Shown here: positions 1-64,000 of the stretch, piece after piece
Numbering within the stretch: the stretch's first letter is position 1
Layout: every line of letters starts with the position of its first letter
NCBI GenBank assembly: GCA_030427505.1
Contig: JAUICH010000002.1
Location: forward strand, 1 to 64,000
From: Verrucomicrobiia bacterium
GTDB lineage: Bacteria > Verrucomicrobiota > Verrucomicrobiia > Verrucomicrobiales > DEV007
Length of the DNA: 64,000 nucleotides
Direction: 5' to 3'
Notes under the pieces: generated by a model
Told to the model about the DNA's origin: nothing
The model's database searches: none
Seen by the model: the letters and a program-made list of their open reading frames with translations, nothing else
Position numbers and translations under genes: made by a program

Positions 1-39
1 CTAACAAACCCACCTAACAAACCTAAAACCAAGTCCGCT

Positions 40-112
40 CCGGTGTCATGAATACTGGCGCAACGTATCCTTCTGGAAATTATATCCCGGTGTCATTTAT
101 TTGTGGCGCAAC
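40..112. repeat. Imperfect direct repeat pair upstream of the DUF433 gene
   Basis: Two copies of a 25-26 bp unit lie at 40-64 and 87-112. Each begins ccggtgtcat and ends ggcgcaac, with a variable 7-8 bp centre, and their starts are 47 bp apart. A shorter direct repeat (ctaacaaacc) sits at 1-10 and 14-23. The pair lies 75 bp before the DUF433 start, so it could bind a regulator, but it could equally be a remnant of a longer repeat array cut by the window edge. Confidence 0.4.
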
Positions 113-187
113 ACGGGCTTGTCATGAAGAGCCGGGTTGGGAATTTCGAAGTGAATTTCTCTTTCTTTTGGCGTAGATTTTTCCGGC

Positions 188-388
188 ATGAGTGAAGCAG
201 TCGTAAGGGATCCGGAGATTCTTGGAGGCATTCCAGTGTTTTGCGGAACTCGCGTACCCGTGAAAAACCTGTTTGATGCCCTGATCGCCGGGGATTCTGT
301 CGATGAATTTCTGGAAGATTTTCCGACTGTGAACCGAGCACAGGCCGAGTTGGTATTACAGGGGCTTGAGGGCCAGAAAGAAGGCTAA
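188..388 (+). CDS. DUF433 family antitoxin-like small protein
   Basis: A 66-residue protein that matches the DUF433 family almost end to end: an N-terminal DPEILGGIPVFCGTRVPV stretch (residues 8-25) followed by two short helices. Family members are small helix-turn-helix proteins usually encoded just before a DUF5615 PIN-like toxin, and they are regarded as VapB-like antitoxins. Here the expected partner is absent: the next gene begins five bases later and runs on the opposite strand. It may therefore be an orphan antitoxin or regulator. No clear ribosome binding site precedes the ATG. Family assignment is firm; an antitoxin role for this copy is inference. Confidence 0.8.
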   Translation: MSEAVVRDPEILGGIPVFCGTRVPVKNLFDALIAGDSVDEFLEDFPTVNRAQAELVLQGLEGQKEG

Positions 389-393
389 CCGAT

Positions 394-2193
394 TTACCAA
401 GCCGTCCATCCCCCATCGATCACCAGATTCTGGCCGGTCATGTAGCTGCTGGCGTCGGAGGCGAGAAAAACGATGGCGCCTTTCAACTCTTCCGGCTGGC
501 CCATGCGGCCCATGGGGCAGCGCACTTCGAGGCGTTCGATCAGGGTGGGCGACACTTCGGGGCCGGGGAAGGGTCCCGGGCTCAGGCTGTTCACGCGGAT
601 GCCGTCTTTCGCCCAGCAGACCGCCAAGTGGCGGGTCATCTGGAGGATGCCTCCCTTCAGCGCGTGGTATCCCACGGGGCTGATGGGCTGAATGCCCTCA
701 TACACGTCGGGGTAAGACCCCACCATGCCGTACATGCTGCCTAACAAGATCACCGATCCCTGCCCCCCGCGCCTTACCACCTGCTCGTGGAAACGGCGGG
801 CCAGAGAGAAGTAGCCGGTGGCATTGCGGAGCTGCCGTTCGAACTCTTCCGCGGTGACATTTCGCCAGTCTTTGGCCACGGCTTCATTGGCGTTGTTGAC
901 CAGGATGTCTATCTGGCCGGCTAGGGCCATCGCCTGGCCGAAACCGTTTTCGAGCGATTCTTCGCTCATGTGGTTGAGAGCCACGCCCGCGTGTTCCGCC
1001 CAGCCGATGGATGGCAGGGCCGACACGGCCCATTGCGCGGTCTCGTCTTCCCGGCTGGTCACGATGACCCGGCACCCCGCCTCCGCCAGGGCCTGAGCCA
1101 TGGCCGGGCCCAGGTAACCGGTGCCACCGGTAAACAGGGCGGTCTTGCCCGTCAGATCGAAAAGCTTCTTCACCTGACGGCTTTCCTGAGCCGACGAAAT
1201 ACTGGCCACCGGACGCCATGGCGGGTTGGACGCGCAATCCAGCGCGCCCAGACAGATCCGAAGCGTCTGCTCCGCTTCTTCTATCGAGCACATCGGCAGA
1301 GCGTGACCTTCGATGCAGTCGAGGAAGGCATTCGCCTGCGCCACGTAGAGGTCGTCCCGTTCCAGGTCGAATTCCTCGTCCGTCCAGCCGGCGTCCGGGG
1401 TTTCCATCCAGCGCCAGCGCCGCTGGTGGTATTCGAAGCGGGCCGTGCCAAACTCGCAGACGGCGGTAATGGTGGTTTCGTTAGGAGCCTGGTGCTGGTT
1501 CAGCGCATAGGAAACCAGGGTCTTGCCGTGCCGGGCGACGAGGTTCACGGTGTCCTCCACGTTTACGCCTTCCAGTTTCAGGTGTGCCGCGTCAGCGAAA
1601 AGGGTCTCCACCGGACCGGCCAGCCATTGCACGGCGTTCACCAGGTGGGGCACCATGTCCTGGATGGCGCCGCCTCCGGTTTGGTGCTTACTATAGTAGG
1701 TATGCTTGTAAGCGGGACGGTAGGTGGGAAAGTGTTGTCCGCCGGTCACGGAAATCTGGAGGACCTTGCCGAAGCGCCCGGTTTTCAGGGCGTTCCTCAT
1801 GGCGCGCAACGCTGGGTGAGCGCGGTAGGTATAGGCCACGGAAGCCGTGACGTCATTTCGCGTCAGGGCGGCTTTGAGTTGCTCCACGCTTTCCAGATTG
1901 GTCGAGAGCGGTTTCTCGATCAGCAGATCCAGCCCGGCTTCCGCGCATTGGATTCCGATGGGAACGTGCAGGTGGGCGGGCGTGGCGATGACCGCCGCGT
2001 CCGGCTTTTGCGCGAGGGCTTCCTCCACGGAACCAAACTCCGCCACCACGTCGTAGCGCTCCGCGATGGCGCGCCGCAGCGTGTCGTTGGGCTCGCAGAT
2101 GGCGGCCTCCACCCGGCCCGTGCGGCGGAAACAGCGCAGGTGGCGCTCCCCGATGGAGCCCACTCCGATGATCACGATTCGCTTTGGATCCAT
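394..2193 (-). CDS. Fusion of Gfo/Idh/MocA oxidoreductase and short-chain dehydrogenase
   Basis: A 599-residue protein holding two complete NAD(P)-dependent dehydrogenases. Residues 1-325 form a Gfo/Idh/MocA unit with the nucleotide loop GVGSIGERH (10-18) and the active-site EKP (93-95). Residues 345-599 form a classical short-chain dehydrogenase with TGGTGYLG (355-362), NNA (433-435), Ser486 and the catalytic YHALK (509-513). Either half equals a normal stand-alone protein, and the frame is continuous through the linker, so this is a genuine fusion and not two overlapping ORFs. There is no export signal, so it should act in the cytoplasm, plausibly on consecutive steps of sugar or sugar-acid oxidation. 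It is the last gene of a minus-strand run after the acyl-CoA dehydrogenase. The substrate is unknown. Confidence 0.88.
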   Translation of the reverse strand: MDPKRIVIIGVGSIGERHLRCFRRTGRVEAAICEPNDTLRRAIAERYDVVAEFGSVEEALAQKPDAAVIATPAHLHVPIGIQCAEAGLDLLIEKPLSTNLESVEQLKAALTRNDVTASVAYTYRAHPALRAMRNALKTGRFGKVLQISVTGGQHFPTYRPAYKHTYYSKHQTGGGAIQDMVPHLVNAVQWLAGPVETLFADAAHLKLEGVNVEDTVNLVARHGKTLVSYALNQHQAPNETTITAVCEFGTARFEYHQRRWRWMETPDAGWTDEEFDLERDDLYVAQANAFLDCIEGHALPMCSIEEAEQTLRICLGALDCASNPPWRPVASISSAQESRQVKKLFDLTGKTALFTGGTGYLGPAMAQALAEAGCRVIVTSREDETAQWAVSALPSIGWAEHAGVALNHMSEESLENGFGQAMALAGQIDILVNNANEAVAKDWRNVTAEEFERQLRNATGYFSLARRFHEQVVRRGGQGSVILLGSMYGMVGSYPDVYEGIQPISPVGYHALKGGILQMTRHLAVCWAKDGIRVNSLSPGPFPGPEVSPTLIERLEVRCPMGRMGQPEELKGAIVFLASDASSYMTGQNLVIDGGWTAW

Positions 2194-2198
2194 GGCCT

Positions 2199-2311
2199 AG
2201 GCAGTGTGGACAAATTGGGGCCGCGTCTTCAGGTATTCGCCGCTTCGCGGCGCTGAGTTCACTTTCCTTTTCTTCATTTCAGGTCCGTTCTCCAATTTGT
2301 CCACACTGCCT
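2199..2311. repeat. 113-bp element with perfect 20-bp terminal inverted repeats
   Basis: The sequence aggcagtgtggacaaattgg at 2199-2218 is repeated exactly in inverted orientation at 2292-2311. The 73 bp between them contain a short hairpin (cgccg at 2238-2242 with cggcg at 2248-2252). The element fills most of the gap between the dehydrogenase gene and the fusion gene. A MITE-like miniature element or a long transcribed hairpin would both fit. No target-site duplication is obvious: the flanking bases differ on the two sides. Confidence 0.55.
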
Positions 2312-2337
2312 GGATAAAACGCGCTCCGCCAGCCGGT

Positions 2338-3330
2338 TCAGGACGCCGTTGTCTCTGCATTGGCGTCATTCTCTTCTTTGCGCAATTGAAGGATCTTCCA
2401 CACATGCTCGCGAAAGAGCCTGTCCCAATTCTCTTCATCTTCAGGAGCGTAATCGTAAAAGCCGTGACCGTTCGCGGTGCCGCGGGCGTCTTCGTCCCGC
2501 AGCCGGGCCATGACCGGCGGGAGTTCCGGAGCGTTTCCCAGGGAGGGGAATATGGATTCCATGGCTTTACCATACAGTGCCGGGCCTCCGCTGATGTCCA
2601 TCCACCGGAACGGGCCGCACAGCGAAATGAATAGGCCCAGCGAGTTCCGTACCGCGCGGTCGATGCTTTCATAGTCCGAAATGCCGGATTCCACCAGGTG
2701 CAGGGCTTCCCGGTACATAGCGTAACCGATCCGGTTGACCACAAACCCCGGCGCGTCTTTGTAAACCAGGCAGGGCTCTTTGCCCAGGCGTTCCGCCAGG
2801 GTCTTCCCCGCGAGGAACACGGCGTCGCTGGTGAAGTCGCCCCGCACCACTTCCACAAAAGGCGACGCGTAGGCCGGCTGACAAAAATGCAGGCCCAGCA
2901 TACGCTCTGGCCGGGTGAGGGACCGTTGCAACTCCGTGATCGGAATGGAGGACGTGTTGGACGCGATGGGCGTGTCCGGCTCCAGCACTTCTTCGAGATG
3001 CCGCAGAATATTGGTCTTCACCTCGCGATCTTCCACCACGCTTTCGATTACAAAGTCGCAGCCCGCCAGTTCTTCAGGATCGGTGCGGGCCGTGAGTTTT
3101 TCCCGCCAGCCGTCCGGCGGCGCGGTTTGCATCAGGCCGTTGGACTTCAATTCGGCAAAGGCCTTTTCCACCAACTGGGTCAGCTTTTCCACGCGGATGG
3201 TGTTTACGTCCACCGCCACGGCTTCAAAACCGTGGGCCAGAAGGCAGGCCACGATGTCTGAGCCTAACAAACCCACCCCCAGCACGCCCACGCGGCGCGT
3301 TTCCTTTGATGCAGTGTCAGGCGAACTCAT
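2338..3330 (-). CDS. 3-hydroxyacyl-CoA dehydrogenase family protein
   Basis: The ATG at 3328-3330 is chosen because the NAD-binding fold begins 13 residues later; the longer open frame upstream reads as arginine- and proline-rich nonsense. The 330-residue product has the dinucleotide loop GVLGVGLLGSD (residues 15-25), the NTSS substrate loop (125-128), the catalytic His148 followed by Glu160, and the C-terminal helical domain with APGFVVNRI. This is the layout of 3-hydroxybutyryl-CoA, carnitine and gulonate dehydrogenases. It starts 20 bases after the amidohydrolase stop, so the two are probably co-transcribed. The mixed family makes the substrate uncertain; a hydroxy acid or hydroxyacyl-CoA from catabolism is likely. 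Confidence 0.85.
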   Translation of the reverse strand: MSSPDTASKETRRVGVLGVGLLGSDIVACLLAHGFEAVAVDVNTIRVEKLTQLVEKAFAELKSNGLMQTAPPDGWREKLTARTDPEELAGCDFVIESVVEDREVKTNILRHLEEVLEPDTPIASNTSSIPITELQRSLTRPERMLGLHFCQPAYASPFVEVVRGDFTSDAVFLAGKTLAERLGKEPCLVYKDAPGFVVNRIGYAMYREALHLVESGISDYESIDRAVRNSLGLFISLCGPFRWMDISGGPALYGKAMESIFPSLGNAPELPPVMARLRDEDARGTANGHGFYDYAPEDEENWDRLFREHVWKILQLRKEENDANAETTAS

Positions 3331-3350
3331 GGAGGGTTGGAGGAAAGGCC

Positions 3351-4202
3351 TCAGTCGAGACCCAGCAGTTCCAGACTGTTCCGGTGGATCAGTTTTTCGA
3401 TCTCTTCTTCGTTCAGCCAGGCGTCTTTGGAATGGGCCATGCGCGGGTTCAGGGTGCGCAGTCCGTCCACCGTTTCCCGGATGTTGGTAAAGGGGTAGTC
3501 CGTGCCGAAGAGAAGCTTGTGCCACACCCCGTATTCCTGCGCCAGCATGAGGCTGTGGTAAAGCTGGAAGGGGCGGTAATGCAGCGCGCTGATGTCGGCA
3601 TACACATGGGGGTGCTTCCGGATGACGGCAATGCATTCCCCCTCATAGGGATGGCCCAGGTGCGCCATGACGATCTTTACGTCCGGGTACCGGATCGCCA
3701 CTGTGTCGAGCCAACGGGGCAGCGTGTATTCCAGCGGCGCCTGCGCGATGAAAGTCGTGCCCGTGTGCAGCAGCACCGGCAGGCGGTGTTCCGAGGCATA
3801 TTCCCAAAGGGGATCCAGACGTGCCTCGTCCGGCCGGAACCCCGCGTACATGGGCAGAAGCTTGATGCCCCGTAGACCCAGTTCCTGGTGACCCGCCTTG
3901 AGCTCTGCTTCCCATCCGGGCTGGGTGGGGTCCACGGAAAGAAAGCCGATTAACCTTTCCGGGTCTTGCGCCACGTACTCCGCCACATAGGCGTCGTTTA
4001 CCCACATGCCGCTGAGCCGGGCCTTGCCACCAAAGACCACGGTCCGGAAGTCCTCTCCCTCCGGCACAGTGCGCAGATAGTCTTCGTAGCGCACCGCCAG
4101 GTTCACCTCCAGGCCTGCCCGCGCCCGGCGGGCCTGTTGGATGGCGTCCTCCGAGAAGTCCCCCGGAAATTTCCAGGCGTGGCTGTGGATGTCGATGATC
4201 AT
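3351..4202 (-). CDS. Amidohydrolase 2 family metal-dependent hydrolase
   Basis: A 283-residue TIM-barrel hydrolase. The start at 4202 puts the metal motif HSH at residues 6-8, as is normal for this family; upstream residues do not look coding. Other ligands and catalytic residues visible are Lys114, His146, His181 (in MAHLGHP) and Asp235 (in LFGTDYP). Relatives include ACMSD-like decarboxylases and lactone hydrolases. There is no signal peptide. It heads a minus-strand run with the acyl-CoA dehydrogenase and, beyond the inverted-repeat element, the Gfo/Idh-SDR fusion, which together suggest catabolism of a sugar acid or lactone. The actual reaction cannot be read from the sequence. Confidence 0.85.
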   Translation of the reverse strand: MIIDIHSHAWKFPGDFSEDAIQQARRARAGLEVNLAVRYEDYLRTVPEGEDFRTVVFGGKARLSGMWVNDAYVAEYVAQDPERLIGFLSVDPTQPGWEAELKAGHQELGLRGIKLLPMYAGFRPDEARLDPLWEYASEHRLPVLLHTGTTFIAQAPLEYTLPRWLDTVAIRYPDVKIVMAHLGHPYEGECIAVIRKHPHVYADISALHYRPFQLYHSLMLAQEYGVWHKLLFGTDYPFTNIRETVDGLRTLNPRMAHSKDAWLNEEEIEKLIHRNSLELLGLD

Positions 4203-4405
4203 GAGGTTTTCCGGACGGATGCTTTCCTGTTTTCGGCGGTGGGGCCAGAGAAAAACGAGGGGGAAGCGCGAACGGCGTGAACACCCCGGAGAGAGGAGCT
4301 GTCTATCGGGAGGAGTTCCGTCACGTAAATGCGCCGGGATTCCTCTTGTCACCGGCGCGTCCGTTTCAGAAGAATCGGGTTCCAATCCCAGAAAACCGCC
4401 CACCG

Positions 4406-6961
4406 ATGAAAACCTCCTTCGCGGACGCGTTCCGCGCCCTTGCCGTTTCGGCTGCCGTCTTGTTGGCTCCGTCGATCCTTGCTCCTCAAGTCCACGCCGC
4501 CGAAGCCTTCGAAATGGGCCCGGGCGAATTCTCCCAGCGTCCCGGCGGTAAAGAAGCCGACAGTATTGTTGGCGACTTCGTCTTGCGGAGCGACCGGGTG
4601 GAAGCGGTCATCGCGGGCAACCTGCCCCTGCGCCGCCCTAACATGAGCACTTTCTACGGGGACGATGGCATCACGCCAGGAAACCTCTACGACCTGACCC
4701 TGACGGGCACCAACAACGACCAGATGGTCATCTTCTGCCCCAACAACCAGCGCGGTCCGATCAACTATGTCCGCATCCTGGAAGACACCCCTGCCGGAGA
4801 AGCCGCGATCGAAACCGTCACCTCCGCCGCGAAGAACAGTGGGCTCTACCTGCGCCATGAATACCGGGTGAAAGATGGCCTGCCGGGCGTTTTCATTACC
4901 ACCACGGCGCGCAACGAGAGCAAAGAGCCGAAGGACGCCCGGTTCGAGGACGTCTGGGCGAAGTTCCGTTCCACCGGCAGCGCGGGTGCGATCAAATGGG
5001 CGGATGCCATCGATCCCGATGACAAAGCGGGCTACGCTTTTGGCTGGGTGGATACGGAGGGGGCGCCCATTCCCGAAGGGCTGAAGGGAGACAGCTCCAC
5101 CATTAAGCTGGAGCCGGGCGAAGAAGTCACGGCCACGCGGTTCATGGCCGTGGGTATTTCACCGGCCGCGGCCGTCGGCGAGGTCCTCGCCTTCCAGGGA
5201 GAATCCGGCACGCTGCGCCTGACGATGAAAGACGGCGCCGGAGCCATTGTGAAGTCCGGCCGGATTCTGATTCCTTTCGACGGGCAGAAAGTCACGGCCT
5301 ATCCGGACGACCGGGGCGTTGCGGAACTGAGCCTTCCGCCCGGGGACTATTCGCTGGATCTCCAGGACATTGGCCGGGGTTCGTCGAAAGAATCCGTCAC
5401 CATCACCGCCGGGGAGGTGACGGAAAAGAACGTGACCATGGACGAGGCCGCGGCCATTTCCTTTGAAGTCACGGATGAAGCGGGCAACTCCCTGCCCTGC
5501 AAAGCGCAGTTCAACGCCATGGACGGCACGGAAGCGCCGAACCTGGGGCCCACGGACCGGGCCCATGGTTGTGTGGATCAGTACCACAGCGAAGATGGCC
5601 GCTTCACGGTCCAGCTTCCGCCGGGGTCCTACAACGTGGTGGTGACGCACGGCCCGGAATTCAGTCACCATGCCGAGGACGTCACCCTGACTGTGGGGGG
5701 CAAACACCGCATCCAGACCACCCTCAAACGCCTGGTGGATACCACGGGCTGGATCAGCGCGGACTATCACAACCACTCCACGCCCAGCGGGGACAACACC
5801 TGCGGCACGAACGACCGCCTGATCAACCTGGCGGCGGAACAGGTGGAGTTCGCTCCCACCACGGAGCACAACAGGCTCTACGATTGGGCGCCCCACATCG
5901 AGAGCCTGGGCCTGAAGAGTTACCTCAATACCATCCCCGGAATGGAATTGACCGGGCGCGGCGCGCACTTCAACGCCTTCCCCTTCACCCCCGAACCCAC
6001 GAAGCAGGACGGGGGCGCGCCGGTGTGGCAGAAAGATCCGCGGCTCAACGCCATCGTCCTTCGGGACTATCAAGGCCAGAATCCGGACCGCTGGGTGCAC
6101 CTGAACCATCCCGACATGGTGGAAGACTTCATCGACCGGGATGGCGATGGCCGGGTGGATGGCGGATATCTCTTCTTTGGCGGAATGATTGACGCCCTGG
6201 AATCTCAGAACTTCAGCCCCTCAAAGATCCTGGCCGGCGCGCCCTTCGAAATCGGAAAAGCCCGCGCCGGCCTGGGCAACCAGGTGTTCTACAACCGGGA
6301 GTTCATCTGGCTCCAAATGTTGAACCAGGGCCACCGCATCTGGGGCATTGCCGTGTCGGACGCGCACCACGTGTACGGCAACGGGGTGGGGGGTTGGCGA
6401 ATCTATGTGCCGAGTTCCACCGACAAGCCGGAAGAGATCGACTGGAAAGAGATCGTCCGGAATTCGAAGGCCGGCCGCATGGTTCTGAGCACCGGTCCCT
6501 TCTTGGAAGTGGAGACCGAAAGCGGTATCATCGCCGGAGGCAGCGACCGCGTGACGGACGCCGTAAACCTGAAAGTGAAAGTGCAATGCACCGACTGGCT
6601 GGACATCGACCGTGTCCAGGTTCTGGTGAATGGGCGCCAGCTTCCGGAATACAATTACACCCGGGAAAATCACCCGGAGATGTTTCAGGATGGCGTGGTG
6701 AAGTTTGATCAGACCCTGACCGTCGCTCTCAGCCAGGACTCGCACATCATCGTGGTTGCCACCGGAGAGAACTTTGACTTGAGCACTGGCTTCGGCACCT
6801 CCAACCAGTCAAAGAGCCGCCCCATTGCCTACAACAACCCCATCTATTTGGATGTGGATGGGGGAGGTTTCACCCCCAGCTACGATACTCTCGGCTTCGA
6901 CCTTCCGGTTAACGGTATTTCCGTGGAGGAAGCCAAGAAAGCCCTCTTGATCGCCGAATGA
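4406..6961 (+). CDS. Secreted CehA/McbA family metallohydrolase (PHP domain)
   Basis: Starting at the ATG at 4406 gives a classic signal peptide (hydrophobic residues 11-28, then HAAEA). An earlier in-frame start would bury this signal. The 851-residue protein has an N-terminal beta-rich region (to about 250), two carboxypeptidase-regulatory-like beta-sandwich repeats (about 255-440), then a PHP-type metallohydrolase domain. Metal ligands visible are His455 and His457 (HNH), Glu487-His488, Glu514 and Asp652-His654-His655 (SDAHH). Named relatives hydrolyse carbaryl and other esters or phosphoesters, but most members of this large exported form have no known substrate. The oxidoreductase gene 51 bp downstream is probably in the same transcript. 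Confidence 0.87.
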   Translation: MKTSFADAFRALAVSAAVLLAPSILAPQVHAAEAFEMGPGEFSQRPGGKEADSIVGDFVLRSDRVEAVIAGNLPLRRPNMSTFYGDDGITPGNLYDLTLTGTNNDQMVIFCPNNQRGPINYVRILEDTPAGEAAIETVTSAAKNSGLYLRHEYRVKDGLPGVFITTTARNESKEPKDARFEDVWAKFRSTGSAGAIKWADAIDPDDKAGYAFGWVDTEGAPIPEGLKGDSSTIKLEPGEEVTATRFMAVGISPAAAVGEVLAFQGESGTLRLTMKDGAGAIVKSGRILIPFDGQKVTAYPDDRGVAELSLPPGDYSLDLQDIGRGSSKESVTITAGEVTEKNVTMDEAAAISFEVTDEAGNSLPCKAQFNAMDGTEAPNLGPTDRAHGCVDQYHSEDGRFTVQLPPGSYNVVVTHGPEFSHHAEDVTLTVGGKHRIQTTLKRLVDTTGWISADYHNHSTPSGDNTCGTNDRLINLAAEQVEFAPTTEHNRLYDWAPHIESLGLKSYLNTIPGMELTGRGAHFNAFPFTPEPTKQDGGAPVWQKDPRLNAIVLRDYQGQNPDRWVHLNHPDMVEDFIDRDGDGRVDGGYLFFGGMIDALESQNFSPSKILAGAPFEIGKARAGLGNQVFYNREFIWLQMLNQGHRIWGIAVSDAHHVYGNGVGGWRIYVPSSTDKPEEIDWKEIVRNSKAGRMVLSTGPFLEVETESGIIAGGSDRVTDAVNLKVKVQCTDWLDIDRVQVLVNGRQLPEYNYTRENHPEMFQDGVVKFDQTLTVALSQDSHIIVVATGENFDLSTGFGTSNQSKSRPIAYNNPIYLDVDGGGFTPSYDTLGFDLPVNGISVEEAKKALLIAE

Positions 6962-7012
6962 CCCACTGGATTTCCCTTTTAAACCCCATCACCTCACCCT
7001 ATTGATTCTACA

Positions 7013-8512
7013 ATGAGTAAACATACCCCCGTCTCTCGCCGTAAGTTCATGGCTGGCACCGCAGGCTTCGGCCTGGCGCTGGCCTTGCCAAATTCCAAAG
7101 TCCTGGGCGCCAATGACGACGTCCGTGTCGGCATCGTGGGCGTCAACGGCCGTGGCCGTTCTCACTTGGGCAATTTCCAGAAAATGGACGGCGTGCGCGT
7201 GGCCGCCATTTGCGACGTGGATCCCGTCGTGTTGGACAAACAGGTCACGGCCCTGACTGACAAGCAGGGCTTTGAAGTCCAGGGCTTCAGCGACATGCGC
7301 GAAATGCTGGAGAAGGGGGACATCGACGTCTTTACCACCGCCACGCCGAACCACTGGCATTCCCTGGCCGCGGTCTGGGCGCTGCAGGCCGGCAAGCACG
7401 CCTACATTGAAAAACCCATTTCTCACAATGTGTGGGAAGGCCGCCAAGTCGTGAAAGCGGCGCGGAAGTACGGCTTGGTGTGTCAGGGCGGTACCCAGAG
7501 CCGTTCCATGGAGTCCATCCAGAATGCCGTGGCCCTCGTGAAATCGGGCGAACTGGGCAAGATCGAATACGTCAAAGGCCTTTGCTACAAAGCCCGGCCG
7601 TCCATCGGCAAGGGCGGTGGCGCCAAGGTTCCAGACGGCCTGGACTACGACCTGTGGTGTGGCCCGGCTCCGTTGGAGGATCCGATTCGCCGCCAGAAGT
7701 TCCACTACGACTGGCACTGGTTCTACGCCTACGGCAATGGCGACATGGGGAACCAGGGCATTCACCAGATGGACGTGGCCCGCTGGTTCCTGGGGGTGGA
7801 CGAGCTTTCGCCCCGCGTCATGAGCATCGGCGCCCGCCTGGGCTATGACGACGACGGCGAAACGCCGAACACGCAGATCGTTTACCACGATTACGAGGTC
7901 GCGCCGCTGATTTTTGAAACCCGGGGCCTGCCCAAAGACAAGGCCGCGCAGGCCGACAAGTGGGGCAGCAACATGGACAGCCCGGAAGAGTTCCCCGAAG
8001 AGGGTGGCATCGCCGTGGTGGTCCTCTGTGAAGGCGGCAACGTATATGTCAGTTCCGGCGGGAAGGTGAAAGTCACCGACAAATCCGGCAAAGAAATGAC
8101 GAAAGTGGAAGGTCAGAATGACAGCGACGCCCACTTCCAGAATTTCATGGACGCGGTGAAAGCCGGTAAACCGGAGATGCTGAACGCGGACTGCGAAGTG
8201 ACCCACCTTTCCAGCGCGCTGTGCCACACAGGCCTTATTTCACACCGCCTGGGAATGGCCATGCATGGTGGAGAAGTGCGCGAACAGATCCAGAGCGATG
8301 CCCTGCTGACGGCCCGCTACGCCGCCATGGAGGAACACCTGGCGAAGAACGAAGTTAACCTCAACGCGGAGACCATCGTCCTCGGCCCCATGCTTCAGTT
8401 CGATCCGAAGACCGAATGGTTTGCCGGTAATGGAGAAGAGGCCGACGCCAAGGCCAATGCCTTGGCCACCCGGCAGTACCGCGAACCCTACGTGGTGCCG
8501 AAGGAAGTGTAA
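7013..8512 (+). CDS. Tat-exported Gfo/Idh/MocA family oxidoreductase
   Basis: A 499-residue protein with a twin-arginine signal (SRRKFM at residues 8-13, hydrophobic segment to about 27), so it should be exported folded with its cofactor. The Rossmann loop GVNGRG lies at 43-48 and the family EKP at 133-135; the C-terminal half is the large extended form common in Verrucomicrobiota and Planctomycetota, and contains HYDWHWF and GNQGIHQMD. NAD(P) is tightly bound in characterised periplasmic relatives, which oxidise and reduce the same sugar. It follows the CehA-like gene by 51 bp and ends at an intrinsic terminator lying inside the converging gene. Confidence 0.9.
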   Translation: MSKHTPVSRRKFMAGTAGFGLALALPNSKVLGANDDVRVGIVGVNGRGRSHLGNFQKMDGVRVAAICDVDPVVLDKQVTALTDKQGFEVQGFSDMREMLEKGDIDVFTTATPNHWHSLAAVWALQAGKHAYIEKPISHNVWEGRQVVKAARKYGLVCQGGTQSRSMESIQNAVALVKSGELGKIEYVKGLCYKARPSIGKGGGAKVPDGLDYDLWCGPAPLEDPIRRQKFHYDWHWFYAYGNGDMGNQGIHQMDVARWFLGVDELSPRVMSIGARLGYDDDGETPNTQIVYHDYEVAPLIFETRGLPKDKAAQADKWGSNMDSPEEFPEEGGIAVVVLCEGGNVYVSSGGKVKVTDKSGKEMTKVEGQNDSDAHFQNFMDAVKAGKPEMLNADCEVTHLSSALCHTGLISHRLGMAMHGGEVREQIQSDALLTARYAAMEEHLAKNEVNLNAETIVLGPMLQFDPKTEWFAGNGEEADAKANALATRQYREPYVVPKEV

Positions 8513-8579
8513 TCGCCGCCGGTTTCCTTCCGGCTGGGTAAACAGATCCAGACCCATTCACACCCCGTCGCGGAGGCGC

Positions 8580-11012
8580 TTAACCTGCCTCCGAGGCGGG
8601 GATTTTTTCGCCGGACGGCGTGTCACCCTCTTCCTCCTCGCTCGTGGGGGAAGGCTCGGCTTCGTCCGTGGCAGCGGGAGTTTCCGCTGGCGCGGGTGTC
8701 TTGGCTTTCGGCCTTTCTTCCTCGACCGGAGATTCAGGAGAAGGCTCCGGGGTTTCCGCCGCCAACGGCTTCTCCGCGGAAACCGAGGCCTCTGCCTCTG
8801 GTTCGGCTGTGGGTTCAGGGGCCGGAGCCTCTGCTTCCGATGAAATATCCTCCGAAGAGTCGCCGGCGTCAGCCGGTGTTTCAGGGGCTGACTCTTTGAC
8901 TGGAACCTCCTGAGCTTGAGAAGAGGTGGCCGGTTCGGTTTCCGGCTCGGCCTTCTCCGCCCCGGGAGGCGCCGTTTCTGGCTCTGCCAATGTAGCTCCT
9001 TCTTCCTGGGCAGCCCCGGTTGCGTCGTTGCTCGCGGCGGGAGCTGTTTCCCTGGCTGAAACCGGTTTTTCCGCCGCTGCTTCGGGCTTGGGCGCTTTCG
9101 GTCTTGGCTTTTTGGAGGAAGATTTTGGGGAATGCTCGCCCTTGGCCGCTTTCTGTTTGGCCGGGCCGCCTCCCTCTCTACCGCCTTGGTTTTGGCTTTG
9201 GCTGTGCTCTCCCCGGCCGAGTTCCACTTCTCCGGAGGGATATTCGATGACGTATCCCTCCGTGATCAGCCAGCGAAGGTCGGCCAGCACGCTCAGTTCT
9301 CCCTGAGACGGGACATGATCCTTTTCCGGTGTGCCGTCTTTCTTCTTCGGTGGGTCGTAGCCCGGAACCAGATCTATCAGCATCTGGGTGACCGACGTGT
9401 TGGGATGGTCGCGGATGTAGTCCACAATTTTCCGCACCCGGTCTGTCAGCGCGGACTCATCGGAGATGGAGCGGGGGCGGGTCAGGGCGACATAAAGCGT
9501 TTTCTTGCCGCGCTTGAAGAATTTCAATCCCCGCCGTTCGAAGGCCCGGCAAAGCTCCTGGATCAGGGGCAGCGGAAAACCGCGGCGCTGGGAGTCGACC
9601 GCCGTCTTCAGCTTAGTCAGCAGAGGCTGCGCGAGGCGGCGCCCTGGGATGTCTCCTGGCACGGTGGCGTGACGGACTTTTTTGATGGCCTTGGAGGCAA
9701 AGTTTTCGCGGAAGTGCCGTAGCAGTTCTTCGTCCGACTTCAGGACCACGGCGGGCGAAGGATCTTCCGCTTCTTCGCCCTTCGGTTCGGCGTTGGCGTT
9801 GGCGTCAGCTTCCGGAGTCTCCTCTTCCGTGGCGGAAGTTTCGGTGGTGTCCGCGTCTTCCGGAGTGTCAGGGGTCTCCGCCGCCGCCGTTTCGGCAACT
9901 GGGGTGTCGCTTTCCTCTGGGGCCGCGGCGGAATCGCCAGCGCTTTCATCGGGGGCGGCAGCCTCAACGGATTCCGCTTCCGCGGGCGCTTCCACTTCTG
10001 GCTCCACGGGTGGAGCTGGTGTGGACTCGGCCGTCGCCGCTTCCGGTTCTTCCGCGGGTGGCACGCTGGCTGCGGCTTCTTCCGGCGCGGGCTTGGCGGT
10101 CTCCCTCGGCTTGACCGTGTAGTGCCGCGCCGTGCTGGCCTGTTTCTTCCACTCCTCGATCGTCTCCTCGTCCCGCCGCATTTCGATGCGGGACTTGTAT
10201 CGTTCCAGAGACAAATGGGAGAATCGTTCGCGATGCAGCTTGGCGATCGTCTGCTGGTACTCGTGGTGATTGGGCGGACCGAGAATCTGGCCGCTCATGC
10301 CGCAGACGGCCACCACGGAGAAGTTTCCCTTCGGGGGATTCACCGACACCTCCTCCACGAGATAGTAGTCCTCCAGACCGTTGCCCTTGAGGAGATGCGC
10401 CGTGGCTTCTTCCTGGGAGGTCCACAGAGATTGGTCCGCTTTGCAGAGAAACAGATCGGTATGTTCGGCCGGAGGAACGTTCTCCTTGGAATCTTTCTCC
10501 TTTTTCTTGGCCGGTTTGAAGACGAGTTGGTAGCGTTCCCGGGCCGCTAAGACCATGCGGGCTACTTCCATCAAGGCGTAGGCGCGCCCCGTGGAGCGAA
10601 TGTGCTTGGCCAGCAGATCCACCGTTTCGTCCGTGGGCCGGACAAGGACCGCCAGCGCGGGGATGGGATCTTCGGGGGGGCCGTATGATTGGTGCCCGCC
10701 GCCTCGCCCCCCGTGTCTTTGTTGGGAACCCCGGCCTCTATCGTCATCACGGCGTCCGCCGCCCCGTCCTCTAAAATCGCGATTTCCCTGGTCCCGGCCC
10801 CGGGGCGGACGATTCCGGTCGCCACCACCGCCGCCGGGTCCTCTGCCGCCGCCCTGCCGGTCACGGCGATTCCTTGGCTTCCGGCTTTCGGATTCGTTCC
10901 GGTCTTGGAATGAATCTGTTTTTGGTAACGATGCTCCTCCTGACTCTAAATCCGAGACCCAGTCGGGCATCAAATCTCGAGCTGAAAGGCCGAATGGATC
11001 GGGTTCGCTCAT
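8580..11012 (-). CDS. RGG-rich, acidic low-complexity protein of unknown function
   Basis: I do not recognise a characterised family. The 810 residues form alternating blocks: residues 42-108 are an Arg/Gly-rich RGG-box region (many RGG, GRG and GGGR runs); 112-300 look like a folded, conserved core; about 305-435 are a Glu/Ala/Pro-rich disordered linker; about 437-615 form a second core rich in helices and basic residues (for example FFKRGKKTLYVAL) that could be winged-helix-like; the remaining 190 residues are again acidic and Ala/Pro-rich. RGG boxes usually bind RNA or DNA and promote condensates. The alternation of strongly basic and acidic regions, with two ordered islands, suggests a nucleic-acid-associated scaffold. 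This role is inference. The frame is clean for 2.4 kb, so the gene itself is certain. Confidence 0.8.
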   Translation of the reverse strand: MSEPDPFGLSARDLMPDWVSDLESGGASLPKTDSFQDRNESESRKPRNRRDRQGGGRGPGGGGGDRNRPPRGRDQGNRDFRGRGGGRRDDDRGRGSQQRHGGRGGGHQSYGPPEDPIPALAVLVRPTDETVDLLAKHIRSTGRAYALMEVARMVLAARERYQLVFKPAKKKEKDSKENVPPAEHTDLFLCKADQSLWTSQEEATAHLLKGNGLEDYYLVEEVSVNPPKGNFSVVAVCGMSGQILGPPNHHEYQQTIAKLHRERFSHLSLERYKSRIEMRRDEETIEEWKKQASTARHYTVKPRETAKPAPEEAAASVPPAEEPEAATAESTPAPPVEPEVEAPAEAESVEAAAPDESAGDSAAAPEESDTPVAETAAAETPDTPEDADTTETSATEEETPEADANANAEPKGEEAEDPSPAVVLKSDEELLRHFRENFASKAIKKVRHATVPGDIPGRRLAQPLLTKLKTAVDSQRRGFPLPLIQELCRAFERRGLKFFKRGKKTLYVALTRPRSISDESALTDRVRKIVDYIRDHPNTSVTQMLIDLVPGYDPPKKKDGTPEKDHVPSQGELSVLADLRWLITEGYVIEYPSGEVELGRGEHSQSQNQGGREGGGPAKQKAAKGEHSPKSSSKKPRPKAPKPEAAAEKPVSARETAPAASNDATGAAQEEGATLAEPETAPPGAEKAEPETEPATSSQAQEVPVKESAPETPADAGDSSEDISSEAEAPAPEPTAEPEAEASVSAEKPLAAETPEPSPESPVEEERPKAKTPAPAETPAATDEAEPSPTSEEEEGDTPSGEKIPASEAG
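8584..8608 (+). terminator. Intrinsic terminator for the CehA/oxidoreductase unit
   Basis: Stem cctgcct (8584-8590) pairs with aggcggg (8594-8600), allowing one G-T pair, around a 3-nt loop, followed by ga and six Ts (8603-8608). It lies 71 bp after the oxidoreductase stop and inside the last codons of the converging RGG-protein gene, so that coding end also serves as a terminator. Confidence 0.6.
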
Positions 11013-11192
11013 GGCAGTGGCCGTCTTCCTTACCTGGCTGGCGCGTTATGGCAGTGTTCCAGGCTCAGAACGAGCCTGCATGATACACGTTGGGTGAGGA
11101 TTCTCCACTATTTAACGGCCGGAAGCGAGCAGGTAAGTTCCATGATTTTGCCCCGAACCGTAGGGGAATTTCTGAGCTTCGGGGCATTTCAC

Positions 11193-12368
11193 TCAGTTTT
11201 CGCCGCTTTTTGGGGAGCCGTAGACCCATTCCAATGGCAGCCGGGTGATTTGAGTTCGCGCCAGCCCGTTGTTCTCCTTCCGGTTTCCCGCGCAGTGGCC
11301 CAGTAGCACGGTGTCTTCGTCCAGGAAGTGAATGGCGGTGTAGCAATACCACCCGCTGGGATCGTCAAAGAGGGTCTTCGCCGCGCTCCACGTCTGGCCG
11401 CCGTCCCTGGACAGAGCCACGGAAAGGGGCGTGCGTTTGTTTTTCAGATCTTCCGGGACATGGGTGTGGTCGTTCCAAACCAGGAGCAAGTCTCCGGTGG
11501 ATGGGATTCGTTCGATAGTGGCCGGACTGCGGGGCGAAAGGATGGATGACGCCTGGAAGGGCTGCCAGGTTTCTCCCTGGTCGGAAGAGTAGGAAACATA
11601 CTGGCTGCCCATGTCAGTCCGGCAGAACATCATGAGCCGCCCGTCCTTTAGCTCCACGATTCCGGGCTCTTGAAGGGTAACCCGGGTTCCGTCCGCTTGA
11701 GTGCCATCCTGGCTGCCACGGCCTTGGCGCCAGGTAGTGCCGCCATCATCGGAGAGGTAGCAAAACACTTCTGCCTTGGGGCTGAACTCCGGCTCGCGGT
11801 CATTCGTATGCTGGGCCACGGGCACCGCCAGGCGGCCGGAGCGCAATTGCAGGAGCCGGTCGTTGTTGACCACGTAGTATTGAGCTTCCGGCTTTGGAAC
11901 GATCTCTACCGGTTCGGACCAGGTCTGCGCTTCATCAGAGGAAAACCGGATACAGGGCCGGCAGTCCCGCCAAGAGTTCTTCCGCAGGTAGAGAAGGGCG
12001 ATCCTGCCATCGGAAAGACGCAGCAAAGAGACGGACATGGTGTTTTCTTCACCTTCATTGGCCAAAATCAGCCCATCTTCCCGGCTCCAGGTGGTTCCAC
12101 CGTCTTCGCTGAACCGGCTCATCAAGTCGGATGGGGAATTGTCTTTCGCTCCATCCCGGAAGCGGGTGTACACGAAGAGAATCTTGCCATTCCGGAGAGA
12201 GATAAAGTCGCCCTCGCTGTTGCGCGGATTCTCTGGAGAAGGTGGAAGTTCCAGAACTTCAATTGGTTCCGCCGCGAAAATTGATGGTGAGAAAGGCGTG
12301 ACCTGTATCAACAGGGTGATTACAGTGCACGGGATCAGAGTGGTGATTCCTCTTATTTTGGCGTTCAT
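11193..12368 (-). CDS. Secreted sialidase-like (BNR/Asp-box) glycosidase
   Basis: A 391-residue protein with a signal peptide (residues 1-33, ending IFAAEP) and a six-bladed propeller pattern. Five Asp-box motifs of the form S-x-D-x-G-x-T-W are visible near residues 87-94, 143-150, 206-213, 261-268 and 320-327. This is the layout of the exo-alpha-sialidase superfamily (GH33-like and related proteins). An N-terminal acidic/Arg region and TRFRDG (68-73) could supply catalytic residues, but I cannot prove a sialic-acid arginine triad. Many such proteins in this phylum act on other acidic sugars. It is divergent from the SAF-domain oxidoreductase gene and lies upstream of the RGG gene with a 180-bp gap. 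Confidence 0.82.
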   Translation of the reverse strand: MNAKIRGITTLIPCTVITLLIQVTPFSPSIFAAEPIEVLELPPSPENPRNSEGDFISLRNGKILFVYTRFRDGAKDNSPSDLMSRFSEDGGTTWSREDGLILANEGEENTMSVSLLRLSDGRIALLYLRKNSWRDCRPCIRFSSDEAQTWSEPVEIVPKPEAQYYVVNNDRLLQLRSGRLAVPVAQHTNDREPEFSPKAEVFCYLSDDGGTTWRQGRGSQDGTQADGTRVTLQEPGIVELKDGRLMMFCRTDMGSQYVSYSSDQGETWQPFQASSILSPRSPATIERIPSTGDLLLVWNDHTHVPEDLKNKRTPLSVALSRDGGQTWSAAKTLFDDPSGWYCYTAIHFLDEDTVLLGHCAGNRKENNGLARTQITRLPLEWVYGSPKSGEN

Positions 12369-12481
12369 TTGCGGGGGATTGGCGGCATGGGATACAGTTT
12401 CCCGAATGTTGATTGAAAAAATTTAAAAAAGAGTCGAGGAAGGGTGTCCCAAATCTTGCTAATAAAGCGAGAAAAGGTTAA

Positions 12482-12503
12482 AATCCTGGATTAGTTCAGG
12501 ATT
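12482..12503. promoter_or_regulatory. Inverted repeat in a divergent promoter region
   Basis: Perfect 7-bp arms aatcctg (12482-12488) and caggatt (12497-12503) around an 8-nt centre lie 25 bp before the SAF-domain oxidoreductase start, in the 160-bp AT-rich gap shared with the sialidase-like gene. The position suits an operator, but no regulator gene adjoins it. Confidence 0.3.
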
Positions 12504-12528
12504 CCATAATTTCTGCATTACTTAAAGG

Positions 12529-13695
12529 ATGGTCGATCCCTTAGCTTCTCCGCCCCGTATCGGGATCGTTGGTTCAGGATTTATGGCCCGGGGCGTTGCT
12601 TCAGTCCTCAAATCCTCCGAGTTCGGATTTTCCTGCGCGCTCACCCGGAGAAGCCTGTCTTCGATCAAGGACTTCCCGTTTCCCGATCAACTGACGAACA
12701 GTCAGGATCAGTTGATCGACGAGTCGGACCTGATCGTGGAGGTGAGTGGCGATCCCATTCACAGCACGGAAGTGATCTTTCACGCGATGGAGGCCGGTCT
12801 GCCGGTGGTCACGCTGAACTCCGAATTTCACGTCACCACGGGCTCCTGGTTCACGGACAAAGGATTGCTGACCGAAGCGGAGGGCGATCAGCCCGGCAGC
12901 ATCGCCGCCCTGCGTCTGGAAGCTTTGGCGATGGGTTTCAAACCGCTCGTCTATGGGAACGTGAAGGGCTTCCTGAATCGTGCTCCCAGCGCCGAGGACA
13001 TGCAGTACTGGTCCGAGAAGCAGGGGATCAGCGTGGAACAAACCACTTCGTTCACCGACGGCACGAAGCTTCAGATCGAGCAGACGCTCGTCGCAAATGC
13101 CTTTGAGACGGACATCTACCGGCGCGGACTGCTGGGACCGGAAACGGAGGACGTGGAGTCCGGAGCGCAATACCTGGCCGGGGTGGCGGATCTGAAGGGG
13201 CGGGCCATCAGCGACTACGTCATTTGTTCGGGCTGTCCCGGTGTCTTCATTACCGCGAAGCACGAAGAGGAGCAGCGCCGCTTCCTCAGCTATCTGAAAA
13301 TGGGGGATGGCCCTTTCTACACCCTCATCAAGCCCTATCACCTCTGCCATCTGGAGGTATTGAAAACGGTCCGTTCGGTGTTGGCCACCGGGAAGATCCT
13401 CTTGAATAACGGCGCGGTGCCCCGTGTCAGCGTGGCGGCCGTTGCCAAGCGCCGGCTTTCCAAAGATCAAGTGATCACCAAGGCTATTGGCGGCTTCGAT
13501 TTGCGTGGCGAAGCGATTCAATTTTCCGAGTGTCCGGAACACGCGCCCATCGGATTGATCCGTGGGGCCAGGCTGTTGCGAAGCATCGAACCGGGAGAAA
13601 CCTTGGCCCTTTCCGACTTGGAAATCCCGGACTCCCGGGCCTACCGCATCTGGAAAAAGCTGGAAGCCAAGGCCAAGGCGTCAGAAGCCGCCTGA
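12529..13695 (+). CDS. Homoserine-dehydrogenase-like NAD(P) oxidoreductase with SAF domain
   Basis: A 388-residue cytoplasmic protein. The N-terminus has a Rossmann loop IGIVGSGFMARG (residues 11-22) and a homoserine-dehydrogenase-like middle region; residues from about 300 to 375 are a SAF domain like those of FlgA and sialic acid synthase (starting near VAKRRLSKDQVI). This two-domain family is usually annotated only as oxidoreductase or mislabelled FlgA. Some members act on branched or acidic sugar derivatives, but I cannot assign a substrate. The purine-rich aaagga touches the ATG directly, so the initiation codon is less certain than the frame. The divergent sialidase-like gene makes a link to acidic-sugar metabolism plausible, but unproven. 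Confidence 0.8.
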   Translation: MVDPLASPPRIGIVGSGFMARGVASVLKSSEFGFSCALTRRSLSSIKDFPFPDQLTNSQDQLIDESDLIVEVSGDPIHSTEVIFHAMEAGLPVVTLNSEFHVTTGSWFTDKGLLTEAEGDQPGSIAALRLEALAMGFKPLVYGNVKGFLNRAPSAEDMQYWSEKQGISVEQTTSFTDGTKLQIEQTLVANAFETDIYRRGLLGPETEDVESGAQYLAGVADLKGRAISDYVICSGCPGVFITAKHEEEQRRFLSYLKMGDGPFYTLIKPYHLCHLEVLKTVRSVLATGKILLNNGAVPRVSVAAVAKRRLSKDQVITKAIGGFDLRGEAIQFSECPEHAPIGLIRGARLLRSIEPGETLALSDLEIPDSRAYRIWKKLEAKAKASEAA

Positions 13696-13875
13696 CCCGA
13701 GACTCCGAGCGGTAGTGCGGCGTTTCTTCCGTGTTTTTTTTCTGCGGGCCTTCCTGAAGTGGCAGGGGCGGGGAAAATTGTTTCTCACCGGTATTGCGCG
13801 GCTTGAGGCTGGCATCCTTCCGTGCTTTAGGGAAAGATCAGGCCAAAGCCTCCCAACCCTCACCAAGTAACCCCT

Positions 13876-14808
13876 ATGAAACGCTTTTCCGTTTTCGCCT
13901 TTCTTTTCATTTTGGCCGTCTCCGGGTGGTCCGCCGGAGCCGCCGAGAAAATCACGGTCTTGATCGTGGACGGTCAAAACAACCATGACTGGGAGAAAAC
14001 CACCCCTTTCCTCGAAAAGCAGTTGGAGGATACGGGCCGCTTCACGGTGGACGTCAGCACCTCCCCGGCCCCGGATGGGACACAAGCGGAATGGGATGCG
14101 TGGCGCCCTGATTTTGCCGCTTACGACGTGGTGGTGAGCAATTACAACAACCAGCGCAACAAGGCCAAAGAATGGTCCGCCTGGCCGGAAGCGGTTCAGA
14201 AAAGCTTTGAGGAGTACATGAAAAACGGTGGAGGGCTGGTGAACGTGCATGCCGCTAACAACGCTCACGCCGGCTGGACGGAGTTCGAGAAGATGACGGG
14301 CCTTCTGTGGCGAAAGGAAACGGACGGCAAACGCCTGTATCTGAACGCGGAAGGCAAGCCGGTGACCGTGGCCGTCGGCGAAGGTCCTGCCTCAGGACAC
14401 GGCCCACGCTATCCCTATGTGGTCAAAGTGTGGAGCCAGGAGCACCCCGTCACTCAAGGCATGCCGGAAGAGTGGATGCACCCGGAAGACGAGCTCTACC
14501 ATGGCCAGCGCGGCCCCGCGCTAGACATGACGGTGCTGGCTACCGCCTTTTCCGCCGAAGACCAGAAAGGCACCGGAGCCAATGAGCCCATGCTGTGGTT
14601 CATTCCCTATGGTGAAGGCCGGGCCGTGACCTGCCTGCTCGGTCATGTGGGAAAAACGGACGAAACCAATATGATCGCCATGCGCTGTGTGGGTTTCCTG
14701 ACCATCCTGAAGCGCTCCTGCGAATGGGCCGCCGGAGAAGAAGTGACCTTTCCCATTCCGGCGAATTTCCCCACAAAGGACGCAATCAGCGTGATCGAAG
14801 TCGAGTAA
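13876..14808 (+). CDS. Secreted ThuA domain protein
   Basis: A 310-residue protein with a signal peptide (residues 1-23, ending SAGAAE). The rest is one ThuA (trehalose-utilisation-like) domain, a class I glutamine amidotransferase-like fold, shown by the early VLIVDGQNNHDW (28-39), the GGGLVNVHAANNAH segment and the late VTCLLGHVGKTDE. Exported ThuA proteins are abundant in Verrucomicrobiota and Planctomycetota beside carbohydrate genes, but none of that type has a proven reaction. The gene stands alone: the previous stop is 180 bp away and a strong hairpin follows. Confidence 0.88.
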   Translation: MKRFSVFAFLFILAVSGWSAGAAEKITVLIVDGQNNHDWEKTTPFLEKQLEDTGRFTVDVSTSPAPDGTQAEWDAWRPDFAAYDVVVSNYNNQRNKAKEWSAWPEAVQKSFEEYMKNGGGLVNVHAANNAHAGWTEFEKMTGLLWRKETDGKRLYLNAEGKPVTVAVGEGPASGHGPRYPYVVKVWSQEHPVTQGMPEEWMHPEDELYHGQRGPALDMTVLATAFSAEDQKGTGANEPMLWFIPYGEGRAVTCLLGHVGKTDETNMIAMRCVGFLTILKRSCEWAAGEEVTFPIPANFPTKDAISVIEVE

Positions 14809-14829
14809 GAGCCCGGACTGGGCTGAGAC

Positions 14830-14859
14830 CGGCGGCGAAGGGCTTCCCTTCGTCCGCCG
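14830..14859. terminator. Strong hairpin between converging genes
   Basis: The arm cggcggcgaaggg (14830-14842) pairs with cccttcgtccgccg (14846-14859) with one bulged base and a 3-nt loop. It lies between the ThuA stop and the converging small gene. No T-run follows on either strand, so it may stop transcription only weakly or protect the RNA ends. Confidence 0.5.
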
Positions 14860-14872
14860 CGGCGGGCTGAGC

Positions 14873-15136
14873 TTAGTTCGCCCGTTTGCGCAGGTGCTCC
14901 CGCACGATCTTTTCCGTGAGCATGGGAATGTAGGTGGTGATGGAAGCTTCTTTGAGAAGCAGGCGATAGTGGTTTTCCACATGCCTGACCAGTTGGTCGT
15001 GACCCACTGGCGGGTGATGCATTTCGATTCGATTGACGATGTTGGCTTCAATGGTGGCCATGTCAGCCACGGGATCCAGGCCCTGTCGAACCTGGGCGCC
15101 GCTTTCGCGGTGGGTTGCCATTTGAGTTTTCATCAT
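14873..15136 (-). CDS. Small helical protein, likely three-helix-bundle dimerisation type
   Basis: An 87-residue protein with no signal or membrane segment. From about residue 25 it is predicted helical: ATIEANIVNRIE, then HDQLVRHVENHYRLLLKE, then TYIPMLTEKIVREHLRKR. That spacing resembles a small family called three-helix bundle dimerization domain proteins, known mainly from sequence surveys. The start is one of two adjacent ATG codons (15134-15136 or 15131-15133). It converges with the ThuA gene and has its own upstream gap, so it is probably transcribed alone. The reading frame is convincing, but the family is a tentative match. Confidence 0.6.
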   Translation of the reverse strand: MMKTQMATHRESGAQVRQGLDPVADMATIEANIVNRIEMHHPPVGHDQLVRHVENHYRLLLKEASITTYIPMLTEKIVREHLRKRAN

Positions 15137-15332
15137 GTGGGTTCCTCAGTTGGCGTGGGGTGCTTTTCCAATGAAAGAGTACCCGCGGAATACCGTTATC
15201 TCTGCGCACGGTTTGGCCTGCACCGGTGATTTTTTGTCGTTGCGGTTCTTTTCCTGGAGCGGTGCTGGAGCGTGACAATTCGTCCTGTTCTTGTCTGGCT
15301 GCTTTCCGATTGGTCCAGGATATCGGCGCCCC

Positions 15333-15693
15333 ATGTTTAGCAGGTTTACAGAGCACCGCCCCCTTTCGGTGATCGCGCTCGTGCAAGTTTTCGTGATCTT
15401 GCTGGGGTGGTTTCTGACCGCGTTGCATCTCAAGGGCTTGGGATATCCGGATCCTTCAGCGAATGCGTACTGGAGTCCCCTGGCGGTGTGGGTTCGCCAG
15501 TGGGGCTTGTTATTACTGGTCCTGCCGCCCGTATGGGTGATTGCGAGCCCTGTATTTGGACTCCAAGTTTTCTCACACGGTTCCCTTGGCGGTGTGGGCC
15601 GTTCTCGGGCTGGCGATCCTGGTGTTTCTCGCTGGGTTGCTGGCGGTCGCCGCTGTCCGCGCGGGTGGGTACCACATCTATCTGCCCAGGTAA
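15333..15693 (+). pseudogene. Small multi-pass membrane protein broken by a +1 frameshift
   Basis: From the ATG at 15333 the frame reads 70 sensible residues with two hydrophobic segments (SVIALVQVFVILLGWFLTAL, then WGLLLLVLPPVWVI) up to about 15542. It then turns into polar nonsense. The frame one base ahead (from 15544) reads 49 sensible residues with a third membrane segment (PLAVWAVLGLAILVFLAGLL) and ends YHIYLPR at the TAA at 15691-15693. Removing one base near 15540-15546 restores a protein of about 119 residues. Either the gene is recently inactivated, the ribosome shifts, or the assembly has a one-base error. I do not recognise the family. Confidence 0.65.
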
Positions 15694-15701
15694 CCGGAGC
15701 C

Positions 15702-16475
15702 CTACTCAAACTGATACTTCCCGTCAGTGCTGACGGTCACATCCGGTGGCGTGCGCTGGTCCTCAAAATAGTCGTAGCCCTCTTTCAGGTTCTCCCAGAA
15801 GGCGATCCATTCAGAGCTGGCGGCGGCCTGCATCCGTTCCTCCGTCATGCGGAAAGGAAAACAGTGCACCCGGACAAAGGGCTGGCCGTTCTTCAGGGCG
15901 GCGCTGAGGAGGGTGTAGATCTCTTCAATGCGGGGGTCCGTCATGGCATAGCAGCCCACGGACACGCAGTTCCCGTGGACCATCAGGTAGTCTCCCGTCC
16001 TCCCGTGGTGACGGTCGTAGGCATTTGGGTAGCCGAGGTTGAAGGAGAGGTGATAGCTGCTGTGGGGATTCATGGCAGCCGGCGGCACGTAGTAAAACCC
16101 CTCCGGCGCTTGGCCGTCGCCCTGTTGTTCCTTCGGGCCCAGCTTGCCGGACCAGGTGCAGATCTCCCACGTCCTGAAGAGTTGAAAGCGGCCCTCCTCA
16201 TCCGCTTCGTCGCGGACCCAGGCTTCCAGTTCGTTCTCTTCCTTGAAGATACGGAGAAACACCGGGTCGCCCAGGGCGAGTCCCTGGTCTTCGAGAGCCG
16301 TCTCCAGTGCCGGCCGGACCCGGTCCGCGGCGGCGCGGGCGCGGTCACTGCTGGGAACGCCGGTCTCCTCCGAAAGGGCCAGCCAGGTGATGCCGCTTCC
16401 TAATAGCAAGCCCGCCAGGCAAAGAGCGGCGGCGCGGCTTCGGGTCTGGTGGAGACGTTGAGGGCTTGGGTCCAT
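15702..16475 (-). CDS. L,D-transpeptidase (YkuD) of the YafK type
   Basis: A 257-residue protein with an N-terminal signal-anchor (hydrophobic 16-34). The YkuD catalytic motif is clear: His167-Gly168 and SVGC with the nucleophile Cys175 (HGNCVSVGCYAMTD). A conserved SFNLGYPNAYDR segment just before the motif places it with YafK/DpaA-like proteins, which act on peptidoglycan at diaminopimelate, either cross-linking or, in DpaA, releasing lipoprotein from the wall. It should work in the periplasm. Its stop lies 8 bp from the end of the converging broken membrane gene. The exact reaction is not decidable. Confidence 0.85.
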   Translation of the reverse strand: MDPSPQRLHQTRSRAAALCLAGLLLGSGITWLALSEETGVPSSDRARAAADRVRPALETALEDQGLALGDPVFLRIFKEENELEAWVRDEADEEGRFQLFRTWEICTWSGKLGPKEQQGDGQAPEGFYYVPPAAMNPHSSYHLSFNLGYPNAYDRHHGRTGDYLMVHGNCVSVGCYAMTDPRIEEIYTLLSAALKNGQPFVRVHCFPFRMTEERMQAAASSEWIAFWENLKEGYDYFEDQRTPPDVTVSTDGKYQFE

Positions 16476-16564
16476 GGCTTCCGCAGTTTACGGGCAGGTG
16501 GGGCGATTTGTTTCGCCGAAACGTTGAATTCCGCGCCCGCGTCCACTAAGAGAAGCGTTTGATC

Positions 16565-17446
16565 ATGTCAGCTATCAGTCCAGACACAGCGGCCATCGGC
16601 GTCATCGGCGGGTCCGGCCTTTACGAAATCGACGGCCTGGAAAACGTGGAGGAAGTAAGGGTGACGACCCCCTTTGGAGATCCTTCCGACGCCCTGATCT
16701 CCGGCACGCTGGGGGGCCGCCAGGTCTATTTCCTGCCCCGCCACGCCCGGGGCCACCGGATCATGCCCTCGGAACTGAATCACCGGGCGAATATCTGGGC
16801 GCTGAAATCCGTGGGAGTGCGCTGGATCGTCGCCGTGACCGCAGTGGGCAGTCTGCAGGAGGAATATCAGCCCCGGCATGTTCTGCTGCCCGATCAGTTC
16901 TTCGACCGCACCAGCCAGCGGAGAAACAACACCTTTTTTGGAGACGGCATCGTGGCGCACATCGCCTTCGCCGATCCCATCAGCGCGGGACTGCGCGCCC
17001 TCCTGGGCGAGTCGGCCCGTAAGATGGGCCTGACAGTGCACGATGGCGGTACCTACGTAAACATGGACGGCCCGGCCTTTTCCACCCGGGCGGAGTCCGA
17101 GACGAACCGGAAGCTCGGCTTCGACGTCATTGGCATGACCAACCTGCCCGAGGCCAAACTGGCCCGGGAGGCGGAGATCGCGCTCGCCACGCTGGCGTTC
17201 ATCACGGACTACGACTGCTGGAAAGTGGACGAAGAGCCCGTCACCGTGCAGACCATTATCGAGCACCTGATGGCGAACGCGGGAAACGCCAAGAAGATCG
17301 TCGCCGACGTCATTCAGAACATCCCCGCGATGCCGGACTGGCCCGAACACTCCGCGCTGGAAAACGCCATCATTACGGACCGCTCCCTTTGGCCGGAAGA
17401 GACGATGGAAAAGCTTCGCCCGATTATCGGGCGCTTTCTGGCGTAA
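16565..17446 (+). CDS. mtnP: S-methyl-5'-thioadenosine phosphorylase
   Basis: A 293-residue cytoplasmic enzyme of the PNP/MTAP family that splits methylthioadenosine with phosphate into adenine and methylthioribose-1-phosphate, starting methionine salvage after polyamine synthesis. Visible signatures are GGSGLYEIDGL (15-25), the PRHARGHRIMPSELNHRAN stretch, the TAVGSL loop and the purine-site MDGPAFSTRAESE. The ATG at 16565 is preferred over a TTG two codons earlier because a purine-rich aagagaag lies about 10 bases before it. No other salvage gene is adjacent. Adenine versus guanosine preference is inferred from overall similarity to MTAP. Confidence 0.93.
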   Translation: MSAISPDTAAIGVIGGSGLYEIDGLENVEEVRVTTPFGDPSDALISGTLGGRQVYFLPRHARGHRIMPSELNHRANIWALKSVGVRWIVAVTAVGSLQEEYQPRHVLLPDQFFDRTSQRRNNTFFGDGIVAHIAFADPISAGLRALLGESARKMGLTVHDGGTYVNMDGPAFSTRAESETNRKLGFDVIGMTNLPEAKLAREAEIALATLAFITDYDCWKVDEEPVTVQTIIEHLMANAGNAKKIVADVIQNIPAMPDWPEHSALENAIITDRSLWPEETMEKLRPIIGRFLA

Positions 17447-17544
17447 GACCGGCTCTTGCCGTGGATAAATGAAGGGCTATATTCACCGGTTTTCAGGCAC
17501 GCGGTTTCCTGAAATTTCCCGTCCACCCCTTCCCTCATTCGATC

Positions 17545-18375
17545 TTGAAGATATTTACGCTTCCGATTCGCCTAACTCTCTGCGGTGTCCTGACAATTTT
17601 CGTCTCGGGTTGCAAAACGCCGGAGGAAATGGCTCTCTCCAAGCGTCAGGAAATCCACGTTGCTGACGCCAAAGACAAAAAGAAAAGTTCCGGTTCCAGC
17701 GCGCCGATTTCCACGACGCCTGGCTGGAACATGCCCACGAACATCGCGGGTAGCCTGGGCAATTCCAATAGCTACTCGCGGGTGTCCATTGGCGAGCCCT
17801 ATGTGGCGATGACGTTTGACGACGGGCCGCACCCTTCCAACACGCCCCGGCTGTTGGACATGCTGAAGCAGCGGAATATCAAAGCGACGTTTTACGTGGT
17901 CGGCACCAATGCGGAACGGTACCCGCAGATTCTCCGCCGCATGATTGCCGAGGGGCACGAGATCGGAAACCACACCCAGACACACGCCAGTTTCACCGCC
18001 ATTGGCGACAATGCGACCCGCCGGGAGCTGGCCCTGTGCCACCAGGCCATCGTCCAGGCCACGGGCATTCCTCCGCGCACCGTCCGTCCTCCCTACGGAG
18101 CCATCACCAGCAGCCAGAAGGCCTGGATCAAGCAGGAGTTCGGTTATCCTTCCATCCTGTGGGCGGTGGACCCGGAAGACTGGAAACGTCCCGGCTCCTC
18201 CGTGGTGGCGGACCGTATCGTTTCCAACACGCGGAACGGCTACATCATTCTGGCGCACGACATCCACTCGCCTACTATTGATGCGATGCCCAGTGCTCTG
18301 GACCGGCTTCTGGCCAAGGGCTTCCGGTTTGTGACCGTGACTCAGCTGATCGCTCTGGGCGAGGGAGGTTCCTGA
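17545..18375 (+). CDS. Lipoprotein polysaccharide deacetylase (NodB domain)
   Basis: A 276-residue protein that begins with TTG: only this start gives a complete lipoprotein signal, a hydrophobic stretch then VSGC with Cys23 as the lipidation site. After a Ser/Lys-rich linker (24-80), a CE4 NodB domain shows all five motifs: TFDDGPH (90-96), HTQTH (143-147), RPPYG (181-185), WAVDPEDW (206-213) and LAHDIH (237-242). Such enzymes remove N-acetyl groups from peptidoglycan or chitin-like glycans using a metal bound by the Asp and two His. Lipidation places it on a membrane facing the periplasm, so cell-wall modification is the likely role. Confidence 0.9.
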   Translation: MKIFTLPIRLTLCGVLTIFVSGCKTPEEMALSKRQEIHVADAKDKKKSSGSSAPISTTPGWNMPTNIAGSLGNSNSYSRVSIGEPYVAMTFDDGPHPSNTPRLLDMLKQRNIKATFYVVGTNAERYPQILRRMIAEGHEIGNHTQTHASFTAIGDNATRRELALCHQAIVQATGIPPRTVRPPYGAITSSQKAWIKQEFGYPSILWAVDPEDWKRPGSSVVADRIVSNTRNGYIILAHDIHSPTIDAMPSALDRLLAKGFRFVTVTQLIALGEGGS

Positions 18376-18446
18376 CTTTTCCCGAAAGAGGCGGGCGACT
18401 TTTCTGGCGGGCCACGTCTCAGGGCGGGGCTCCCTTGCCAATCCAT

Positions 18447-18481
18447 GGGCTTCCGGATACCCTTTTGCGGTCTGGAAGCCC
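18447..18481. terminator. Hairpin after the deacetylase gene
   Basis: An 11-bp stem (gggcttccgga at 18447-18457 with tctggaagccc at 18471-18481, one G-T pair) encloses a 13-nt loop, about 70 bp after the stop. There is no good T-run directly after it. A second hairpin at 18511-18533 follows. Confidence 0.45.
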
Positions 18482-18510
18482 GGGTATTTAAGGATTCTTA
18501 AATGAATTCG

Positions 18511-18533
18511 AAAAACCCAGAATATGGGTTTTT
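18511..18533. terminator. A/T-flanked intrinsic terminator hairpin
   Basis: Perfect 9-bp arms aaaaaccca (18511-18519) and tgggttttt (18525-18533) around gaata. The built-in A and T tracts would allow termination in either direction. It ends 19 bp before the dynamin start, so it separates that gene from the deacetylase. Confidence 0.5.
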
Positions 18534-18552
18534 ATTAGGCTTATTGTAATTC

Positions 18553-20328
18553 ATGCTGGGTCGCCACTACTTTGAGACACGCTCGAAGCTTGGTAATGCC
18601 GTGTACGCTTTGGCGCGCTTGGGGGAAGAAGTGTCGGTAAATCCTTCGCACGTCAGCTTGCTGCGCAACATGATGGCGAGCCTCAAAGAGCCCTTCATGT
18701 TTACCGTGGTGGGGGAGGTAAATGCCGGAAAATCGACGCTGCTGAATGCTCTGTTTGGAAAGGACTTCTGTTCCACCAACGTCATTCCCACCACTGACCG
18801 GATCTCTCTTTTCAAACACGGCGCGGAGCCCCACGAACTGGAAATTTCCAAGACGCTGGTGGAGGTCTATCGCCCGGCGGAGTTTCTAAAAGATTTCAAC
18901 GTCGTCGACACGCCGGGGACGAACTCCATCGAACTCCAGCACCAGGCCATCACGGAGCGGTTCATTCCCATGGCGGATCTGGTGATTTTCGTGTTTTCCA
19001 TCACGAACCCCTGGGGCGCCACCACCTGGGAACTGCTGGACCGCATTCATCGCGACTGGCGGAAAAAGGTGATTTTCGTGCTCCAGCAGACAGACCTGCG
19101 TTCTGACGAGGAAGTGCTGGCCATCCTGAGTCACTTGCGCCGCGTCTCGCGGCACCGGCTGGGGTCGGAGTTCCCCACCTTTGCCGTCTCCGCGAAGAAG
19201 GCTTTTCTTTCCAAGACCACCGGCTTGGACAAGGAGCGGCTCTGGGAGGAGAGCCACTTCGAGGAGTTTGAGAACTACATCTCCTATGTGGTGGAGTCTT
19301 CAGAAGTCCGGCTGGAAAAACTGATCAGCACGACCCGCACCGCGCAGTACGTGTTAAACGAGATCAAGCAGAAGCTGAAGACAGCGACGAATGTCATTCG
19401 CATCGACAACGATCTTCTGGCCGGGCTGGATCAGGCGGCGGCCAACCGGGAAGCGCGCACCCGCCAGAAGTTCGAGCCCTTTTTCCAAAGCCTGGACAAT
19501 GACTTCGTAACCGCGACCATCAACGCCGAAAAAGCCTTGATGACACGCCTTGGGGTGATGTCTTCCTTGAAAGGACCAGGAGTGATTCCTCTGAAAGTGG
19601 AACGCAAGCTTCTGGAGGAAGCCATCGATGGCGCCAGGGCCAAGGCGAGCGAAGCCGCCAACGTCGTCGAAGACGATGTGGCCCAACTCTGGGAACGCGT
19701 GTCGGATGAAATGGAACACCATTTCAAGTTCCGCATGCGGGTGGGAGACAGCGGATCGCCCGAATGGAACGTCCAGCGGGACCGGCTGGTGGAGTACTTC
19801 ACGGGCGCCACGGAGCGGGTGTTCGACGGCATCGATCTCGCCGACGACCTGGTCCAGCTCATGAGCTGGCGGAGGATCGTTATCAGCCTTTTTCTCAGTG
19901 GCGCGGTGGTAGCGCTGTTTCTGGGCGTCCTGCTCTCGGTGGGAAAAGTGAACCCCTACAATGTCATTTCCTTTGGAGTTGGCGTGGCGGCTCTGCTGGG
20001 AGGCGCCATTTATGGCAACCGCAGCATGAACCGGCTGATCCGGCAGTTTGGCGAACGGATGGCGGGCTATCGTGAAAGGCTGAGGGAAATGCGCGAGAAA
20101 GTCTTTCTGGAGCAGATTCACGCTTTTTATCAGGACTTCGTGCGGCTGTTCGAACCCCTGCGCCGCGTTTGCGCGGAACACCGGGAGCGCTACGAACCTC
20201 AACTCAATCTCATCGAAAGCCTGGACAAGACTTTTGGGGAACTGGGCCGGACGCTGGCCCCGGTCGAACAGGCGCTGGTGGCGCAAAAGCGGGAAGAGGA
20301 AGCCACGGAAAGCGAGGCCGTCTCGTAA
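18553..20328 (+). CDS. Bacterial dynamin-like GTPase
   Basis: A 591-residue protein. The GTPase domain (about 45-270) has the P-loop GEVNAGKST (54-62), switch Thr80/81, DTPG (119-122) and a QQTD element near 183 in the G4 position. A long helical stalk follows, then two membrane segments (about 438-460 and 468-487, the second starting near NVISFGVGVAALLGGA), then a further helical region to the C-terminus. That is the architecture of bacterial dynamin-like proteins, which tubulate, fuse or repair membranes. It is encoded alone, without the paired second dynamin often found in bacteria, between two terminator-like hairpins and the lipid gene cdsA. Confidence 0.85.
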   Translation: MLGRHYFETRSKLGNAVYALARLGEEVSVNPSHVSLLRNMMASLKEPFMFTVVGEVNAGKSTLLNALFGKDFCSTNVIPTTDRISLFKHGAEPHELEISKTLVEVYRPAEFLKDFNVVDTPGTNSIELQHQAITERFIPMADLVIFVFSITNPWGATTWELLDRIHRDWRKKVIFVLQQTDLRSDEEVLAILSHLRRVSRHRLGSEFPTFAVSAKKAFLSKTTGLDKERLWEESHFEEFENYISYVVESSEVRLEKLISTTRTAQYVLNEIKQKLKTATNVIRIDNDLLAGLDQAAANREARTRQKFEPFFQSLDNDFVTATINAEKALMTRLGVMSSLKGPGVIPLKVERKLLEEAIDGARAKASEAANVVEDDVAQLWERVSDEMEHHFKFRMRVGDSGSPEWNVQRDRLVEYFTGATERVFDGIDLADDLVQLMSWRRIVISLFLSGAVVALFLGVLLSVGKVNPYNVISFGVGVAALLGGAIYGNRSMNRLIRQFGERMAGYRERLREMREKVFLEQIHAFYQDFVRLFEPLRRVCAEHRERYEPQLNLIESLDKTFGELGRTLAPVEQALVAQKREEEATESEAVS

Positions 20329-20477
20329 GGGGGCTTTTTCACTTGGTCTTGAGATCCCACCGGAAACCAGCTCTTTTCTTCGTTGCCAAGGGGTCATTGA
20401 AACTGTTTCGTCTTTTCCGATAAAGGAATCTTACAGGCTGTCCGGAATCGGGCCGCTGACCGGCCGGTCCACCTCTT

Positions 20478-21407
20478 ATGCCAGAAACCACGGGAACATC
20501 GCCCTCGTCCTCCTCTCACCCCCCCGCCTCGCGGAGAGTGGCCTTTGGCCGGCGATTCCTGAGCACGGCCATCCTGTGGGGGGTCATGATTACTTCCTTT
20601 GTCCTGGGGATCGACTGGCTGTTCTTCCTCATGATCGCCGGCGTGACCGTTGCCGGGCTGGTGGAGTTCTTCAGCCTTTTGAAGCTGCCCCACACCCGCG
20701 CCGTGCGGAACCTCGCCCTGGCGGTTTCGCTGGGGTATCTCCTGGCGGGCTTCTGGTGTTACCAGAACAGCGCGCCGGAGTGGGCGGCCTATCTGGACGG
20801 AATGGCCATCGTTCTCTACGTCTTTCTGATCTTTGGCTACCAACTCCGGCATCCCATCGAGGGCCGCGCCACGCTGGATCTGCTGGCGGCTTCTCTCCTG
20901 GGGTTCGTCTATATCACGATCCTGTTCGGTTTTATCGCGAAGATTCTCTACCTGGACCTTGGCGCTGTGGATGGCCGGAATTCGGCGCCCATTTACGTGT
21001 TGTTTCTCCTGGCGGTTACCAAGTTCACTGACATGGGGGCCTACCTGGTGGGTTCCCTGATTGGGAAACACAAGATGATTCCCCATATCAGTCCCGGAAA
21101 AACCTGGCAGGGCTTTTTCGGCGCGCTGCTGTTTGCCTATGCCGCCAGCTATGGCTGCCTGTGGATCTTTTCCGGTCACCTCACGATCATCACTTACGCG
21201 GACGCCGCGGTGCTGACCCTGGTGCTGGCGCTGGCCTCCGTGCTGGGGGATTTGGCGGAGTCCATCATCAAACGCAGCCTCGCGGCAAAAGACTCCGGCA
21301 AGGTCATGCCGGGCATTGGTGGAGTGCTGGATTTGGTGGACAGCATCCTTTTTTCCGCTCCACTTCTCTACTTTTACCTGGTTTGGCGTCTGGGGGCGGC
21401 AGCCTGA
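20478..21407 (+). CDS. cdsA: Phosphatidate cytidylyltransferase
   Basis: A 309-residue integral membrane protein with about eight hydrophobic segments that makes CDP-diacylglycerol from phosphatidate and CTP, the branch point of phospholipid synthesis. The C-terminal signature is at about 262-289: SIIKRSLAAKDSGK then PGIGGVLDLVDS. The usual His and Arg of the consensus (PGHGG, LDR) are Ile and Leu here; I believe such variants occur in related lineages, so activity is still likely. The preceding HISPGKTWQGF segment is standard. It sits 44 bp before dxr, the classic cdsA-dxr order, though the usual frr/uppS genes are missing upstream. Confidence 0.92.
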   Translation: MPETTGTSPSSSSHPPASRRVAFGRRFLSTAILWGVMITSFVLGIDWLFFLMIAGVTVAGLVEFFSLLKLPHTRAVRNLALAVSLGYLLAGFWCYQNSAPEWAAYLDGMAIVLYVFLIFGYQLRHPIEGRATLDLLAASLLGFVYITILFGFIAKILYLDLGAVDGRNSAPIYVLFLLAVTKFTDMGAYLVGSLIGKHKMIPHISPGKTWQGFFGALLFAYAASYGCLWIFSGHLTIITYADAAVLTLVLALASVLGDLAESIIKRSLAAKDSGKVMPGIGGVLDLVDSILFSAPLLYFYLVWRLGAAA

Positions 21408-21451
21408 AATCAGTTCGCTAGCCTCTATCCACGCCGTTAGAAATCGTGCCA

Positions 21452-22615
21452 ATGAGTTCGCCCCCGCCTTGTCGAAAGGTTGTCATTCTAGGTTCCACGG
21501 GGTCGATCGGTGAAAGCGCGCTGAAAGTCGCCCGGCAGATTCCCGAACGGATGAAGGTGGTCGGCCTGGCGGCGAATCGTAGCGCCAAGAAACTCGCGGA
21601 GCAGATTCACGCGCACGATGTGAAGCGTGCCTGCCTGCGGGACGAAAGCCATTTCAAAGAGTTTCGCGACGAGGTCCACGGCAGCGTCACCACCTACACG
21701 GGAGACGATGGGCTGGTGGAAATGGCTACGTTGCCAGAGGCGGACCTGGTCCTGATCGCCATCGTGGGCACGGGGGGGCTGCGTCCCGCCCTGGCCGCCC
21801 TGGAGGCGGGCAAAGACATCGCCGTGGCCAGCAAGGAAATCTTGGTCATGGCGGGAGAAGCCGTGATGACCGCCGCCCGGCGGAACAATGCCCGGGTGCT
21901 GCCGGTGGACTCGGAGCACAACGCGATTTTCCAGTGCCTAGAAGGCCGGAAAGACGAAGAAGTGCGGCGCCTGATCCTCACGGCTTCCGGTGGGCCTTTC
22001 CGCACCTGGCCGAAAGAGAAACTCGCGGCCGTGACGGTGGACGAAGCCCTGAATCATCCCACCTGGGACATGGGCCCTAAGATCACGATCGACTCCGCCA
22101 CCCTCTTCAATAAGGGGCTGGAAATGATCGAGGCTCGTTGGCTGTTCAATGTGGAAATGGACCGCGTGGATGCCATTGTGCATCCGCAGAGCATCATTCA
22201 TTCGATGGTGGAATTTATTGATGGCTCGGTCCTCGCGCAGCTCAGCACGACGGATATGTGTTTTCCTATCCAGTATGCTGTGACGTGGCCCGACCGTGTG
22301 CCGAATACCCTCACGCCGCTGGACTTCGCATCGCTGGCAAAGCTGGAGTTTGAAGCGCCGCGCTGGGATGATTTTCCCGCGCTGAATCTCGCGCGGCACG
22401 CCGGAAGCACCGGTGGCACGTTGCCTGCGGTGATGAACGCGGCCAACGAAATCGCGGTGGAAGCCTTTCTGAAAAAATCACTTTCATTCCCCCGGATTTG
22501 GGAAACGGTGGAACGCACCATGACCGACCATGTCACCGTCGAGCATCCCAAGCTCGAGCAGATTCTGGAGTCCGACGCCTGGGCCAGGGAGCGGGCTACT
22601 CAGCTAACCCGATGA
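21452..22615 (+). CDS. dxr: 1-deoxy-D-xylulose 5-phosphate reductoisomerase
   Basis: A 387-residue enzyme of the MEP isoprenoid pathway that turns DXP into 2-C-methylerythritol 4-phosphate with NADPH. The nucleotide loop is GSTGSIGES (14-22). The metal ligands are Asp153 and Glu155 in PVDSEHNAIFQ and Glu224 in NKGLEMIEA, and the HPTWDMGPKITIDSATL stretch is intact. The ATG at 21452 is used; a GTG two codons upstream is an alternative. The stop codon overlaps the start of the next gene (ATGA), so the ROK kinase is translationally coupled to it, where rseP usually follows dxr. Confidence 0.95.
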   Translation: MSSPPPCRKVVILGSTGSIGESALKVARQIPERMKVVGLAANRSAKKLAEQIHAHDVKRACLRDESHFKEFRDEVHGSVTTYTGDDGLVEMATLPEADLVLIAIVGTGGLRPALAALEAGKDIAVASKEILVMAGEAVMTAARRNNARVLPVDSEHNAIFQCLEGRKDEEVRRLILTASGGPFRTWPKEKLAAVTVDEALNHPTWDMGPKITIDSATLFNKGLEMIEARWLFNVEMDRVDAIVHPQSIIHSMVEFIDGSVLAQLSTTDMCFPIQYAVTWPDRVPNTLTPLDFASLAKLEFEAPRWDDFPALNLARHAGSTGGTLPAVMNAANEIAVEAFLKKSLSFPRIWETVERTMTDHVTVEHPKLEQILESDAWARERATQLTR

Positions 22616-23586
22616 GTAAGCAAGACAAAAAACGTTTCTGGGTGGGCCTGGACTTGGGCGGCACCAAGATGCTGGCCAAGGTCTTTGACGACAAGTTCGA
22701 CGACATTGGCAGTTGCAAGAAAAAGACCGAGGGCTTTCGCGGTATGGAAGCGGGCTTGAAGCGGATGGCCAAGACCATTTCCCAGGCCCTGGAAGAAGCC
22801 GGCGTAAAGCCTGACCAGCTGGGCGGCATCGGCGTTGGTTGTCCCGGTCCCGTGAATCCGGAGAAAGGAACCATCATCGAAGCGCCGAACCTGGGTTGGG
22901 TGAAGGCCCCGGTGAAACGCGCGCTGGAAAAAGAATTCGGCTGCCCCGTGGCGGTCTGCAATGACGTGGATGCCGGCACGTTTGCGGAATACGAGTTTGG
23001 CGCGGCGAAAGGCGCTAAGTGCGCCGTAGGCATTTTTCCCGGCACCGGCATCGGCGGAGGCGCCGTTCTTCGGGGGCGCCTGCTGCAGGGCGCCAGCATT
23101 TCCTGCATGGAGATCGGGCACATCCCCCTCTATCCGGACGGCGCGGGTGGCGCCACCACCCTGGAAAACGTGGCCAGCCGCTTGGCCATCGCCGCCCAGT
23201 CGGCCTCCGCCGCCTATCGGGGGCAGGCGCCGCATCTGCTGGGGCAGTGCGGGACGGATCTGTCGAAAATCACCAGTAGCCGGCTGGCGGACGCCATCCA
23301 AAACGGAGACGAAGCCATTGCCGACATCGTGCGGAACGCGGCGCGGATTCTGGGGTGCGGCGTGGCCACCGTGGTACAGCTCATGACGCCCGACATCGTG
23401 GTGCTGGGCGGCGGCCTGGTGGCGGCCCTGCCGGATCTGTATGTGCCCACCGTCTTGAAAGCGGCCAACGACATGGTGCTGGCGCCCTTCCGCGGCACTT
23501 TCAAAGTGGTGGCCGCTCAACTCAGCGATGACGCCAGCGTGCTGGGCGCCGCCGCCTGGGCCAAGCGGCAGTTGGAAGCGGAGTGA
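22612..23586 (+). CDS. ROK family sugar kinase lacking the zinc motif
   Basis: A 324-residue actin-fold kinase. Residues 14-19 (DLGGTK) bind ATP phosphate, Asp118 in CNDVDAG is the expected catalytic base, and GTGIGGG and the VLGGGL nucleotide loop are present. The ROK zinc-binding stretch (normally CxCGxxGC after EIGH) is replaced here: EIGHIPLYPDGAGG contains no cysteine cluster. Glucokinase and N-acetylhexosamine kinases of this family typically keep it, so the substrate may differ. Translation begins within the dxr stop codon, tying a sugar kinase to isoprenoid synthesis. A regulator role is unlikely since there is no helix-turn-helix domain. Confidence 0.85.
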   Translation: MSKQDKKRFWVGLDLGGTKMLAKVFDDKFDDIGSCKKKTEGFRGMEAGLKRMAKTISQALEEAGVKPDQLGGIGVGCPGPVNPEKGTIIEAPNLGWVKAPVKRALEKEFGCPVAVCNDVDAGTFAEYEFGAAKGAKCAVGIFPGTGIGGGAVLRGRLLQGASISCMEIGHIPLYPDGAGGATTLENVASRLAIAAQSASAAYRGQAPHLLGQCGTDLSKITSSRLADAIQNGDEAIADIVRNAARILGCGVATVVQLMTPDIVVLGGGLVAALPDLYVPTVLKAANDMVLAPFRGTFKVVAAQLSDDASVLGAAAWAKRQLEAE

Positions 23587-23602
23587 TCGGCAGGCCCCAG
23601 CC

Positions 23603-24058
23603 ATGACTTCTTCCGCCGGCGGCGTTCCCCTGGAGATCGTCAACACCCGGACCTTCCCGGTGTCCCGCGAAACGCTCTTTGAAGCCTTTGCCGATCCGGA
23701 GCAACTCGCTCACTGGTGGGGGCCGGAAGGATTCACCAATACCTTTCATGAGTTCGATTTCCGCCCCGGCGGCTCGTGGCGTTTTGCCATGCACGCGCCT
23801 AACGGTGCGGACTATGAAAACGAATCGACATTCGTGGAGATTCTCCGGCCGGAGAAAATCGCGTTCGAGCACCACCTGCCGGTCCATTGGTTCCTGATGA
23901 CCATGACCTTTGAAGAGGAAGCCCCTGGGACCCGCCTGACTTGGCGCATGACTTTTGACCGCGACGATAAAGGAAGCCGGAAGATTAAGGATTTCATCAC
24001 CGCGGCGAACGAGCAGAACTTTGACCGGCTGGCGGCGTTTCTGGCTGGGAAGGGTTAG
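23603..24058 (+). CDS. AHSA1/SRPBCC family protein
   Basis: A 151-residue START-like protein of the activator-of-Hsp90-ATPase-1 C-terminal type. Visible marks are the early TFPVSRETLFEAFADPEQL, the WWGPEGFT signature, FDFRPGGSWRF, and a C-terminal helix (ANEQNFDRLAAFL). Family members are cytoplasmic hydrophobic-ligand pockets, often of unknown ligand, and the bacterial forms need not touch Hsp90. It begins 16 bp after the ROK gene and may share its transcript. GC content falls just after its stop. Confidence 0.88.
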   Translation: MTSSAGGVPLEIVNTRTFPVSRETLFEAFADPEQLAHWWGPEGFTNTFHEFDFRPGGSWRFAMHAPNGADYENESTFVEILRPEKIAFEHHLPVHWFLMTMTFEEEAPGTRLTWRMTFDRDDKGSRKIKDFITAANEQNFDRLAAFLAGKG

Positions 24059-24115
24059 AAATCCGGCGGTCCGGATTCCTTCTCGAAAGTTGCCCCAATT
24101 TCCCATTAGGATGGA

Positions 24116-24340
24116 ATGGGCATGCCGGATTCATTCAATATCTTCAACCTGGCCGTTTTCATTTGGATGTCTTTGGGAGGTTGGATCATTTGGAAAACAA
24201 AGGCCATCCTACCACTGCCTGGAGGAGGCATCTTAGCCAAAGTCTTTGGCCTGTTTTATTGGTTTTTTGCTGGTTCTATCTGGCCGATTATCCTGGTAAA
24301 CTGGTGGTTCAATTTCAGAGGCAAATCTGAACCTAAATGA
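24116..24340 (+). CDS. Small two-helix membrane protein
   Basis: A 74-residue protein with two hydrophobic segments (about 9-25 and 39-62) and a short basic tail ending GKSEPK. I do not recognise a family. The purine run aggatgga lies 5-9 bases before the first ATG; a second ATG two codons on is possible. The region from here to 25440 is visibly less GC-rich than its neighbours, which suggests that this gene came with the following nucleotidyltransferase unit, but a link is only positional. Confidence 0.6.
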   Translation: MGMPDSFNIFNLAVFIWMSLGGWIIWKTKAILPLPGGGILAKVFGLFYWFFAGSIWPIILVNWWFNFRGKSEPK

Positions 24341-24459
24341 TTGGGTTTGGTTAATGGACGGTGGCGCGGCATCAGTCTGAAACGGTTGTCGGCGCTTGGC
24401 TGGGTCTGCCGGCAAGGCTTGAACCTTTATTCACTGATGCTAGATTTCGAAGGTTCACT

Positions 24460-24699
24460 ATGCCGACTGGTGCACTCCTAGAAGGACCCATCTCCAAGAT
24501 GAGACAGGAAAAACAGGCAGACTCAACCCCACTGTCAGGGCGTAGGAGAGAAAAAGAGGAAAGCCGCCGCCATGATCGGGAATTGTTGAACGATGGCGTG
24601 ATATCGGCAGAGGAGCTTCAGCGAGAAAACTCTATCTTTCCAAAAGGGTATTTTGAGGGAGCCTCCGTGGAGAATCTCGAGCAGATCATTGGCCGCTAA
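24460..24699 (+). CDS. Small charged protein, candidate antitoxin of the nucleotidyltransferase
   Basis: The ATG at 24460 is chosen because a good ribosome binding site (gaagg) lies 7 bases upstream, while the open frame extending to 24361 has none. The 79-residue product is highly charged, with a helical middle (RRREKEESRRHDRELLNDG) and the tail VENLEQIIGR. No known domain is visible. Its stop is 3 bases from the start of the nucleotidyltransferase, an arrangement typical of antitoxin-toxin pairs. The usual AbiEi antitoxin is much longer and carries a winged helix, so this would be a different partner. Antitoxin function is inference. Confidence 0.5.
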   Translation: MPTGALLEGPISKMRQEKQADSTPLSGRRREKEESRRHDRELLNDGVISAEELQRENSIFPKGYFEGASVENLEQIIGR

Positions 24700-24702
24700 C
24701 GA

Positions 24703-25446
24703 TTGGCCGTGAGAGATTTTGTTGAAGTCTTCCGAACCCGCCTTCGAGAAGAAGTACCATTCGTATTGGTGGCAGGCCAGGCGGTAAATTTGTGGGCCGA
24801 GTTTTATCTGGATCAGGAGCCTGCCTTGGAGGCATTAGCTCCCTTCGTTTCCGAAGATGTGGATTTGCTGGTGGAGCCGGCGTTTCTGGATGCTCTCGCG
24901 GTCGCGTTGCACGGAAACTTGACGAAGAGTGAAGCGGCTCAAGATGGCCAAATTGCCATTCTCGTATCGGAGCACTTTGGTGGTATTCGAGTGGATGTGA
25001 TGGGGCCGATATTTGGTCTCACCTGGCGGGAACAACGCCGGACGAAAGACCGTGTGGCCCAAGTTGCTGGCGTTCCGGTGATGGATCCTATTACACTGCT
25101 GCGCTGCAAACTGAAAAATCTGGCAAGACTGCCCCAATCCGGGCGGCAGGACGAAAAGCATGTAAAGATTCTCCTGCCAGTTGTCAGGTGTTATCTAAGA
25201 CAGGCGTTGGAGAAGATCGAACGTGGAGAAATCGATCCGAGAAACTTCACGAAGGAAGTAAAGTTTCTCTTAAGTCTCGAGAAAGATGCCGGATGCCGTC
25301 AAGGTCTTGAAATGGCGGAGGCCTCGATCATTGATGCCCTTCCCAGGCAAGAAATTGAGAAGTTGGGGAAACGAGCATCTTCAGAGATTTTTCCGCGGGA
25401 CCCTCAATCGATTTCTTACATAGCAACCGATCCATTACATGAGTAA
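24703..25446 (+). CDS. AbiEii-like nucleotidyltransferase, candidate toxin
   Basis: A 247-residue protein starting with TTG at 24703 or, more conservatively, GTG at 24709. It has the minimal nucleotidyltransferase layout: VLVAGQAVNLW (21-31) in place of the GG/GS loop, then SEDVDLL (50-56) giving the Asp pair 52/54, then a third Asp in GIRVDV (about 98), and a helical C-terminal half with LLRCKLKNLARL. AbiEii and MenT-type toxins share this arrangement and transfer nucleotides to tRNA or protein. The helical tail and the small gene just before it support a two-gene module. The last 8 bases overlap the POT transporter start. GC content and codon use differ from the housekeeping neighbours. Confidence 0.7.
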   Translation: MAVRDFVEVFRTRLREEVPFVLVAGQAVNLWAEFYLDQEPALEALAPFVSEDVDLLVEPAFLDALAVALHGNLTKSEAAQDGQIAILVSEHFGGIRVDVMGPIFGLTWREQRRTKDRVAQVAGVPVMDPITLLRCKLKNLARLPQSGRQDEKHVKILLPVVRCYLRQALEKIERGEIDPRNFTKEVKFLLSLEKDAGCRQGLEMAEASIIDALPRQEIEKLGKRASSEIFPRDPQSISYIATDPLHE

Positions 25447-27388
25447 ACCGAAGTACCGCACTGCTCCCGCCCCCACGCCCGGCATGCCGGGGGGCATCCC
25501 TTACATCGTGGGAAACGAAGCGGCGGAGCGGTTCAGTTTCTACGGCATGAAGACCATCCTGGTGATCTTCATGGTGGAATACCTCTGGCTCATGAATGAC
25601 CTGCCCGGGCGCGCCATGTCCCGCGCCGAAGCCGTGGAGAAAAACCACCTCTTCAACACTTTCGTCTATTTCACGCCCCTCCTGGGAGCCTTCGTTTCCG
25701 ATGCGTTCCTGGGGAAATACCGGACCATCATTTGGCTTTCCATCGTGTATTGCCTGGGTCACGCCACGCTGGCCTTCATGGGGATGTGGGGGGACGCGGC
25801 CTGGTGGCTGGCCGGTGGCCTGGTGCTGATCTCGCTGGGGTCGGGAGGCATTAAGCCCTGCGTGTCCGCCCACGTGGGGGATCAGTTCGGTCAAACCAAT
25901 GCTGGTCTGGTCACCAAGGTGTTCAACTATTTCTATTGGTCCATCAACCTGGGGGCCTTTGTCTCCACTCTGCTCACCCCGTGGTTGCTGGAATGGTACG
26001 GACCGCACTGGGCCTTTGGCGTGCCGGGCATTCTGATGTGTCTGGCGACGATCGTCTTCTGGATGGGCCGCTGGAAATTCATCCACGTTCCCGCCAAGGG
26101 GCTGAACCACTTCAAAGAGGAGTTCTTCAGCCGGGAAGGAATGGGGGCCTTCGGAAAGCTGGCCATCGTCAACCTGCTGTTCGTCGGCGCTTTCTGGGCG
26201 CTCTTTGACCAGACTGGGTCTTCCTGGGTGCTGCAGGCCGCCGACCTGGACCGGAACGTCCTGGGGATGCAGTTGTTGCCGAGCCAGATCCAGGCCTTCA
26301 ACCCGGTCCTCATCCTGATCTTTATCCCGTTGTTCACGTCGTTCCTCTATCCGGGCATCAGCAAGGTGTTTCCGCTGTCGCCGCTACGGAAGATCGGGAT
26401 CGGCCTCTTTATCATGGTGGTGGCTTTTGGCCTGGTGGCGGCGGTCCAGGAACGGATCGACGCCGGGTACCGGCCTTCCATCCTCTGGCAGTTGCTGGCC
26501 TACTGCCTTCTGACGGCTTCGGAGGTGATGGTTTCCATCGTGGCCCTGGAGTACAGCTACACCCAGGCCCCGCGCCGGATGAAGTCGATGGTGGTGTCGC
26601 TCTATCTGCTTGGCGTGGCCTCGGGAAACTTCCTGACCTACGGCATTAATCTGGGCATCCAGATCCCAGACACGCTCGGCGACCTGTATGAGGCCGCGGA
26701 GAAACACACGGCCGGTTCAAAGAAGATCTCGGTGGAGGGAAATCAATACACCCATCAGGGCTACGACAAAACCTTCGGAACGGAGGACGACGTGACCGCC
26801 AAGATCGAGAAAGGGGCGATCCTGGAGGTTCAATGCGCTTCGCGGGCCGTGCTGGAGGAAGCCGCCGGCCGGATCGAAACCCACATGCGGAGTCACGACT
26901 GGACCGCGCCCACTCCGGAGACCGCGCAGGAACTCATCGCGGGAATCCAGGACCCTTGGGGCCGTCCTCTGAACTACGTTTTCATTAATACCCAACTGTG
27001 CCGGATTTCCAGTGACGGGCCGGACCAGAAATTCAAAACACCCTGGGACGAGGGAATCGTCATCTCGGTGAGCCGCCCGGAACCGGACTCCGGAGGCTGG
27101 CTGGACGCCATCCTGGGCCGCCTTCAGCCCGATCAGCCCTGGCTGGACCGGCGAAAAGAAGAACAAGGCCTGAAACCCAAAGCCGCCGAAGCCGAAGAGG
27201 GTGAAGAAGAAGCGGAAGCGTCCTACCTCACTCGCGAGGCTTTCATCGGTGGTCAGGCGCGCCTGGAAGGCTCACCCTACTTCTGGCTGTTTACCTGGAT
27301 CATGTTAGGGACCGCCGTGGTCTATCTGTTCGTCGCCCGGAAGCTGACGACCCGGATGTACCTGCATGAGGAAGAGGCAGACGCCTGA
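25439..27388 (+). CDS. POT-family (proton:peptide) transporter with a large soluble insert
   Basis: A 649-residue major-facilitator protein of the POT/PTR2 type. The diagnostic proton motif ExxER is NEAAERFSFYG (26-36), and the following helices with LGAFVSDAFLGKYRTI match the family. After about residue 410 the final helices are interrupted by about 200 soluble residues before the last membrane segment (about 615-635). The insert contains DPWGRPLNYVF (505-515) and SSDGPDQKF (524-532), the same spacing as the C-terminal calcium site of type II secretion pseudopilin GspG. This insert is unusual for a peptide transporter. Di- and tripeptides are the likely substrates. The start codon lies inside the preceding nucleotidyltransferase gene. 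Confidence 0.88.
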   Translation: MSKPKYRTAPAPTPGMPGGIPYIVGNEAAERFSFYGMKTILVIFMVEYLWLMNDLPGRAMSRAEAVEKNHLFNTFVYFTPLLGAFVSDAFLGKYRTIIWLSIVYCLGHATLAFMGMWGDAAWWLAGGLVLISLGSGGIKPCVSAHVGDQFGQTNAGLVTKVFNYFYWSINLGAFVSTLLTPWLLEWYGPHWAFGVPGILMCLATIVFWMGRWKFIHVPAKGLNHFKEEFFSREGMGAFGKLAIVNLLFVGAFWALFDQTGSSWVLQAADLDRNVLGMQLLPSQIQAFNPVLILIFIPLFTSFLYPGISKVFPLSPLRKIGIGLFIMVVAFGLVAAVQERIDAGYRPSILWQLLAYCLLTASEVMVSIVALEYSYTQAPRRMKSMVVSLYLLGVASGNFLTYGINLGIQIPDTLGDLYEAAEKHTAGSKKISVEGNQYTHQGYDKTFGTEDDVTAKIEKGAILEVQCASRAVLEEAAGRIETHMRSHDWTAPTPETAQELIAGIQDPWGRPLNYVFINTQLCRISSDGPDQKFKTPWDEGIVISVSRPEPDSGGWLDAILGRLQPDQPWLDRRKEEQGLKPKAAEAEEGEEEAEASYLTREAFIGGQARLEGSPYFWLFTWIMLGTAVVYLFVARKLTTRMYLHEEEADA

Positions 27389-27391
27389 CGC

Positions 27392-28123
27392 TCAAAGAGG
27401 GGCAGAGACGAGCCGATTGAGTGCTTCCACCCGCACTTCCGAACCTTGGGCAACAAAGGTGGAAAACGGCACCATCCCGTTTAGAAAGTCCCAAGCCTTC
27501 CCATACTGTTGGGCAAAGTCGAGGTGGAGCTTCTCCACTCTTGCCGGTGAGATTTTCCACCGGGGATGCACCACTTCATACTCATTCGTCCGGGTGCCGG
27601 AGATCCGGTTGTAGCCCCAGTAGTGTTCCAGGATGAACTCCTCGTGGCTGCCTTCCGCGATGGGGCCCCACCTGTCACGGGAAAGGACGCGCAGGTGATA
27701 CTCCGGATTCCGGCCCCAATAGTAGTCCAGGCGGCGGGCCATCGCCTCCCCTTCGGTCGAGGCAGAAACGTCCCGGCGAATGGGAACCGCTTCATACGGC
27801 TCCCGGTAAAACACCCGCGCGGTCCACGCGATAAGCGGGCGGGGTACCAACTCCTTCACAAACACCACGCCGCGCCGCCAACCGGTATCGGTTTTTCTCC
27901 GGACGTAGAGGCGCAGATTGATCTCGCTGAAGTTGACATGCCAGGGCCATTTCACCCCCAGGACACGGGTGTTTTGAAACTCAAAAAACACCAGGCTGGC
28001 GTAGGTGAGCCCATTTTCCAGATCGATCTCGCAGTCCGCCGGAAGCCAGGGTTCCACCGACTCAGGCGGAATGGCGTAGTTCAGCAGAATCAGATCGCGC
28101 CACTCGGCTTTCAGGAAGGTCAT
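27392..28123 (-). CDS. DUF2071 (YqjF-like) protein
   Basis: A 243-residue protein of the DUF2071 family, shown by the opening LKAEWRDLILLNYAIPPE, the LVFFEFQNTRVLG segment, and the NEYEVVHPRWKI motif near the end. It is a cytoplasmic beta-rich fold related to acetoacetate decarboxylase, with no proven reaction. It converges with the POT gene with only 3 bp between the stop codons, so there is no room for a separate terminator. Upstream lies a 329-bp gap with a minus-strand terminator. Confidence 0.88.
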   Translation of the reverse strand: MTFLKAEWRDLILLNYAIPPESVEPWLPADCEIDLENGLTYASLVFFEFQNTRVLGVKWPWHVNFSEINLRLYVRRKTDTGWRRGVVFVKELVPRPLIAWTARVFYREPYEAVPIRRDVSASTEGEAMARRLDYYWGRNPEYHLRVLSRDRWGPIAEGSHEEFILEHYWGYNRISGTRTNEYEVVHPRWKISPARVEKLHLDFAQQYGKAWDFLNGMVPFSTFVAQGSEVRVEALNRLVSAPL

Positions 28124-28179
28124 CGCTAACGCAAGATTACGCCGAGCGGGGGGAGAGGGGTTGGGAAAACTTATCCCGG

Positions 28180-28260
28180 AAAAAAATGAGGCGGCCCGAT
28201 TGATTGCTTCCGTGAGAAACCCCCGAAACTCACAGAATAGAAATTATCAATCGGACCGCC
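28180..28260 (-). terminator. Minus-strand intrinsic terminator with long stem
   Basis: In the minus-strand direction, ggcggtccgattgat (28260-28246) pairs with atcaatcgggccgcc (28204-28190) with one mismatch. It is followed by tca then seven Ts (complement of the A-run at 28180-28186). The stem is long and GC-rich at its base. It lies 57 bp upstream of the DUF2071 start codon, so it stops a transcript that comes from upstream. Confidence 0.6.
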
Positions 28261-28291
28261 TTCTGTGTTCGCTGCGTTGCGCGAGGCGAAC
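28180..28291 (-). ncRNA. Candidate small RNA or attenuated leader upstream of the DUF2071 gene
   Basis: On the minus strand a promoter-like pair precedes about 110 nt that fold into two hairpins and end at a terminator. The first hairpin is formed by gttcgc (28267-28272) and gcgaac (28286-28291), with an inner gcg/cgc stem. The second is a long GC-rich stem, 14 of 15 bp, between 28190-28204 and 28246-28260, with an inner 5-bp stem. On the minus strand it runs directly into tca and seven Ts (28186-28180). No open reading frame there looks real. I cannot match a known RNA family. A leader that attenuates the DUF2071 gene is the alternative. Confidence 0.35.
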
Positions 28292-28295
28292 GCTG

Positions 28296-28325
28296 GTATA
28301 AAACCACATCTTCCAAGACGTGCAA
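28296..28325 (-). promoter_or_regulatory. Promoter-like -35/-10 pair reading toward the candidate small RNA
   Basis: On the minus strand TTGCAC (28325-28320) and TTATAC (28301-28296) are separated by 18 bp, which would start transcription near 28290. The match to the sigma-70 consensus is modest and the sequence is offered only as a candidate. Confidence 0.3.
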
Positions 28326-28340
28326 TGGATTTTTTTGAAG

Positions 28341-28374
28341 TTTTTTTGAGGCAGGCGCCAGCCGCTCAAAAAAA
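28341..28374. other. Perfect 10-bp inverted repeat upstream of the DUF1015 gene
   Basis: Arms tttttttgag (28341-28350) and ctcaaaaaaa (28365-28374) flank a 14-bp GC-rich centre, gcaggcgccagccg. The Ts lie in the 5' arm, so it is not an ordinary terminator. It separates the candidate minus-strand promoter from the plus-strand DUF1015 gene and could be a protein-binding site or an extruded hairpin. Confidence 0.4.
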
Positions 28375-28452
28375 TTACCTGCTTTGGGTATTGTCACCCC
28401 CGAAATGCCGTGTAGAGATTGGGGCCTTTTAGCCACCTACCTCCTTAGAGCC

Positions 28453-29676
28453 ATGCGTATTCAAGCATTCCCTGCCCTCGTCCCGAAACCGGAATTCGCC
28501 GCGGAAGTGGCGGCCGTTCCCTATGACGTGGTCAACACCGCCGAAGCCCGCGAACTGGGCAAGGCCAGCGAGAAAAACCTGATTCATGTGGATCGCGCGG
28601 AGATCGGTTTGCCGGACGGCACCGACCCCTATTCCGCCGAGGTCTATGCCCGGGCAAAAGAGAACCTGCAACGCCTTCAGGACGAAGGAGTTCTCGTTCG
28701 CGAGCCCGAGCCCTGCGTTTATATCTATCGCCAGCAGTGGGGCGACCACATCCAGACGGGCATCGCCGTGGCCTGCCACATCGACGACTACGGCGACGAC
28801 ATCATCCGCAAACATGAAAAGACCCGCCAGGTAAAGGAAGACGACCGCACCCGGCTGGTGGATACCCTCAGCGCGAACACCGGTCCGGTGTTCCTGACCT
28901 ACAAGGACGTGCCTTCCATCGACACCATCGTGGAGAGCATCACCAAGAATGCGGCGCCGACCTATGACATGACGGACGAGACCGGGGTGCACCACACCGT
29001 GTGGCGCGTCGCGGGGGGCGAACCGATTGTCGATGCCTTTTCCCACGTGCCTCTGGCCTACGTGGCTGATGGTCACCACCGCAGCGCCAGTGCCCACCGG
29101 GTGGGCAAGGAGCGGCGGGAGGCGAACCCGAATCACGACGGTTCGGAAGCCTACAATTGGTTCCTGTGCGTGCTGTTTCCGGCCAATCAGCTCAAGATCC
29201 TTCCCTACAACCGCGTGGTGAAGGACCTCAACGGGCTGAGCAAGGAGGACTTCCTGGCCAAGCTGAAAGAGAACTTCACCCTGACGCCCGCCATGGCCAA
29301 GGAACCCGCGGCACCGTCTAGCGTGTGCATGTTCCTGGATGGTGAATGGTTTTCCCTGGCTTGGCCGGCGGTGGAGTCCGACAGCCCCATCGACCGGTTG
29401 GACGTCAGCGTCCTCCAGGACCGGCTCTTGAATCCCATCCTGGGCATTGAAGATCCGCGCACGGACAATCGGATCGACTTTATCGGAGGCATTCGCGGCA
29501 CGGCGGAACTGGAGAAACTGGTGAACAGCGGGAACTGGGCCGTGGCCTTTTCCATGTATCCCGTGACGGTCGATCAACTGATCGACATCGCGGACGCCGG
29601 AGAGATCATGCCGCCGAAATCCACCTGGTTTGAGCCGAAGCTGCGTTCTGGCTTCTTTATCTACACGCTGGATTGA
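28453..29676 (+). CDS. DUF1015 family protein
   Basis: A 407-residue protein of the DUF1015 family. The start at 28453 (MRIQAFPAL) gives the standard N-terminus; the frame is open further upstream, but that part has no family character. Signatures include the early VAAVPYDVVNTAEAR, HEKTRQVKEDDR in the centre and ADGHHRSAS at 205-212, which is the most conserved part and may bind a phosphate or nucleotide. The protein has no signal peptide and is cytoplasmic. DUF1015 genes in other bacteria often lie near serine or glycerate metabolism genes, but none are here. It is 31 bp upstream of pepP. Confidence 0.9.
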   Translation: MRIQAFPALVPKPEFAAEVAAVPYDVVNTAEARELGKASEKNLIHVDRAEIGLPDGTDPYSAEVYARAKENLQRLQDEGVLVREPEPCVYIYRQQWGDHIQTGIAVACHIDDYGDDIIRKHEKTRQVKEDDRTRLVDTLSANTGPVFLTYKDVPSIDTIVESITKNAAPTYDMTDETGVHHTVWRVAGGEPIVDAFSHVPLAYVADGHHRSASAHRVGKERREANPNHDGSEAYNWFLCVLFPANQLKILPYNRVVKDLNGLSKEDFLAKLKENFTLTPAMAKEPAAPSSVCMFLDGEWFSLAWPAVESDSPIDRLDVSVLQDRLLNPILGIEDPRTDNRIDFIGGIRGTAELEKLVNSGNWAVAFSMYPVTVDQLIDIADAGEIMPPKSTWFEPKLRSGFFIYTLD

Positions 29677-29707
29677 GCTAACAGTGCGACGGACGTTTCC
29701 CCTCCGC

Positions 29708-31033
29708 ATGCGCTACCCCCCTTACGATTCCAGCCTTTTTATAGGAAACCGTGCCCGGCTGGCGGCTCAGCTGATGCCGGACAGCCTGGCGATCCTGCTT
29801 TCGCCGGACATTCCCGCGTTGAGCGGGGATGGGACGCTGGAGTTCAGTCAATCCAGCGATCTGTTTTACCTGACCGGCATTCCGCAGGAGGACACGGCCT
29901 TGATCCTGTTTCCCGGTCACCCGGATCCGGCGATGCGGGAGATTCTATTTGTTCGGGAAACGTCCGAAATGATTGCCATCTGGGAAGGGCACAAGCTGAC
30001 CCGCGAACAGGCGGCGGGAGTTTCCGGGATCGGCCGCGTGGAATGGGCGAGCAGCTTCGACTCCATCCTGCGCCGGCTGATGCGTCAGGCGCGGCATGTT
30101 TACCTGGACTACAACGAGCATCCCCGCTCCGTGGCGGTAGCTTGCGCTCGGGAAGACCGGTTTCGCGAACGCTGTCAGGCGCTGTACCCGGATCACCACT
30201 ACGAACGCCTCGCTCCTCTGCTGTTCCAGCAGCGGTCTGTGAAGACGGCGCCGGAGATCGAGCGGATCCGCCAGGCCTGCGCGATTACCGAGGACGGTTT
30301 TCGCCGCGTGCTGAAATTCATCCGCCCTGGTATCATGGAGTACGAAGTGGAAGCCGAATACGCCCACGAATTCCTCCGGCAAGGCTCGAACGGATTCGCC
30401 TATCAGCCCATCATCGCGGGCGGTGCGAACAATTGCGTGCTGCACTACATCAGCAACGACCAGCGCTTGGAGGACGGCGATCTGGTGCTGATGGATGTCG
30501 CGGCGGAGTATGCAAACTACAACGCGGACATGACCCGCACCGTGCCGGTCAATGGCCGCTTCACCCCGCGCCAGCGGGCGGTCTATGACGCCGTGCTCCG
30601 CATCCTGCGCGCCTGCGTTTCCGACTTCATTCGCCCCGGAGTCAGCTTCACCAGTTACCGGAAGAACGTGGCCCGAATGGTGGAGAAAGAACTGGCCGGG
30701 CTGGGGCTTGTGGATGGAGAGATTCTCGCTCACGAATTGTCGCTGGACGGCACACCGGACGAACTCCCGGAAGAGTTGCGCTCCTACCGGCGGTACTTCA
30801 TGCACGGGGTCAGTCATTCCCTGGGCCTGGACGTGCATGACGTGACCGCCACCGACCCCAAGTTTGAGGAAGGTATGGTCGTCACCGTGGAGCCCGGCAT
30901 TTACATCCTGGGCGAAGGTCTCGGCATCCGCCTGGAAAACTGCGTGGTGGTCCGGGAGGGCGGAAACGTGGATCTCATGGCCAGCATTCCGCTGGAGGCA
31001 GAAGAGATCGAAGCGCTAATGAGCGCCGGCTGA
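29708..31033 (+). CDS. pepP: Xaa-Pro aminopeptidase (aminopeptidase P)
   Basis: A 441-residue metallopeptidase of the M24 pita-bread fold that removes N-terminal residues before proline. The start at 29708 puts the N-terminal domain (IGNRARLAAQL) at its normal distance from the end. Metal ligands are visible: Asp263 and Asp274 (MDVAAEYANYNADMTR), a His in HGVSHSLGLDVHD (366-378), Glu395 (VEPGIY) and Glu410 (RLEN). The two-domain length is typical for PepP. It follows the DUF1015 gene by 31 bp. Its last 18 bases overlap the stop of the converging phosphatase gene. Confidence 0.93.
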   Translation: MRYPPYDSSLFIGNRARLAAQLMPDSLAILLSPDIPALSGDGTLEFSQSSDLFYLTGIPQEDTALILFPGHPDPAMREILFVRETSEMIAIWEGHKLTREQAAGVSGIGRVEWASSFDSILRRLMRQARHVYLDYNEHPRSVAVACAREDRFRERCQALYPDHHYERLAPLLFQQRSVKTAPEIERIRQACAITEDGFRRVLKFIRPGIMEYEVEAEYAHEFLRQGSNGFAYQPIIAGGANNCVLHYISNDQRLEDGDLVLMDVAAEYANYNADMTRTVPVNGRFTPRQRAVYDAVLRILRACVSDFIRPGVSFTSYRKNVARMVEKELAGLGLVDGEILAHELSLDGTPDELPEELRSYRRYFMHGVSHSLGLDVHDVTATDPKFEEGMVVTVEPGIYILGEGLGIRLENCVVVREGGNVDLMASIPLEAEEIEALMSAG

Positions 31034-31705
31034 CAGCCCAAAGAGATCCAGCAATTCCAGGGGCATGTCGAGCAGGGCGTCCGCCCCCGCGGCGGCCAGT
31101 TCCGCTTCGCCCCGGAATCCCCAGGACGCGCCTACCGCGTTCATCCCGGCGGCCAGCGCGGTCTGGATATCGATGTTGCTGTCGCCCACGAAGGCGATCC
31201 GCTGCGGGTCGATCCTCATGGCGTCGGCGATTTCCAGGGCCCCGGTGGGGTCCGGCTTTTTCGGGACGCCGTCGCGTTGGCCCAGGATGAGGGACCACTT
31301 CCAGTCGTTGAAGTAGCCCTCCACGCACTGCACCGTGAAATGGTGCCGCTTGTTGGAAAGCACGCCGAAAGGGATGCGGGCTTCCGTCAGGGCGTCCAAC
31401 ACATCGGTGATGCCTTCGTAAGGCAGTGTCTTCGCGTCCCAGCGGTTTTCGTATTCGGCGAGGAAATCCTCCAGGGCTTCGCGGATGCGCTCCGGAGTGG
31501 GCTCCTGACCGCCTTCGCGCAGGGCGCGCTCGACCAGGGTGGCGGAACCGTCGCCGATGAACTGCTTGTATTCCTCCGGCGAATAGGTGGGCAAACCGCG
31601 TCCCTCCAGCATGGCATTCCCGGCGTCCGCCAGGTCGTCCAGGGTATCGAGTAAAGTGCCGTCCAGATCGAAGATCACGGCGCGCAGGTCCACCAGTTTC
31701 ATCAT
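31016..31705 (-). CDS. HAD-superfamily phosphatase, phosphoglycolate phosphatase-like
   Basis: A 229-residue haloacid-dehalogenase phosphatase with a helical cap. Motif I is IFDLDGTLLD (11-20, nucleophile Asp13, acid/base Asp15), motif II is LSNK near 117, and motif III/IV includes KKPDP and VGDSNIDIQTA. Length and motifs fit Gph, which removes the toxic 2-phosphoglycolate formed from DNA repair, but other small phosphate esters are possible. Two adjacent ATG codons offer alternative starts. It overlaps the end of pepP tail to tail. Confidence 0.85.
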   Translation of the reverse strand: MMKLVDLRAVIFDLDGTLLDTLDDLADAGNAMLEGRGLPTYSPEEYKQFIGDGSATLVERALREGGQEPTPERIREALEDFLAEYENRWDAKTLPYEGITDVLDALTEARIPFGVLSNKRHHFTVQCVEGYFNDWKWSLILGQRDGVPKKPDPTGALEIADAMRIDPQRIAFVGDSNIDIQTALAAGMNAVGASWGFRGEAELAAAGADALLDMPLELLDLFGLSAGAH

Positions 31706-32077
31706 GCGCGCACCGTTCGCGAGAAAGGTGGCGGGCGCAAGGGCTGGTGTGGACGGAAAACGTCACGCCGTGGGGTGGCGTTTCTTAGGGTGGAAGTTTG
31801 GAGGCGCGAGCGAGTCGGGTTCAAGGTGGAACGCGATCTCCGGGCGCGTTCACGGAAGCAGGGCGGAGCGGCTCCTTATGCCTGGTTGGACATCGAACGT
31901 GCTGTGCTCGTGGGCCTTGGCTCGTTCAAGTATTACGCAAAGCAATCGCCGCATTCCGTCGTATGCCCGGCTCGCCAGTTTCCTGCCAGTCCGGCTCAGA
32001 CCCCGGAGGTCGGGGACCACCTTTCGCGAAGTCCGCTATTGAGCTGGCGACACCTCTTTTTTCAGAGCATCCCTAAC
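31706..32077. other. 372-bp gap without a recognised gene; three plus frames open
   Basis: No gene could be supported between the phosphatase and nuclease genes. From 31798 to 32042 all three plus-strand frames are open, which is a composition effect unless one is coding; none shows a domain, and the translations are rich in Arg, Ser and Pro. A hairpin is visible where gaccccgg (about 32000-32007) can pair with tcggggac (about 32010-32018). A structured RNA or a decayed gene would also fit. Confidence 0.35.
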
Positions 32078-33154
32078 CTACTCCTCTTCCGCCTCCCCTT
32101 CGTCCCGCGCCTCACCCTCAGCACCAGGGACGAACTTCGGCAGCGGCGTGACCAGCCGGCCCGGCAGGGGGCGTACCCGTTCGTAAACGTTTTTGCCCAG
32201 TTCGGCGGCGACCTCATAGCCCCGGGCGAACATCTCCAGCTTGGCGTCCAGGTTGTCGATGTAATGAAGGGCGATCGCTTCCGGAGTTTTCGGCACCACG
32301 GGGGAACCGAACTGCATCTCGCCGTGGTGAGCGCCGATGAGGTGGAGCAGATGGAGCCGCACCTGTTCGTTCGGCGGGTCCAGCGTCATCCAGTCCGCTG
32401 CCTCCGGCTCGTCGAGCAGGTCCCGCCAGAGCTTGTTCACCAGTTCCATACCCATGGGGATGTGGCCGATAAGTTCGCCCGTCTCCAGATAGGGCATGGT
32501 GAAGCCCTTGGGCGAGTAAACGTTTTCCCAGAGTTTGCCCACGTCGTGAAAGAGCACGCCGCAGACCAGGAGATCCCGGTTCAGGTCCGGGTAGGCGGAG
32601 GCGATGGCCGACGCGGAGCGCATCATCTGCGCCACATGCTCCACCAAGCCACCGCGCCGGGCGTGGTGATAGTCACGCGCCGCGCCGGTACGCCGGAACC
32701 GCTCGCCAAAGGTTTCCAGAAATCGCTCGCCCAGTCCCCGCAGACGTGGGTCCTCCAGCCCCGAGACGGCTTCCTGGATGTACTGGAAATCTTCCGCCTG
32801 CCGTTGGCCGAGCGACTCCGAACCCGCCAGGAGGGCGGCGACTTCCTCTTCGTCCAGCGGGCGGAGTTCCCAGGTCTTGGCCTCCACGGAGTTGAAATCG
32901 GCGTTGAAAAACCAGTCGCCGCTGATCTCGAAGAAGCCCTTCTTCTTCAAGGTGGCGGCCTGCTCGAACATGGGGGTGTCGTTCCAAGCGCGCAGGGTCA
33001 GGCCCTCTTCCGCGTCGGTGAAGCGGAACTCGTAATAAGGTTTCCCGGCGCGGGACGTCTTCTGGAGGAGGGCCTCCAACTGGGCATGAACCGCGTACGG
33101 TTCGGGCCGCTCGCCAATCGCGCGGTGAAGGTCTCTGATTGAAACTTTCTCCAT
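32078..33154 (-). CDS. YhaM-like 3'-5' exoribonuclease (OB-fold plus HD domain)
   Basis: A 358-residue protein. The start at 33154 (MEKVSIRDL) is chosen because the OB-like N-terminal domain begins there; the extra 12 codons upstream are unconvincing. Residues 10-100 form the nucleic-acid-binding half, and from 160 an HD phosphohydrolase domain carries His173, HD at 203-204 in VLFHDVGKLW, HIPMG and the C-terminal IGAHHGEMQFGSPVVPKTP. This is the YhaM/CBF1 layout, which degrades RNA and single-stranded DNA. The last 25 residues are acidic and look disordered. It is divergent from uvrB with a 92-bp shared promoter gap. Confidence 0.85.
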   Translation of the reverse strand: MEKVSIRDLHRAIGERPEPYAVHAQLEALLQKTSRAGKPYYEFRFTDAEEGLTLRAWNDTPMFEQAATLKKKGFFEISGDWFFNADFNSVEAKTWELRPLDEEEVAALLAGSESLGQRQAEDFQYIQEAVSGLEDPRLRGLGERFLETFGERFRRTGAARDYHHARRGGLVEHVAQMMRSASAIASAYPDLNRDLLVCGVLFHDVGKLWENVYSPKGFTMPYLETGELIGHIPMGMELVNKLWRDLLDEPEAADWMTLDPPNEQVRLHLLHLIGAHHGEMQFGSPVVPKTPEAIALHYIDNLDAKLEMFARGYEVAAELGKNVYERVRPLPGRLVTPLPKFVPGAEGEARDEGEAEEE

Positions 33155-33246
33155 GACAGCCACCCTTATGGCGGAAGGCGTCTTTACCAAGCGAGAAGTT
33201 TTCGCCCCGCTTCCGCCGCAGTCTCCGCATTTCCGTTCCCCGCCGT

Positions 33247-35454
33247 ATGTCCGACTTTAAGCTCAACTCAGAATACCGCCCGCAAGGGGACCAGGAGCAG
33301 GCTATCGCCAAGCTGGTGAAGTCCCTGCGCGCGGGAAACCTGCACCAGACCCTGCTGGGGGTGACCGGTTCCGGGAAGACCTTCACCATGGCCAACGTGG
33401 TCGCGGAGATCGGAAAGCCGACCCTGGTGATGAGCCACAACAAGACCCTGGCGGCTCAGCTCTATTCCGAGTTCAAGAACTTCTTCCCGGACAACGCGGT
33501 GGAGTACTTCGTGAGTTATTTCGACTACTACCAGCCGGAAGCCTACATCCCGCGCACGGACACCTACATCGAGAAAGATTCCTCCATCAATGACGAGATC
33601 GAGCGCCTCCGGCTTTCCGCGATGAGCTCGCTACTCACCCGGCAGGATGTGCTGGTGGTGGCCAGCGTGTCGTGCATATACGGCTTGGGTTCGCCGGAAG
33701 ACTACGAGGGCATGATGGTACCCCTGGCCGTGGGGCAGGAGATGGACCGGGACGAGTTGCTGGGCCGGCTGGTGAGCATTTTATACGAGCGCAATGACAT
33801 CGACTTCAGCCGCGGCAAGTTCCGCGTGCGGGGCGATGTGGTGGAAGTTTATCCGGCTTACTTGGACGAGGAAGCCATCCGCGTGGAATTTTTCGGAGAC
33901 GAGATCGAACGCATCTCCAATGTCGATCCCCTGACCGGCCACACCCGTGGGGAGTTGGACATGTACACGTTCTATCCCGCCAAGCAGTTCGTGACTCCGG
34001 CGGACAAGATGGCCATGGCCATCCGGGCCATTCGGGAAGAACTGAAAGAAGTCATCGACGCCTTTGAGAAGGAGGGGAAACTCCTGGAAGCCCAGCGTAT
34101 CAAGATGCGCACCGAGTACGACATCGAGATGATGCGGGAGATGGGCTTCTGTCAGGGCATTGAAAACTATTCCCGCCACCTGACGGGCCGCCCTCCGGGT
34201 TCGCGGCCTGGGACCTTGCTGGACTTTTTCCCGGAAGATTTCCTGCTGGTCGTTGACGAAAGCCACGCCTCCATCCCTCAGATCGGCGGCATGTATGAGG
34301 GCGACCGTTCGCGGAAAACGACGCTCGTGGACTTCGGTTTCCGCCTGCCCAGCGCCCTGGACAACCGCCCGCTGAAGTTCCCGGAGTTCATGGAACTGAC
34401 AAAGCAGAAAGTCTACGTGAGCGCCACGCCCGCGAAGTTTGAAATTCAAAACAGCCGGGCGGGAACCAAGGGGTACATCCCACACTCCCGCGAACGCATC
34501 GGGGAAGAAGAAACCATTCCGGAGCGGCTGCCGCGCATTTCCGGCAGCGCTCAGCCCGTGGAGGCCTTCGATCCCACCAAGCCCGGTACCGACCTGATCG
34601 TGGAGCAGATTATTCGCCCCACCGGACTGCTGGACCCCGTCATTACTCTGCGTCCGCTGAAGGGTCAGATCGACGAAACCATCGAACTGTGCCGTCAACG
34701 GATCGATAAAGAGGAGCGCGTGCTCATCACCACCCTGACCAAGCGGACCGCCGAAGACCTGACCGATTACCTGAGAAAGCTGGAACTGAAGGTTCGCTAC
34801 ATCCATGCGGACATCGATGCCATCGAACGCGTGGAAATCCTCCGGGCCCTGCGGGCGGCGGAGTTCGACATCCTGGTCGGCATCAACCTTCTCCGGGAAG
34901 GACTGGACCTGCCGGAGGTGAGCCTGGTCTGCATCTTGGACGCGGACAAGGAAGGTTACCTCCGTTCCGAGACCTCCCTCATCCAGACCGCCGGCCGCGC
35001 CGCCCGGCACGTGAATGGGGAAGTGGTGCTCTTTGCCGACAACATTACCAAGAGCATCCAGAGCCTCATCAACATCACCGAGTACCGCCGCGCCAAGCAG
35101 ATGGAGTACAACGAAAAGCACGGTATCACACCCCAGAGCGTGAAACGCGCCGTGCAGAAAAGTCTCCACGTCATCATGCGCGGGAAAGAGGTGGCCAGTT
35201 CCGTGGTCCGTGAATCCGGGGAAGATCCCGATGCCGTGGAGATCATCCGCGAACTCCAGGAGGAAATGCAGGAGGCCGCCCAGAAACTGGAATTCGAAAA
35301 AGCCGCCTTGCTCCGGGACCAGATCAACGAACTAAAACGGCAGGTGGGGATGCCGGTGGAAAAAGTGGGCCGCCAGAAGGGAAGCAAATCCTACAGCAGT
35401 GGTGGCGGGAGTAGGGGCGCGAAAGGCGGCCGGAAAAGCGCGCGGCGGTCTTGA
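33247..35454 (+). CDS. uvrB: Excinuclease ABC subunit B
   Basis: A 735-residue helicase-like damage-verification protein of nucleotide excision repair. The Walker A motif is GVTGSGKT (about 37-44), the damage-probing beta-hairpin is at [18 protein letters not shown], helicase motifs continue through AGRAARH, and the C-terminal UVR motif ([20 protein letters not shown]) binds UvrC. It is about 60 residues longer than E. coli UvrB, mostly in a Ser/Gly/Lys/Arg-rich tail after the UVR motif that resembles a disordered basic extension. UvrA is encoded 25 kb away, so the two are not in one operon. A strong terminator follows the stop. Confidence 0.97.
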
Positions 35455-35463
35455 GTGCCGGCG

Positions 35464-35494
35464 GCCGGGTATCATTACCCGGCTTTTCTTTTTT
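35464..35494 (+). terminator. Intrinsic terminator after uvrB
   Basis: Perfect 8-bp stem gccgggta (35464-35471) and tacccggc (35476-35483) around tcat, followed by ttttctttttt (35484-35494), 10 bp after the uvrB stop. This is the clearest terminator in the window. Confidence 0.9.
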
Positions 35495-35542
35495 GATCAA
35501 AACCGCTAAGTCTTTGGCGTATTCAACAAAGACTTCCTCCCT

Positions 35543-36130
35543 ATGAAAACCGTCCCTCGCCTCCTTTCCTTCCTGTCCGCCGCCAGTCTGCTCGCGCTGG
35601 TGTCCTGTTCGACTCTCCAGTCCGAGTACTACGTGGGCGAACTGTCCCCGTGGAAAGACCGCGGCGAAGAAACTCCCACCGAGAAGCAGAGCATCTGGCA
35701 ATCCGGTGAAACGGTCTTCTTTGTCCACGCCGAGCCGGACGAGACCAAGCCGATGCTGGCTTCCACCATGATCTGGAATGGTGAGACCCAACAGTATGAG
35801 ATCAAGTCGTCCGAGTTGATCATGGGCAAATTGGACGACGCGGTGTTTCTAAACGTCAGGGAGGCTGGAGACGGTCTCTACACCATCTTGAGAATCGCGC
35901 CCACGACCGAGGACGGCGTCTTTGTGTTTTTCACCGTGAATACCGAGACGATCAAAGACCTCGCCGCTGCCGCAGGGATTCCCCTTGAGGAAAGCGGAAA
36001 CAATTACGTCCTGAAGCCAAACGGGGGCAAGGCGGAGCTGGACAAGTTCGTTGGCGAGCACATGAACGATCTCTTCAGCTACAGTGGCGCGGGCACCATC
36101 AAATGGATCAGTGGCGCGAAGCCGAAATAG
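35543..36130 (+). CDS. Hypothetical lipoprotein
   Basis: A 195-residue protein with a lipoprotein signal: hydrophobic residues 6-20 and the lipobox LVSC with Cys22. The mature part starts STLQSEYYVGELSPW. It is beta-rich and contains a repeated VFxF pattern (FVHAEPD and FVFFTVN), but I find no named family. It should be anchored in the outer or inner membrane facing the periplasm. It lies after the uvrB terminator in its own transcript and converges with a transporter gene at a shared hairpin. Confidence 0.75.
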   Translation: MKTVPRLLSFLSAASLLALVSCSTLQSEYYVGELSPWKDRGEETPTEKQSIWQSGETVFFVHAEPDETKPMLASTMIWNGETQQYEIKSSELIMGKLDDAVFLNVREAGDGLYTILRIAPTTEDGVFVFFTVNTETIKDLAAAAGIPLEESGNNYVLKPNGGKAELDKFVGEHMNDLFSYSGAGTIKWISGAKPK

Positions 36131-36155
36131 AGCCGGGCGGGAATGTCCCCGGCTC
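36130..36155. terminator. Hairpin shared by two converging genes
   Basis: Arms gagccggg (36130-36137) and cccggctc (36148-36155) around a 10-nt loop. It overlaps the lipoprotein stop codon and the last codon of the converging transporter gene. There is no T-run. Confidence 0.45.
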
Positions 36156-37779
36156 ACGGCTTGGGAGCCGCTGCGGCCGGCCCACTTTGCATCCACTCCG
36201 GCGGGTTATCCAAATCCACGTCGAACACCGCTGTCCCGATGGTGTAGAACAGGACGGTTATGACGAGCATTCCGATGATGTTCAGGAAGAAGCCGATTTT
36301 CACCATGTCGATAATGCGGACCCGGCCACTGCCGAACACGATGGCGTTGGGCGGGGTGGCCACGGGCATCATGAAGGCGCAGGACGCGGAGATGGTGGCG
36401 GGAATCATGAGGAGCAGGGGATTGGTCTTCACCGCCACGCCGATGGCGGCGAGGATGGGGAGAATCATTTCCGTGGTGGCCGTGTTAGACGTCAGCTCCG
36501 TCAAAAAGGTCAGGATGCCGCAGGTGGCCATGACCAGGAGGATGGCCGGCGTGTCGCTGAACTGAGCGAAGCCGCTCCCCACGTAGTCAGATAGCCCGGA
36601 TTCCTTGAAACCGCCCGCCAGGGCGAAGCCGCCGCCGAACAGCAAGACGATCTCCCACGGCACTTTGCGGATGACTTTCAGGTTCAGCAACGTGTCGGGT
36701 TTCCCGGTCTCCGGGTGCTTTCCGCCCGGAATGAAGAACAGCAGCAGCGCCATGGCGATGGCCACGGAAGCGTCGTCCAGCAGGGCGCCGCTCTCTCCCA
36801 GAAGGCCCGCCCAGCCGGGAATCGTAAACGCCGTGCCGATTTCCAGATCCGTCCGGAAGACCCAGAGCAGAGCGGTCAGCAGGAAAATCACCAGGATGCA
36901 GCCCTCCGCCCAGCGCATCTTACCCAGGGCCTGGTATTCCTTTTCGATCACGTCCGAGGTGATCTGCTGGCTTTTCGGGGTCCGGAAAAACACGAAGGAC
37001 AGCAGGAACCAGGCGACCGTCAGCATGATGAGGGTCAGTGGCACGCCCAGCAGCATCCACTGGCCGAAGCCGATGGGCGGCGCGTCAGGAAAGGTGTTCG
37101 CGAAGATGCGCCGGAACGACAGGTTTGGCGGCGTTCCCACCGGCGTGGCGATGCCGCCGATGCTGCACCCGTAGGCGATGCCCAGCAGCAGCGCGATGGA
37201 GAGGTTCTTGGTCGCTTTCTTCCCAAAGAGCGCCTCTTCCTCTTTTACAATGGCCAGGCCGATGGCCAGCATCATGATGGCCGTGGCCGTGTTGGAAATC
37301 CACATGGACAGAGCGGCGGAGGCCAGGACGAACCCCAGCACCAGCCGGGACGGGCTGCTGCCGATCACGCGAATGATGGAAAGGGCGATGCGCCGGTGGA
37401 GATTCCACTTCTCCATGGCCAGCGCGATGAGGAAGCCGCCGATAAAGAGGAAGATGGTGCTGTTTACGTACAACGGCGCGGTCGTTTTCCCGCTGGCGAT
37501 GCCGAGCAGGGGGAAAAGCACCAGAGGAATCAAGGCCGTGGCGGCCAGGGGGATCGCTTCCGAAATCCAGAAAACCGCCATCAGCACCGCCACGGCGGCC
37601 ATACGGGTGACCGAGGGGTTCTCCGGATCCAAATCGGCAAACAGGATTAGGCCGAGAAAAAGCGCCAGGCCCACGATCAGTCCCGCGAGTCTGCCCTTGC
37701 TGTAGGGAGAGGAGGTTTCGTCAGATGGGGCTGGGGCAGTTGGGGAAGAACTGGAAGGGGAGGGGGACGGTTTTTCCAT
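36154..37779 (-). CDS. Sodium/carboxylate symporter of the DASS/SLC13 type
   Basis: A 541-residue membrane protein with about 11-13 hydrophobic segments after a Ser/Pro-rich cytoplasmic N-terminus (1-27). Both DASS signature motifs are present: SNTATA near 162 and SNTATTEM near 440, which bind substrate and sodium. The transporters of this family take up succinate and other dicarboxylates, sometimes citrate or sulfate. The divergent neighbour is a Tat-exported protein of the dimethylformamidase group, with a 116-bp intergenic gap holding a palindrome, so they may be co-regulated. Dicarboxylate or a related organic acid is the likely cargo. Confidence 0.88.
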   Translation of the reverse strand: MEKPSPSPSSSSPTAPAPSDETSSPYSKGRLAGLIVGLALFLGLILFADLDPENPSVTRMAAVAVLMAVFWISEAIPLAATALIPLVLFPLLGIASGKTTAPLYVNSTIFLFIGGFLIALAMEKWNLHRRIALSIIRVIGSSPSRLVLGFVLASAALSMWISNTATAIMMLAIGLAIVKEEEALFGKKATKNLSIALLLGIAYGCSIGGIATPVGTPPNLSFRRIFANTFPDAPPIGFGQWMLLGVPLTLIMLTVAWFLLSFVFFRTPKSQQITSDVIEKEYQALGKMRWAEGCILVIFLLTALLWVFRTDLEIGTAFTIPGWAGLLGESGALLDDASVAIAMALLLFFIPGGKHPETGKPDTLLNLKVIRKVPWEIVLLFGGGFALAGGFKESGLSDYVGSGFAQFSDTPAILLVMATCGILTFLTELTSNTATTEMILPILAAIGVAVKTNPLLLMIPATISASCAFMMPVATPPNAIVFGSGRVRIIDMVKIGFFLNIIGMLVITVLFYTIGTAVFDVDLDNPPEWMQSGPAAAAPKP

Positions 37780-37827
37780 CGGGGCGGGTTGGGTTTTTGA
37801 GCGGGTTGAATCCTGGGGAGGTCATAC

Positions 37828-37839
37828 TGTTCTAGAACA
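37828..37839. promoter_or_regulatory. Perfect 12-bp palindrome in a divergent promoter
   Basis: The sequence TGTTCTAGAACA is a perfect palindrome centred in the 116-bp gap between the DASS transporter and the dimethylformamidase-like gene, 49 bp from one start and 57 bp from the other. It is a plausible operator for a dimeric repressor controlling both genes, but no regulator is encoded beside it. Confidence 0.45.
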
Positions 37840-37895
37840 AAGACCGTGATCTCAGCAAGAAAGCCTGTCACGATGCGGTCAAAACCCGCGAAACG

Positions 37896-39458
37896 ATGCA
37901 CAAGGACGGCACAACCCCCCCGGCCCGGCGCGACGTGCTGAAGGCCACCATGGCGGCTTCCGTGGGAGCTTTGGCTTCTGGCGCCGCGGCTAATAAGGCC
38001 TCCGCTCAGGCCGAAACCCTGGCCAAGGACGAACGCGACCAAACGCTCATCTCCCGCGAGAACGCGAGAGAAGGCGCGCGCGACTGGCAACTCACCCGCG
38101 TTCGACTGGACGAGCGGGCCGGATTCCGAACCTCGCTCATCGAGGGCTACTGCTCCAGGCAGTCCGTGGCGGCGGGAGACACCCTGGACATCATGGTGAG
38201 CACCCGCCCGGAGGAGAAGTTCACCATCGAGATTTTCCGCACAGGTTACTATGGCGGCCGGGGCGCGCGGCTCATGACCACCCTGGGGCCCTTCCAGGGC
38301 AAGGCACAGCCCGTGCCCGTGCCACAGGACGACCGCCGGCTCCACGAGTGCCAGTGGGAACCCGCCGTCTCCCTGACCATCCCCTCCGACTGGCCCAGCG
38401 GCGTTTACCTGGGCCGGCTCACCACGCTGAAGGACGCCACCGGCTACGGCTACTGGCAGAGCTATGTGGTCTTTATCGTGAAAGACGACCGGCCGGCGGA
38501 CATTTTGTTCCAATGCTCGGACAACACCTGGCAGGCCTACAACAAGTGGCCGTCCAACTTCTCCGTCTATACTCACCCGAAGGGGAACCAAGGCCCCTGG
38601 GCGGACGTCAGTTTTGACCGGCCCTACGCGAAGTACGCCCAGATTTACGAGAATCCCCAGTCCATGGGTTCGGGCGAGTGGCTGTGCTTCGAGTTCCCCT
38701 TCGCCTACTGGCTGGAGAAGGAAGGCTACGACGTCACCTACTGCTCGAACAGCGACCTCGTCACGCCGGACCGGGCGCTGAAGTGCAAGTCCTTCCTCAG
38801 CGTCGGGCATGACGAATACTGGGACATCCGGCAGTACGAAAGCGTGGTGAAGCTGCGGGAAGAAGGCGTGAACCTGCTCTTCTTTTCTGGGAACGCGGTC
38901 TGCTGGGTGAGCCCGCTGACGCCGAATGCCTCCGGCGTGCCCGCCCGCCGTATGTTCCGTGGCGGTCCCTATGGAGGGGATTACAAGTGGGCCACCGGGC
39001 GGGAAGAAAAACACGGCCCCTTCCCCCACCGGGGACCGGACGAAGGCTACCTGATGGGCTCGCGCAACGTGAGCCCCGTGAACGGCGCTGGGGACTGGGT
39101 CTGCGTGAAGCCGGAGCACTGGATGTTTGAAGGCACTGGAATGAAGAAAGGCGAAAGCGTGCCCGGTCTGATTGGCTGGGAGTATCACGGCGACCCTCCG
39201 AAAGATCTCCCGGGCTTGGAAGTCGTTGCCGCGGGCACCGCTCTGCAAGGGGGCGTGAATCCCCAGCAGTGGACCGCCACGATCTATCCGGGACCCAAAA
39301 AGAATTTCGTCTTCAACGCCTCCACCATTTTCTGGTGTCAGGACCTGGCCTCGCCGCCCGGCCACATGCTGCCGTGGTCTCACTGGGCCCGGCCCCACGG
39401 CCCGGACGACCGCGTTCAACGGATCACGAAAAACCTGATGGACCGGGCGATTTCCTGA
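37896..39458 (+). CDS. Tat-exported dimethylformamidase-large-subunit-like protein
   Basis: A 520-residue protein. The twin-arginine-type signal is RRDVLKATMAASVGALAS (11-28). The mature part matches the N,N-dimethylformamidase beta-subunit-like C-terminal domain, seen in FRTGYYGGRGAR, PSDWPSGVYLGRL, CSDNTWQAYNKWPSNFSVY and SVGHDEYWD. In dimethylformamidase this fold carries a mononuclear iron site, but I cannot confirm every ligand, and exported members have no established substrate. Export of a folded, probably metal-bearing protein explains the Tat signal. It is divergent from the DASS transporter and 41 bp upstream of the PmoA-like gene, so it may share a transcript with the latter. Confidence 0.82.
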   Translation: MHKDGTTPPARRDVLKATMAASVGALASGAAANKASAQAETLAKDERDQTLISRENAREGARDWQLTRVRLDERAGFRTSLIEGYCSRQSVAAGDTLDIMVSTRPEEKFTIEIFRTGYYGGRGARLMTTLGPFQGKAQPVPVPQDDRRLHECQWEPAVSLTIPSDWPSGVYLGRLTTLKDATGYGYWQSYVVFIVKDDRPADILFQCSDNTWQAYNKWPSNFSVYTHPKGNQGPWADVSFDRPYAKYAQIYENPQSMGSGEWLCFEFPFAYWLEKEGYDVTYCSNSDLVTPDRALKCKSFLSVGHDEYWDIRQYESVVKLREEGVNLLFFSGNAVCWVSPLTPNASGVPARRMFRGGPYGGDYKWATGREEKHGPFPHRGPDEGYLMGSRNVSPVNGAGDWVCVKPEHWMFEGTGMKKGESVPGLIGWEYHGDPPKDLPGLEVVAAGTALQGGVNPQQWTATIYPGPKKNFVFNASTIFWCQDLASPPGHMLPWSHWARPHGPDDRVQRITKNLMDRAIS

Positions 39459-39499
39459 GACGGCTCTTTCCTATCACTTCCCCGCCCCTACCGTGTTGC

Positions 39500-40474
39500 A
39501 TGAAAACCCCTGACAGAATCACCCTTGTCCGCCACCTGGCCGCCGTGGCGCTCGGCTTGTTTTTCGCTGCCTCGGGCCAACCGGCCCGGGCGGAGAGTTT
39601 CGTGATCGACGAAACGGAGGAAGGCTACCGGGTTTCGGAAGGCGGGAAGCCGGTGTTCTTCTACCAGCTGGCGCCGAAGTCCCTGGAGGGAAAGTGGAAG
39701 CGGGCGAACTATCTGCACCCGCTCCATGACTTGGACGGCGCGGTACTGACAGAAGACTTTCCGGAAGATCACCGCCACCATCGCGGAATCTTCTGGGCCT
39801 GGCACCAACTGATCGTCGATGGTCAGGCAGCAGGCGATTCCTGGGTCTGTGAGAACTTTGACTGGCGCCTCCTGGAAAGGGAAACCAAGACAAACGGTGA
39901 TGGAACGGTGGAGTTAGAAACCCGGTGGCATTGGATCTCCCGTCCGGGGGCTGACGAATCCGCCGAAGCCGTGCCCCTGGTGGCCGAAGACACCCGCGTC
40001 ACGGTCCATCCGGCGACACCCCGCTACCGGGCCATCGATTTTCAGATCGCCTTGCGAGCCCTGCGCGAGAACGTGCGCCTGGGCGGCTCCGATGACGTGA
40101 AAGGCTATGGCGGCTTTTCCACGCGGGTCCGGTTGCCGGAAGACCTGGCCTTTACCGGGGCGGTGGGCGAGGTGAAACCGGACAAGACCGCGGTGGTTGG
40201 CGGGGCCTGGATGAACCTTACCGGTTCGCTGGCGGAAGGCGGAGCGCCCGGCGGATTTGCGATTCTGCAGCATCCCTCTCTGCCCGGCTATCCTCAGCCC
40301 TGGATGCTGCGGGAAAAGAAAAGCATGCAGAATCCCCAGTGGCCCGGCCGGGAGCCGGTCCTCCTGCCCACGGACGAAGCGTTCATCCTACGCTACCGGC
40401 TCATCCTTCACCGGGGAGACTTAACTTCCGTGGAGTTGGACGCTCTCCAGGCGGACTACGCGTCAGCGCCTTGA
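39500..40474 (+). CDS. Secreted PmoA-like (DUF6807) protein
   Basis: A 324-residue protein with a signal peptide that starts at the ATG at 39500 (residues 1-31, ending ARAESF). The family signature is HPLHDLDGAVLTEDFPEDHRHHRGIF, in which the DHRHHRG stretch near 91-97 holds probable metal- or substrate-binding histidines, and GYGGFSTRVRLP follows. The family was named from a methane-oxidation locus but is abundant in carbohydrate-degrading bacteria. Its fold resembles sugar mutarotases. No reaction is proven. It is probably co-transcribed with the preceding gene. Confidence 0.86.
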   Translation: MKTPDRITLVRHLAAVALGLFFAASGQPARAESFVIDETEEGYRVSEGGKPVFFYQLAPKSLEGKWKRANYLHPLHDLDGAVLTEDFPEDHRHHRGIFWAWHQLIVDGQAAGDSWVCENFDWRLLERETKTNGDGTVELETRWHWISRPGADESAEAVPLVAEDTRVTVHPATPRYRAIDFQIALRALRENVRLGGSDDVKGYGGFSTRVRLPEDLAFTGAVGEVKPDKTAVVGGAWMNLTGSLAEGGAPGGFAILQHPSLPGYPQPWMLREKKSMQNPQWPGREPVLLPTDEAFILRYRLILHRGDLTSVELDALQADYASAP

Positions 40475-40565
40475 ATTGGCGAAAAGGCGAACGGACGGCA
40501 AGCCGCCGGGGAGCAAAGTTCGCTTATCACTGGACAAGAGGGGGCATGTGTTGAGGTTTTCTGCC

Positions 40566-41030
40566 ATGCGGCAATTCGCGGCAAAATCCCTGATCTCATT
40601 GGTGCTTCCGTTGGTCGTTAAGTGGGCGCGGCGGCAGGAAGCGCGCATCCTGGCCGAGGGGCGGACCCTGACCGTTTCGGAGGCCGCCTTCGCATCCTGG
40701 CTGGGGGTCTCAAATCCGGGGGAAATTCGCGTGCTCGAAATCGAGCAGATCCCCATGCCGGGAAAGGGGCTGCGGTGGATTGCCCGGCTGACCGGCTATC
40801 CTCATCAGCCGCCGGCCGGCATGGCCCTGGGAAGGGGGGTCTTCGTGAAGCAAAAACTGGCGAAACACCGGGAACTCGTGGCGCATGAGCTCGTTCATGT
40901 GGCTCAGTATCAACGCCTCGGCGGACTGGAATCCTTCCTGAAATGCTACCTGATGGAGTGCCTCATGCAGGGCTACGAAGGGGCGCCTCTCGAAATTGAG
41001 GCTCAAGAAAAAGCACAGGTTTTTGGGTAA
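40566..41030 (+). CDS. HExxH-motif protein of a conserved hypothetical family
   Basis: The ATG at 40566 has a gagg motif about 10 bases upstream; the longer frame from a TTG at 40476 is less convincing. The 154-residue protein contains a zincin-like motif, AHELVHVAQYQ, followed by LGGLESFLKCYL and EGAPLEIEAQ, whose last Glu could be the third metal ligand. Similar short proteins with HELVHV-Q occur widely as unnamed families resembling DUF4157. A protease role is therefore suggested by the motif but not shown. An N-terminal hydrophobic segment (about 6-17) may tether it to the membrane. Confidence 0.7.
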   Translation: MRQFAAKSLISLVLPLVVKWARRQEARILAEGRTLTVSEAAFASWLGVSNPGEIRVLEIEQIPMPGKGLRWIARLTGYPHQPPAGMALGRGVFVKQKLAKHRELVAHELVHVAQYQRLGGLESFLKCYLMECLMQGYEGAPLEIEAQEKAQVFG

Positions 41031-41052
41031 TGTCATGAAACGATATCGTCAT

Positions 41053-41068
41053 TGGCACCGTTTTTGCA
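41053..41068 (+). promoter_or_regulatory. Sigma-54-type (-24/-12) promoter
   Basis: The sequence TGGCAC at 41053-41058 and TTGCA at 41064-41068 matches the RpoN consensus, with GG and GC exactly 10 bp apart. Transcription would start near 41079, about 11 nt before the small gene at 41090. A 10-bp palindrome, acgatatcgt, at 41040-41049 lies just upstream and could contribute to activator binding. No RpoN or activator gene is in this window. Confidence 0.6.
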
Positions 41069-41089
41069 TGATCGTAAAGTTACTGTGTT

Positions 41090-41308
41090 ATGACGATCAG
41101 CATCCAAATAGAAGACCGCTCAATTGTCGTGACCCCCGAACCGGGAGCGCACGCCGCGCTCACGCGTGACCAATTGGAGCAAGCCATCCAGGCGCTCAAC
41201 GTAACCCAAAACTACCTTCAACAAACTCTAACCGATGTCCACGCGCCGTCGCCGCATGCCGGTCCGCGCTGGAAATTCACGGAGGAAAGCATGGAACTGC
41301 TCGGATGA
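41090..41308 (+). CDS. Small hypothetical protein behind a sigma-54-type promoter
   Basis: A 72-residue cytoplasmic protein, MTISIQIEDRSIVVTPEPGA at its start, that continues with a predicted helix (RDQLEQAIQALNVTQNYLQQTL) and ends WKFTEESMELLG. I recognise no family. The RpoN-like promoter 22 bp upstream of the ATG is the best evidence that it is real and tightly regulated. There is no Shine-Dalgarno sequence in the short leader. The following 300 bp show no convincing gene. Confidence 0.55.
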   Translation: MTISIQIEDRSIVVTPEPGAHAALTRDQLEQAIQALNVTQNYLQQTLTDVHAPSPHAGPRWKFTEESMELLG

Positions 41309-41606
41309 TCCCATCCGGCACGGAAACTGCACTTCACTCTCAACGATCTTTTGAACCAAAAGCGATGTTTTTCCGGGGGTCCGTCCCCGGTTTGCGGAGA
41401 CGGTCCTCCGGAAAGACGCTTCGCTGGGTTCGGATTAAGGGCTCTTTAGGCTCTTACCCGTGGCGCCGGAATAGGTGCCCTCGCCCGGTATCCGGTGATT
41501 GCTTTACCAAAAGGCGAGCCGACGGCTCGCGGGTGATTGGTTAGCCGGGGGTTTTCAACCTCTGGCGATTTCCAAAAACAGGCCTGCGCTGGAGGCGAGC
41601 GAATCT
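41309..41606. other. 298-bp gap with hairpins and a short direct repeat
   Basis: I see no gene here. A 7-bp stem (gcgagcc at 41514-41520 with ggctcgc at 41524-41530, loop gac) is flanked on both sides by ggtgattg, at about 41494-41501 and 41532-41539. That symmetric pattern resembles a small repeat element. An arginine-rich open frame from 41305 is not supported. Confidence 0.35.
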
Positions 41607-42383
41607 TCAGGCGGCGCTTTCAGGATCAACCTCCGGCTCAGGCGGGAGAGGAGCCGAGGTGGATTGGGAAACTGCCGCCCACTTCGTCCAGTGGCGGGGG
41701 AAGGCGAGGAACGCGATGGTGACCAACATGGCGAAGGCGAAGATGGCCCATCCAGGGTAGTTGACCCAGGGAGGCGTTTCCGAGTGGGGAAACTCTACTG
41801 GCAGGTCGATGAGGCCGTGGAGGACGGCTAGAAGCCACAGCGGAGTGCCGGCAAGCCGGGCGAGTCCGAACCCGAAACCGATAGGCAGCGCGAGGGTCGT
41901 TATCGATACGCCGTGGTTCACGTGACACGCGCCGAATAGGAGGGACGTGACGAGCAGTGCGACGGCTGGGCTCCATTGCTTACAGAGACTGAAGAGGTAG
42001 CCCCGAAAGATGAGTTCTTCGCCCAGCCCAATGAGCAGGCAGAAGAGGATGCCCAGGAGAACCTGTGAGCCGTTGTTAAGAGTGTGGGGTGGGCCCAGAG
42101 GGATGGGAACGATCGGGTTGGCGGCCCAGTTGAGGACGAGAAAGAGCCAGGGCAAGATCCACAGAAGGATGCGGGGAAGGGGGATGGGTATGCGGACTCG
42201 GGTGATTTCTCTGTCTTTCCAGTAGAGCCATCCATACAGGATCACTCCCGGCATTGTCGCGATGGACTGAGCGAGGAGTGGGGTGTCCCTGAAGTGTTGC
42301 GCGACGCCGAATCCGGCCAGCAAGTATGCCAGGAGACCCCCGACAATGGCGAGAATGCGGCCGAGATGGGTTTTGGGGGGCAT
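41607..42383 (-). CDS. CPBP family intramembrane glutamic endopeptidase
   Basis: A 258-residue protein with about seven hydrophobic segments. The start at 42383 (MPPKTHLGRI) is chosen because the upstream open frame is Arg/Pro-rich. The CPBP signature is present: EELIFR (122-127, motif 1), ACHVNHG with His154 (motif 2) and LHGLIDLP near 197 (motif 3). Family members are Rce1-like proteases or bacteriocin-immunity proteins that cut inside membranes. It is divergent from the pyruvyltransferase-like gene. The substrate is unknown. Confidence 0.86.
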   Translation of the reverse strand: MPPKTHLGRILAIVGGLLAYLLAGFGVAQHFRDTPLLAQSIATMPGVILYGWLYWKDREITRVRIPIPLPRILLWILPWLFLVLNWAANPIVPIPLGPPHTLNNGSQVLLGILFCLLIGLGEELIFRGYLFSLCKQWSPAVALLVTSLLFGACHVNHGVSITTLALPIGFGFGLARLAGTPLWLLAVLHGLIDLPVEFPHSETPPWVNYPGWAIFAFAMLVTIAFLAFPRHWTKWAAVSQSTSAPLPPEPEVDPESAA

Positions 42384-42650
42384 GTCAGGGTGGGAGTTCC
42401 AGAGCCACGGCGCCTTCGCCGGGGTCCGCGGTGTCGAGTGTCGAGAGTCCGGCGGAATCGGATAAAGGACGAATTCGCCGATGGGTCTTGAGTAAAGATT
42501 ACCGTGCCTGGGCGCGAGGATAAACGATAGCCGGTTGGGAATTTGCTTTCTTGGTAGGTTTTCGATCCTGCCGGTGCTTCCGCGCGAAACCGTCGCGTGA
42601 GGCGCAAATCGGGTTTTCAACCGGACGGTTTGTCGTAGATTGGCCGTCCC

Positions 42651-43928
42651 ATGACCCCCGATCGTCGCTCTTTCCTCAAGTCCGCCGGCCTTGCGCTTGG
42701 CGGGGCTGCTGTGTCTCCTATCTCTCGTGCCGTAGCTGAGGAGAAGAAAAAGACAGTTCTCTTACAGTGCGGCTGGGCGGTGAAGAACATTGGCGATATC
42801 GGGCATACCCCGGGAACCCTTCGTTTTCTGGAGCAGCACCTTCCGGATACCCACGTCATCCTCTGGGCGGCGAACGTGGACGAACCTGTCGAGGCAATGC
42901 TGCGCAAGCGTTTCCCCAAGCTGGAGATCGTGCGGGGCAGCCTGTCGCAAAAGGACGGCCCGGTGCGGGAGGCCATTGGCCGTTCCGATTTCTTCCTGCG
43001 CGGTCCGGGCATGGGACAGTCGACGGATTTCATGAAATACTGCCGGGAGATCGGCAAACCGTGGGGACTCCAGGGCCAGTCCTACTTTCCCGACATGATC
43101 GAGGGACCCGGCGGCGACGAGCGGAAGGAACTGCTCGACAACGCCGCCTTCATCTACTGCCGCGACTCAAAGACCCTGGCCATGCTGAAAGCGACCGGCA
43201 TCCAGACCCCCGTGCTCGAGTGGGGGCCGGACGGCTGCTTTGGCATCGACGTGCGGGACGAGGAGCGCGCCCTCGCGCGGATGGAAAAACACGGGCTGGA
43301 GCCGAAGAAATTCATCACCCTGCAGCTCCGCACCCACAGCCCCAGCAGCCCCGGGGTGGATGACAAGCGGCCCCAGAAGCTGAATCCCCTGCACCCCACG
43401 CCGGAGAACATCGCCGACGACGAGCGCCGCGCGAAAGTTTACCAGGACCTCATCGCCATGTGGGTAAAGGAGACCGGCTGGAAAGTCGTCATCGCTCCCG
43501 AAGTTTACAAGGAGATGGAGTACAACAAGAAATTCGTTTATGACCCGCTGCCGGACGAACTGAAACAGCACGTCGTCAACTTTGATGAGTTCTGGAATGC
43601 CGACGAGGCCTGCTCCTTCTACCAGCGCGCCCATACCGTCATCTGCCACGAGCCGCACACCCCCATCATGGCCCTGGCCGTCGGCACGCCGATGATGCAC
43701 ACCTACTCCGAGTTTCACTCGCCGAAGTGCTGGATGTTCAAGGACATCGGACTCGAAGAATGGGCCCCAGAGTTCGACGCTACGCCGGCGGAGAAAATGT
43801 TCGAAATCCTCATGGGCATCCACCGCGACTACCCCGCCGCGGAGGCGAAGGTGAAAAAAGCCATGGCCTATGTGGAAGAACGCGCCGCCGCCTGCATGGG
43901 CTCCATCCGCTCGGTGATCGAGGCGTGA
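42651..43928 (+). CDS. Tat-exported polysaccharide pyruvyltransferase-like protein
   Basis: A 425-residue protein with a strong twin-arginine signal, DRRSFLKSAGLALGGAAV (4-21). The mature part belongs to the polysaccharide pyruvyl transferase family, a GT-B-like fold; visible segments include NIGDIGHTPGTL near 47, SDFFLRGPGMGQS, IYCRDSKTLAML and the late HTVICHEPHTPIMALAVG. The characterised enzymes work in the cytoplasm on exopolysaccharide units, so Tat export is unusual and suggests a different use. It has its own divergent promoter region with the CPBP gene. Confidence 0.8.
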   Translation: MTPDRRSFLKSAGLALGGAAVSPISRAVAEEKKKTVLLQCGWAVKNIGDIGHTPGTLRFLEQHLPDTHVILWAANVDEPVEAMLRKRFPKLEIVRGSLSQKDGPVREAIGRSDFFLRGPGMGQSTDFMKYCREIGKPWGLQGQSYFPDMIEGPGGDERKELLDNAAFIYCRDSKTLAMLKATGIQTPVLEWGPDGCFGIDVRDEERALARMEKHGLEPKKFITLQLRTHSPSSPGVDDKRPQKLNPLHPTPENIADDERRAKVYQDLIAMWVKETGWKVVIAPEVYKEMEYNKKFVYDPLPDELKQHVVNFDEFWNADEACSFYQRAHTVICHEPHTPIMALAVGTPMMHTYSEFHSPKCWMFKDIGLEEWAPEFDATPAEKMFEILMGIHRDYPAAEAKVKKAMAYVEERAAACMGSIRSVIEA

Positions 43929-43972
43929 GGCTGGCGCTAAGAAATTTCTTTTTCATCGTAGCTCCCGCTTTG

Positions 43973-43992
43973 CCCCGGTGAATCGACCGGGG
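43973..43992. other. Hairpin downstream of the pyruvyltransferase-like gene
   Basis: Perfect 7-bp stem ccccggt (43973-43979) and accgggg (43986-43992) with a 6-nt loop, 45 bp after the stop codon. A 12-bp palindrome aagaaatttctt lies at 43940-43951. No T-run follows the GC stem, so termination is only possible, not clear. The rest of the gap to 44193 has no visible gene. Confidence 0.4.
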
Positions 43993-44193
43993 AGCGGTGA
44001 GTCAGGAGACAATTGATGTTGAGAGACGTAATGGACAACTACGGTAGAACTTGAGGGCTTGGGACAACCAAAAGTCGCAAAGACGTTCGGCCTTACTTTC
44101 ATTCGAAGTCGGCCATCGCAGCAGGGGGGATAAACCCAGCGCGGCCAGACATTCGTCATCCCCGCCTGTCTCTTCCCGATCAATTCTTCCAAT

Positions 44194-45315
44194 ATGGATT
44201 CACTCACTCAAGCCGCGCTCGGAGCCCTGGTCGGCGAACGTGCCCTAGGAAAACAGCTGGGCCGCAAAGCCATGGCGTGGGGAGCATTGGTGGGAACGCT
44301 TCCCGATCTCGATGTTCTCGTCAATCCCTGGCTCGATCCGATAGGGCAGCTCTACTGGCACCGGGGTTTCTCCCATTCAATCGTGGGTGTGCTCCTGGGG
44401 ACGCTGCTCTTTACCTGGATCCTCGTCCGTTGGTGGAATCGGGATAGAACTCGAAACAAGCAACCGGGCCAGGAGCCGATTGACTGGAGACGCGTGGGGG
44501 TTTTCGTCTTCCTCAACTTCGCCACCCACATCCTGATCGATTGTTTCACGGTATACGGAACCCAACTGCTCGAGCCCTTTTCCCACCGGCGATTCGGTCT
44601 CAACAATTTCTTCATCATCGATCCGCTGTTCACGCTGCCAATGCTGATCTGGATCGGAGCCGCCCTGTTTCGCCGGCGAACTCCCGGCGTGGCGTCACCG
44701 GGATGGGCCTGGGGCTGCGGTGTTTTCATGGCCGGCTATCTGGCCTTCAGCTTTGTCGCTCAGGCCGTCGGGACGGAGCGCTTCCGTCGCGAGTTGGCCG
44801 TGGCGGGCATCGTTCCGATCCGGGGAGAGGTCTCCGCCGCTCCCTTCACCACCCTGGTTTGGCGGGGCCTATTCGAGACCGAGGATGCCTTTTGGATCGG
44901 CTATTGGGCAGTGAACGACTCGAAAGCGCCGCTGGAGTTCTACCGCGTACCGAAACGCCTCGACCTGCTGGAACCCTATCGTGGAGATCGCGCCGTCGAC
45001 TGCGCCCTCTGGTTCAGCGAAGGATACCTCCTGGTCAGGCCCGCCGAGCCCAGGCAAGGATTCGTGGTGACCGACCTGCGGTTCGGCGAGTTTTGGCCTG
45101 AAGAAGCGGAGGGAATGCCGCGAACGTTCTTAACTTGGCATGTGGTGCCGGACACCAGCGGAGAAGGCCGTTCCGTCTTCGAAATGGACCGGGGAGGAAT
45201 TGAAGACGTGGGAGACGTTTTCGGACAGGTGTTCGGCCAACTCGCCGCCAGACTCCAAGGAGATCGCGGGGCGCTGGGGCCTCGCCGGAACGGCAGAGAG
45301 CCGTCTGTCCGATGA
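44194..45315 (+). CDS. YdjM-type membrane-bound metal-dependent hydrolase
   Basis: A 373-residue protein of the YdjM/LexA-regulated family. The N-terminal half is typical: MDSLTQAALGALVGERALG, GTLPDLDVL (34-42), WHRGFSHSIVG (55-65) and HILIDCFTVYGTQLLEPFS (112-130). These His/Asp residues likely bind metal next to the membrane. About four hydrophobic segments are spread over the first 190 residues, followed by a soluble C-terminal half with no other recognised domain. Its precise reaction is unknown; some relatives respond to DNA damage, but I see no LexA box upstream. Confidence 0.85.
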   Translation: MDSLTQAALGALVGERALGKQLGRKAMAWGALVGTLPDLDVLVNPWLDPIGQLYWHRGFSHSIVGVLLGTLLFTWILVRWWNRDRTRNKQPGQEPIDWRRVGVFVFLNFATHILIDCFTVYGTQLLEPFSHRRFGLNNFFIIDPLFTLPMLIWIGAALFRRRTPGVASPGWAWGCGVFMAGYLAFSFVAQAVGTERFRRELAVAGIVPIRGEVSAAPFTTLVWRGLFETEDAFWIGYWAVNDSKAPLEFYRVPKRLDLLEPYRGDRAVDCALWFSEGYLLVRPAEPRQGFVVTDLRFGEFWPEEAEGMPRTFLTWHVVPDTSGEGRSVFEMDRGGIEDVGDVFGQVFGQLAARLQGDRGALGPRRNGREPSVR

Positions 45316-45429
45316 AGGGTTGACTCGTTGCGAGGATGTGCTGCTGCTCCTAGGAAATCGCTTTTTGGCCTTCACACTCTGTGATGGCACATCGCCCCGG
45401 GTTGAAGGGGAATCGAAGAGGATCTCAGC

Positions 45430-46941
45430 CTACGGCTTCGCCACGCCCGAATCATCTCCCGGCGTCCACCAGTCATCCAGCAATCGGCGCAGCTTTGGAA
45501 CTAGCTCCCGCTTCAGTAGCTCCTGATCGATCACGTTGTGCTTTTCTTCCGGGTCATTGCCCAACAGGAAGAGGGCGTCACCATCCAGATAGCCGCCCCA
45601 TGATTTTTTCTCGTCGCCGTGGCGGTGGGTGACGATGAGCTTGGCGTGTCCCTTTCTTACCCAGCGGTAGGCAACGTCTTCGGACGGGTGTCCCAGGGAA
45701 CTCGCATCTCCCGGGTAGATTTCGCCAAACACGGCCCGATCCGGGTCCAGTTTTGCTTGCCTCATGGCCACGGGCAGAAGGTTGATGCCGGGCAATTCTT
45801 TGGCGGACTCTCCCAGCCCGGTGGCGTGCAGGAGGGTGGGCACAATGTCCACGCTGCTCACCAGTTCCTCGTGGGTGGCGGGTGGAATGACGCCGTCCCA
45901 CCGCAGCAGGATGGGGGTGCGCAGACCGTCTTCAAAGGGGGAGCGTTTGCTCTCCTCCGTGTGGGCAAACTCCTCCGGCCGGTTTCGCTCCCGTTTGGTG
46001 CTGGGCGCCCAGCCGTTGTCGATCACGAAGACAAACAGCGTGTTTTCCGCCAGGCCCTTTTCTTCCACATAACGCACTAGCTCGCCCACTGTGTCGTCGA
46101 ACTGGCTGATCGCGGCGTAGTAGGGAATGGCATGTTCCGGCACATAGGGCCGGCCTTCGTAACGCTCGTAGTATTTCCGGGGCGAATCGTGGGGCTGGTG
46201 CGGCAGGAAGGGGGCGTACCAGACCAGCCACGGTTTGTTGGCGGACGCCTGCCGGCCGATGAAGTCGTAGATGGGCTGCATGGTATCCCGGCCAATTCGC
46301 AGGCCCAGGTCGCCATTGCCATGGGCCGCCAGTTCGCCGCTGGCCAGCTTCCGGTTGCCCAGGGCGCCGGGTTTGGTGTCGGGTTCGAAAACCGTCATGC
46401 CTTCGGTGAAGCCGGCGTTGGAATAGTGGCCTTCCCAGAACTTGCCGGTCTGCAGGCTGGCATAACCTGCCCGCTCGGCCAAAAGGCGGGGCAGGGTGTC
46501 CACGGAACGGATGAGGTAAAATGCCTGGCTCCGCACCTGCTCGTACTCCGCGCGGGACGTCATCTTGTTGAAGGCGCTGTTGCCCGGCGGCGGGTGGTTA
46601 TAGTGCAGGCCGCTCTGGTGGGGGTAGAGTCCGGTGAGCAAGGTGGCCAGACTGGGGCTGCACACGCTGGTGGGCACGTAGCCGTTCACGAACCGCGCCG
46701 ACTTGGCGGCCAATGCATCCAGGTGTGGGGTATCGACCATCTTATTCCCCATGAAGCCGAAGTCCCGGAAGGCCTGGTCGTCCGAGATGATGTAAACGAT
46801 GTTGGGCCGTTCTGGGGAAGTCGCTTTTGTTTCCGCGGCCCCGGCAGCCACTGGTCTAGAGAGTCCGCTAGCGAGGAATGAAAGGATTGCCGCGAAGCCG
46901 GTCAGGACGAAACGGCGCCGAAAGTTCAGCCTGGGGGTCAT
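45430..46941 (-). CDS. Secreted sulfatase with a variant maturation motif
   Basis: A 503-residue sulfatase with a signal peptide (9-35). The metal site appears as SDDQAFRD (53-60). The formylglycine site should read C/S-x-P-x-R, but here it is VCSPSLATLLTG (93-104), so Cys94 is followed by P-S-L and the Arg is missing. Related proteins with this variant occur in this phylum, and they may use a shifted motif or be phosphatase-like. The second metal half (DNGWAPSTKRE) is present. It is divergent from an esterase gene, suggesting shared action on a sulfated, acetylated glycan. Confidence 0.85.
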   Translation of the reverse strand: MTPRLNFRRRFVLTGFAAILSFLASGLSRPVAAGAAETKATSPERPNIVYIISDDQAFRDFGFMGNKMVDTPHLDALAAKSARFVNGYVPTSVCSPSLATLLTGLYPHQSGLHYNHPPPGNSAFNKMTSRAEYEQVRSQAFYLIRSVDTLPRLLAERAGYASLQTGKFWEGHYSNAGFTEGMTVFEPDTKPGALGNRKLASGELAAHGNGDLGLRIGRDTMQPIYDFIGRQASANKPWLVWYAPFLPHQPHDSPRKYYERYEGRPYVPEHAIPYYAAISQFDDTVGELVRYVEEKGLAENTLFVFVIDNGWAPSTKRERNRPEEFAHTEESKRSPFEDGLRTPILLRWDGVIPPATHEELVSSVDIVPTLLHATGLGESAKELPGINLLPVAMRQAKLDPDRAVFGEIYPGDASSLGHPSEDVAYRWVRKGHAKLIVTHRHGDEKKSWGGYLDGDALFLLGNDPEEKHNVIDQELLKRELVPKLRRLLDDWWTPGDDSGVAKP

Positions 46942-47038
46942 GCTTCATACTATGGGGAATGCCGCCCGCGAATCCATATCCAAACGTTGCGCAAATGTAC
47001 CGAATCCGCTTCAGTGCCTTGCTTTTAAGAATCCCCTC

Positions 47039-47944
47039 ATGAAATCCCGCTCTTTCCTTTTCTCGCTTATCGCCGTGCTTTGGCTCGGACTGAGTATTTC
47101 CACCGGCAGCCACGCCGAAGAAAAACCCGCCGGCCCACCGGCTCTGCCAGATACCGTGACGGAGCATCAGGACCTGGTCTATGCCACCTACGGGGAGCGG
47201 GAGATCACCCTGGACCTATACACGCCGAAGGCGGAAGGTCCGCACCCCGGCATTTTGCTGGTTCACGGCGGCGGGTGGACTGGAGGCACGCGGCAGGGGT
47301 TTCGGGCCACTGCTATCCTGCTGGCGGAGCGGGGTTACGCGGTGGCGAACATCGACTACCGGCTGGCCACGGAAGAAAAATTTCCCGGCGCGGTGAACGA
47401 CCTGAAAGCAGCCGTCCGCTGGATGCGGGCCCACGCGGCCACCTATGGCATCGATCCCAGTTGGATCGGCGGCATTGGCGGTTCAGCGGGCGGGCACTTG
47501 GTCGGCATGGTGGCCACCACCGGCCCAGGAAAGTTTGAGGGCGAGGGTGGTTGGGCGGACCAGTCCAGCGCGCTCCAGGCCGCCATCCTCATGGGCGCGG
47601 GCGTGGATCAGGTGACCCGGGTGAAAGAAGCTAAGAACCAGTCCATCAAGAACTGCGTAATCTTCTTCGGCGCGGAGTACCAGGACAATCCCGAGATTTA
47701 CGCTCAGGGCTCGCCCATTACGTGGGTCAGCAAAGACACGCCGCCCCTCCTGTTCATGGACGGCGAATTCGACAACCCCGGTCAGCGCTACGGCTTGATG
47801 CGCGAGAAACTGGATGCCCTGGGCGTCCGGAACGAATTCAAGATGATTCCCGGCGCCAAGCATGGCCAGTGGGCCCGCGAACCCTGGCTCACCCCTTACG
47901 TGGAAGCCATGGACGCCTTTTTCAAGTCCGTGCGCGGCGAGTAG
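47039..47944 (+). CDS. Secreted alpha/beta-hydrolase esterase (BD-FAE-like)
   Basis: A 301-residue protein with a signal peptide (1-26, ending GSHAEE). The oxyanion motif is HGGGW (76-80) and the nucleophile is Ser149 in GGSAGG; the later DGEFDNPG and GAKHGQW stretches supply the probable Asp and His. This is the carbohydrate-esterase-like BD-FAE form, which removes acyl groups from polysaccharides or small esters. It is divergent from one sulfatase and converges with the second (12-bp gap). The 97-bp divergent gap probably holds promoters for both directions. Confidence 0.88.
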   Translation: MKSRSFLFSLIAVLWLGLSISTGSHAEEKPAGPPALPDTVTEHQDLVYATYGEREITLDLYTPKAEGPHPGILLVHGGGWTGGTRQGFRATAILLAERGYAVANIDYRLATEEKFPGAVNDLKAAVRWMRAHAATYGIDPSWIGGIGGSAGGHLVGMVATTGPGKFEGEGGWADQSSALQAAILMGAGVDQVTRVKEAKNQSIKNCVIFFGAEYQDNPEIYAQGSPITWVSKDTPPLLFMDGEFDNPGQRYGLMREKLDALGVRNEFKMIPGAKHGQWAREPWLTPYVEAMDAFFKSVRGE

Positions 47945-47956
47945 GCCGCGCCGCCG

Positions 47957-49756
47957 TTACTCGCCCAGTTTCTTCAGATAGATCTGGTTCAGCCGGAGCG
48001 GCTCGCCATTCGGCGCTTCCAGGATTTCCGCTTTCAGCGTCGTCTGGCCCTCTTTCAAAGACAGAGTACCCACGGAAAATTCCTGGAAGACCTCGCTGTT
48101 TTGCGTGGAAACGGGCGTGAACTCCAGCGACGAGTCGCCGGCGGAGAGGCGGATTTTACCGCCCACATTGTCGGCCCGGCACCCGTAGCGCGCCAGCACC
48201 TCGTAGTCGCCAGCGGTCACTACGTCCAGGTTCCATTCCGCGTATTCGCCCGGCGTCTTCCAGCCGTCTATGGTGTCCCAGTCATATCCGTCAAAGGTGT
48301 AGTTGATGTTGTCCCCGTGCCAGGTGGCCCAGCTGGGTTGAATCTCGGACGGGTTCTCGTCCGGGTGACCCACCGGAATGGGAATGGGCTCGTAGGTAAT
48401 GCCCTTTGTGCAGTCTCCAAACCAGCGGAGAAATTCCGTCCGCAGCCGCTCGACGATCTCCTGGTTCTTGACCGCGATGTTTGAGTCCTCGTGCGGGTCG
48501 TTCTGGAGATCGAAAAGCTTCCAGTCGCTTTGGGATGGGGTATCCGCGTCCTTGCCGACCTGGCAGAGCAGCTTGTAACGCTGATCGGAAATCGACCAGC
48601 GCTTTTCCGGGTTCGGAAAGTAGCGGTCCCAGGTGTGGTAGACGTATTCGTGGTGGGTTTCGCCCTTTCCGGTTTTCAGGAGGGAGACCAGGCTCTTGCC
48701 GTCGATGGTCCGGTCCTGGGGCAGTTCCACGCCCGCCAGTTCGCAAAACGTCGGCAGCAGATCCACGTGAGAGCCCTGGCCGTTGACCACTGAGCCAGCG
48801 GGAATGGTGCCGGGCCACCGGGCGAAGAACGGTACCCGCACCCCGCCTTCATAGACAGAGGCTTTGTTGCTGCGGATGTCCCCCTGCCAGTACTTACTGA
48901 CCCCGCCGTTGTCCGACATGAAGACCACCAGGGTGTCTTTGCTCAGTTCCAGCTCGTCCAGCTTGGCAAGAATCCGTCCAATGTTGATATCTACCCGCTC
49001 CACCAGGGCGTAGATGCGGGCTTCCCGGATGGGCAGGCCTTTTTCCAGATACTTCATGAGCAGCTTGTCCCCGTTTTCCTGGCCGTAGTGGGAAGTGTCC
49101 AGCAGCCAGGGAGAATGCGGGGCGTTGAAGGCCAGGTAGCAGAAAAACGGCTGCTTCAGGGTCTGGCTGCTGTGTTCCATGAAGTCCATCGCGCAGTCCG
49201 CGAACAGGTCGGAGACATAGCCGCGTGCCTCCACGGGCTCGCCGTTGTGCACAATCTGGTCGGGAAACTGGTACCGTTCGATGTGGCCGTGGTAGTGCCC
49301 GACAAACTCGTCAAAGCCCCGGTCTTGCGGCTGATAGCCGGGGTATTTTCCCAAGTGCCACTTCCCGAAGATGCCGGTCCGGTAGCCTCCAGTCTTCAGC
49401 AATTCCGCCACCGTGATCTCGTCCTTGCCCATCGTGTCGCCACCGAAGCGCGTGTTGTAGAGACCGGTGCGCAGGTAGTAGCGGCCCGTCATCAGGCCCG
49501 CCCGCGTGGGGGCGCAGACCGGGGCGGCGTAAAAGCGCGGGAAGCTCACGCCCTCCGCCGAAATGCGGTCCATGTTCGGTGTGGAAATGTGGGGATTACC
49601 CGTCGCGCCGGTGTCCCAGTAGCCCTGATCGTCCGTCATGATGAGCAGGATATTGGGCTTTTCCGCGGCCTGAGACGGGGCGGCAAGAAAAGCGCTGAAG
49701 CAGCCGAGCAGCAGGGGCAGAAAGGCAGCGAAGAGAGAAGCGGGGGGAGTCCTCAT
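47957..49756 (-). CDS. Secreted arylsulfatase with C-terminal carbohydrate-binding-like domain
   Basis: A 599-residue protein. The ATG at 49756 gives the signal peptide (residues 1-31, SFAAFLPLLL-type core and AAPSQA). The catalytic domain has Asp42-Asp43, the intact maturation motif CAPTRAGLMTG (Cys81 becomes formylglycine), and FMSDNGG. After residue about 460 an extra beta-sandwich region (WNLDVVTAGDYEVLARYGC) resembles a carbohydrate-binding module that would target the enzyme to a sulfated polymer. A matching sulfatase-maturation enzyme is not in the window. It converges with the esterase gene. Confidence 0.92.
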   Translation of the reverse strand: MRTPPASLFAAFLPLLLGCFSAFLAAPSQAAEKPNILLIMTDDQGYWDTGATGNPHISTPNMDRISAEGVSFPRFYAAPVCAPTRAGLMTGRYYLRTGLYNTRFGGDTMGKDEITVAELLKTGGYRTGIFGKWHLGKYPGYQPQDRGFDEFVGHYHGHIERYQFPDQIVHNGEPVEARGYVSDLFADCAMDFMEHSSQTLKQPFFCYLAFNAPHSPWLLDTSHYGQENGDKLLMKYLEKGLPIREARIYALVERVDINIGRILAKLDELELSKDTLVVFMSDNGGVSKYWQGDIRSNKASVYEGGVRVPFFARWPGTIPAGSVVNGQGSHVDLLPTFCELAGVELPQDRTIDGKSLVSLLKTGKGETHHEYVYHTWDRYFPNPEKRWSISDQRYKLLCQVGKDADTPSQSDWKLFDLQNDPHEDSNIAVKNQEIVERLRTEFLRWFGDCTKGITYEPIPIPVGHPDENPSEIQPSWATWHGDNINYTFDGYDWDTIDGWKTPGEYAEWNLDVVTAGDYEVLARYGCRADNVGGKIRLSAGDSSLEFTPVSTQNSEVFQEFSVGTLSLKEGQTTLKAEILEAPNGEPLRLNQIYLKKLGE

Positions 49757-49924
49757 GGCCGCAGTCTGGACCAGAATCATCGCCCCCGCGATACCGCAAG
49801 CACGCCATGTTTGTGTCTTTTTTCGCCCTTCCCATATGCTCTCCGCGGGGCCACGAAATTGTTTCGCAATTTTTGGGTATTGCGGCTTGGCAAGAACCGG
49901 CTCAATCGGCAGAGTCCGCACGTT

Positions 49925-52291
49925 ATGATCATCTTTGGCAGCCGTAACTACAACAAGCGGAATTACGATTACCATCGCGGAGTCTGCGAGAACTGCGGGC
50001 GGTCAGGCTTTCTCAAAAGCTACGACACCACCAAGTTCGTCCACCTCTACTGGCTTCCCGTCATTCCGCACGGCTCCAAACATGTGATCGATCAGTGCCC
50101 GCACTGCAAAGCAGGTAAGGAAATGTCTCTTTCCGATTGGAAAAAAGCACGGGCGACTCAACTTCAGCCGGTGCTACAGGCATTGCGAAGCAATCCAGGC
50201 GATCGCGAACTGACGGAACAAGCCCTGGCCCTGGCCACCAGTTTTGGGACGAAGGAGGAGTTTGTCAAAGTAGTGAGCATGGCGGGCAAGCACCACACCA
50301 ACGATCCTGAGATACTGGCCAAGATGGGGTGGAGCCTGAACCACTTCAACATGCTCGCGGAATCCCGGCAGGCGATCGAAGCGTCCCTCCGGCTGAAGGA
50401 AGACCCAGAGTTGCGGCAGTTTCTGGATTTCCTGGAGAGTCAGCAGGAATTGCGCACGCCCAAACCGCCGGCCCGGATCCTTTCCATCATTCCAATGTTG
50501 ATTCTCCCGGGCATTGTCGCGTTCATGGCCTTCCCAGCCATTCTGGCCGGTGCTTCGGGAAAACCGCGTTATGTGTACGCCTTGAACGGTCTGGAGGAAC
50601 CCTACGACGTGTTGGTGAATGGTCAGCCTGTCAGTTTGGTACCTCAGAAACCGCGCCGCTTGGACGTGGAATTCGGGTCCATCACCGTCGAACCGGCATC
50701 CGAAAAGCTGGACTTCGAACCGATTGATGTCGAGTTGGAAGGGAGTATCTCAAATAAGATCGGCGGTGGTCCGACCGTGGTTTTCAATCCGGATCAGATC
50801 GGAGTGGTCGTCTGGGAAAAGGCCGTTTACGCGGAAGAGGTGAGCGACATCAGTGAAAACGAAGGCTCGCTGAGAATTCACGCCGGTCAGCCGCTCTACC
50901 AGTTTTCGGATCTGGACATGCGGTTTTCCGAATTCCCGGAAGAGGTGTCGATGAGCGAGAGCCAGTCGCGTGCCTACCGGGAGGGGATCTACCTCCTGGA
51001 AGCCGAATCGCTCCAGGATTCACTCTTCATCCTGGCGACCGGCGGTTTTGAAAAAGAGGCGGCTAAATTGGCGGCCGCCGCCATGCGCCAATATCCGGAA
51101 GACGACTACGTAACCTCCTTGGCGCTGGATTCCCTGTCCACGGAAAAGACCTTGGAACGGTTGCGGGAGTTCCTGGATGAGAAGCCTGCGCTGATTTCCC
51201 TCCACCGGCGTTATCAGGAGTTGGTACGCGCGGCGCATCCGGAACACGACCTCGTGGCCGAGTATGAGGAACGCGTGAAGAAAGCTCCTGGCGACGCCGG
51301 ACTCCTGTATCTGCTGGGACGGGTTCAAGAAAATCCGGCGGATGCCGTCAAGACCTGGAAAATGGCTTTGGAAAAAGATCCGAAGGCATCGTGGGCCGCC
51401 TACGCTCTGGCGTTTCATGAACTCAACGCCGGGCAGCATGCCGAAGCCTTGAAGCACATCACCACGGCGGTTTCCGTTCAACCCGACAACGGAGAGTTCC
51501 TGGACTTGGAGTTGGAAATCCTCCTGGCCAATGGCGATCTGAAGGGATTTGCCGCCAAGCGTCAGGCGAGCTTCGACGAAAACCCACAGGACCACGGCGC
51601 CGCCATCGACTTAGCGTGTATCTATGGAGCGCTGAATGACAGCCAGAGCCTGGAGGCGATCGTTAAAGACTACACAGCGGCACTGGAGGAGTACCTTCAA
51701 TCGGACGAAGCGGTCTTGGAAGAGATCCGCGCCATGCTCCAGGCTAGCGCGGCCTCCGGAAAGCATGACCCGGCCGCCTTTGTGAGCGCGGCCACCGCCG
51801 CGAACCATCCCGAATTTTCCTTTCAGGCCGCCATTGCCACCCACGACTCCGCGGCTTTGGAGGAATTGGACCTCACGGAATTGTCCGTCTATGACACCTT
51901 TCTGGTCTATGCGGCCCTGAAAGCAGAAGGAAAAAACCCCGCGGCGAAGTCCACCCTGGAAGACGCGCTCGCAATCCTCAAGGAAAGTGGCGACTTCCGT
52001 TCCGAAGAATTGGCGGAGTGGTTTGAGTCTGGTACTCCGCCCCAGGAGGCTGAGGTGGTGGACTTGACCCTGTCGCCCGGCAGTCTGCGGGAAGTCGCCG
52101 TGGCGTTGGCCTACCACTACCCGGCGAAGCGTGAAGCCTACCTGAAGCTGGCGCGGGAATGGAATTTCGATCCCCGCATGCCTTGCCTGGCGGTGGAAAC
52201 GCTCGCCCAGGCGCCCGCCGCGGCGAAACCGGCGCCGGCGGTTCCTTCTCCGGCGTCTGTCACCGTCCCGGCGCCTATTCCAGTTCCTTGA
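49925..52291 (+). CDS. Zinc-ribbon and TPR membrane protein of unknown function
   Basis: A 788-residue protein. The start at 49925 (MIIFGSRNYN) is where coding character begins; the open frame back to 49088 is the complement of the sulfatase. Near the N-terminus two cysteine pairs, Cys21/24 and Cys58/61, form a zinc ribbon of the type that starts many membrane-anchored regulators. A membrane segment lies near 182-205 (IPMLILPGIVAFMAFPAILA). The long C-terminal region is helical and contains tetratricopeptide-like repeats (for example AKTWKMALEKDPKASWAAYAL). The last 50 residues are Ala/Pro-rich. It is divergent from the sulfatase. No named family was recognised. Confidence 0.75.
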   Translation: MIIFGSRNYNKRNYDYHRGVCENCGRSGFLKSYDTTKFVHLYWLPVIPHGSKHVIDQCPHCKAGKEMSLSDWKKARATQLQPVLQALRSNPGDRELTEQALALATSFGTKEEFVKVVSMAGKHHTNDPEILAKMGWSLNHFNMLAESRQAIEASLRLKEDPELRQFLDFLESQQELRTPKPPARILSIIPMLILPGIVAFMAFPAILAGASGKPRYVYALNGLEEPYDVLVNGQPVSLVPQKPRRLDVEFGSITVEPASEKLDFEPIDVELEGSISNKIGGGPTVVFNPDQIGVVVWEKAVYAEEVSDISENEGSLRIHAGQPLYQFSDLDMRFSEFPEEVSMSESQSRAYREGIYLLEAESLQDSLFILATGGFEKEAAKLAAAAMRQYPEDDYVTSLALDSLSTEKTLERLREFLDEKPALISLHRRYQELVRAAHPEHDLVAEYEERVKKAPGDAGLLYLLGRVQENPADAVKTWKMALEKDPKASWAAYALAFHELNAGQHAEALKHITTAVSVQPDNGEFLDLELEILLANGDLKGFAAKRQASFDENPQDHGAAIDLACIYGALNDSQSLEAIVKDYTAALEEYLQSDEAVLEEIRAMLQASAASGKHDPAAFVSAATAANHPEFSFQAAIATHDSAALEELDLTELSVYDTFLVYAALKAEGKNPAAKSTLEDALAILKESGDFRSEELAEWFESGTPPQEAEVVDLTLSPGSLREVAVALAYHYPAKREAYLKLAREWNFDPRMPCLAVETLAQAPAAAKPAPAVPSPASVTVPAPIPVP

Positions 52292-53057
52292 TGTAGATAT
52301 TGCGGAACTGCACCAAGCTGGAAGCCGGGGAGTATTCGCCGTCTTTCATGCCGCCATGGTGTTGCAGGGCGATGGGGCCTGTTTCTGGCACTTCGGGCAA
52401 TTGGGCGTTTTCGATGATGAGTTCGCCATTCAGTACCACGGTTAGGCGGTCGCCTTTCATGGTGATCTCAAAGGTGTTCCATTCGCCGATGGGGTTGTCC
52501 GCGTTCCGGGTGGGCGTCACGCCCGCGCGAATTTCCGGGGCGTTCTCTTCGCTGTTCCGGTAGCCGTAAACCTCACCCGAGCCAATCGGCCAGCACCAGA
52601 TGTTCAGCTGGGCTTTGCTGGTGCCGCGCACATAGATACCCGAGTCCGCGTTCTTCATGGGGTGGGTGATCTTGTTGCCCTCCGCGTCTTTCACATAGCT
52701 GCCGTCAGGCAGCACGTAGGGCACGTTGTAGTAGCCGGTGGTGCGCTTGATCCGCCAGTCGATCCGCAGGGTGAAGTTGCCGTATTCCTTTTCGGTCCAG
52801 AGGTTTTTATCGCCCGTGGCTTCGCTGAGGGCGTCGTAATCGATGACGCCGTCGAGCACTTTCCAGTGTCCGTTGTCGCCCTCCGGAACTTTCCAGCCGC
52901 TCAGGTCTTCGCCGTTGAATAGAGAAGTGAAGCCCTCCGGCGGGGTGGAGGGTTCCTCAGCCCGAGTAAGGGATGCCGTGCCACAAAAGAAGAGCGCGCA
53001 TAGCGCCAGGCAAGACGTCAGGAAGGATCGGGAACCAGAGACGAGGGACGTTTTCAT
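52275..53057 (-). CDS. Secreted DUF1080 (3-keto-disaccharide hydrolase-like) protein
   Basis: A 260-residue protein. The ATG at 53057 gives the signal peptide (MKTSLVSGSR start, hydrophobic 12-30, SLTRAEE). The jelly-roll DUF1080 signature is clear: GFTSLFNGEDLSGWKV near 42, NADSGIYVRG, and GEWNTFEITMKGDRLTVVLNGE in the centre. Relatives bind or hydrolyse 3-ketoglycosides and are very abundant in this phylum. Its 3' end overlaps the TPR gene by 17 bp. It is the first of a minus-strand pair with no detectable regulator. Confidence 0.9.
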   Translation of the reverse strand: MKTSLVSGSRSFLTSCLALCALFFCGTASLTRAEEPSTPPEGFTSLFNGEDLSGWKVPEGDNGHWKVLDGVIDYDALSEATGDKNLWTEKEYGNFTLRIDWRIKRTTGYYNVPYVLPDGSYVKDAEGNKITHPMKNADSGIYVRGTSKAQLNIWCWPIGSGEVYGYRNSEENAPEIRAGVTPTRNADNPIGEWNTFEITMKGDRLTVVLNGELIIENAQLPEVPETGPIALQHHGGMKDGEYSPASSLVQFRNIYIKELE

Positions 53058-53202
53058 GGGGATTTGGTGGAAGACGAATTCTAGTAATGGGGTTTGGCCG
53101 GAAGATCCCCGGCGATGGTCCCGCATGCTGGCATAGCCCCGCGGCCCTTGCCAATGCGTAATCGCGTAACAGGCGAATGGGAATTGCCAACCCGCGCCGC
53201 GC

Positions 53203-54057
53203 TCAGCGCTCGACGCCAGGTAGCGCCGCGTCCGTGGTGATGAGGAAGTCGTCAAAGCAGGCGTATTCGTCTTTCCGGGCCGCCCATTCCTTGGAACCGC
53301 CTCCGAAAAACGTGGAGAAAAAGAGCCCGTCGATCTGGAAGTCCGATGTGTCGCGGAAACGCATCTTTGCGGAATCGAGCACCTTCTTTCCGTCCAGCCA
53401 GGCCTGGATGAGGCCGTCCTTTTTACCCGGCGTGTTCATCACGATACGGTGAGTGACGCGATACCAGCGCCCCGGCGTCACGGTTACCCACGCCCGTTCC
53501 GGACCATCGTCCCACTTCAGGTCGTCGCCATATTTGCCGGGCTGATCGGGGTGGTAAACGTACTGCACCAGGTTGGCCGTGCCGTTCCCCGCTTCGGAAT
53601 GGCCGGAACCATTGGCCCGCCACATCATCCGGGCGCTCCAGCCATCCGTGCCGTCAGGCGGGTGGCCGCCCGAGTTTCCTTTGCCGCCATACAGGCCGGG
53701 CAGCTTGCCGCCCAGCACAAACTGAAAGCCTTCCTCGAACCGCAGGCGATAGCTCAGGTAGATTTCCTGTTGGCCCTCGGCAAAGGCGAGCTTCCATTCC
53801 GCGCCGCTACTGAAGACACCCTTCGGATACCGGACCCGCAGCACCTGATTACCGGAGTCTTCCGGATCGGCCACGATGTCCACCCGGCCTTCCTCCACTC
53901 CATCCGTCCACTTCGGGGCGTGCCATTCCCGCTCCACCGCCGCCTCATCGTAGGGGCCTTTTGGGGAAGACTCGAAGTCGTTTTGGTAAAGCGTCTCCGC
54001 CTTCAGAGCCACAAGTCCTCCAAGCCAAAAGAACAGCAACGCCAGAAGCCTTTTCAT
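53203..54057 (-). CDS. Secreted PL14-like polysaccharide lyase
   Basis: A 284-residue protein with a signal peptide (1-21, ending LKAE). The jelly-roll core matches polysaccharide lyase 14-type sequences: FQFVLGGKLPGLYGGKGNSG (about 112-131), GWSARMMWRA, the Tyr-rich LVQYVYHPDQPGKYG segment, and WYRVTHRIVMNTPGKKDG. PL14 enzymes cleave uronic acid polymers such as alginate and glucuronan. The GGKLPGL stretch is the best signature. Only 11 bp separate its ATG from the stop of mog, so the molybdenum cofactor genes and this lyase are probably in one transcript. Confidence 0.8.
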   Translation of the reverse strand: MKRLLALLFFWLGGLVALKAETLYQNDFESSPKGPYDEAAVEREWHAPKWTDGVEEGRVDIVADPEDSGNQVLRVRYPKGVFSSGAEWKLAFAEGQQEIYLSYRLRFEEGFQFVLGGKLPGLYGGKGNSGGHPPDGTDGWSARMMWRANGSGHSEAGNGTANLVQYVYHPDQPGKYGDDLKWDDGPERAWVTVTPGRWYRVTHRIVMNTPGKKDGLIQAWLDGKKVLDSAKMRFRDTSDFQIDGLFFSTFFGGGSKEWAARKDEYACFDDFLITTDAALPGVER

Positions 54058-54068
54058 GAGCGTCCAGT

Positions 54069-54554
54069 CTAACACGACGTCGGCTCCCGGCGCGCCAGTT
54101 TCACAGCGTGATCGATGGCGCCCGCCACGAAGCCCAGGCATTCCACGGCGCCGCTGGGTTTGCCGGGAAGGGCAATCACGAGGCTGCTGTCCACCACGGC
54201 GGCCAGGCTCCGGGAAAGAATGGCGTTGGGCGTGATGTCCAGGGACTTCATCCGCATGGTCTCGCCGAAGCCGGGCAGTTCCACCCGCATGATTTCGCGG
54301 ATGGCTTCGGGCGTCACGTCGCGTTCCGCGATGCCGGTGCCGCCGGTGGTCAGGATCAGGCCGCAGCCTTGGCTGGAAAAGGAGCGGATCGCGGATTGAA
54401 TGCGATCCTTTTCGTCCGGCACGATGGCCTCCGCCGCGACCTTCCAGCCGCGTTTTTCGCAGTCCGCCCGCAGGGCCGGTCCGCCGTGGTCCTCATATTC
54501 GCCTGAGGCGGCGCGGTCGGAAATGGTGATGATGCCGGCGTGATGACTGCTCAC
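54069..54554 (-). CDS. mog: Molybdopterin adenylyltransferase
   Basis: A 161-residue MogA/MoaB family protein starting with GTG. It activates molybdopterin with ATP before molybdate insertion. The signature TTGGTGIAERDVTPEAI (about 69-85) and the closing ALPGKPSGAVECL are intact. The gene lies 33 bp after moaC and 11 bp before the PL14-like lyase. MoeA, which carries out the next step, is not present here. MogA and MoaB cannot be separated by sequence alone. Confidence 0.92.
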   Translation of the reverse strand: MSSHHAGIITISDRAASGEYEDHGGPALRADCEKRGWKVAAEAIVPDEKDRIQSAIRSFSSQGCGLILTTGGTGIAERDVTPEAIREIMRVELPGFGETMRMKSLDITPNAILSRSLAAVVDSSLVIALPGKPSGAVECLGFVAGAIDHAVKLARREPTSC

Positions 54555-54587
54555 GTCTCCATTCTTAGCCGCGAACTTCCGGGGCCG

Positions 54588-55049
54588 CTACGCCAGATTT
54601 TGCTTCTGCTTGTCCACCAGGCGCACTTCGCTGATGCGCATGGCGGAGTCGATGGCCTTGCACATGTCGTAGATGGTCAACGCGGCCACGGTGACGCCGG
54701 TCAGGGCTTCCATTTCCACGCCGGTCTTCGCATCGGTGCGCGCCTGGCAGAAGATCTCGATGCCGTTCGGCAACATTTCGAAGTCGATCGTGACCTGGCT
54801 CAGCGGCAACTGGTGGCAAAGCGGAATCAGGTCCCAAGTTTTCTTCGCGGCCTGGATGCCGGCGATGCGGGCCGTGGCCAGCACGTCGCCCTTGGGCAGG
54901 TGGCCCACGGCGATGGTCCGCAGCGTCTCCGCCTGGAGCGCGATGAAGCCCTTGGCAATCGCCGCGCGGCGCACCACGGGTTTGTGCGAAACATCCACCA
55001 TGGTGGCGGAACCGTCGGAACGGATGTGGGTCAGGGTGGACTCTTTCAT
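54588..55049 (-). CDS. moaC: Cyclic pyranopterin monophosphate synthase
   Basis: A 153-residue protein. The start at 55049 (MKESTLTHI) is chosen since the preceding frame is Pro-rich nonsense. MoaC completes the rearrangement begun by MoaA to make cyclic pyranopterin monophosphate. The family stretches TMVDVSHKPVVRRAA, LIPLCHQLPLSQV and MEALTGVTVAALTIYDMCKA are all complete, with the catalytic Lys and Asp segments in place. It lies between moaA and mog, 68 and 33 bp away. Confidence 0.95.
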   Translation of the reverse strand: MKESTLTHIRSDGSATMVDVSHKPVVRRAAIAKGFIALQAETLRTIAVGHLPKGDVLATARIAGIQAAKKTWDLIPLCHQLPLSQVTIDFEMLPNGIEIFCQARTDAKTGVEMEALTGVTVAALTIYDMCKAIDSAMRISEVRLVDKQKQNLA

Positions 55050-55117
55050 GGCAGTGGGTGGAGGGATGGGTGATGCCGGTCCGTCAGGAAGGCGCACGAC
55101 TCGAAATCGTGTGGCGT

Positions 55118-56173
55118 TTAACCGCCAATGGCGATCATCCGCCGGCCGGGCTGATATTGATTACGAAAGTCGTGCTGTTCCGGCTTCCGCTCCACTACCT
55201 CCAGAAAGAATCGTTCCACATCGGCATCGGTCATGGCGGGATCCCGCAGGACGGAGCGGAGGTCGAATTCCAGGTGGCTGCCCAGGCAGGGGCGCAGCTT
55301 GCCTTCGCAGGTCAGCCGCAGTTTGTTGCAGGTTTCGCAGAAGTGCAGGTTCGTCATCGCGCTGATGAACCCGACTTTCTGGTCCGTGCCGGGAATCCGG
55401 TAGTAGCTGGCGGGACCGTTGGTGCGGAACTCCGGAACGGGTTCCAGCTTACCGTAGCGAAACTCCACCAGTTTCCGCGCCTCGGCGGCGGACAGGAAAT
55501 TTTCTTCCGTCAGGACTTGGGTGGTGCTCACCGGCATCAACTCGATGAAGCGAAGCAGCAGGTTCTTTTCCCGCGCAAATTCCACCAGGTCCCACAGTTC
55601 GTGTTCGTTTCGGTGGCGCATCAGCACCGTGTTGATCTTGATGCTTTCGAACTCAGCCGCGCGGGCGGCTTCGATGCCCCGCAGCACTTTCGGCAGAAAG
55701 TCCCGGCCCGTGGTTTTCTCGTAGGTTGCGCGGTCCAGGGTATCCAGCGAGACATTCACCGTGCGGACGCCCGAGCGTTTCAGGCATTCTGCCACGGTCA
55801 GGGAGTGGCCCTGATTTCCGGGCTTTGCCAGCAGACTGCCATTGGTGGAAAGGCCAAGGTCCCGGATGCCCTCCAACTGGCCCAGTTGTTCCATGAACCA
55901 CAGCGCGTTCTTGCGCGTCAGGGGTTCTCCGCCCGTTACCCGCACCTTCGAAATGCCCAGCCGGGTTCCGGCGCGGATCACGCGCAAGATCTCTTCGTAA
56001 CTCAGGATCTCCGCCTTCGGCAACCAGGTTTGTTCCTCGGCCGGCATGCAATAGTGGCAGCGCTCGTTGCACCGGTCGGTGATCGAGACCCGCAGATAGG
56101 AGATGCGATGGCCGTAGCGGTCTTCCACGATGAAGGCGAGAGAAGGGTCGCCGGAAATTTTACAGTTCCCCAA
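55118..56173 (-). CDS. moaA: GTP 3',8-cyclase (MoaA)
   Basis: A 351-residue radical SAM enzyme that starts molybdenum cofactor synthesis from GTP. The SAM cluster is CNERCHYC with Cys35, Cys39 and Cys42; the second cluster has Cys279, Cys282 and Cys296 (FCETCNKLRLTC); the C-terminal GG needed for activity is present. The frame begins with TTG at 56173, and a GTG at 56128 (residue 16) is an alternative that would leave more promoter room, since the divergent lipoprotein begins only 35 bp away. No molybdoenzyme is encoded nearby. Confidence 0.95.
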   Translation of the reverse strand: MGNCKISGDPSLAFIVEDRYGHRISYLRVSITDRCNERCHYCMPAEEQTWLPKAEILSYEEILRVIRAGTRLGISKVRVTGGEPLTRKNALWFMEQLGQLEGIRDLGLSTNGSLLAKPGNQGHSLTVAECLKRSGVRTVNVSLDTLDRATYEKTTGRDFLPKVLRGIEAARAAEFESIKINTVLMRHRNEHELWDLVEFAREKNLLLRFIELMPVSTTQVLTEENFLSAAEARKLVEFRYGKLEPVPEFRTNGPASYYRIPGTDQKVGFISAMTNLHFCETCNKLRLTCEGKLRPCLGSHLEFDLRSVLRDPAMTDADVERFFLEVVERKPEQHDFRNQYQPGRRMIAIGG

Positions 56174-56208
56174 GAGAGACGTAACCTACTATGGACCTCT
56201 TTCAAATC

Positions 56209-56685
56209 ATGAAAACCACTCCCTACATCGGCTTGCTGGCGGGAGCGGCCTTGTTCTTGTCAGGCTGCGCCACGGCCACGGTGGGTGGCCGTATTGAGTC
56301 CAATCCAGAGGCCTTTAACCGGCTCCCTCCAGAAGACCAGTCTCTCGTCAGGCAGGGGAGAATCTCTGAAGGCATGACGAAGGAAGCCGTGACTCTGGCC
56401 TGGGGCCGTCCGGACCGGGTCTCGGAGCGGAGTGAGGGCGGTACCCTTCAGGAAATTTGGCAATATGCCAGCTACCGGCCGGTGACCATGAGTCCCGTGG
56501 ACTATGAACTGGCCTATCAAAACTATTTCTACAGTCCCTACTGGCGGCGGCGCGGACCGTACTATTGCGATCCCTATTACGGCTACGGATATGGTTTCGC
56601 GGCCCACACCAGTTTCCAGCCCTATCTGGAGGGCGAAGTCGTTTTCGAAAACGGCAAGGTCGTGTCTTGGGAACGGGTGCGCTGA
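56209..56685 (+). CDS. BamE/SmpA-like lipoprotein
   Basis: A 158-residue protein. The ATG at 56209 gives a lipoprotein signal ending LSGC with Cys20. The mature part has a BamE-like fold marker, EGMTKEAVTLAWGRPDRV, then a Tyr-rich low-complexity stretch (YYCDPYYGYGYG), and finally FENGKVVSWERV, which is the closing beta-strand of that domain. Such proteins assist outer membrane assembly or act as small envelope lipoproteins. The final codons and the stop lie inside a tandem 20-bp duplication. Confidence 0.78.
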   Translation: MKTTPYIGLLAGAALFLSGCATATVGGRIESNPEAFNRLPPEDQSLVRQGRISEGMTKEAVTLAWGRPDRVSERSEGGTLQEIWQYASYRPVTMSPVDYELAYQNYFYSPYWRRRGPYYCDPYYGYGYGFAAHTSFQPYLEGEVVFENGKVVSWERVR

Positions 56686-56714
56686 CCCTCTGGGGGGTGC
56701 GCTGACCTTCTGGG
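56675..56714. repeat. Tandem 20-bp duplication at a gene end
   Basis: The unit at 56675-56694 (gggtgcgctgaccctctggg) is repeated immediately at 56695-56714 with one change (c to t). The first copy holds the last codons and the TGA stop of the lipoprotein gene, and the second copy is a duplicate of that end. It looks like a recent slippage duplication. Confidence 0.75.
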
Positions 56715-56729
56715 TAAAGGAGGAAGGCG

Positions 56730-59228
56730 TCAGGAGCCACCGCCCTTGCTGAAGCGTACGCCGCGAACGTTCATCATTCGCGGGCTGGTCACGCCAGTGG
56801 CCCGGAGAATCAGGGTATAAACCTTTCCGGCTTGAAGTTTCACGGACCCTTTTGTTCCCACTACCCGGAAGTCGTCCCAGCCGGCGCCCGATCCGGATTC
56901 TCCCGTCAGGCTTTTTCCGGCCACAATGATTTCGAAATGACTCACGTTGTATTCCGAGAAAGCCTGAATCACATCCACGCCGTGCGTGCCGCTTTGGAGC
57001 GGTTTGAAATACCACAGGAAATATGTGTCCGGTGAAGTCCAGTCCACAAAGGCCGAGAGTTCCTGATTGTATTTGGCGTCCGTGCCCCGCAGAGCTTGGG
57101 GATTGGCGGGCAGGAGGTCGTCTGTTTTGAGTTCACGCGCTTCGGCCATATACCCCTTCATTTCCGTGATGGCGTATTCCGCGAAGGCCTTGTTCTTGGG
57201 TTCCTGGGAGACTTGCTCCAGATACTTGAGGTTTTCCTCGCTCGCGTAGTCCGCGATGCCGTCCATGATCTTGCGGCGTTCGGTGGAAGATTCGGCTACT
57301 TCCAGAGCCCGGTTCCAAGACTTGTGGAGCACGTCGGCGGAGACTGGCGCGGGTTGAGTCGCGATCCGCGCATAGCCACGGGTGGCGGCGGTTTTCAGGG
57401 GCGCGTCCTGCGTATTTTTGATTATTTTATCCAGAAGCCCCAGGGTGCCCCGGTCCGGCCAGGCGAGCAGGGCGGACATGGCGTCCCGCTGGAGGCTTTG
57501 GTCATCCTGGCGTTCGTAAATGCTTTCCAGGCGGGTCAGCACGGTCTTGCCTCCCAGGCTTCCCAGGATTCTGAAAATCGACTGCCGTTCTTCGCCTTTG
57601 GTGTTGGAGGTGCGGTTCAGCAGAGGCGCCAGCACTTCAGCCGACCGGGGCTGCTGGCGGTAGATGGCCAGGAGCACGTCTTCCAGTTTCTTCCGGATAT
57701 CCAGGGAGTAGTCGTCCCCGAGAGCTTCCATCAGTTCCCGGGCATGGGCGGGACCCGCCAGCCCCCGAATGTAACCGAGGATGTAGAGTCTTTCGTTGGG
57801 GCTCTCTGCTTTGCGGAAGGCATCCAGAATGTCGGGAACCGCTTTTTCGGTATGGCGGGCAGCCAGGATTTCCGACATGGTGATCCGTTCGTAGCTGGTA
57901 GCGGCCCGGCGGAGCGTTTCCAGAAGCTTTTCGTCCACGCCCTCGCCTTCCAGCTTTGAAAGCAGCCGTTTGGCCTGGTCTTTCTGATCCCCGGAACTGG
58001 AGTCGCCGAACAGGTAGTTCAAACCCAGCTCGACTGTCGTGACATCCCCTTGGGGCTTCTCCTGGCCGGAAAGCTCCATCAGCGTGATACGGTTGGCGTC
58101 CTCCGCCATTTTGCCGGAAATCAGCACGCCGGCCGCGACCAGACCCGCCAGTAAGAGGACCCCGGCGATGATCAGCGGGCCTTTCCGGCTGGCGGAGCTG
58201 TCCGAGACGCCGCTACCCACGGGCCGGTTGTAGCGGGCCGCGCTACGGGGAGAAAGGGCGCCCGTCTGGTGCGTTCGCACCAGCCCGGACGGCGGCGCGG
58301 CGGCATGGGTTGGTGCGGCCACCACATGAACGCCGGTGGTCACGCTGGTGGGGGTCTCATCCACGGGAATGGCATAGACCGCCTGGGCGGAAGTCTCTTG
58401 TTCCGGATTCTTGGGGAAGCGGGAAAGGGCGGAACGCGCGTCTTCGGGGCGGTTCTCCTTGTCCCGGTTGATCAGCCACATGACCCACTGGCAGACGGAA
58501 GGGGCCAGGTCGGGGCGCAGCTTGTTCAGGGGCGTCACCCGGTGTTGCAGGTGGCTGTGCATGACCTGCGGCGCGGTCTCTCCGCGGAAAGGATATTGGC
58601 CGGTCAACGCATGATAGTAGACGCAGCCCATGGCGTAGAGATCCGTCCGGGCATCCAGCTCACCGCGCTCGAACTGCTCCGGCGCCATGAAGAAAATGGA
58701 ACCCATGACCGCCTCATCCTGATCCGTGGTCTGGACGGAGGGGGTTTTGCTGAACTTTGCCAGGCCGAAGTCCAGGATCTTGATTTGAAAGCGGCCGCTC
58801 GCCTGCCAGATGACCATCACGTTGGTCGGCTTGATATCGCGGTGCAAAACATTGGAAGCTTGAGCCGTGATCAGGGCCTCCATCGTTTGAATGACGACTT
58901 CAACAAAGTCCTCTTGGGTCAGCACGCCGCGCGACACCGTCTCGTCCAGAGTCTCGCCGTTTAGCAGTTCCATCACGACGAAGCCGCCCTTTTCGTCCAT
59001 CGCGACGTCGAAGATGGACACAATGTTAGGGTGATTCAGAGAGGACAGGGTCTGCGCTTCCCCGATCAGTTTCCGGGCCGCCACCTCTACTTCTTCCTGG
59101 GTGGCGTGTTCGGTGGTCAGCACCCGCTTGATCGCCACCTCCCGCTGGAGCTGGGTATCGAAAGCCTTGAAAACGGCCCCAAGACCGCCTTTGCCAATTT
59201 GTTCCCTAATCTCGTAGCGGTCGCTCAT
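56730..59228 (-). CDS. Membrane Ser/Thr protein kinase with helical-repeat sensor region
   Basis: An 832-residue Hanks-type kinase. The glycine loop is IGKGGLGAVFKAFD (11-24), the ATP lysine is Lys34 (VAIK), the catalytic loop is HRDIKPTN (129-136), then DFG (153-155) and APE (182-184), all complete. A Pro-rich linker leads to a single membrane segment (about 348-371, starting GPLIIAGVLLLAGLVAAG). Residues 400-690 are alpha-helical repeats of HEAT type (ALLAWPDRGTLGLLDKIIK), and the C-terminus (about 700-832) is a beta-rich sandwich. The extracellular part is probably a sensor. The next genes share no operon; substrate proteins are unknown. Confidence 0.9.
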   Translation of the reverse strand: MSDRYEIREQIGKGGLGAVFKAFDTQLQREVAIKRVLTTEHATQEEVEVAARKLIGEAQTLSSLNHPNIVSIFDVAMDEKGGFVVMELLNGETLDETVSRGVLTQEDFVEVVIQTMEALITAQASNVLHRDIKPTNVMVIWQASGRFQIKILDFGLAKFSKTPSVQTTDQDEAVMGSIFFMAPEQFERGELDARTDLYAMGCVYYHALTGQYPFRGETAPQVMHSHLQHRVTPLNKLRPDLAPSVCQWVMWLINRDKENRPEDARSALSRFPKNPEQETSAQAVYAIPVDETPTSVTTGVHVVAAPTHAAAPPSGLVRTHQTGALSPRSAARYNRPVGSGVSDSSASRKGPLIIAGVLLLAGLVAAGVLISGKMAEDANRITLMELSGQEKPQGDVTTVELGLNYLFGDSSSGDQKDQAKRLLSKLEGEGVDEKLLETLRRAATSYERITMSEILAARHTEKAVPDILDAFRKAESPNERLYILGYIRGLAGPAHARELMEALGDDYSLDIRKKLEDVLLAIYRQQPRSAEVLAPLLNRTSNTKGEERQSIFRILGSLGGKTVLTRLESIYERQDDQSLQRDAMSALLAWPDRGTLGLLDKIIKNTQDAPLKTAATRGYARIATQPAPVSADVLHKSWNRALEVAESSTERRKIMDGIADYASEENLKYLEQVSQEPKNKAFAEYAITEMKGYMAEARELKTDDLLPANPQALRGTDAKYNQELSAFVDWTSPDTYFLWYFKPLQSGTHGVDVIQAFSEYNVSHFEIIVAGKSLTGESGSGAGWDDFRVVGTKGSVKLQAGKVYTLILRATGVTSPRMMNVRGVRFSKGGGS

Positions 59229-59454
59229 GGCGTCACTTGCGTGAGGAAAAAACTTGCCCTTCCGCGATCCATCAAGGCACGCCGGTATCGCCGGAAAGAC
59301 GGGGGTTTTCCGTCTCCACGAATCACTTTCGCCGGCCGATGGATGGGTGCCACCACCATTAGGTCGCTTGATTCTTCACAGTTCGCACGGGTTGGCAAGC
59401 CTGAGCGTGGCATCATTTGGTTATCCTTTATGCCTGCGGGCTTATTGCAATTCA

Positions 59455-60150
59455 TTATTTCCCAACTGCGGTGGTGCGATTTCCGCTGGCGTGGCATTGC
59501 TGAATGAAAGCCGCCACCTTTTGGGGATCTTTATGGCCCGGTGAGCTTTCCACCCCACTGGCTACGTCCGCTCCCCAAGGCCGGACGGCGGAAATGGCGC
59601 CGCCCACGTTCTCAGGGGTCAAGCCACCCGCGAGGAGGATGTGGCGGTCCGGGAAGCTGTCCACCGCCCGCCGCCCCAGCGTCCAGTCTAGCGTCCGGCC
59701 CGTGCCGCCATGGACTTCAGGGGCGTACGCATCCAGCAGCAGCCACTTTCCAGGGTAGTGGCCCACCGTCGCCAGCATTTCCAGATCCTTCAGCCCCAAG
59801 GCCTTGATAATGCGGTAGCCGCTGTCGATTAAGGACTGGCAGAATTCCGTTGTTTCATCGCCGTGAAGCTGGGCCGCGTCCAGGATACCGGCGTCGAGCG
59901 GGGAACGAACCTCCTCCACCGTGGGGTTTACGAAGACCCCGATCCGGGTGAGGGAACCTTCCAAGTCCCGCAACCAGGGCGCCGCCGCCTCGGGATGGAT
60001 GTAGCGCTTCGACTCCGGCCAGAAATTCACGCCGAGGGCGTCGCCGCCGCAATCGACAATCCAGGCGGCGTCCGTGGCGTTGGTAACGCCGCAGATCTTT
60101 GCACGGACAGTGCCGTCTTCACTAGCAGAATCAAAAAATGGATGGCTCAC
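59455..60150 (-). CDS. trpF: Phosphoribosylanthranilate isomerase
   Basis: A 231-residue TIM-barrel enzyme of tryptophan synthesis, starting with GTG. Visible signatures are KICGVTNATDA (18-28) with the catalytic Cys, FWPESKRYIHPE, GVFVNPTVEEV, QLHGDE, LLLDAYAPEVHGGTGRTLDW and the phosphate site LAGGLTPENV. No other trp gene is nearby, so the pathway is dispersed in this genome. The N-terminal extension SHPFFDSASEDGT is longer than usual and may not all be translated. Its start lies 47 bp after the stop of the receiver-like gene upstream, so the two could share a transcript. Confidence 0.93.
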   Translation of the reverse strand: MSHPFFDSASEDGTVRAKICGVTNATDAAWIVDCGGDALGVNFWPESKRYIHPEAAAPWLRDLEGSLTRIGVFVNPTVEEVRSPLDAGILDAAQLHGDETTEFCQSLIDSGYRIIKALGLKDLEMLATVGHYPGKWLLLDAYAPEVHGGTGRTLDWTLGRRAVDSFPDRHILLAGGLTPENVGGAISAVRPWGADVASGVESSPGHKDPQKVAAFIQQCHASGNRTTAVGK

Positions 60151-60197
60151 GGCTCCTGGGGCTCTCTAGGGTAGTAGCGTTTCTGAAGGGCGGGAAG

Positions 60198-60641
60198 TTA
60201 CACCGGATTTCGCGGTGGGAGAACATTCCCCACGATATCCAGGAGCCGGTCGGGATTCACCGGCCGTCCGAGCAGGCCGCGGACGCGGGCGTCGCGTTCC
60301 AGGGTGGCTGCGTGCCGGACCTGATGTTGGTCGCCCAGAAAGATGACCGCCGGAGCCATCCGGGGCGCTCCGTAGCCGTAGTGATAGGCTTTGCAGATCA
60401 GCTCGTAGAGCGTTTCGCCTGGCAGGACGGGCAGGTCCAGAGAGAAGAAGAAAAGCTTGTAAGGCCGTTGCAGAGCCAGTTCGTAGGCGTAGATGGCGTT
60501 TGGCGTCGTATCCACCTCCACATAGGTGAAGGTCTTCAGGGTTTCCCGGATCAGGCGGAGTTCGGGCCCCGTCTGGTGGGCGACGAGAACCCGGAGCGCT
60601 TCGCCTGCCGGTCTCTCGGGAGCCTTGTCCGCTGCATCCAT
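60198..60641 (-). CDS. Degenerate response-regulator receiver domain protein
   Basis: A 147-residue single-domain protein with CheY-like spacing from residue 16 to 140. Every catalytic position has changed: the acidic pair after the first strand is Ala21-His22 (LRVLVAHQT), the phosphate acceptor is Ser67 (FFFSLDLPV), the switch Thr/Ser lies in FLGD without a Thr, and the conserved Lys is Arg126 (GRPVNP). The protein therefore cannot be phosphorylated normally and is likely a pseudo-receiver that binds a partner. It lies between trpF and uvrA, 47 bp upstream of trpF. Confidence 0.75.
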
Positions 60642-60767
60642 TTTTCAGATTCTCGCAATCTTTTTCGCCGTTTCCCTCGAAGCAGCCTTGCTCCGGAGTA
60701 ACGGTATGCCTTCACTCTGTGGCGCTTGGGCCTCCAGGCCTGCAGAGTCCGTACCAAAAAATACACC

Positions 60768-63650
60768 ATGCCGGAATCCACCATCAAGATCGTCGGTGCC
60801 CGCCAGCATAACCTGAAGAATCTCTCTGTCGAGATTCCCCGGCACCAGCTGGTGGTCATTACCGGCGTGAGTGGATCGGGGAAGTCGTCTCTCGCTTTCG
60901 ACACTCTCTATGCGGAAGGCCAGCGCCGCTACGTGGAAAGCCTCTCCGCCTATGCCCGGCAGTTCCTGGATCAATTGGAAAAGCCAGACGTGGATTTCAT
61001 CGAGGGCCTGTCCCCGGCCATCGCTATCGAGCAGCGTACCTCCGCGACCAATCCCCGCTCCACCATCGCCACCACCACGGAGATCTATGACTACCTCCGC
61101 ATCCTTTACGCCGCCATCGGCGTGCCGCACGATCCGGAGACGGGCGAGGAACTGACCCGTCACACCCCCCACGCCATCATCGAGGCCCTTCTCGCCCAGC
61201 CGGAAAAGACCAAGGTCATCCTCCTGGCGCCAGTGGAACCCTCTGAAGAAGGCGACTTGCCCACCCTTCTGGAGCGCCTGAAGAAACAGGGCTTCCTCCG
61301 CGCCCGGATCGACGGCGAAATTTACGACCTGGAAGGTGGCGAGCCCCTGCCCGAAGGCCCAGCCGAGACTGTGGAAGTGGTGGTGGACCGCCTGGTCATC
61401 CGGGAGGGCATCCGCTCCCGCCTGGCGGACTCGGTCGAAACCACCCTGCGCTGGTCCACCGACCGCATGGCCGCCCTGGTCCAGACCCCGGACGCCACGG
61501 AGTGGGATTACGAGACTTTCACCACCACCTTTTACAATCCGGCGACCGGCTTCACCCTACCCAGGCTGACGCCCCGGCACTTTTCCTTTAATAGCCACCT
61601 CGGAGCTTGTCCGGTGTGCCACGGATTGGGTACCCAAATGAGGTGCGATCCCGCTCTCCTCGTGCCGGACCCGGAAAAGAGCCTGCGCCAGGGGGCGGTG
61701 AAAACTTGGTGGGCCAAGAATAAGAAACTCCGCGCCACCCAGGACCGCCAAATCTTTGCCGTGGCCGAGCATTTTGGGCAGGATCTGGACGAGCCCTTCG
61801 AATCGCTGTCCGGGGAATTTAAGAAAGCGCTCTTCTTCGGCTCCGGGAAAACCCCCATCAAGTCCGGCTGGAAGACCGGGCCGAATACGCGGAGCGTGGC
61901 GAAACCCTTTGAAGGCCTCGTGCCCCAGGCGGAACGGCTCTGGGAAACCAGTGAGAGCCAGTTCACCAAGCGCAACGTGCAGCGCTACATGAACGCCCTG
62001 CCCTGCCCGGCCTGCGAGGGCAAGCGGCTGAAGCCCGCCATCCTGGCTGTCACGCTGCCGCATGGGCCGGGTGAGGCGAAGTCCATCCAGGGCTTCACCG
62101 CCCAGTCCATCGAAGCCGCGCTCGGCTGGCTGGACGGTATCACCCTCACAAGGTCGCAACAGACCTTTGCTCCCGAAGTCATCCGCGAGATCCGCAAACG
62201 CCTCCAGTTCCTCAACGACGTGGGCCTCGGCTACCTGACCTTGGACCGGGAGAGCGGTACGCTGTCCGGCGGGGAATCCCAGCGCATCCGCCTCGCCACC
62301 CAGCTCGGCGCGGGGCTGGCGGGCGTGCTTTACGTGTTGGACGAGCCCAGCATTGGCCTGCACCAGAGCGATAATGAAAAGCTCATCGGTACCCTGAAAG
62401 ACCTGCGCGACCTGGGGAACACCGTCATTGTCGTGGAGCATGACGAAGACGCCATCCGCGCGGCGGACCACGTCCTGGATCTCGGCCCCGGCGCGGGCCG
62501 GGCAGGGGGCGAAATGCTCGCACAGGGTACACCGGAGGAGATCGCGCGGGACCCGGCCTCCGTGACCGGGGCTTACCTCTCCGGGAAGAAAGCCATTCCC
62601 ATCCCCGCGCGCCGCGTCCCGCCCAATGCCGCCGCCGGAAAAGACCTGCTGGACTCCGGCTGGCTGACCGTGAAAGGCGCCGCCGAGCACAACCTGAAAG
62701 ACGTCACCGCCGCCTTCCCCCTCGGCTGCCTGGTCGCCGTCACCGGCGTGTCCGGCTCCGGCAAATCAACCCTGGTCGATGACATCTTGCGCCGCGCCGT
62801 CTTCCGGAAACTCTACCAGTCCAAGGAACGTCCCGGCGCTCACGCCGCCATCGAAGGACTGGACGGCATCGACAAAGCCATCGTCATCGATCAATCGCCC
62901 ATTGGCCGCAGCCCGCGCTCAAACCCTTCCACCTACATCGGCGTGTTCGGGCCCATTCGCGATCTGTTCGCCCAGCTTCCCGCCTCCCGCGCCCGGGGCT
63001 ACGAGCCCGGCCGCTTCAGTTTCAACGTGGCCGGCGGCCGCTGCGAAGCCTGCCAAGGCGACGGCGTCATCAAGATCGACATGCATTTCCTGAGCGATGT
63101 CTACGTCACCTGCGAAACCTGCGGCGGCCGCCGCTACAATCGCGAGACCCTGGACGTCACCTATCGCGGCAAGAACATCGCCGACATTCTGGACATGACC
63201 GTGGCGGAGGCCCTGACTTTCTTCCAGAAAATCCCCGCCATTTACCAGAAGCTTCGCGCCCTGCGCGACGTGGGCCTGGGCTACGTGCAGCTCGGCCAGT
63301 CCGCCACCACCCTCTCCGGCGGGGAAGCCCAGCGCATCAAGCTGGCCGCCGAACTCGGCAAATCCGCTACCGGCAAGACCCTCTACCTCTTGGACGAACC
63401 CACCACCGGCCTGCACTTTGAAGACATTGCCGTGCTCCTGGACGTCTTCTTCCGCCTCCGTGACCAGGGGAACACCCTCGTCGTCATCGAGCACAACCTG
63501 GACGTCATTAAATGCGCCGACTGGGTCCTCGACCTCGGCCCCGGCGGAGGCCAACACGGCGGCCAACTCATCGCCCAAGGCACCCCGGAACAGATCGCCG
63601 CCAACAAGAAAAGCGTGACCGGCCGGTATTTAAAAAGGCTGTTGGCCTGA
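60768..63650 (+). CDS. uvrA: Excinuclease ABC subunit A
   Basis: A 960-residue ABC-type ATPase that finds DNA damage and loads UvrB. The first Walker A is GVSGSGKSS (33-41), and the second is near 675 ([10 protein letters not shown]). ABC signatures LSGGE occur in both halves. Zinc modules are visible as CPVCHGLG then CPACEGKR in the first half and CEACQGDG then CETCGGRR in the second. The ATG at 60768 starts the known N-terminus ([18 protein letters not shown]). It is 25 kb from uvrB. No LexA box stands out upstream. Confidence 0.97.
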
Positions 63651-63883
63651 GTGGACCGAGCCGTCCGCCCGCCATTCCTCGACGGAACCCGTTGACAGCA
63701 GTCGAAGGAGGGGATTACTTTACGCCCTTCCGCCCCGGCGCTCCTGGCTCGCCAGTGGCGGGTTTCTCATCTGGAGAACCCACTACTGAGCCTTCCAGAG
63801 TTTACCACCCCGGGGCCGAAACAAGCGGTTCGCGCAACCAAAACGGTCCGAAAGGATCCAACAAAGGTAACGCGTTCCCATCC
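63651..63883. other. 233-bp gap between uvrA and tRNA-Cys
   Basis: I see no gene here. A perfect TTGACA at 63692-63697 stands 18 bp before tacttt (63716-63721), a weak promoter-like pair reading toward the tRNA, with a long leader of about 160 nt. The sequence caaccaaaacggtccgaaagg just before the tRNA is unstructured. No other strong feature is visible. Confidence 0.3.
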
Positions 63884-63954
63884 GGCGAGGTAGCCAAGTG
63901 GTAAGGCCGCGGTCTGCAAAACCGCTATCGCGGGTTCGATTCCCGCCCTCGCCT
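63884..63954 (+). tRNA. tRNA-Cys (GCA)
   Basis: A 71-nt cloverleaf: the acceptor stem ggcgagg (63884-63890) pairs with cctcgcc (63947-63953), the D-arm contains agtggtaa, the anticodon loop is ctgcaaa with anticodon GCA, and the T-arm is gcggg/cccgc around ttcgatt (63930-63946). The discriminator base is T, as expected for cysteine. The 3' CCA is not encoded, so it must be added after transcription. A perfect hairpin follows. Confidence 0.95.
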
Positions 63955-63956
63955 CT

Positions 63957-63980
63957 TTACCCTGCCTTCAGGCAGGGTAA
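63957..63980 (+). terminator. Perfect hairpin directly after tRNA-Cys
   Basis: Arms ttaccctgcc (63957-63966) and ggcagggtaa (63971-63980) form a perfect 10-bp stem around ttca, starting 3 nt after the tRNA 3' end. No T-run follows (ccagtagg), so it may be a factor-assisted terminator or a processing signal. Confidence 0.55.
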
Positions 63981-64000
63981 CCAGTAGGTGGAATTAAACC

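Follow-up and report, generated by a model that had tools for sequence, protein, structure and literature searches.

A candidate sigma-54 site before a 72-residue protein gene of Verrucomicrobiia differs at one telling base from functional-looking sites elsewhere in its family

Introduction

Sigma-54 (RpoN) promoters are recognised by their paired -24 and -12 elements, for which the consensus quoted in PMC4371752 is TGGCACRNNNNTTGCW, with a purine directly after TGGCAC. As described in PMC3844500, many sigma-54 activators bind some 70-150 bp upstream, and other arrangements are also known. Sigma-54 sites are furthermore found inside genes of E. coli, and the authors of that survey allow that some of these are non-functional (PMC4591121).

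The DNA considered here, referred to throughout as the window, is a stretch of 64,000 nt from the genome of a Verrucomicrobiia bacterium (GenBank assembly GCA_030427505.1, contig JAUICH010000002.1, positions 1 to 64,000). An earlier note, made from the sequence alone, described a textbook sigma-54 promoter in front of an orphan gene of 72 codons within it. This site shares with RpoN promoters the TGGCAC and TTGC core, the 5-base spacer, the A after TTGC and the presence of the sigma-54 machinery in the genome. It differs from them in having C instead of a purine after TGGCAC, in the 11-nt leader that it would produce, and in its degeneration in both orthologues; no upstream activator site was recognised. 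The word textbook is too strong for a site in which the purine is replaced and which is not kept in orthologues. We regard the match as a candidate sigma-54 site which differs at one telling base from the functional-looking sites of the family.

Results

The core TGGCAC-CGTTT-TTGC occupies positions 41053-41067 of the + strand, within TTGGCACCGTTTTTGCA (41052-41068). TGGCAC lies at 41053-41058 and is followed, after a five-base spacer, by TTGC at 41064-41067 and directly by A; this is the spacing that RpoN requires, as the earlier note maintained, and it predicts a transcription start at 41079. The ATG of the 72-codon reading frame stands at 41090, 22 further bases past TTGC. The exact core TGGCAC-N5-TTGC occurs once in the 64,000-nt window, and permitting one mismatch gave five matches against 4.8 expected.

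Candidate sites were scored against a matrix compiled from 71 intergenic sites with published binding, of which E. coli contributed 42 (PMC4591121) and Salmonella 29 (PMC3844500). On this matrix the window site reaches 18.3 bits, 5 bits ahead of its closest competitor in the window at 13.1; 42 of the 71 published sites score equal to or below it. This score is the strongest evidence for the sigma-54 reading put forward in the earlier note. About eight sites scoring like it are expected per genome-sized simulation (both strands, at the dinucleotide frequencies of the window), and its T-rich spacer is probably over-credited, because the sites in the matrix come from AT-richer genomes.

Across the 6.41-Mb genome the strict core was found 11 times, and its reversed control also 11 times. 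Six of the 11 strict core sites are intergenic against one of the 11 controls (one-sided Fisher p = 0.03), the gene calls being those of a simple codon-usage scheme with its own cut-off of 12 and not of a trained gene finder. On these figures the strict core goes beyond chance by position and not by number.

For five of the six intergenic core sites, a gene is called on the same strand at a distance of 15-224 nt downstream. The remaining one is the window site itself, whose 72-residue gene goes uncalled (8.1 against the cut-off of 12). Pfam names four of the five downstream genes, as P-II (glnK), type III glutamine synthetase, Gcw_chp (just over the cut-off) and a phosphotransferase-like gene, and gives the fifth a match below cut-off only. 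The glnK locus (L004, 1501-1515 and 1658 onward) has a site of 22.9 bits, above all 71 published ones, and glnK is divergent from the gene for an NtrC-like activator. The core before the phosphotransferase-like gene, which has C after TGGCAC, lies 25 nt upstream of it.

The sigma-54 machinery is encoded elsewhere in the genome. An rpoN gene is present (PF04552, 207.6 bits against a cut-off of 22.8), and the activator family PF00158 has 12 matches, seven of them above 140 bits and five weak at 22-33 bits; the weak matches mean little, because the family also matches control genomes without sigma-54. Thus rpoN and, in the seven strong matches, enhancer-binding activators were found where the earlier note had proposed looking for them, and the genome probably uses sigma-54. 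The lack of an rpoN gene, which the note gave as a refutation of its reading, does not apply. On the contig, the closest of the strong activator matches is some 81 kb from the site; a weak match (32.7 bits) lies at about 65 kb.

Four relatives from one genus yielded 45 core matches against 35 for the reversed control. A locus was at hand for 30 of the 45: 18 sites lie inside called genes and eight within 300 nt upstream of one, and five of these eight precede genes for an NtrC-like activator, glutamine synthetase, P-II, an ammonium transporter and dnaK. The sites before nitrogen genes in the window's genome and in these relatives (glnK, glutamine synthetase, ammonium transporter, NtrC-like activator) resemble the window site in core and spacing, but all six carry TGGCACG where the window site has TGGCACC.

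Sites of this kind were also seen beside other genes of the family. TGGCACG-N4-TTGC stands 55-156 nt before dnaK (HSP70) in three family genomes (L104, L173, L176), a sequence pattern that suggests a sigma-54 link to this chaperone gene in those genomes; dnaK is not among the seven genes named behind strict core sites in the genome of the window. The same motif lies 41 nt before a FlgE-like flagellar hook gene in family genome G046 (L212), and a sigma-54-like site lies 103 nt before a response-regulator/guanylate-cyclase gene in family genome G104 (L215).

The base directly after TGGCAC, which is C in the window site, is a purine in 65 of the 71 published bound sites, C in three and T in three; a purine is usual, not invariant. 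In a sample of 40 sites chosen regardless of this base (10 from the window's own genome, excluding the window site, and 30 of the 45 from the four relatives), 9 of 15 sites with G had a called gene on the same strand no more than 300 nt downstream, against 2 of 16 with C (two-sided p = 0.009); the sites so placed were 9 with G, 2 with C and 2 with T. When 74 family genomes were searched and the first 30 loci listed were taken for each of TGGCACG and TGGCACC, seven of the 30 G sites and none of the 30 C sites lay near upstream of a gene (p = 0.011). In this family-wide sample, intergenic sites without a near gene numbered 12 with C and 7 with G by one gene caller, and 9 and 6 by another.

A second sample, hand-picked because the spacers looked AT-rich, pointed the same way with less contrast (6/19 G vs 3/24 C). 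In two of its three C cases the site reads as the second arm of a stem-loop with a T run behind it, and in the family-wide sample these two had been classed as lacking a near gene; the third precedes a gene pair read as VapBC-like (putative). Counts alone do not separate C from G, because over all 74 genomes the totals stand in a like relation to their reversed controls (252 vs 144 for TGGCACC; 251 vs 150 for TGGCACG). A likelihood ratio of 0.07 was obtained for the window site, mostly owing to this base, from the variable positions of 17 sites, nine of which came from TGGCACG searches; allowing for that choice of sites, we infer a ratio near 0.2. The exact 15-mer of the window has four copies among the family matches listed, one inside a gene, two in terminator-like hairpins and one before a VapBC-like pair, and terminator-like stem-loops containing it are a source of false sigma-54 matches. 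In two related genomes (L182, L183) the 15-mer makes up the second arm of a terminator-like stem-loop, which is then followed by T.

Judged by its homologues, the 72-codon reading frame (41090-41308, + strand) is a real small gene and belongs to a small family of which three members were found. One homologue came from a search of 95 relatives (genome G035) and the third member was found behind homologues of the upstream gene (G029); these genomes correspond to HKST-UBA33 and HKST-UBA29, both Verrucomicrobiia MAGs. Each of the three proteins is 72 residues long, and that of the window is 29% and 26% identical to the others over its whole length, with R10, V13, V14, P18, A32, R60 and W61 among the residues invariant in all three. 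Since their first residues are held in common, the ATG at 41090 is supported as the start. We draw no conclusion from the lack of a Shine-Dalgarno sequence, because by a crude test only 2 of 33 window genes show one.

A profile of the three members matched in four of 74 family genomes, a set without other members of the window's own genus, and the fourth match (E 5e-4), inside a 997-codon frame, was taken as chance. Among the matches listed for samples of the class and phylum (384 and 387 genomes, with at most 15 candidates scored in each), the genome of the window alone matched; the two homologue-bearing genomes did not turn up in these samples. No relative was confirmed in an exact-peptide scan of genome contigs with the window protein, nor any in viral contigs with the family alignment. 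Library matches to the protein are far under cut-off (best E 0.056 in Pfam and 0.39 in NCBIfam), with a best E of 0.24 in PHROGs and none in PADLOC; a solved-structure match at E 0.47 was taken as chance. The structure models are weak (pLDDT 65 from the single sequence; pLDDT 68 and pTM 0.43 from three sequences), and both predict a beta-hairpin within residues 1-16 and a long, 25-residue helix at 26-50.

The earlier description of the gene as an orphan is mistaken. In three of three genomes it follows a homologue of the same HExxH zincin-like gene, with gaps of 59, 66 and 66 nt. In the window this neighbour is a 154-residue gene at 40566-41030 (+ strand), in a frame open from a TTG at 40476. 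It resembles the zincin-like domain eCIS_core (PF13699) in the HExxH motif and flanking residues but its score of 21.5 bits falls slightly short of the curated 22-bit cut-off. Of 44 aligned sequences, 43 have HExxH, that of the window among them, and the motif residues are evenly conserved. The zincin-like gene, found in 44 of 95 relatives, is much commoner than the 72-residue gene, which occurs at three of the 44 HExxH loci, one locus per genome, and the link between the two is therefore one-sided. A more fitting description of the small gene is that it neighbours a zinc-protease-like gene.

Conservation of the -24/-12 elements upstream of homologues, proposed in the earlier note as a check, failed in both cases. 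The orthologues carry CGGCAC-N5-ACGC and CGGCAC-N5-AGGC, whose scores of 6.0 and 4.5 bits are lower than that of any of the 71 known sites; three of the ten core bases differ in G029 and G035, where the first T is replaced by C and TT by AC or AG. GGCAC and GC stand at sigma-54 spacing in all three aligned intergenic stretches, and GGCAC-N7-GC arises in 0.4-0.7% of shuffles of these stretches, a figure that is not a clean test because the stretches are related by descent. In the relatives GC is 13 nt from the ATG, and the leader would be about 2 nt. Either a weak ancestral element has been sharpened in the lineage of the window, or the resemblance is one of descent combined with chance.

From the predicted start at 41079 to the ATG, the leader in the window would be 11 nt. 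In E. coli, glmY specifies a small RNA. The intergenic-sense table for that species in PMC4591121 has 18 nt (rutA) as the shortest leader of a protein gene, and 1 nt for glmY.

A sigma-70-like promoter, TTGGCA-N17-TAAAGT (41052-41080, + strand, 9 of 12 matches), overlaps the bases of the -24/-12 match. It is the one such site found in 40400-41650, against a mean of 0.4 in shuffles, and its hexamers are not kept in either orthologue. No terminator-like site was found in the 59-nt gap; two lie elsewhere in 40400-41650, where 1.9 are expected. Downstream of the small gene, a strong imperfect hairpin is predicted at 41352-41432 on the + strand (a 151-nt stretch folds at -66 kcal/mol, z = -4.8). 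Neither the window nor the loci compared from the same genome showed a second copy of it, and Rfam gave no match at E up to 1 on 40000-42600.

Directly upstream of the -24 element lies a perfect 10-bp palindrome, ACGATATCGT (41040-41049), present as a single copy in the window. The palindrome that, according to the earlier note, could bind an activator is real, but it is centred next to the -24 element, some 34 bp ahead of the predicted start, and not at the 70-150 bp or so upstream where many activators bind. An 8-bp inverted pair, ATCGTCAT (41045-41052) and ATGACGAT (41090-41097), flanks the promoter region and is possibly a repressor pair; the right arm is coding and includes the start codon of the 72-residue gene. 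NtrC-like dyads were sought upstream of 13 sites, with the NtrC-type consensus as generally known, and were not above shuffles at the window site, at glnK or at the other nitrogen sites. Since the nitrogen sites also do no better than shuffles, the search is uninformative.

Discussion

We put at about 0.5 the probability that the -24/-12 match is a chance or vestigial one and that the gene is expressed by read-through or from a sigma-70 promoter. The 72-residue gene would then be the second in a two-gene unit whose first gene encodes the HExxH zincin-like protein, with read-through across the 59-nt gap as its simplest route of expression. The sigma-70-type promoter in the gap would perhaps help, the TTGGCA of the -24/-12 match serving as its -35 hexamer, and the small protein may serve the zincin-like protein as accessory or regulator. 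The sequence features, the homologues found at the same place and the presence of rpoN and activators are shown here; co-transcription, sigma-70 use and the partnership of the two proteins are what we infer. In favour of the chance or vestigial match we counted the same neighbour in 3/3 genomes, a gap free of terminator-like sites and holding one sigma-70-like site, the C/G contrast (2/16 vs 9/15; 0/30 vs 7/30), the degenerate orthologous sites and the 11-nt leader. Against it stand the 42/71 known sites that score the same or lower and the 5 bits to the next site in the window, as well as a match that is rightly oriented, intergenic and just upstream of a gene. A pyrimidine is found in 6/71 known sites (three with C), and the genome has its own C site before the phosphotransferase-like gene. 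The sigma-70-like hexamers are unkept in orthologues, only 3/44 zincin-like loci hold the small gene, and the C/G contrast weakens in the hand-picked sample (3/24 vs 6/19).

To a working sigma-54 promoter, at which RpoN-RNA polymerase would wait at 41053-41067 until an activator switched on the gene from 41079, we give rather less than even odds. Its case is built on the exact core and spacing, the score of 18.3 bits, rpoN with seven strong activator matches, the intergenic placing of strict sites (6/11 vs 1/11), the same core before glnK (divergent from the NtrC-like activator gene) and glutamine synthetase III in the same genome, and the conservation of GG and GC, correctly spaced, in the two orthologues. 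However, C after TGGCAC goes with sites away from gene starts in the family, the leader would be 11 nt, and the orthologous sites are degenerate and would leave about 2 nt. Furthermore, the nearest strong activator match is about 81 kb off and the nearer one, at about 65 kb, is weak; no NtrC-like dyad rises above shuffles upstream, though the same is true of the glnK site. Our weighting of these two readings sets a strong core in the right place against an unusual base beside it, a leader that would be very short and a conservation check that failed. Sigma-54 might instead bind without productive transcription, either with no activator at work or with binding that blocks the overlapping sigma-70-like promoter. 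The overlap of the hexamers with the match would permit this, and the intragenic sites of E. coli, some perhaps non-functional according to PMC4591121, offer a precedent, but both factors would have to bind at the site, and we consider it improbable. Still further down the scale is the proposal that the reading frame is not a gene and that everything is chance. Its shortness, a coding score of 8.1 on a simple scheme with a gene cut-off of 12, and libraries without a match of note would all fit; it is largely refuted by the homologues in two other genomes, each exactly 72 codons long and found at the corresponding place.

It is possible that the 72-residue product is a tightly controlled response protein, as first supposed. 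A fuller picture, in which a sigma-54-switched small protein would regulate the neighbouring zincin-like protein in one corner of the Verrucomicrobia, with strong sigma-54 control only in the lineage of the window and an operator pair on either side of the promoter (41045-41052 and 41090-41097), strikes us as unlikely.

If the promoter works, a small protein of the three-member family would join a Verrucomicrobia sigma-54 regulon, which by the sites seen takes in nitrogen genes in the genome of the window and nitrogen, chaperone and flagellar genes in the family. If it does not, a perfect ten-base core would be insufficient in this genome, where its reversed control is equally frequent (11 and 11), and it is one neighbouring base that, in the samples taken, goes with a position before a gene.
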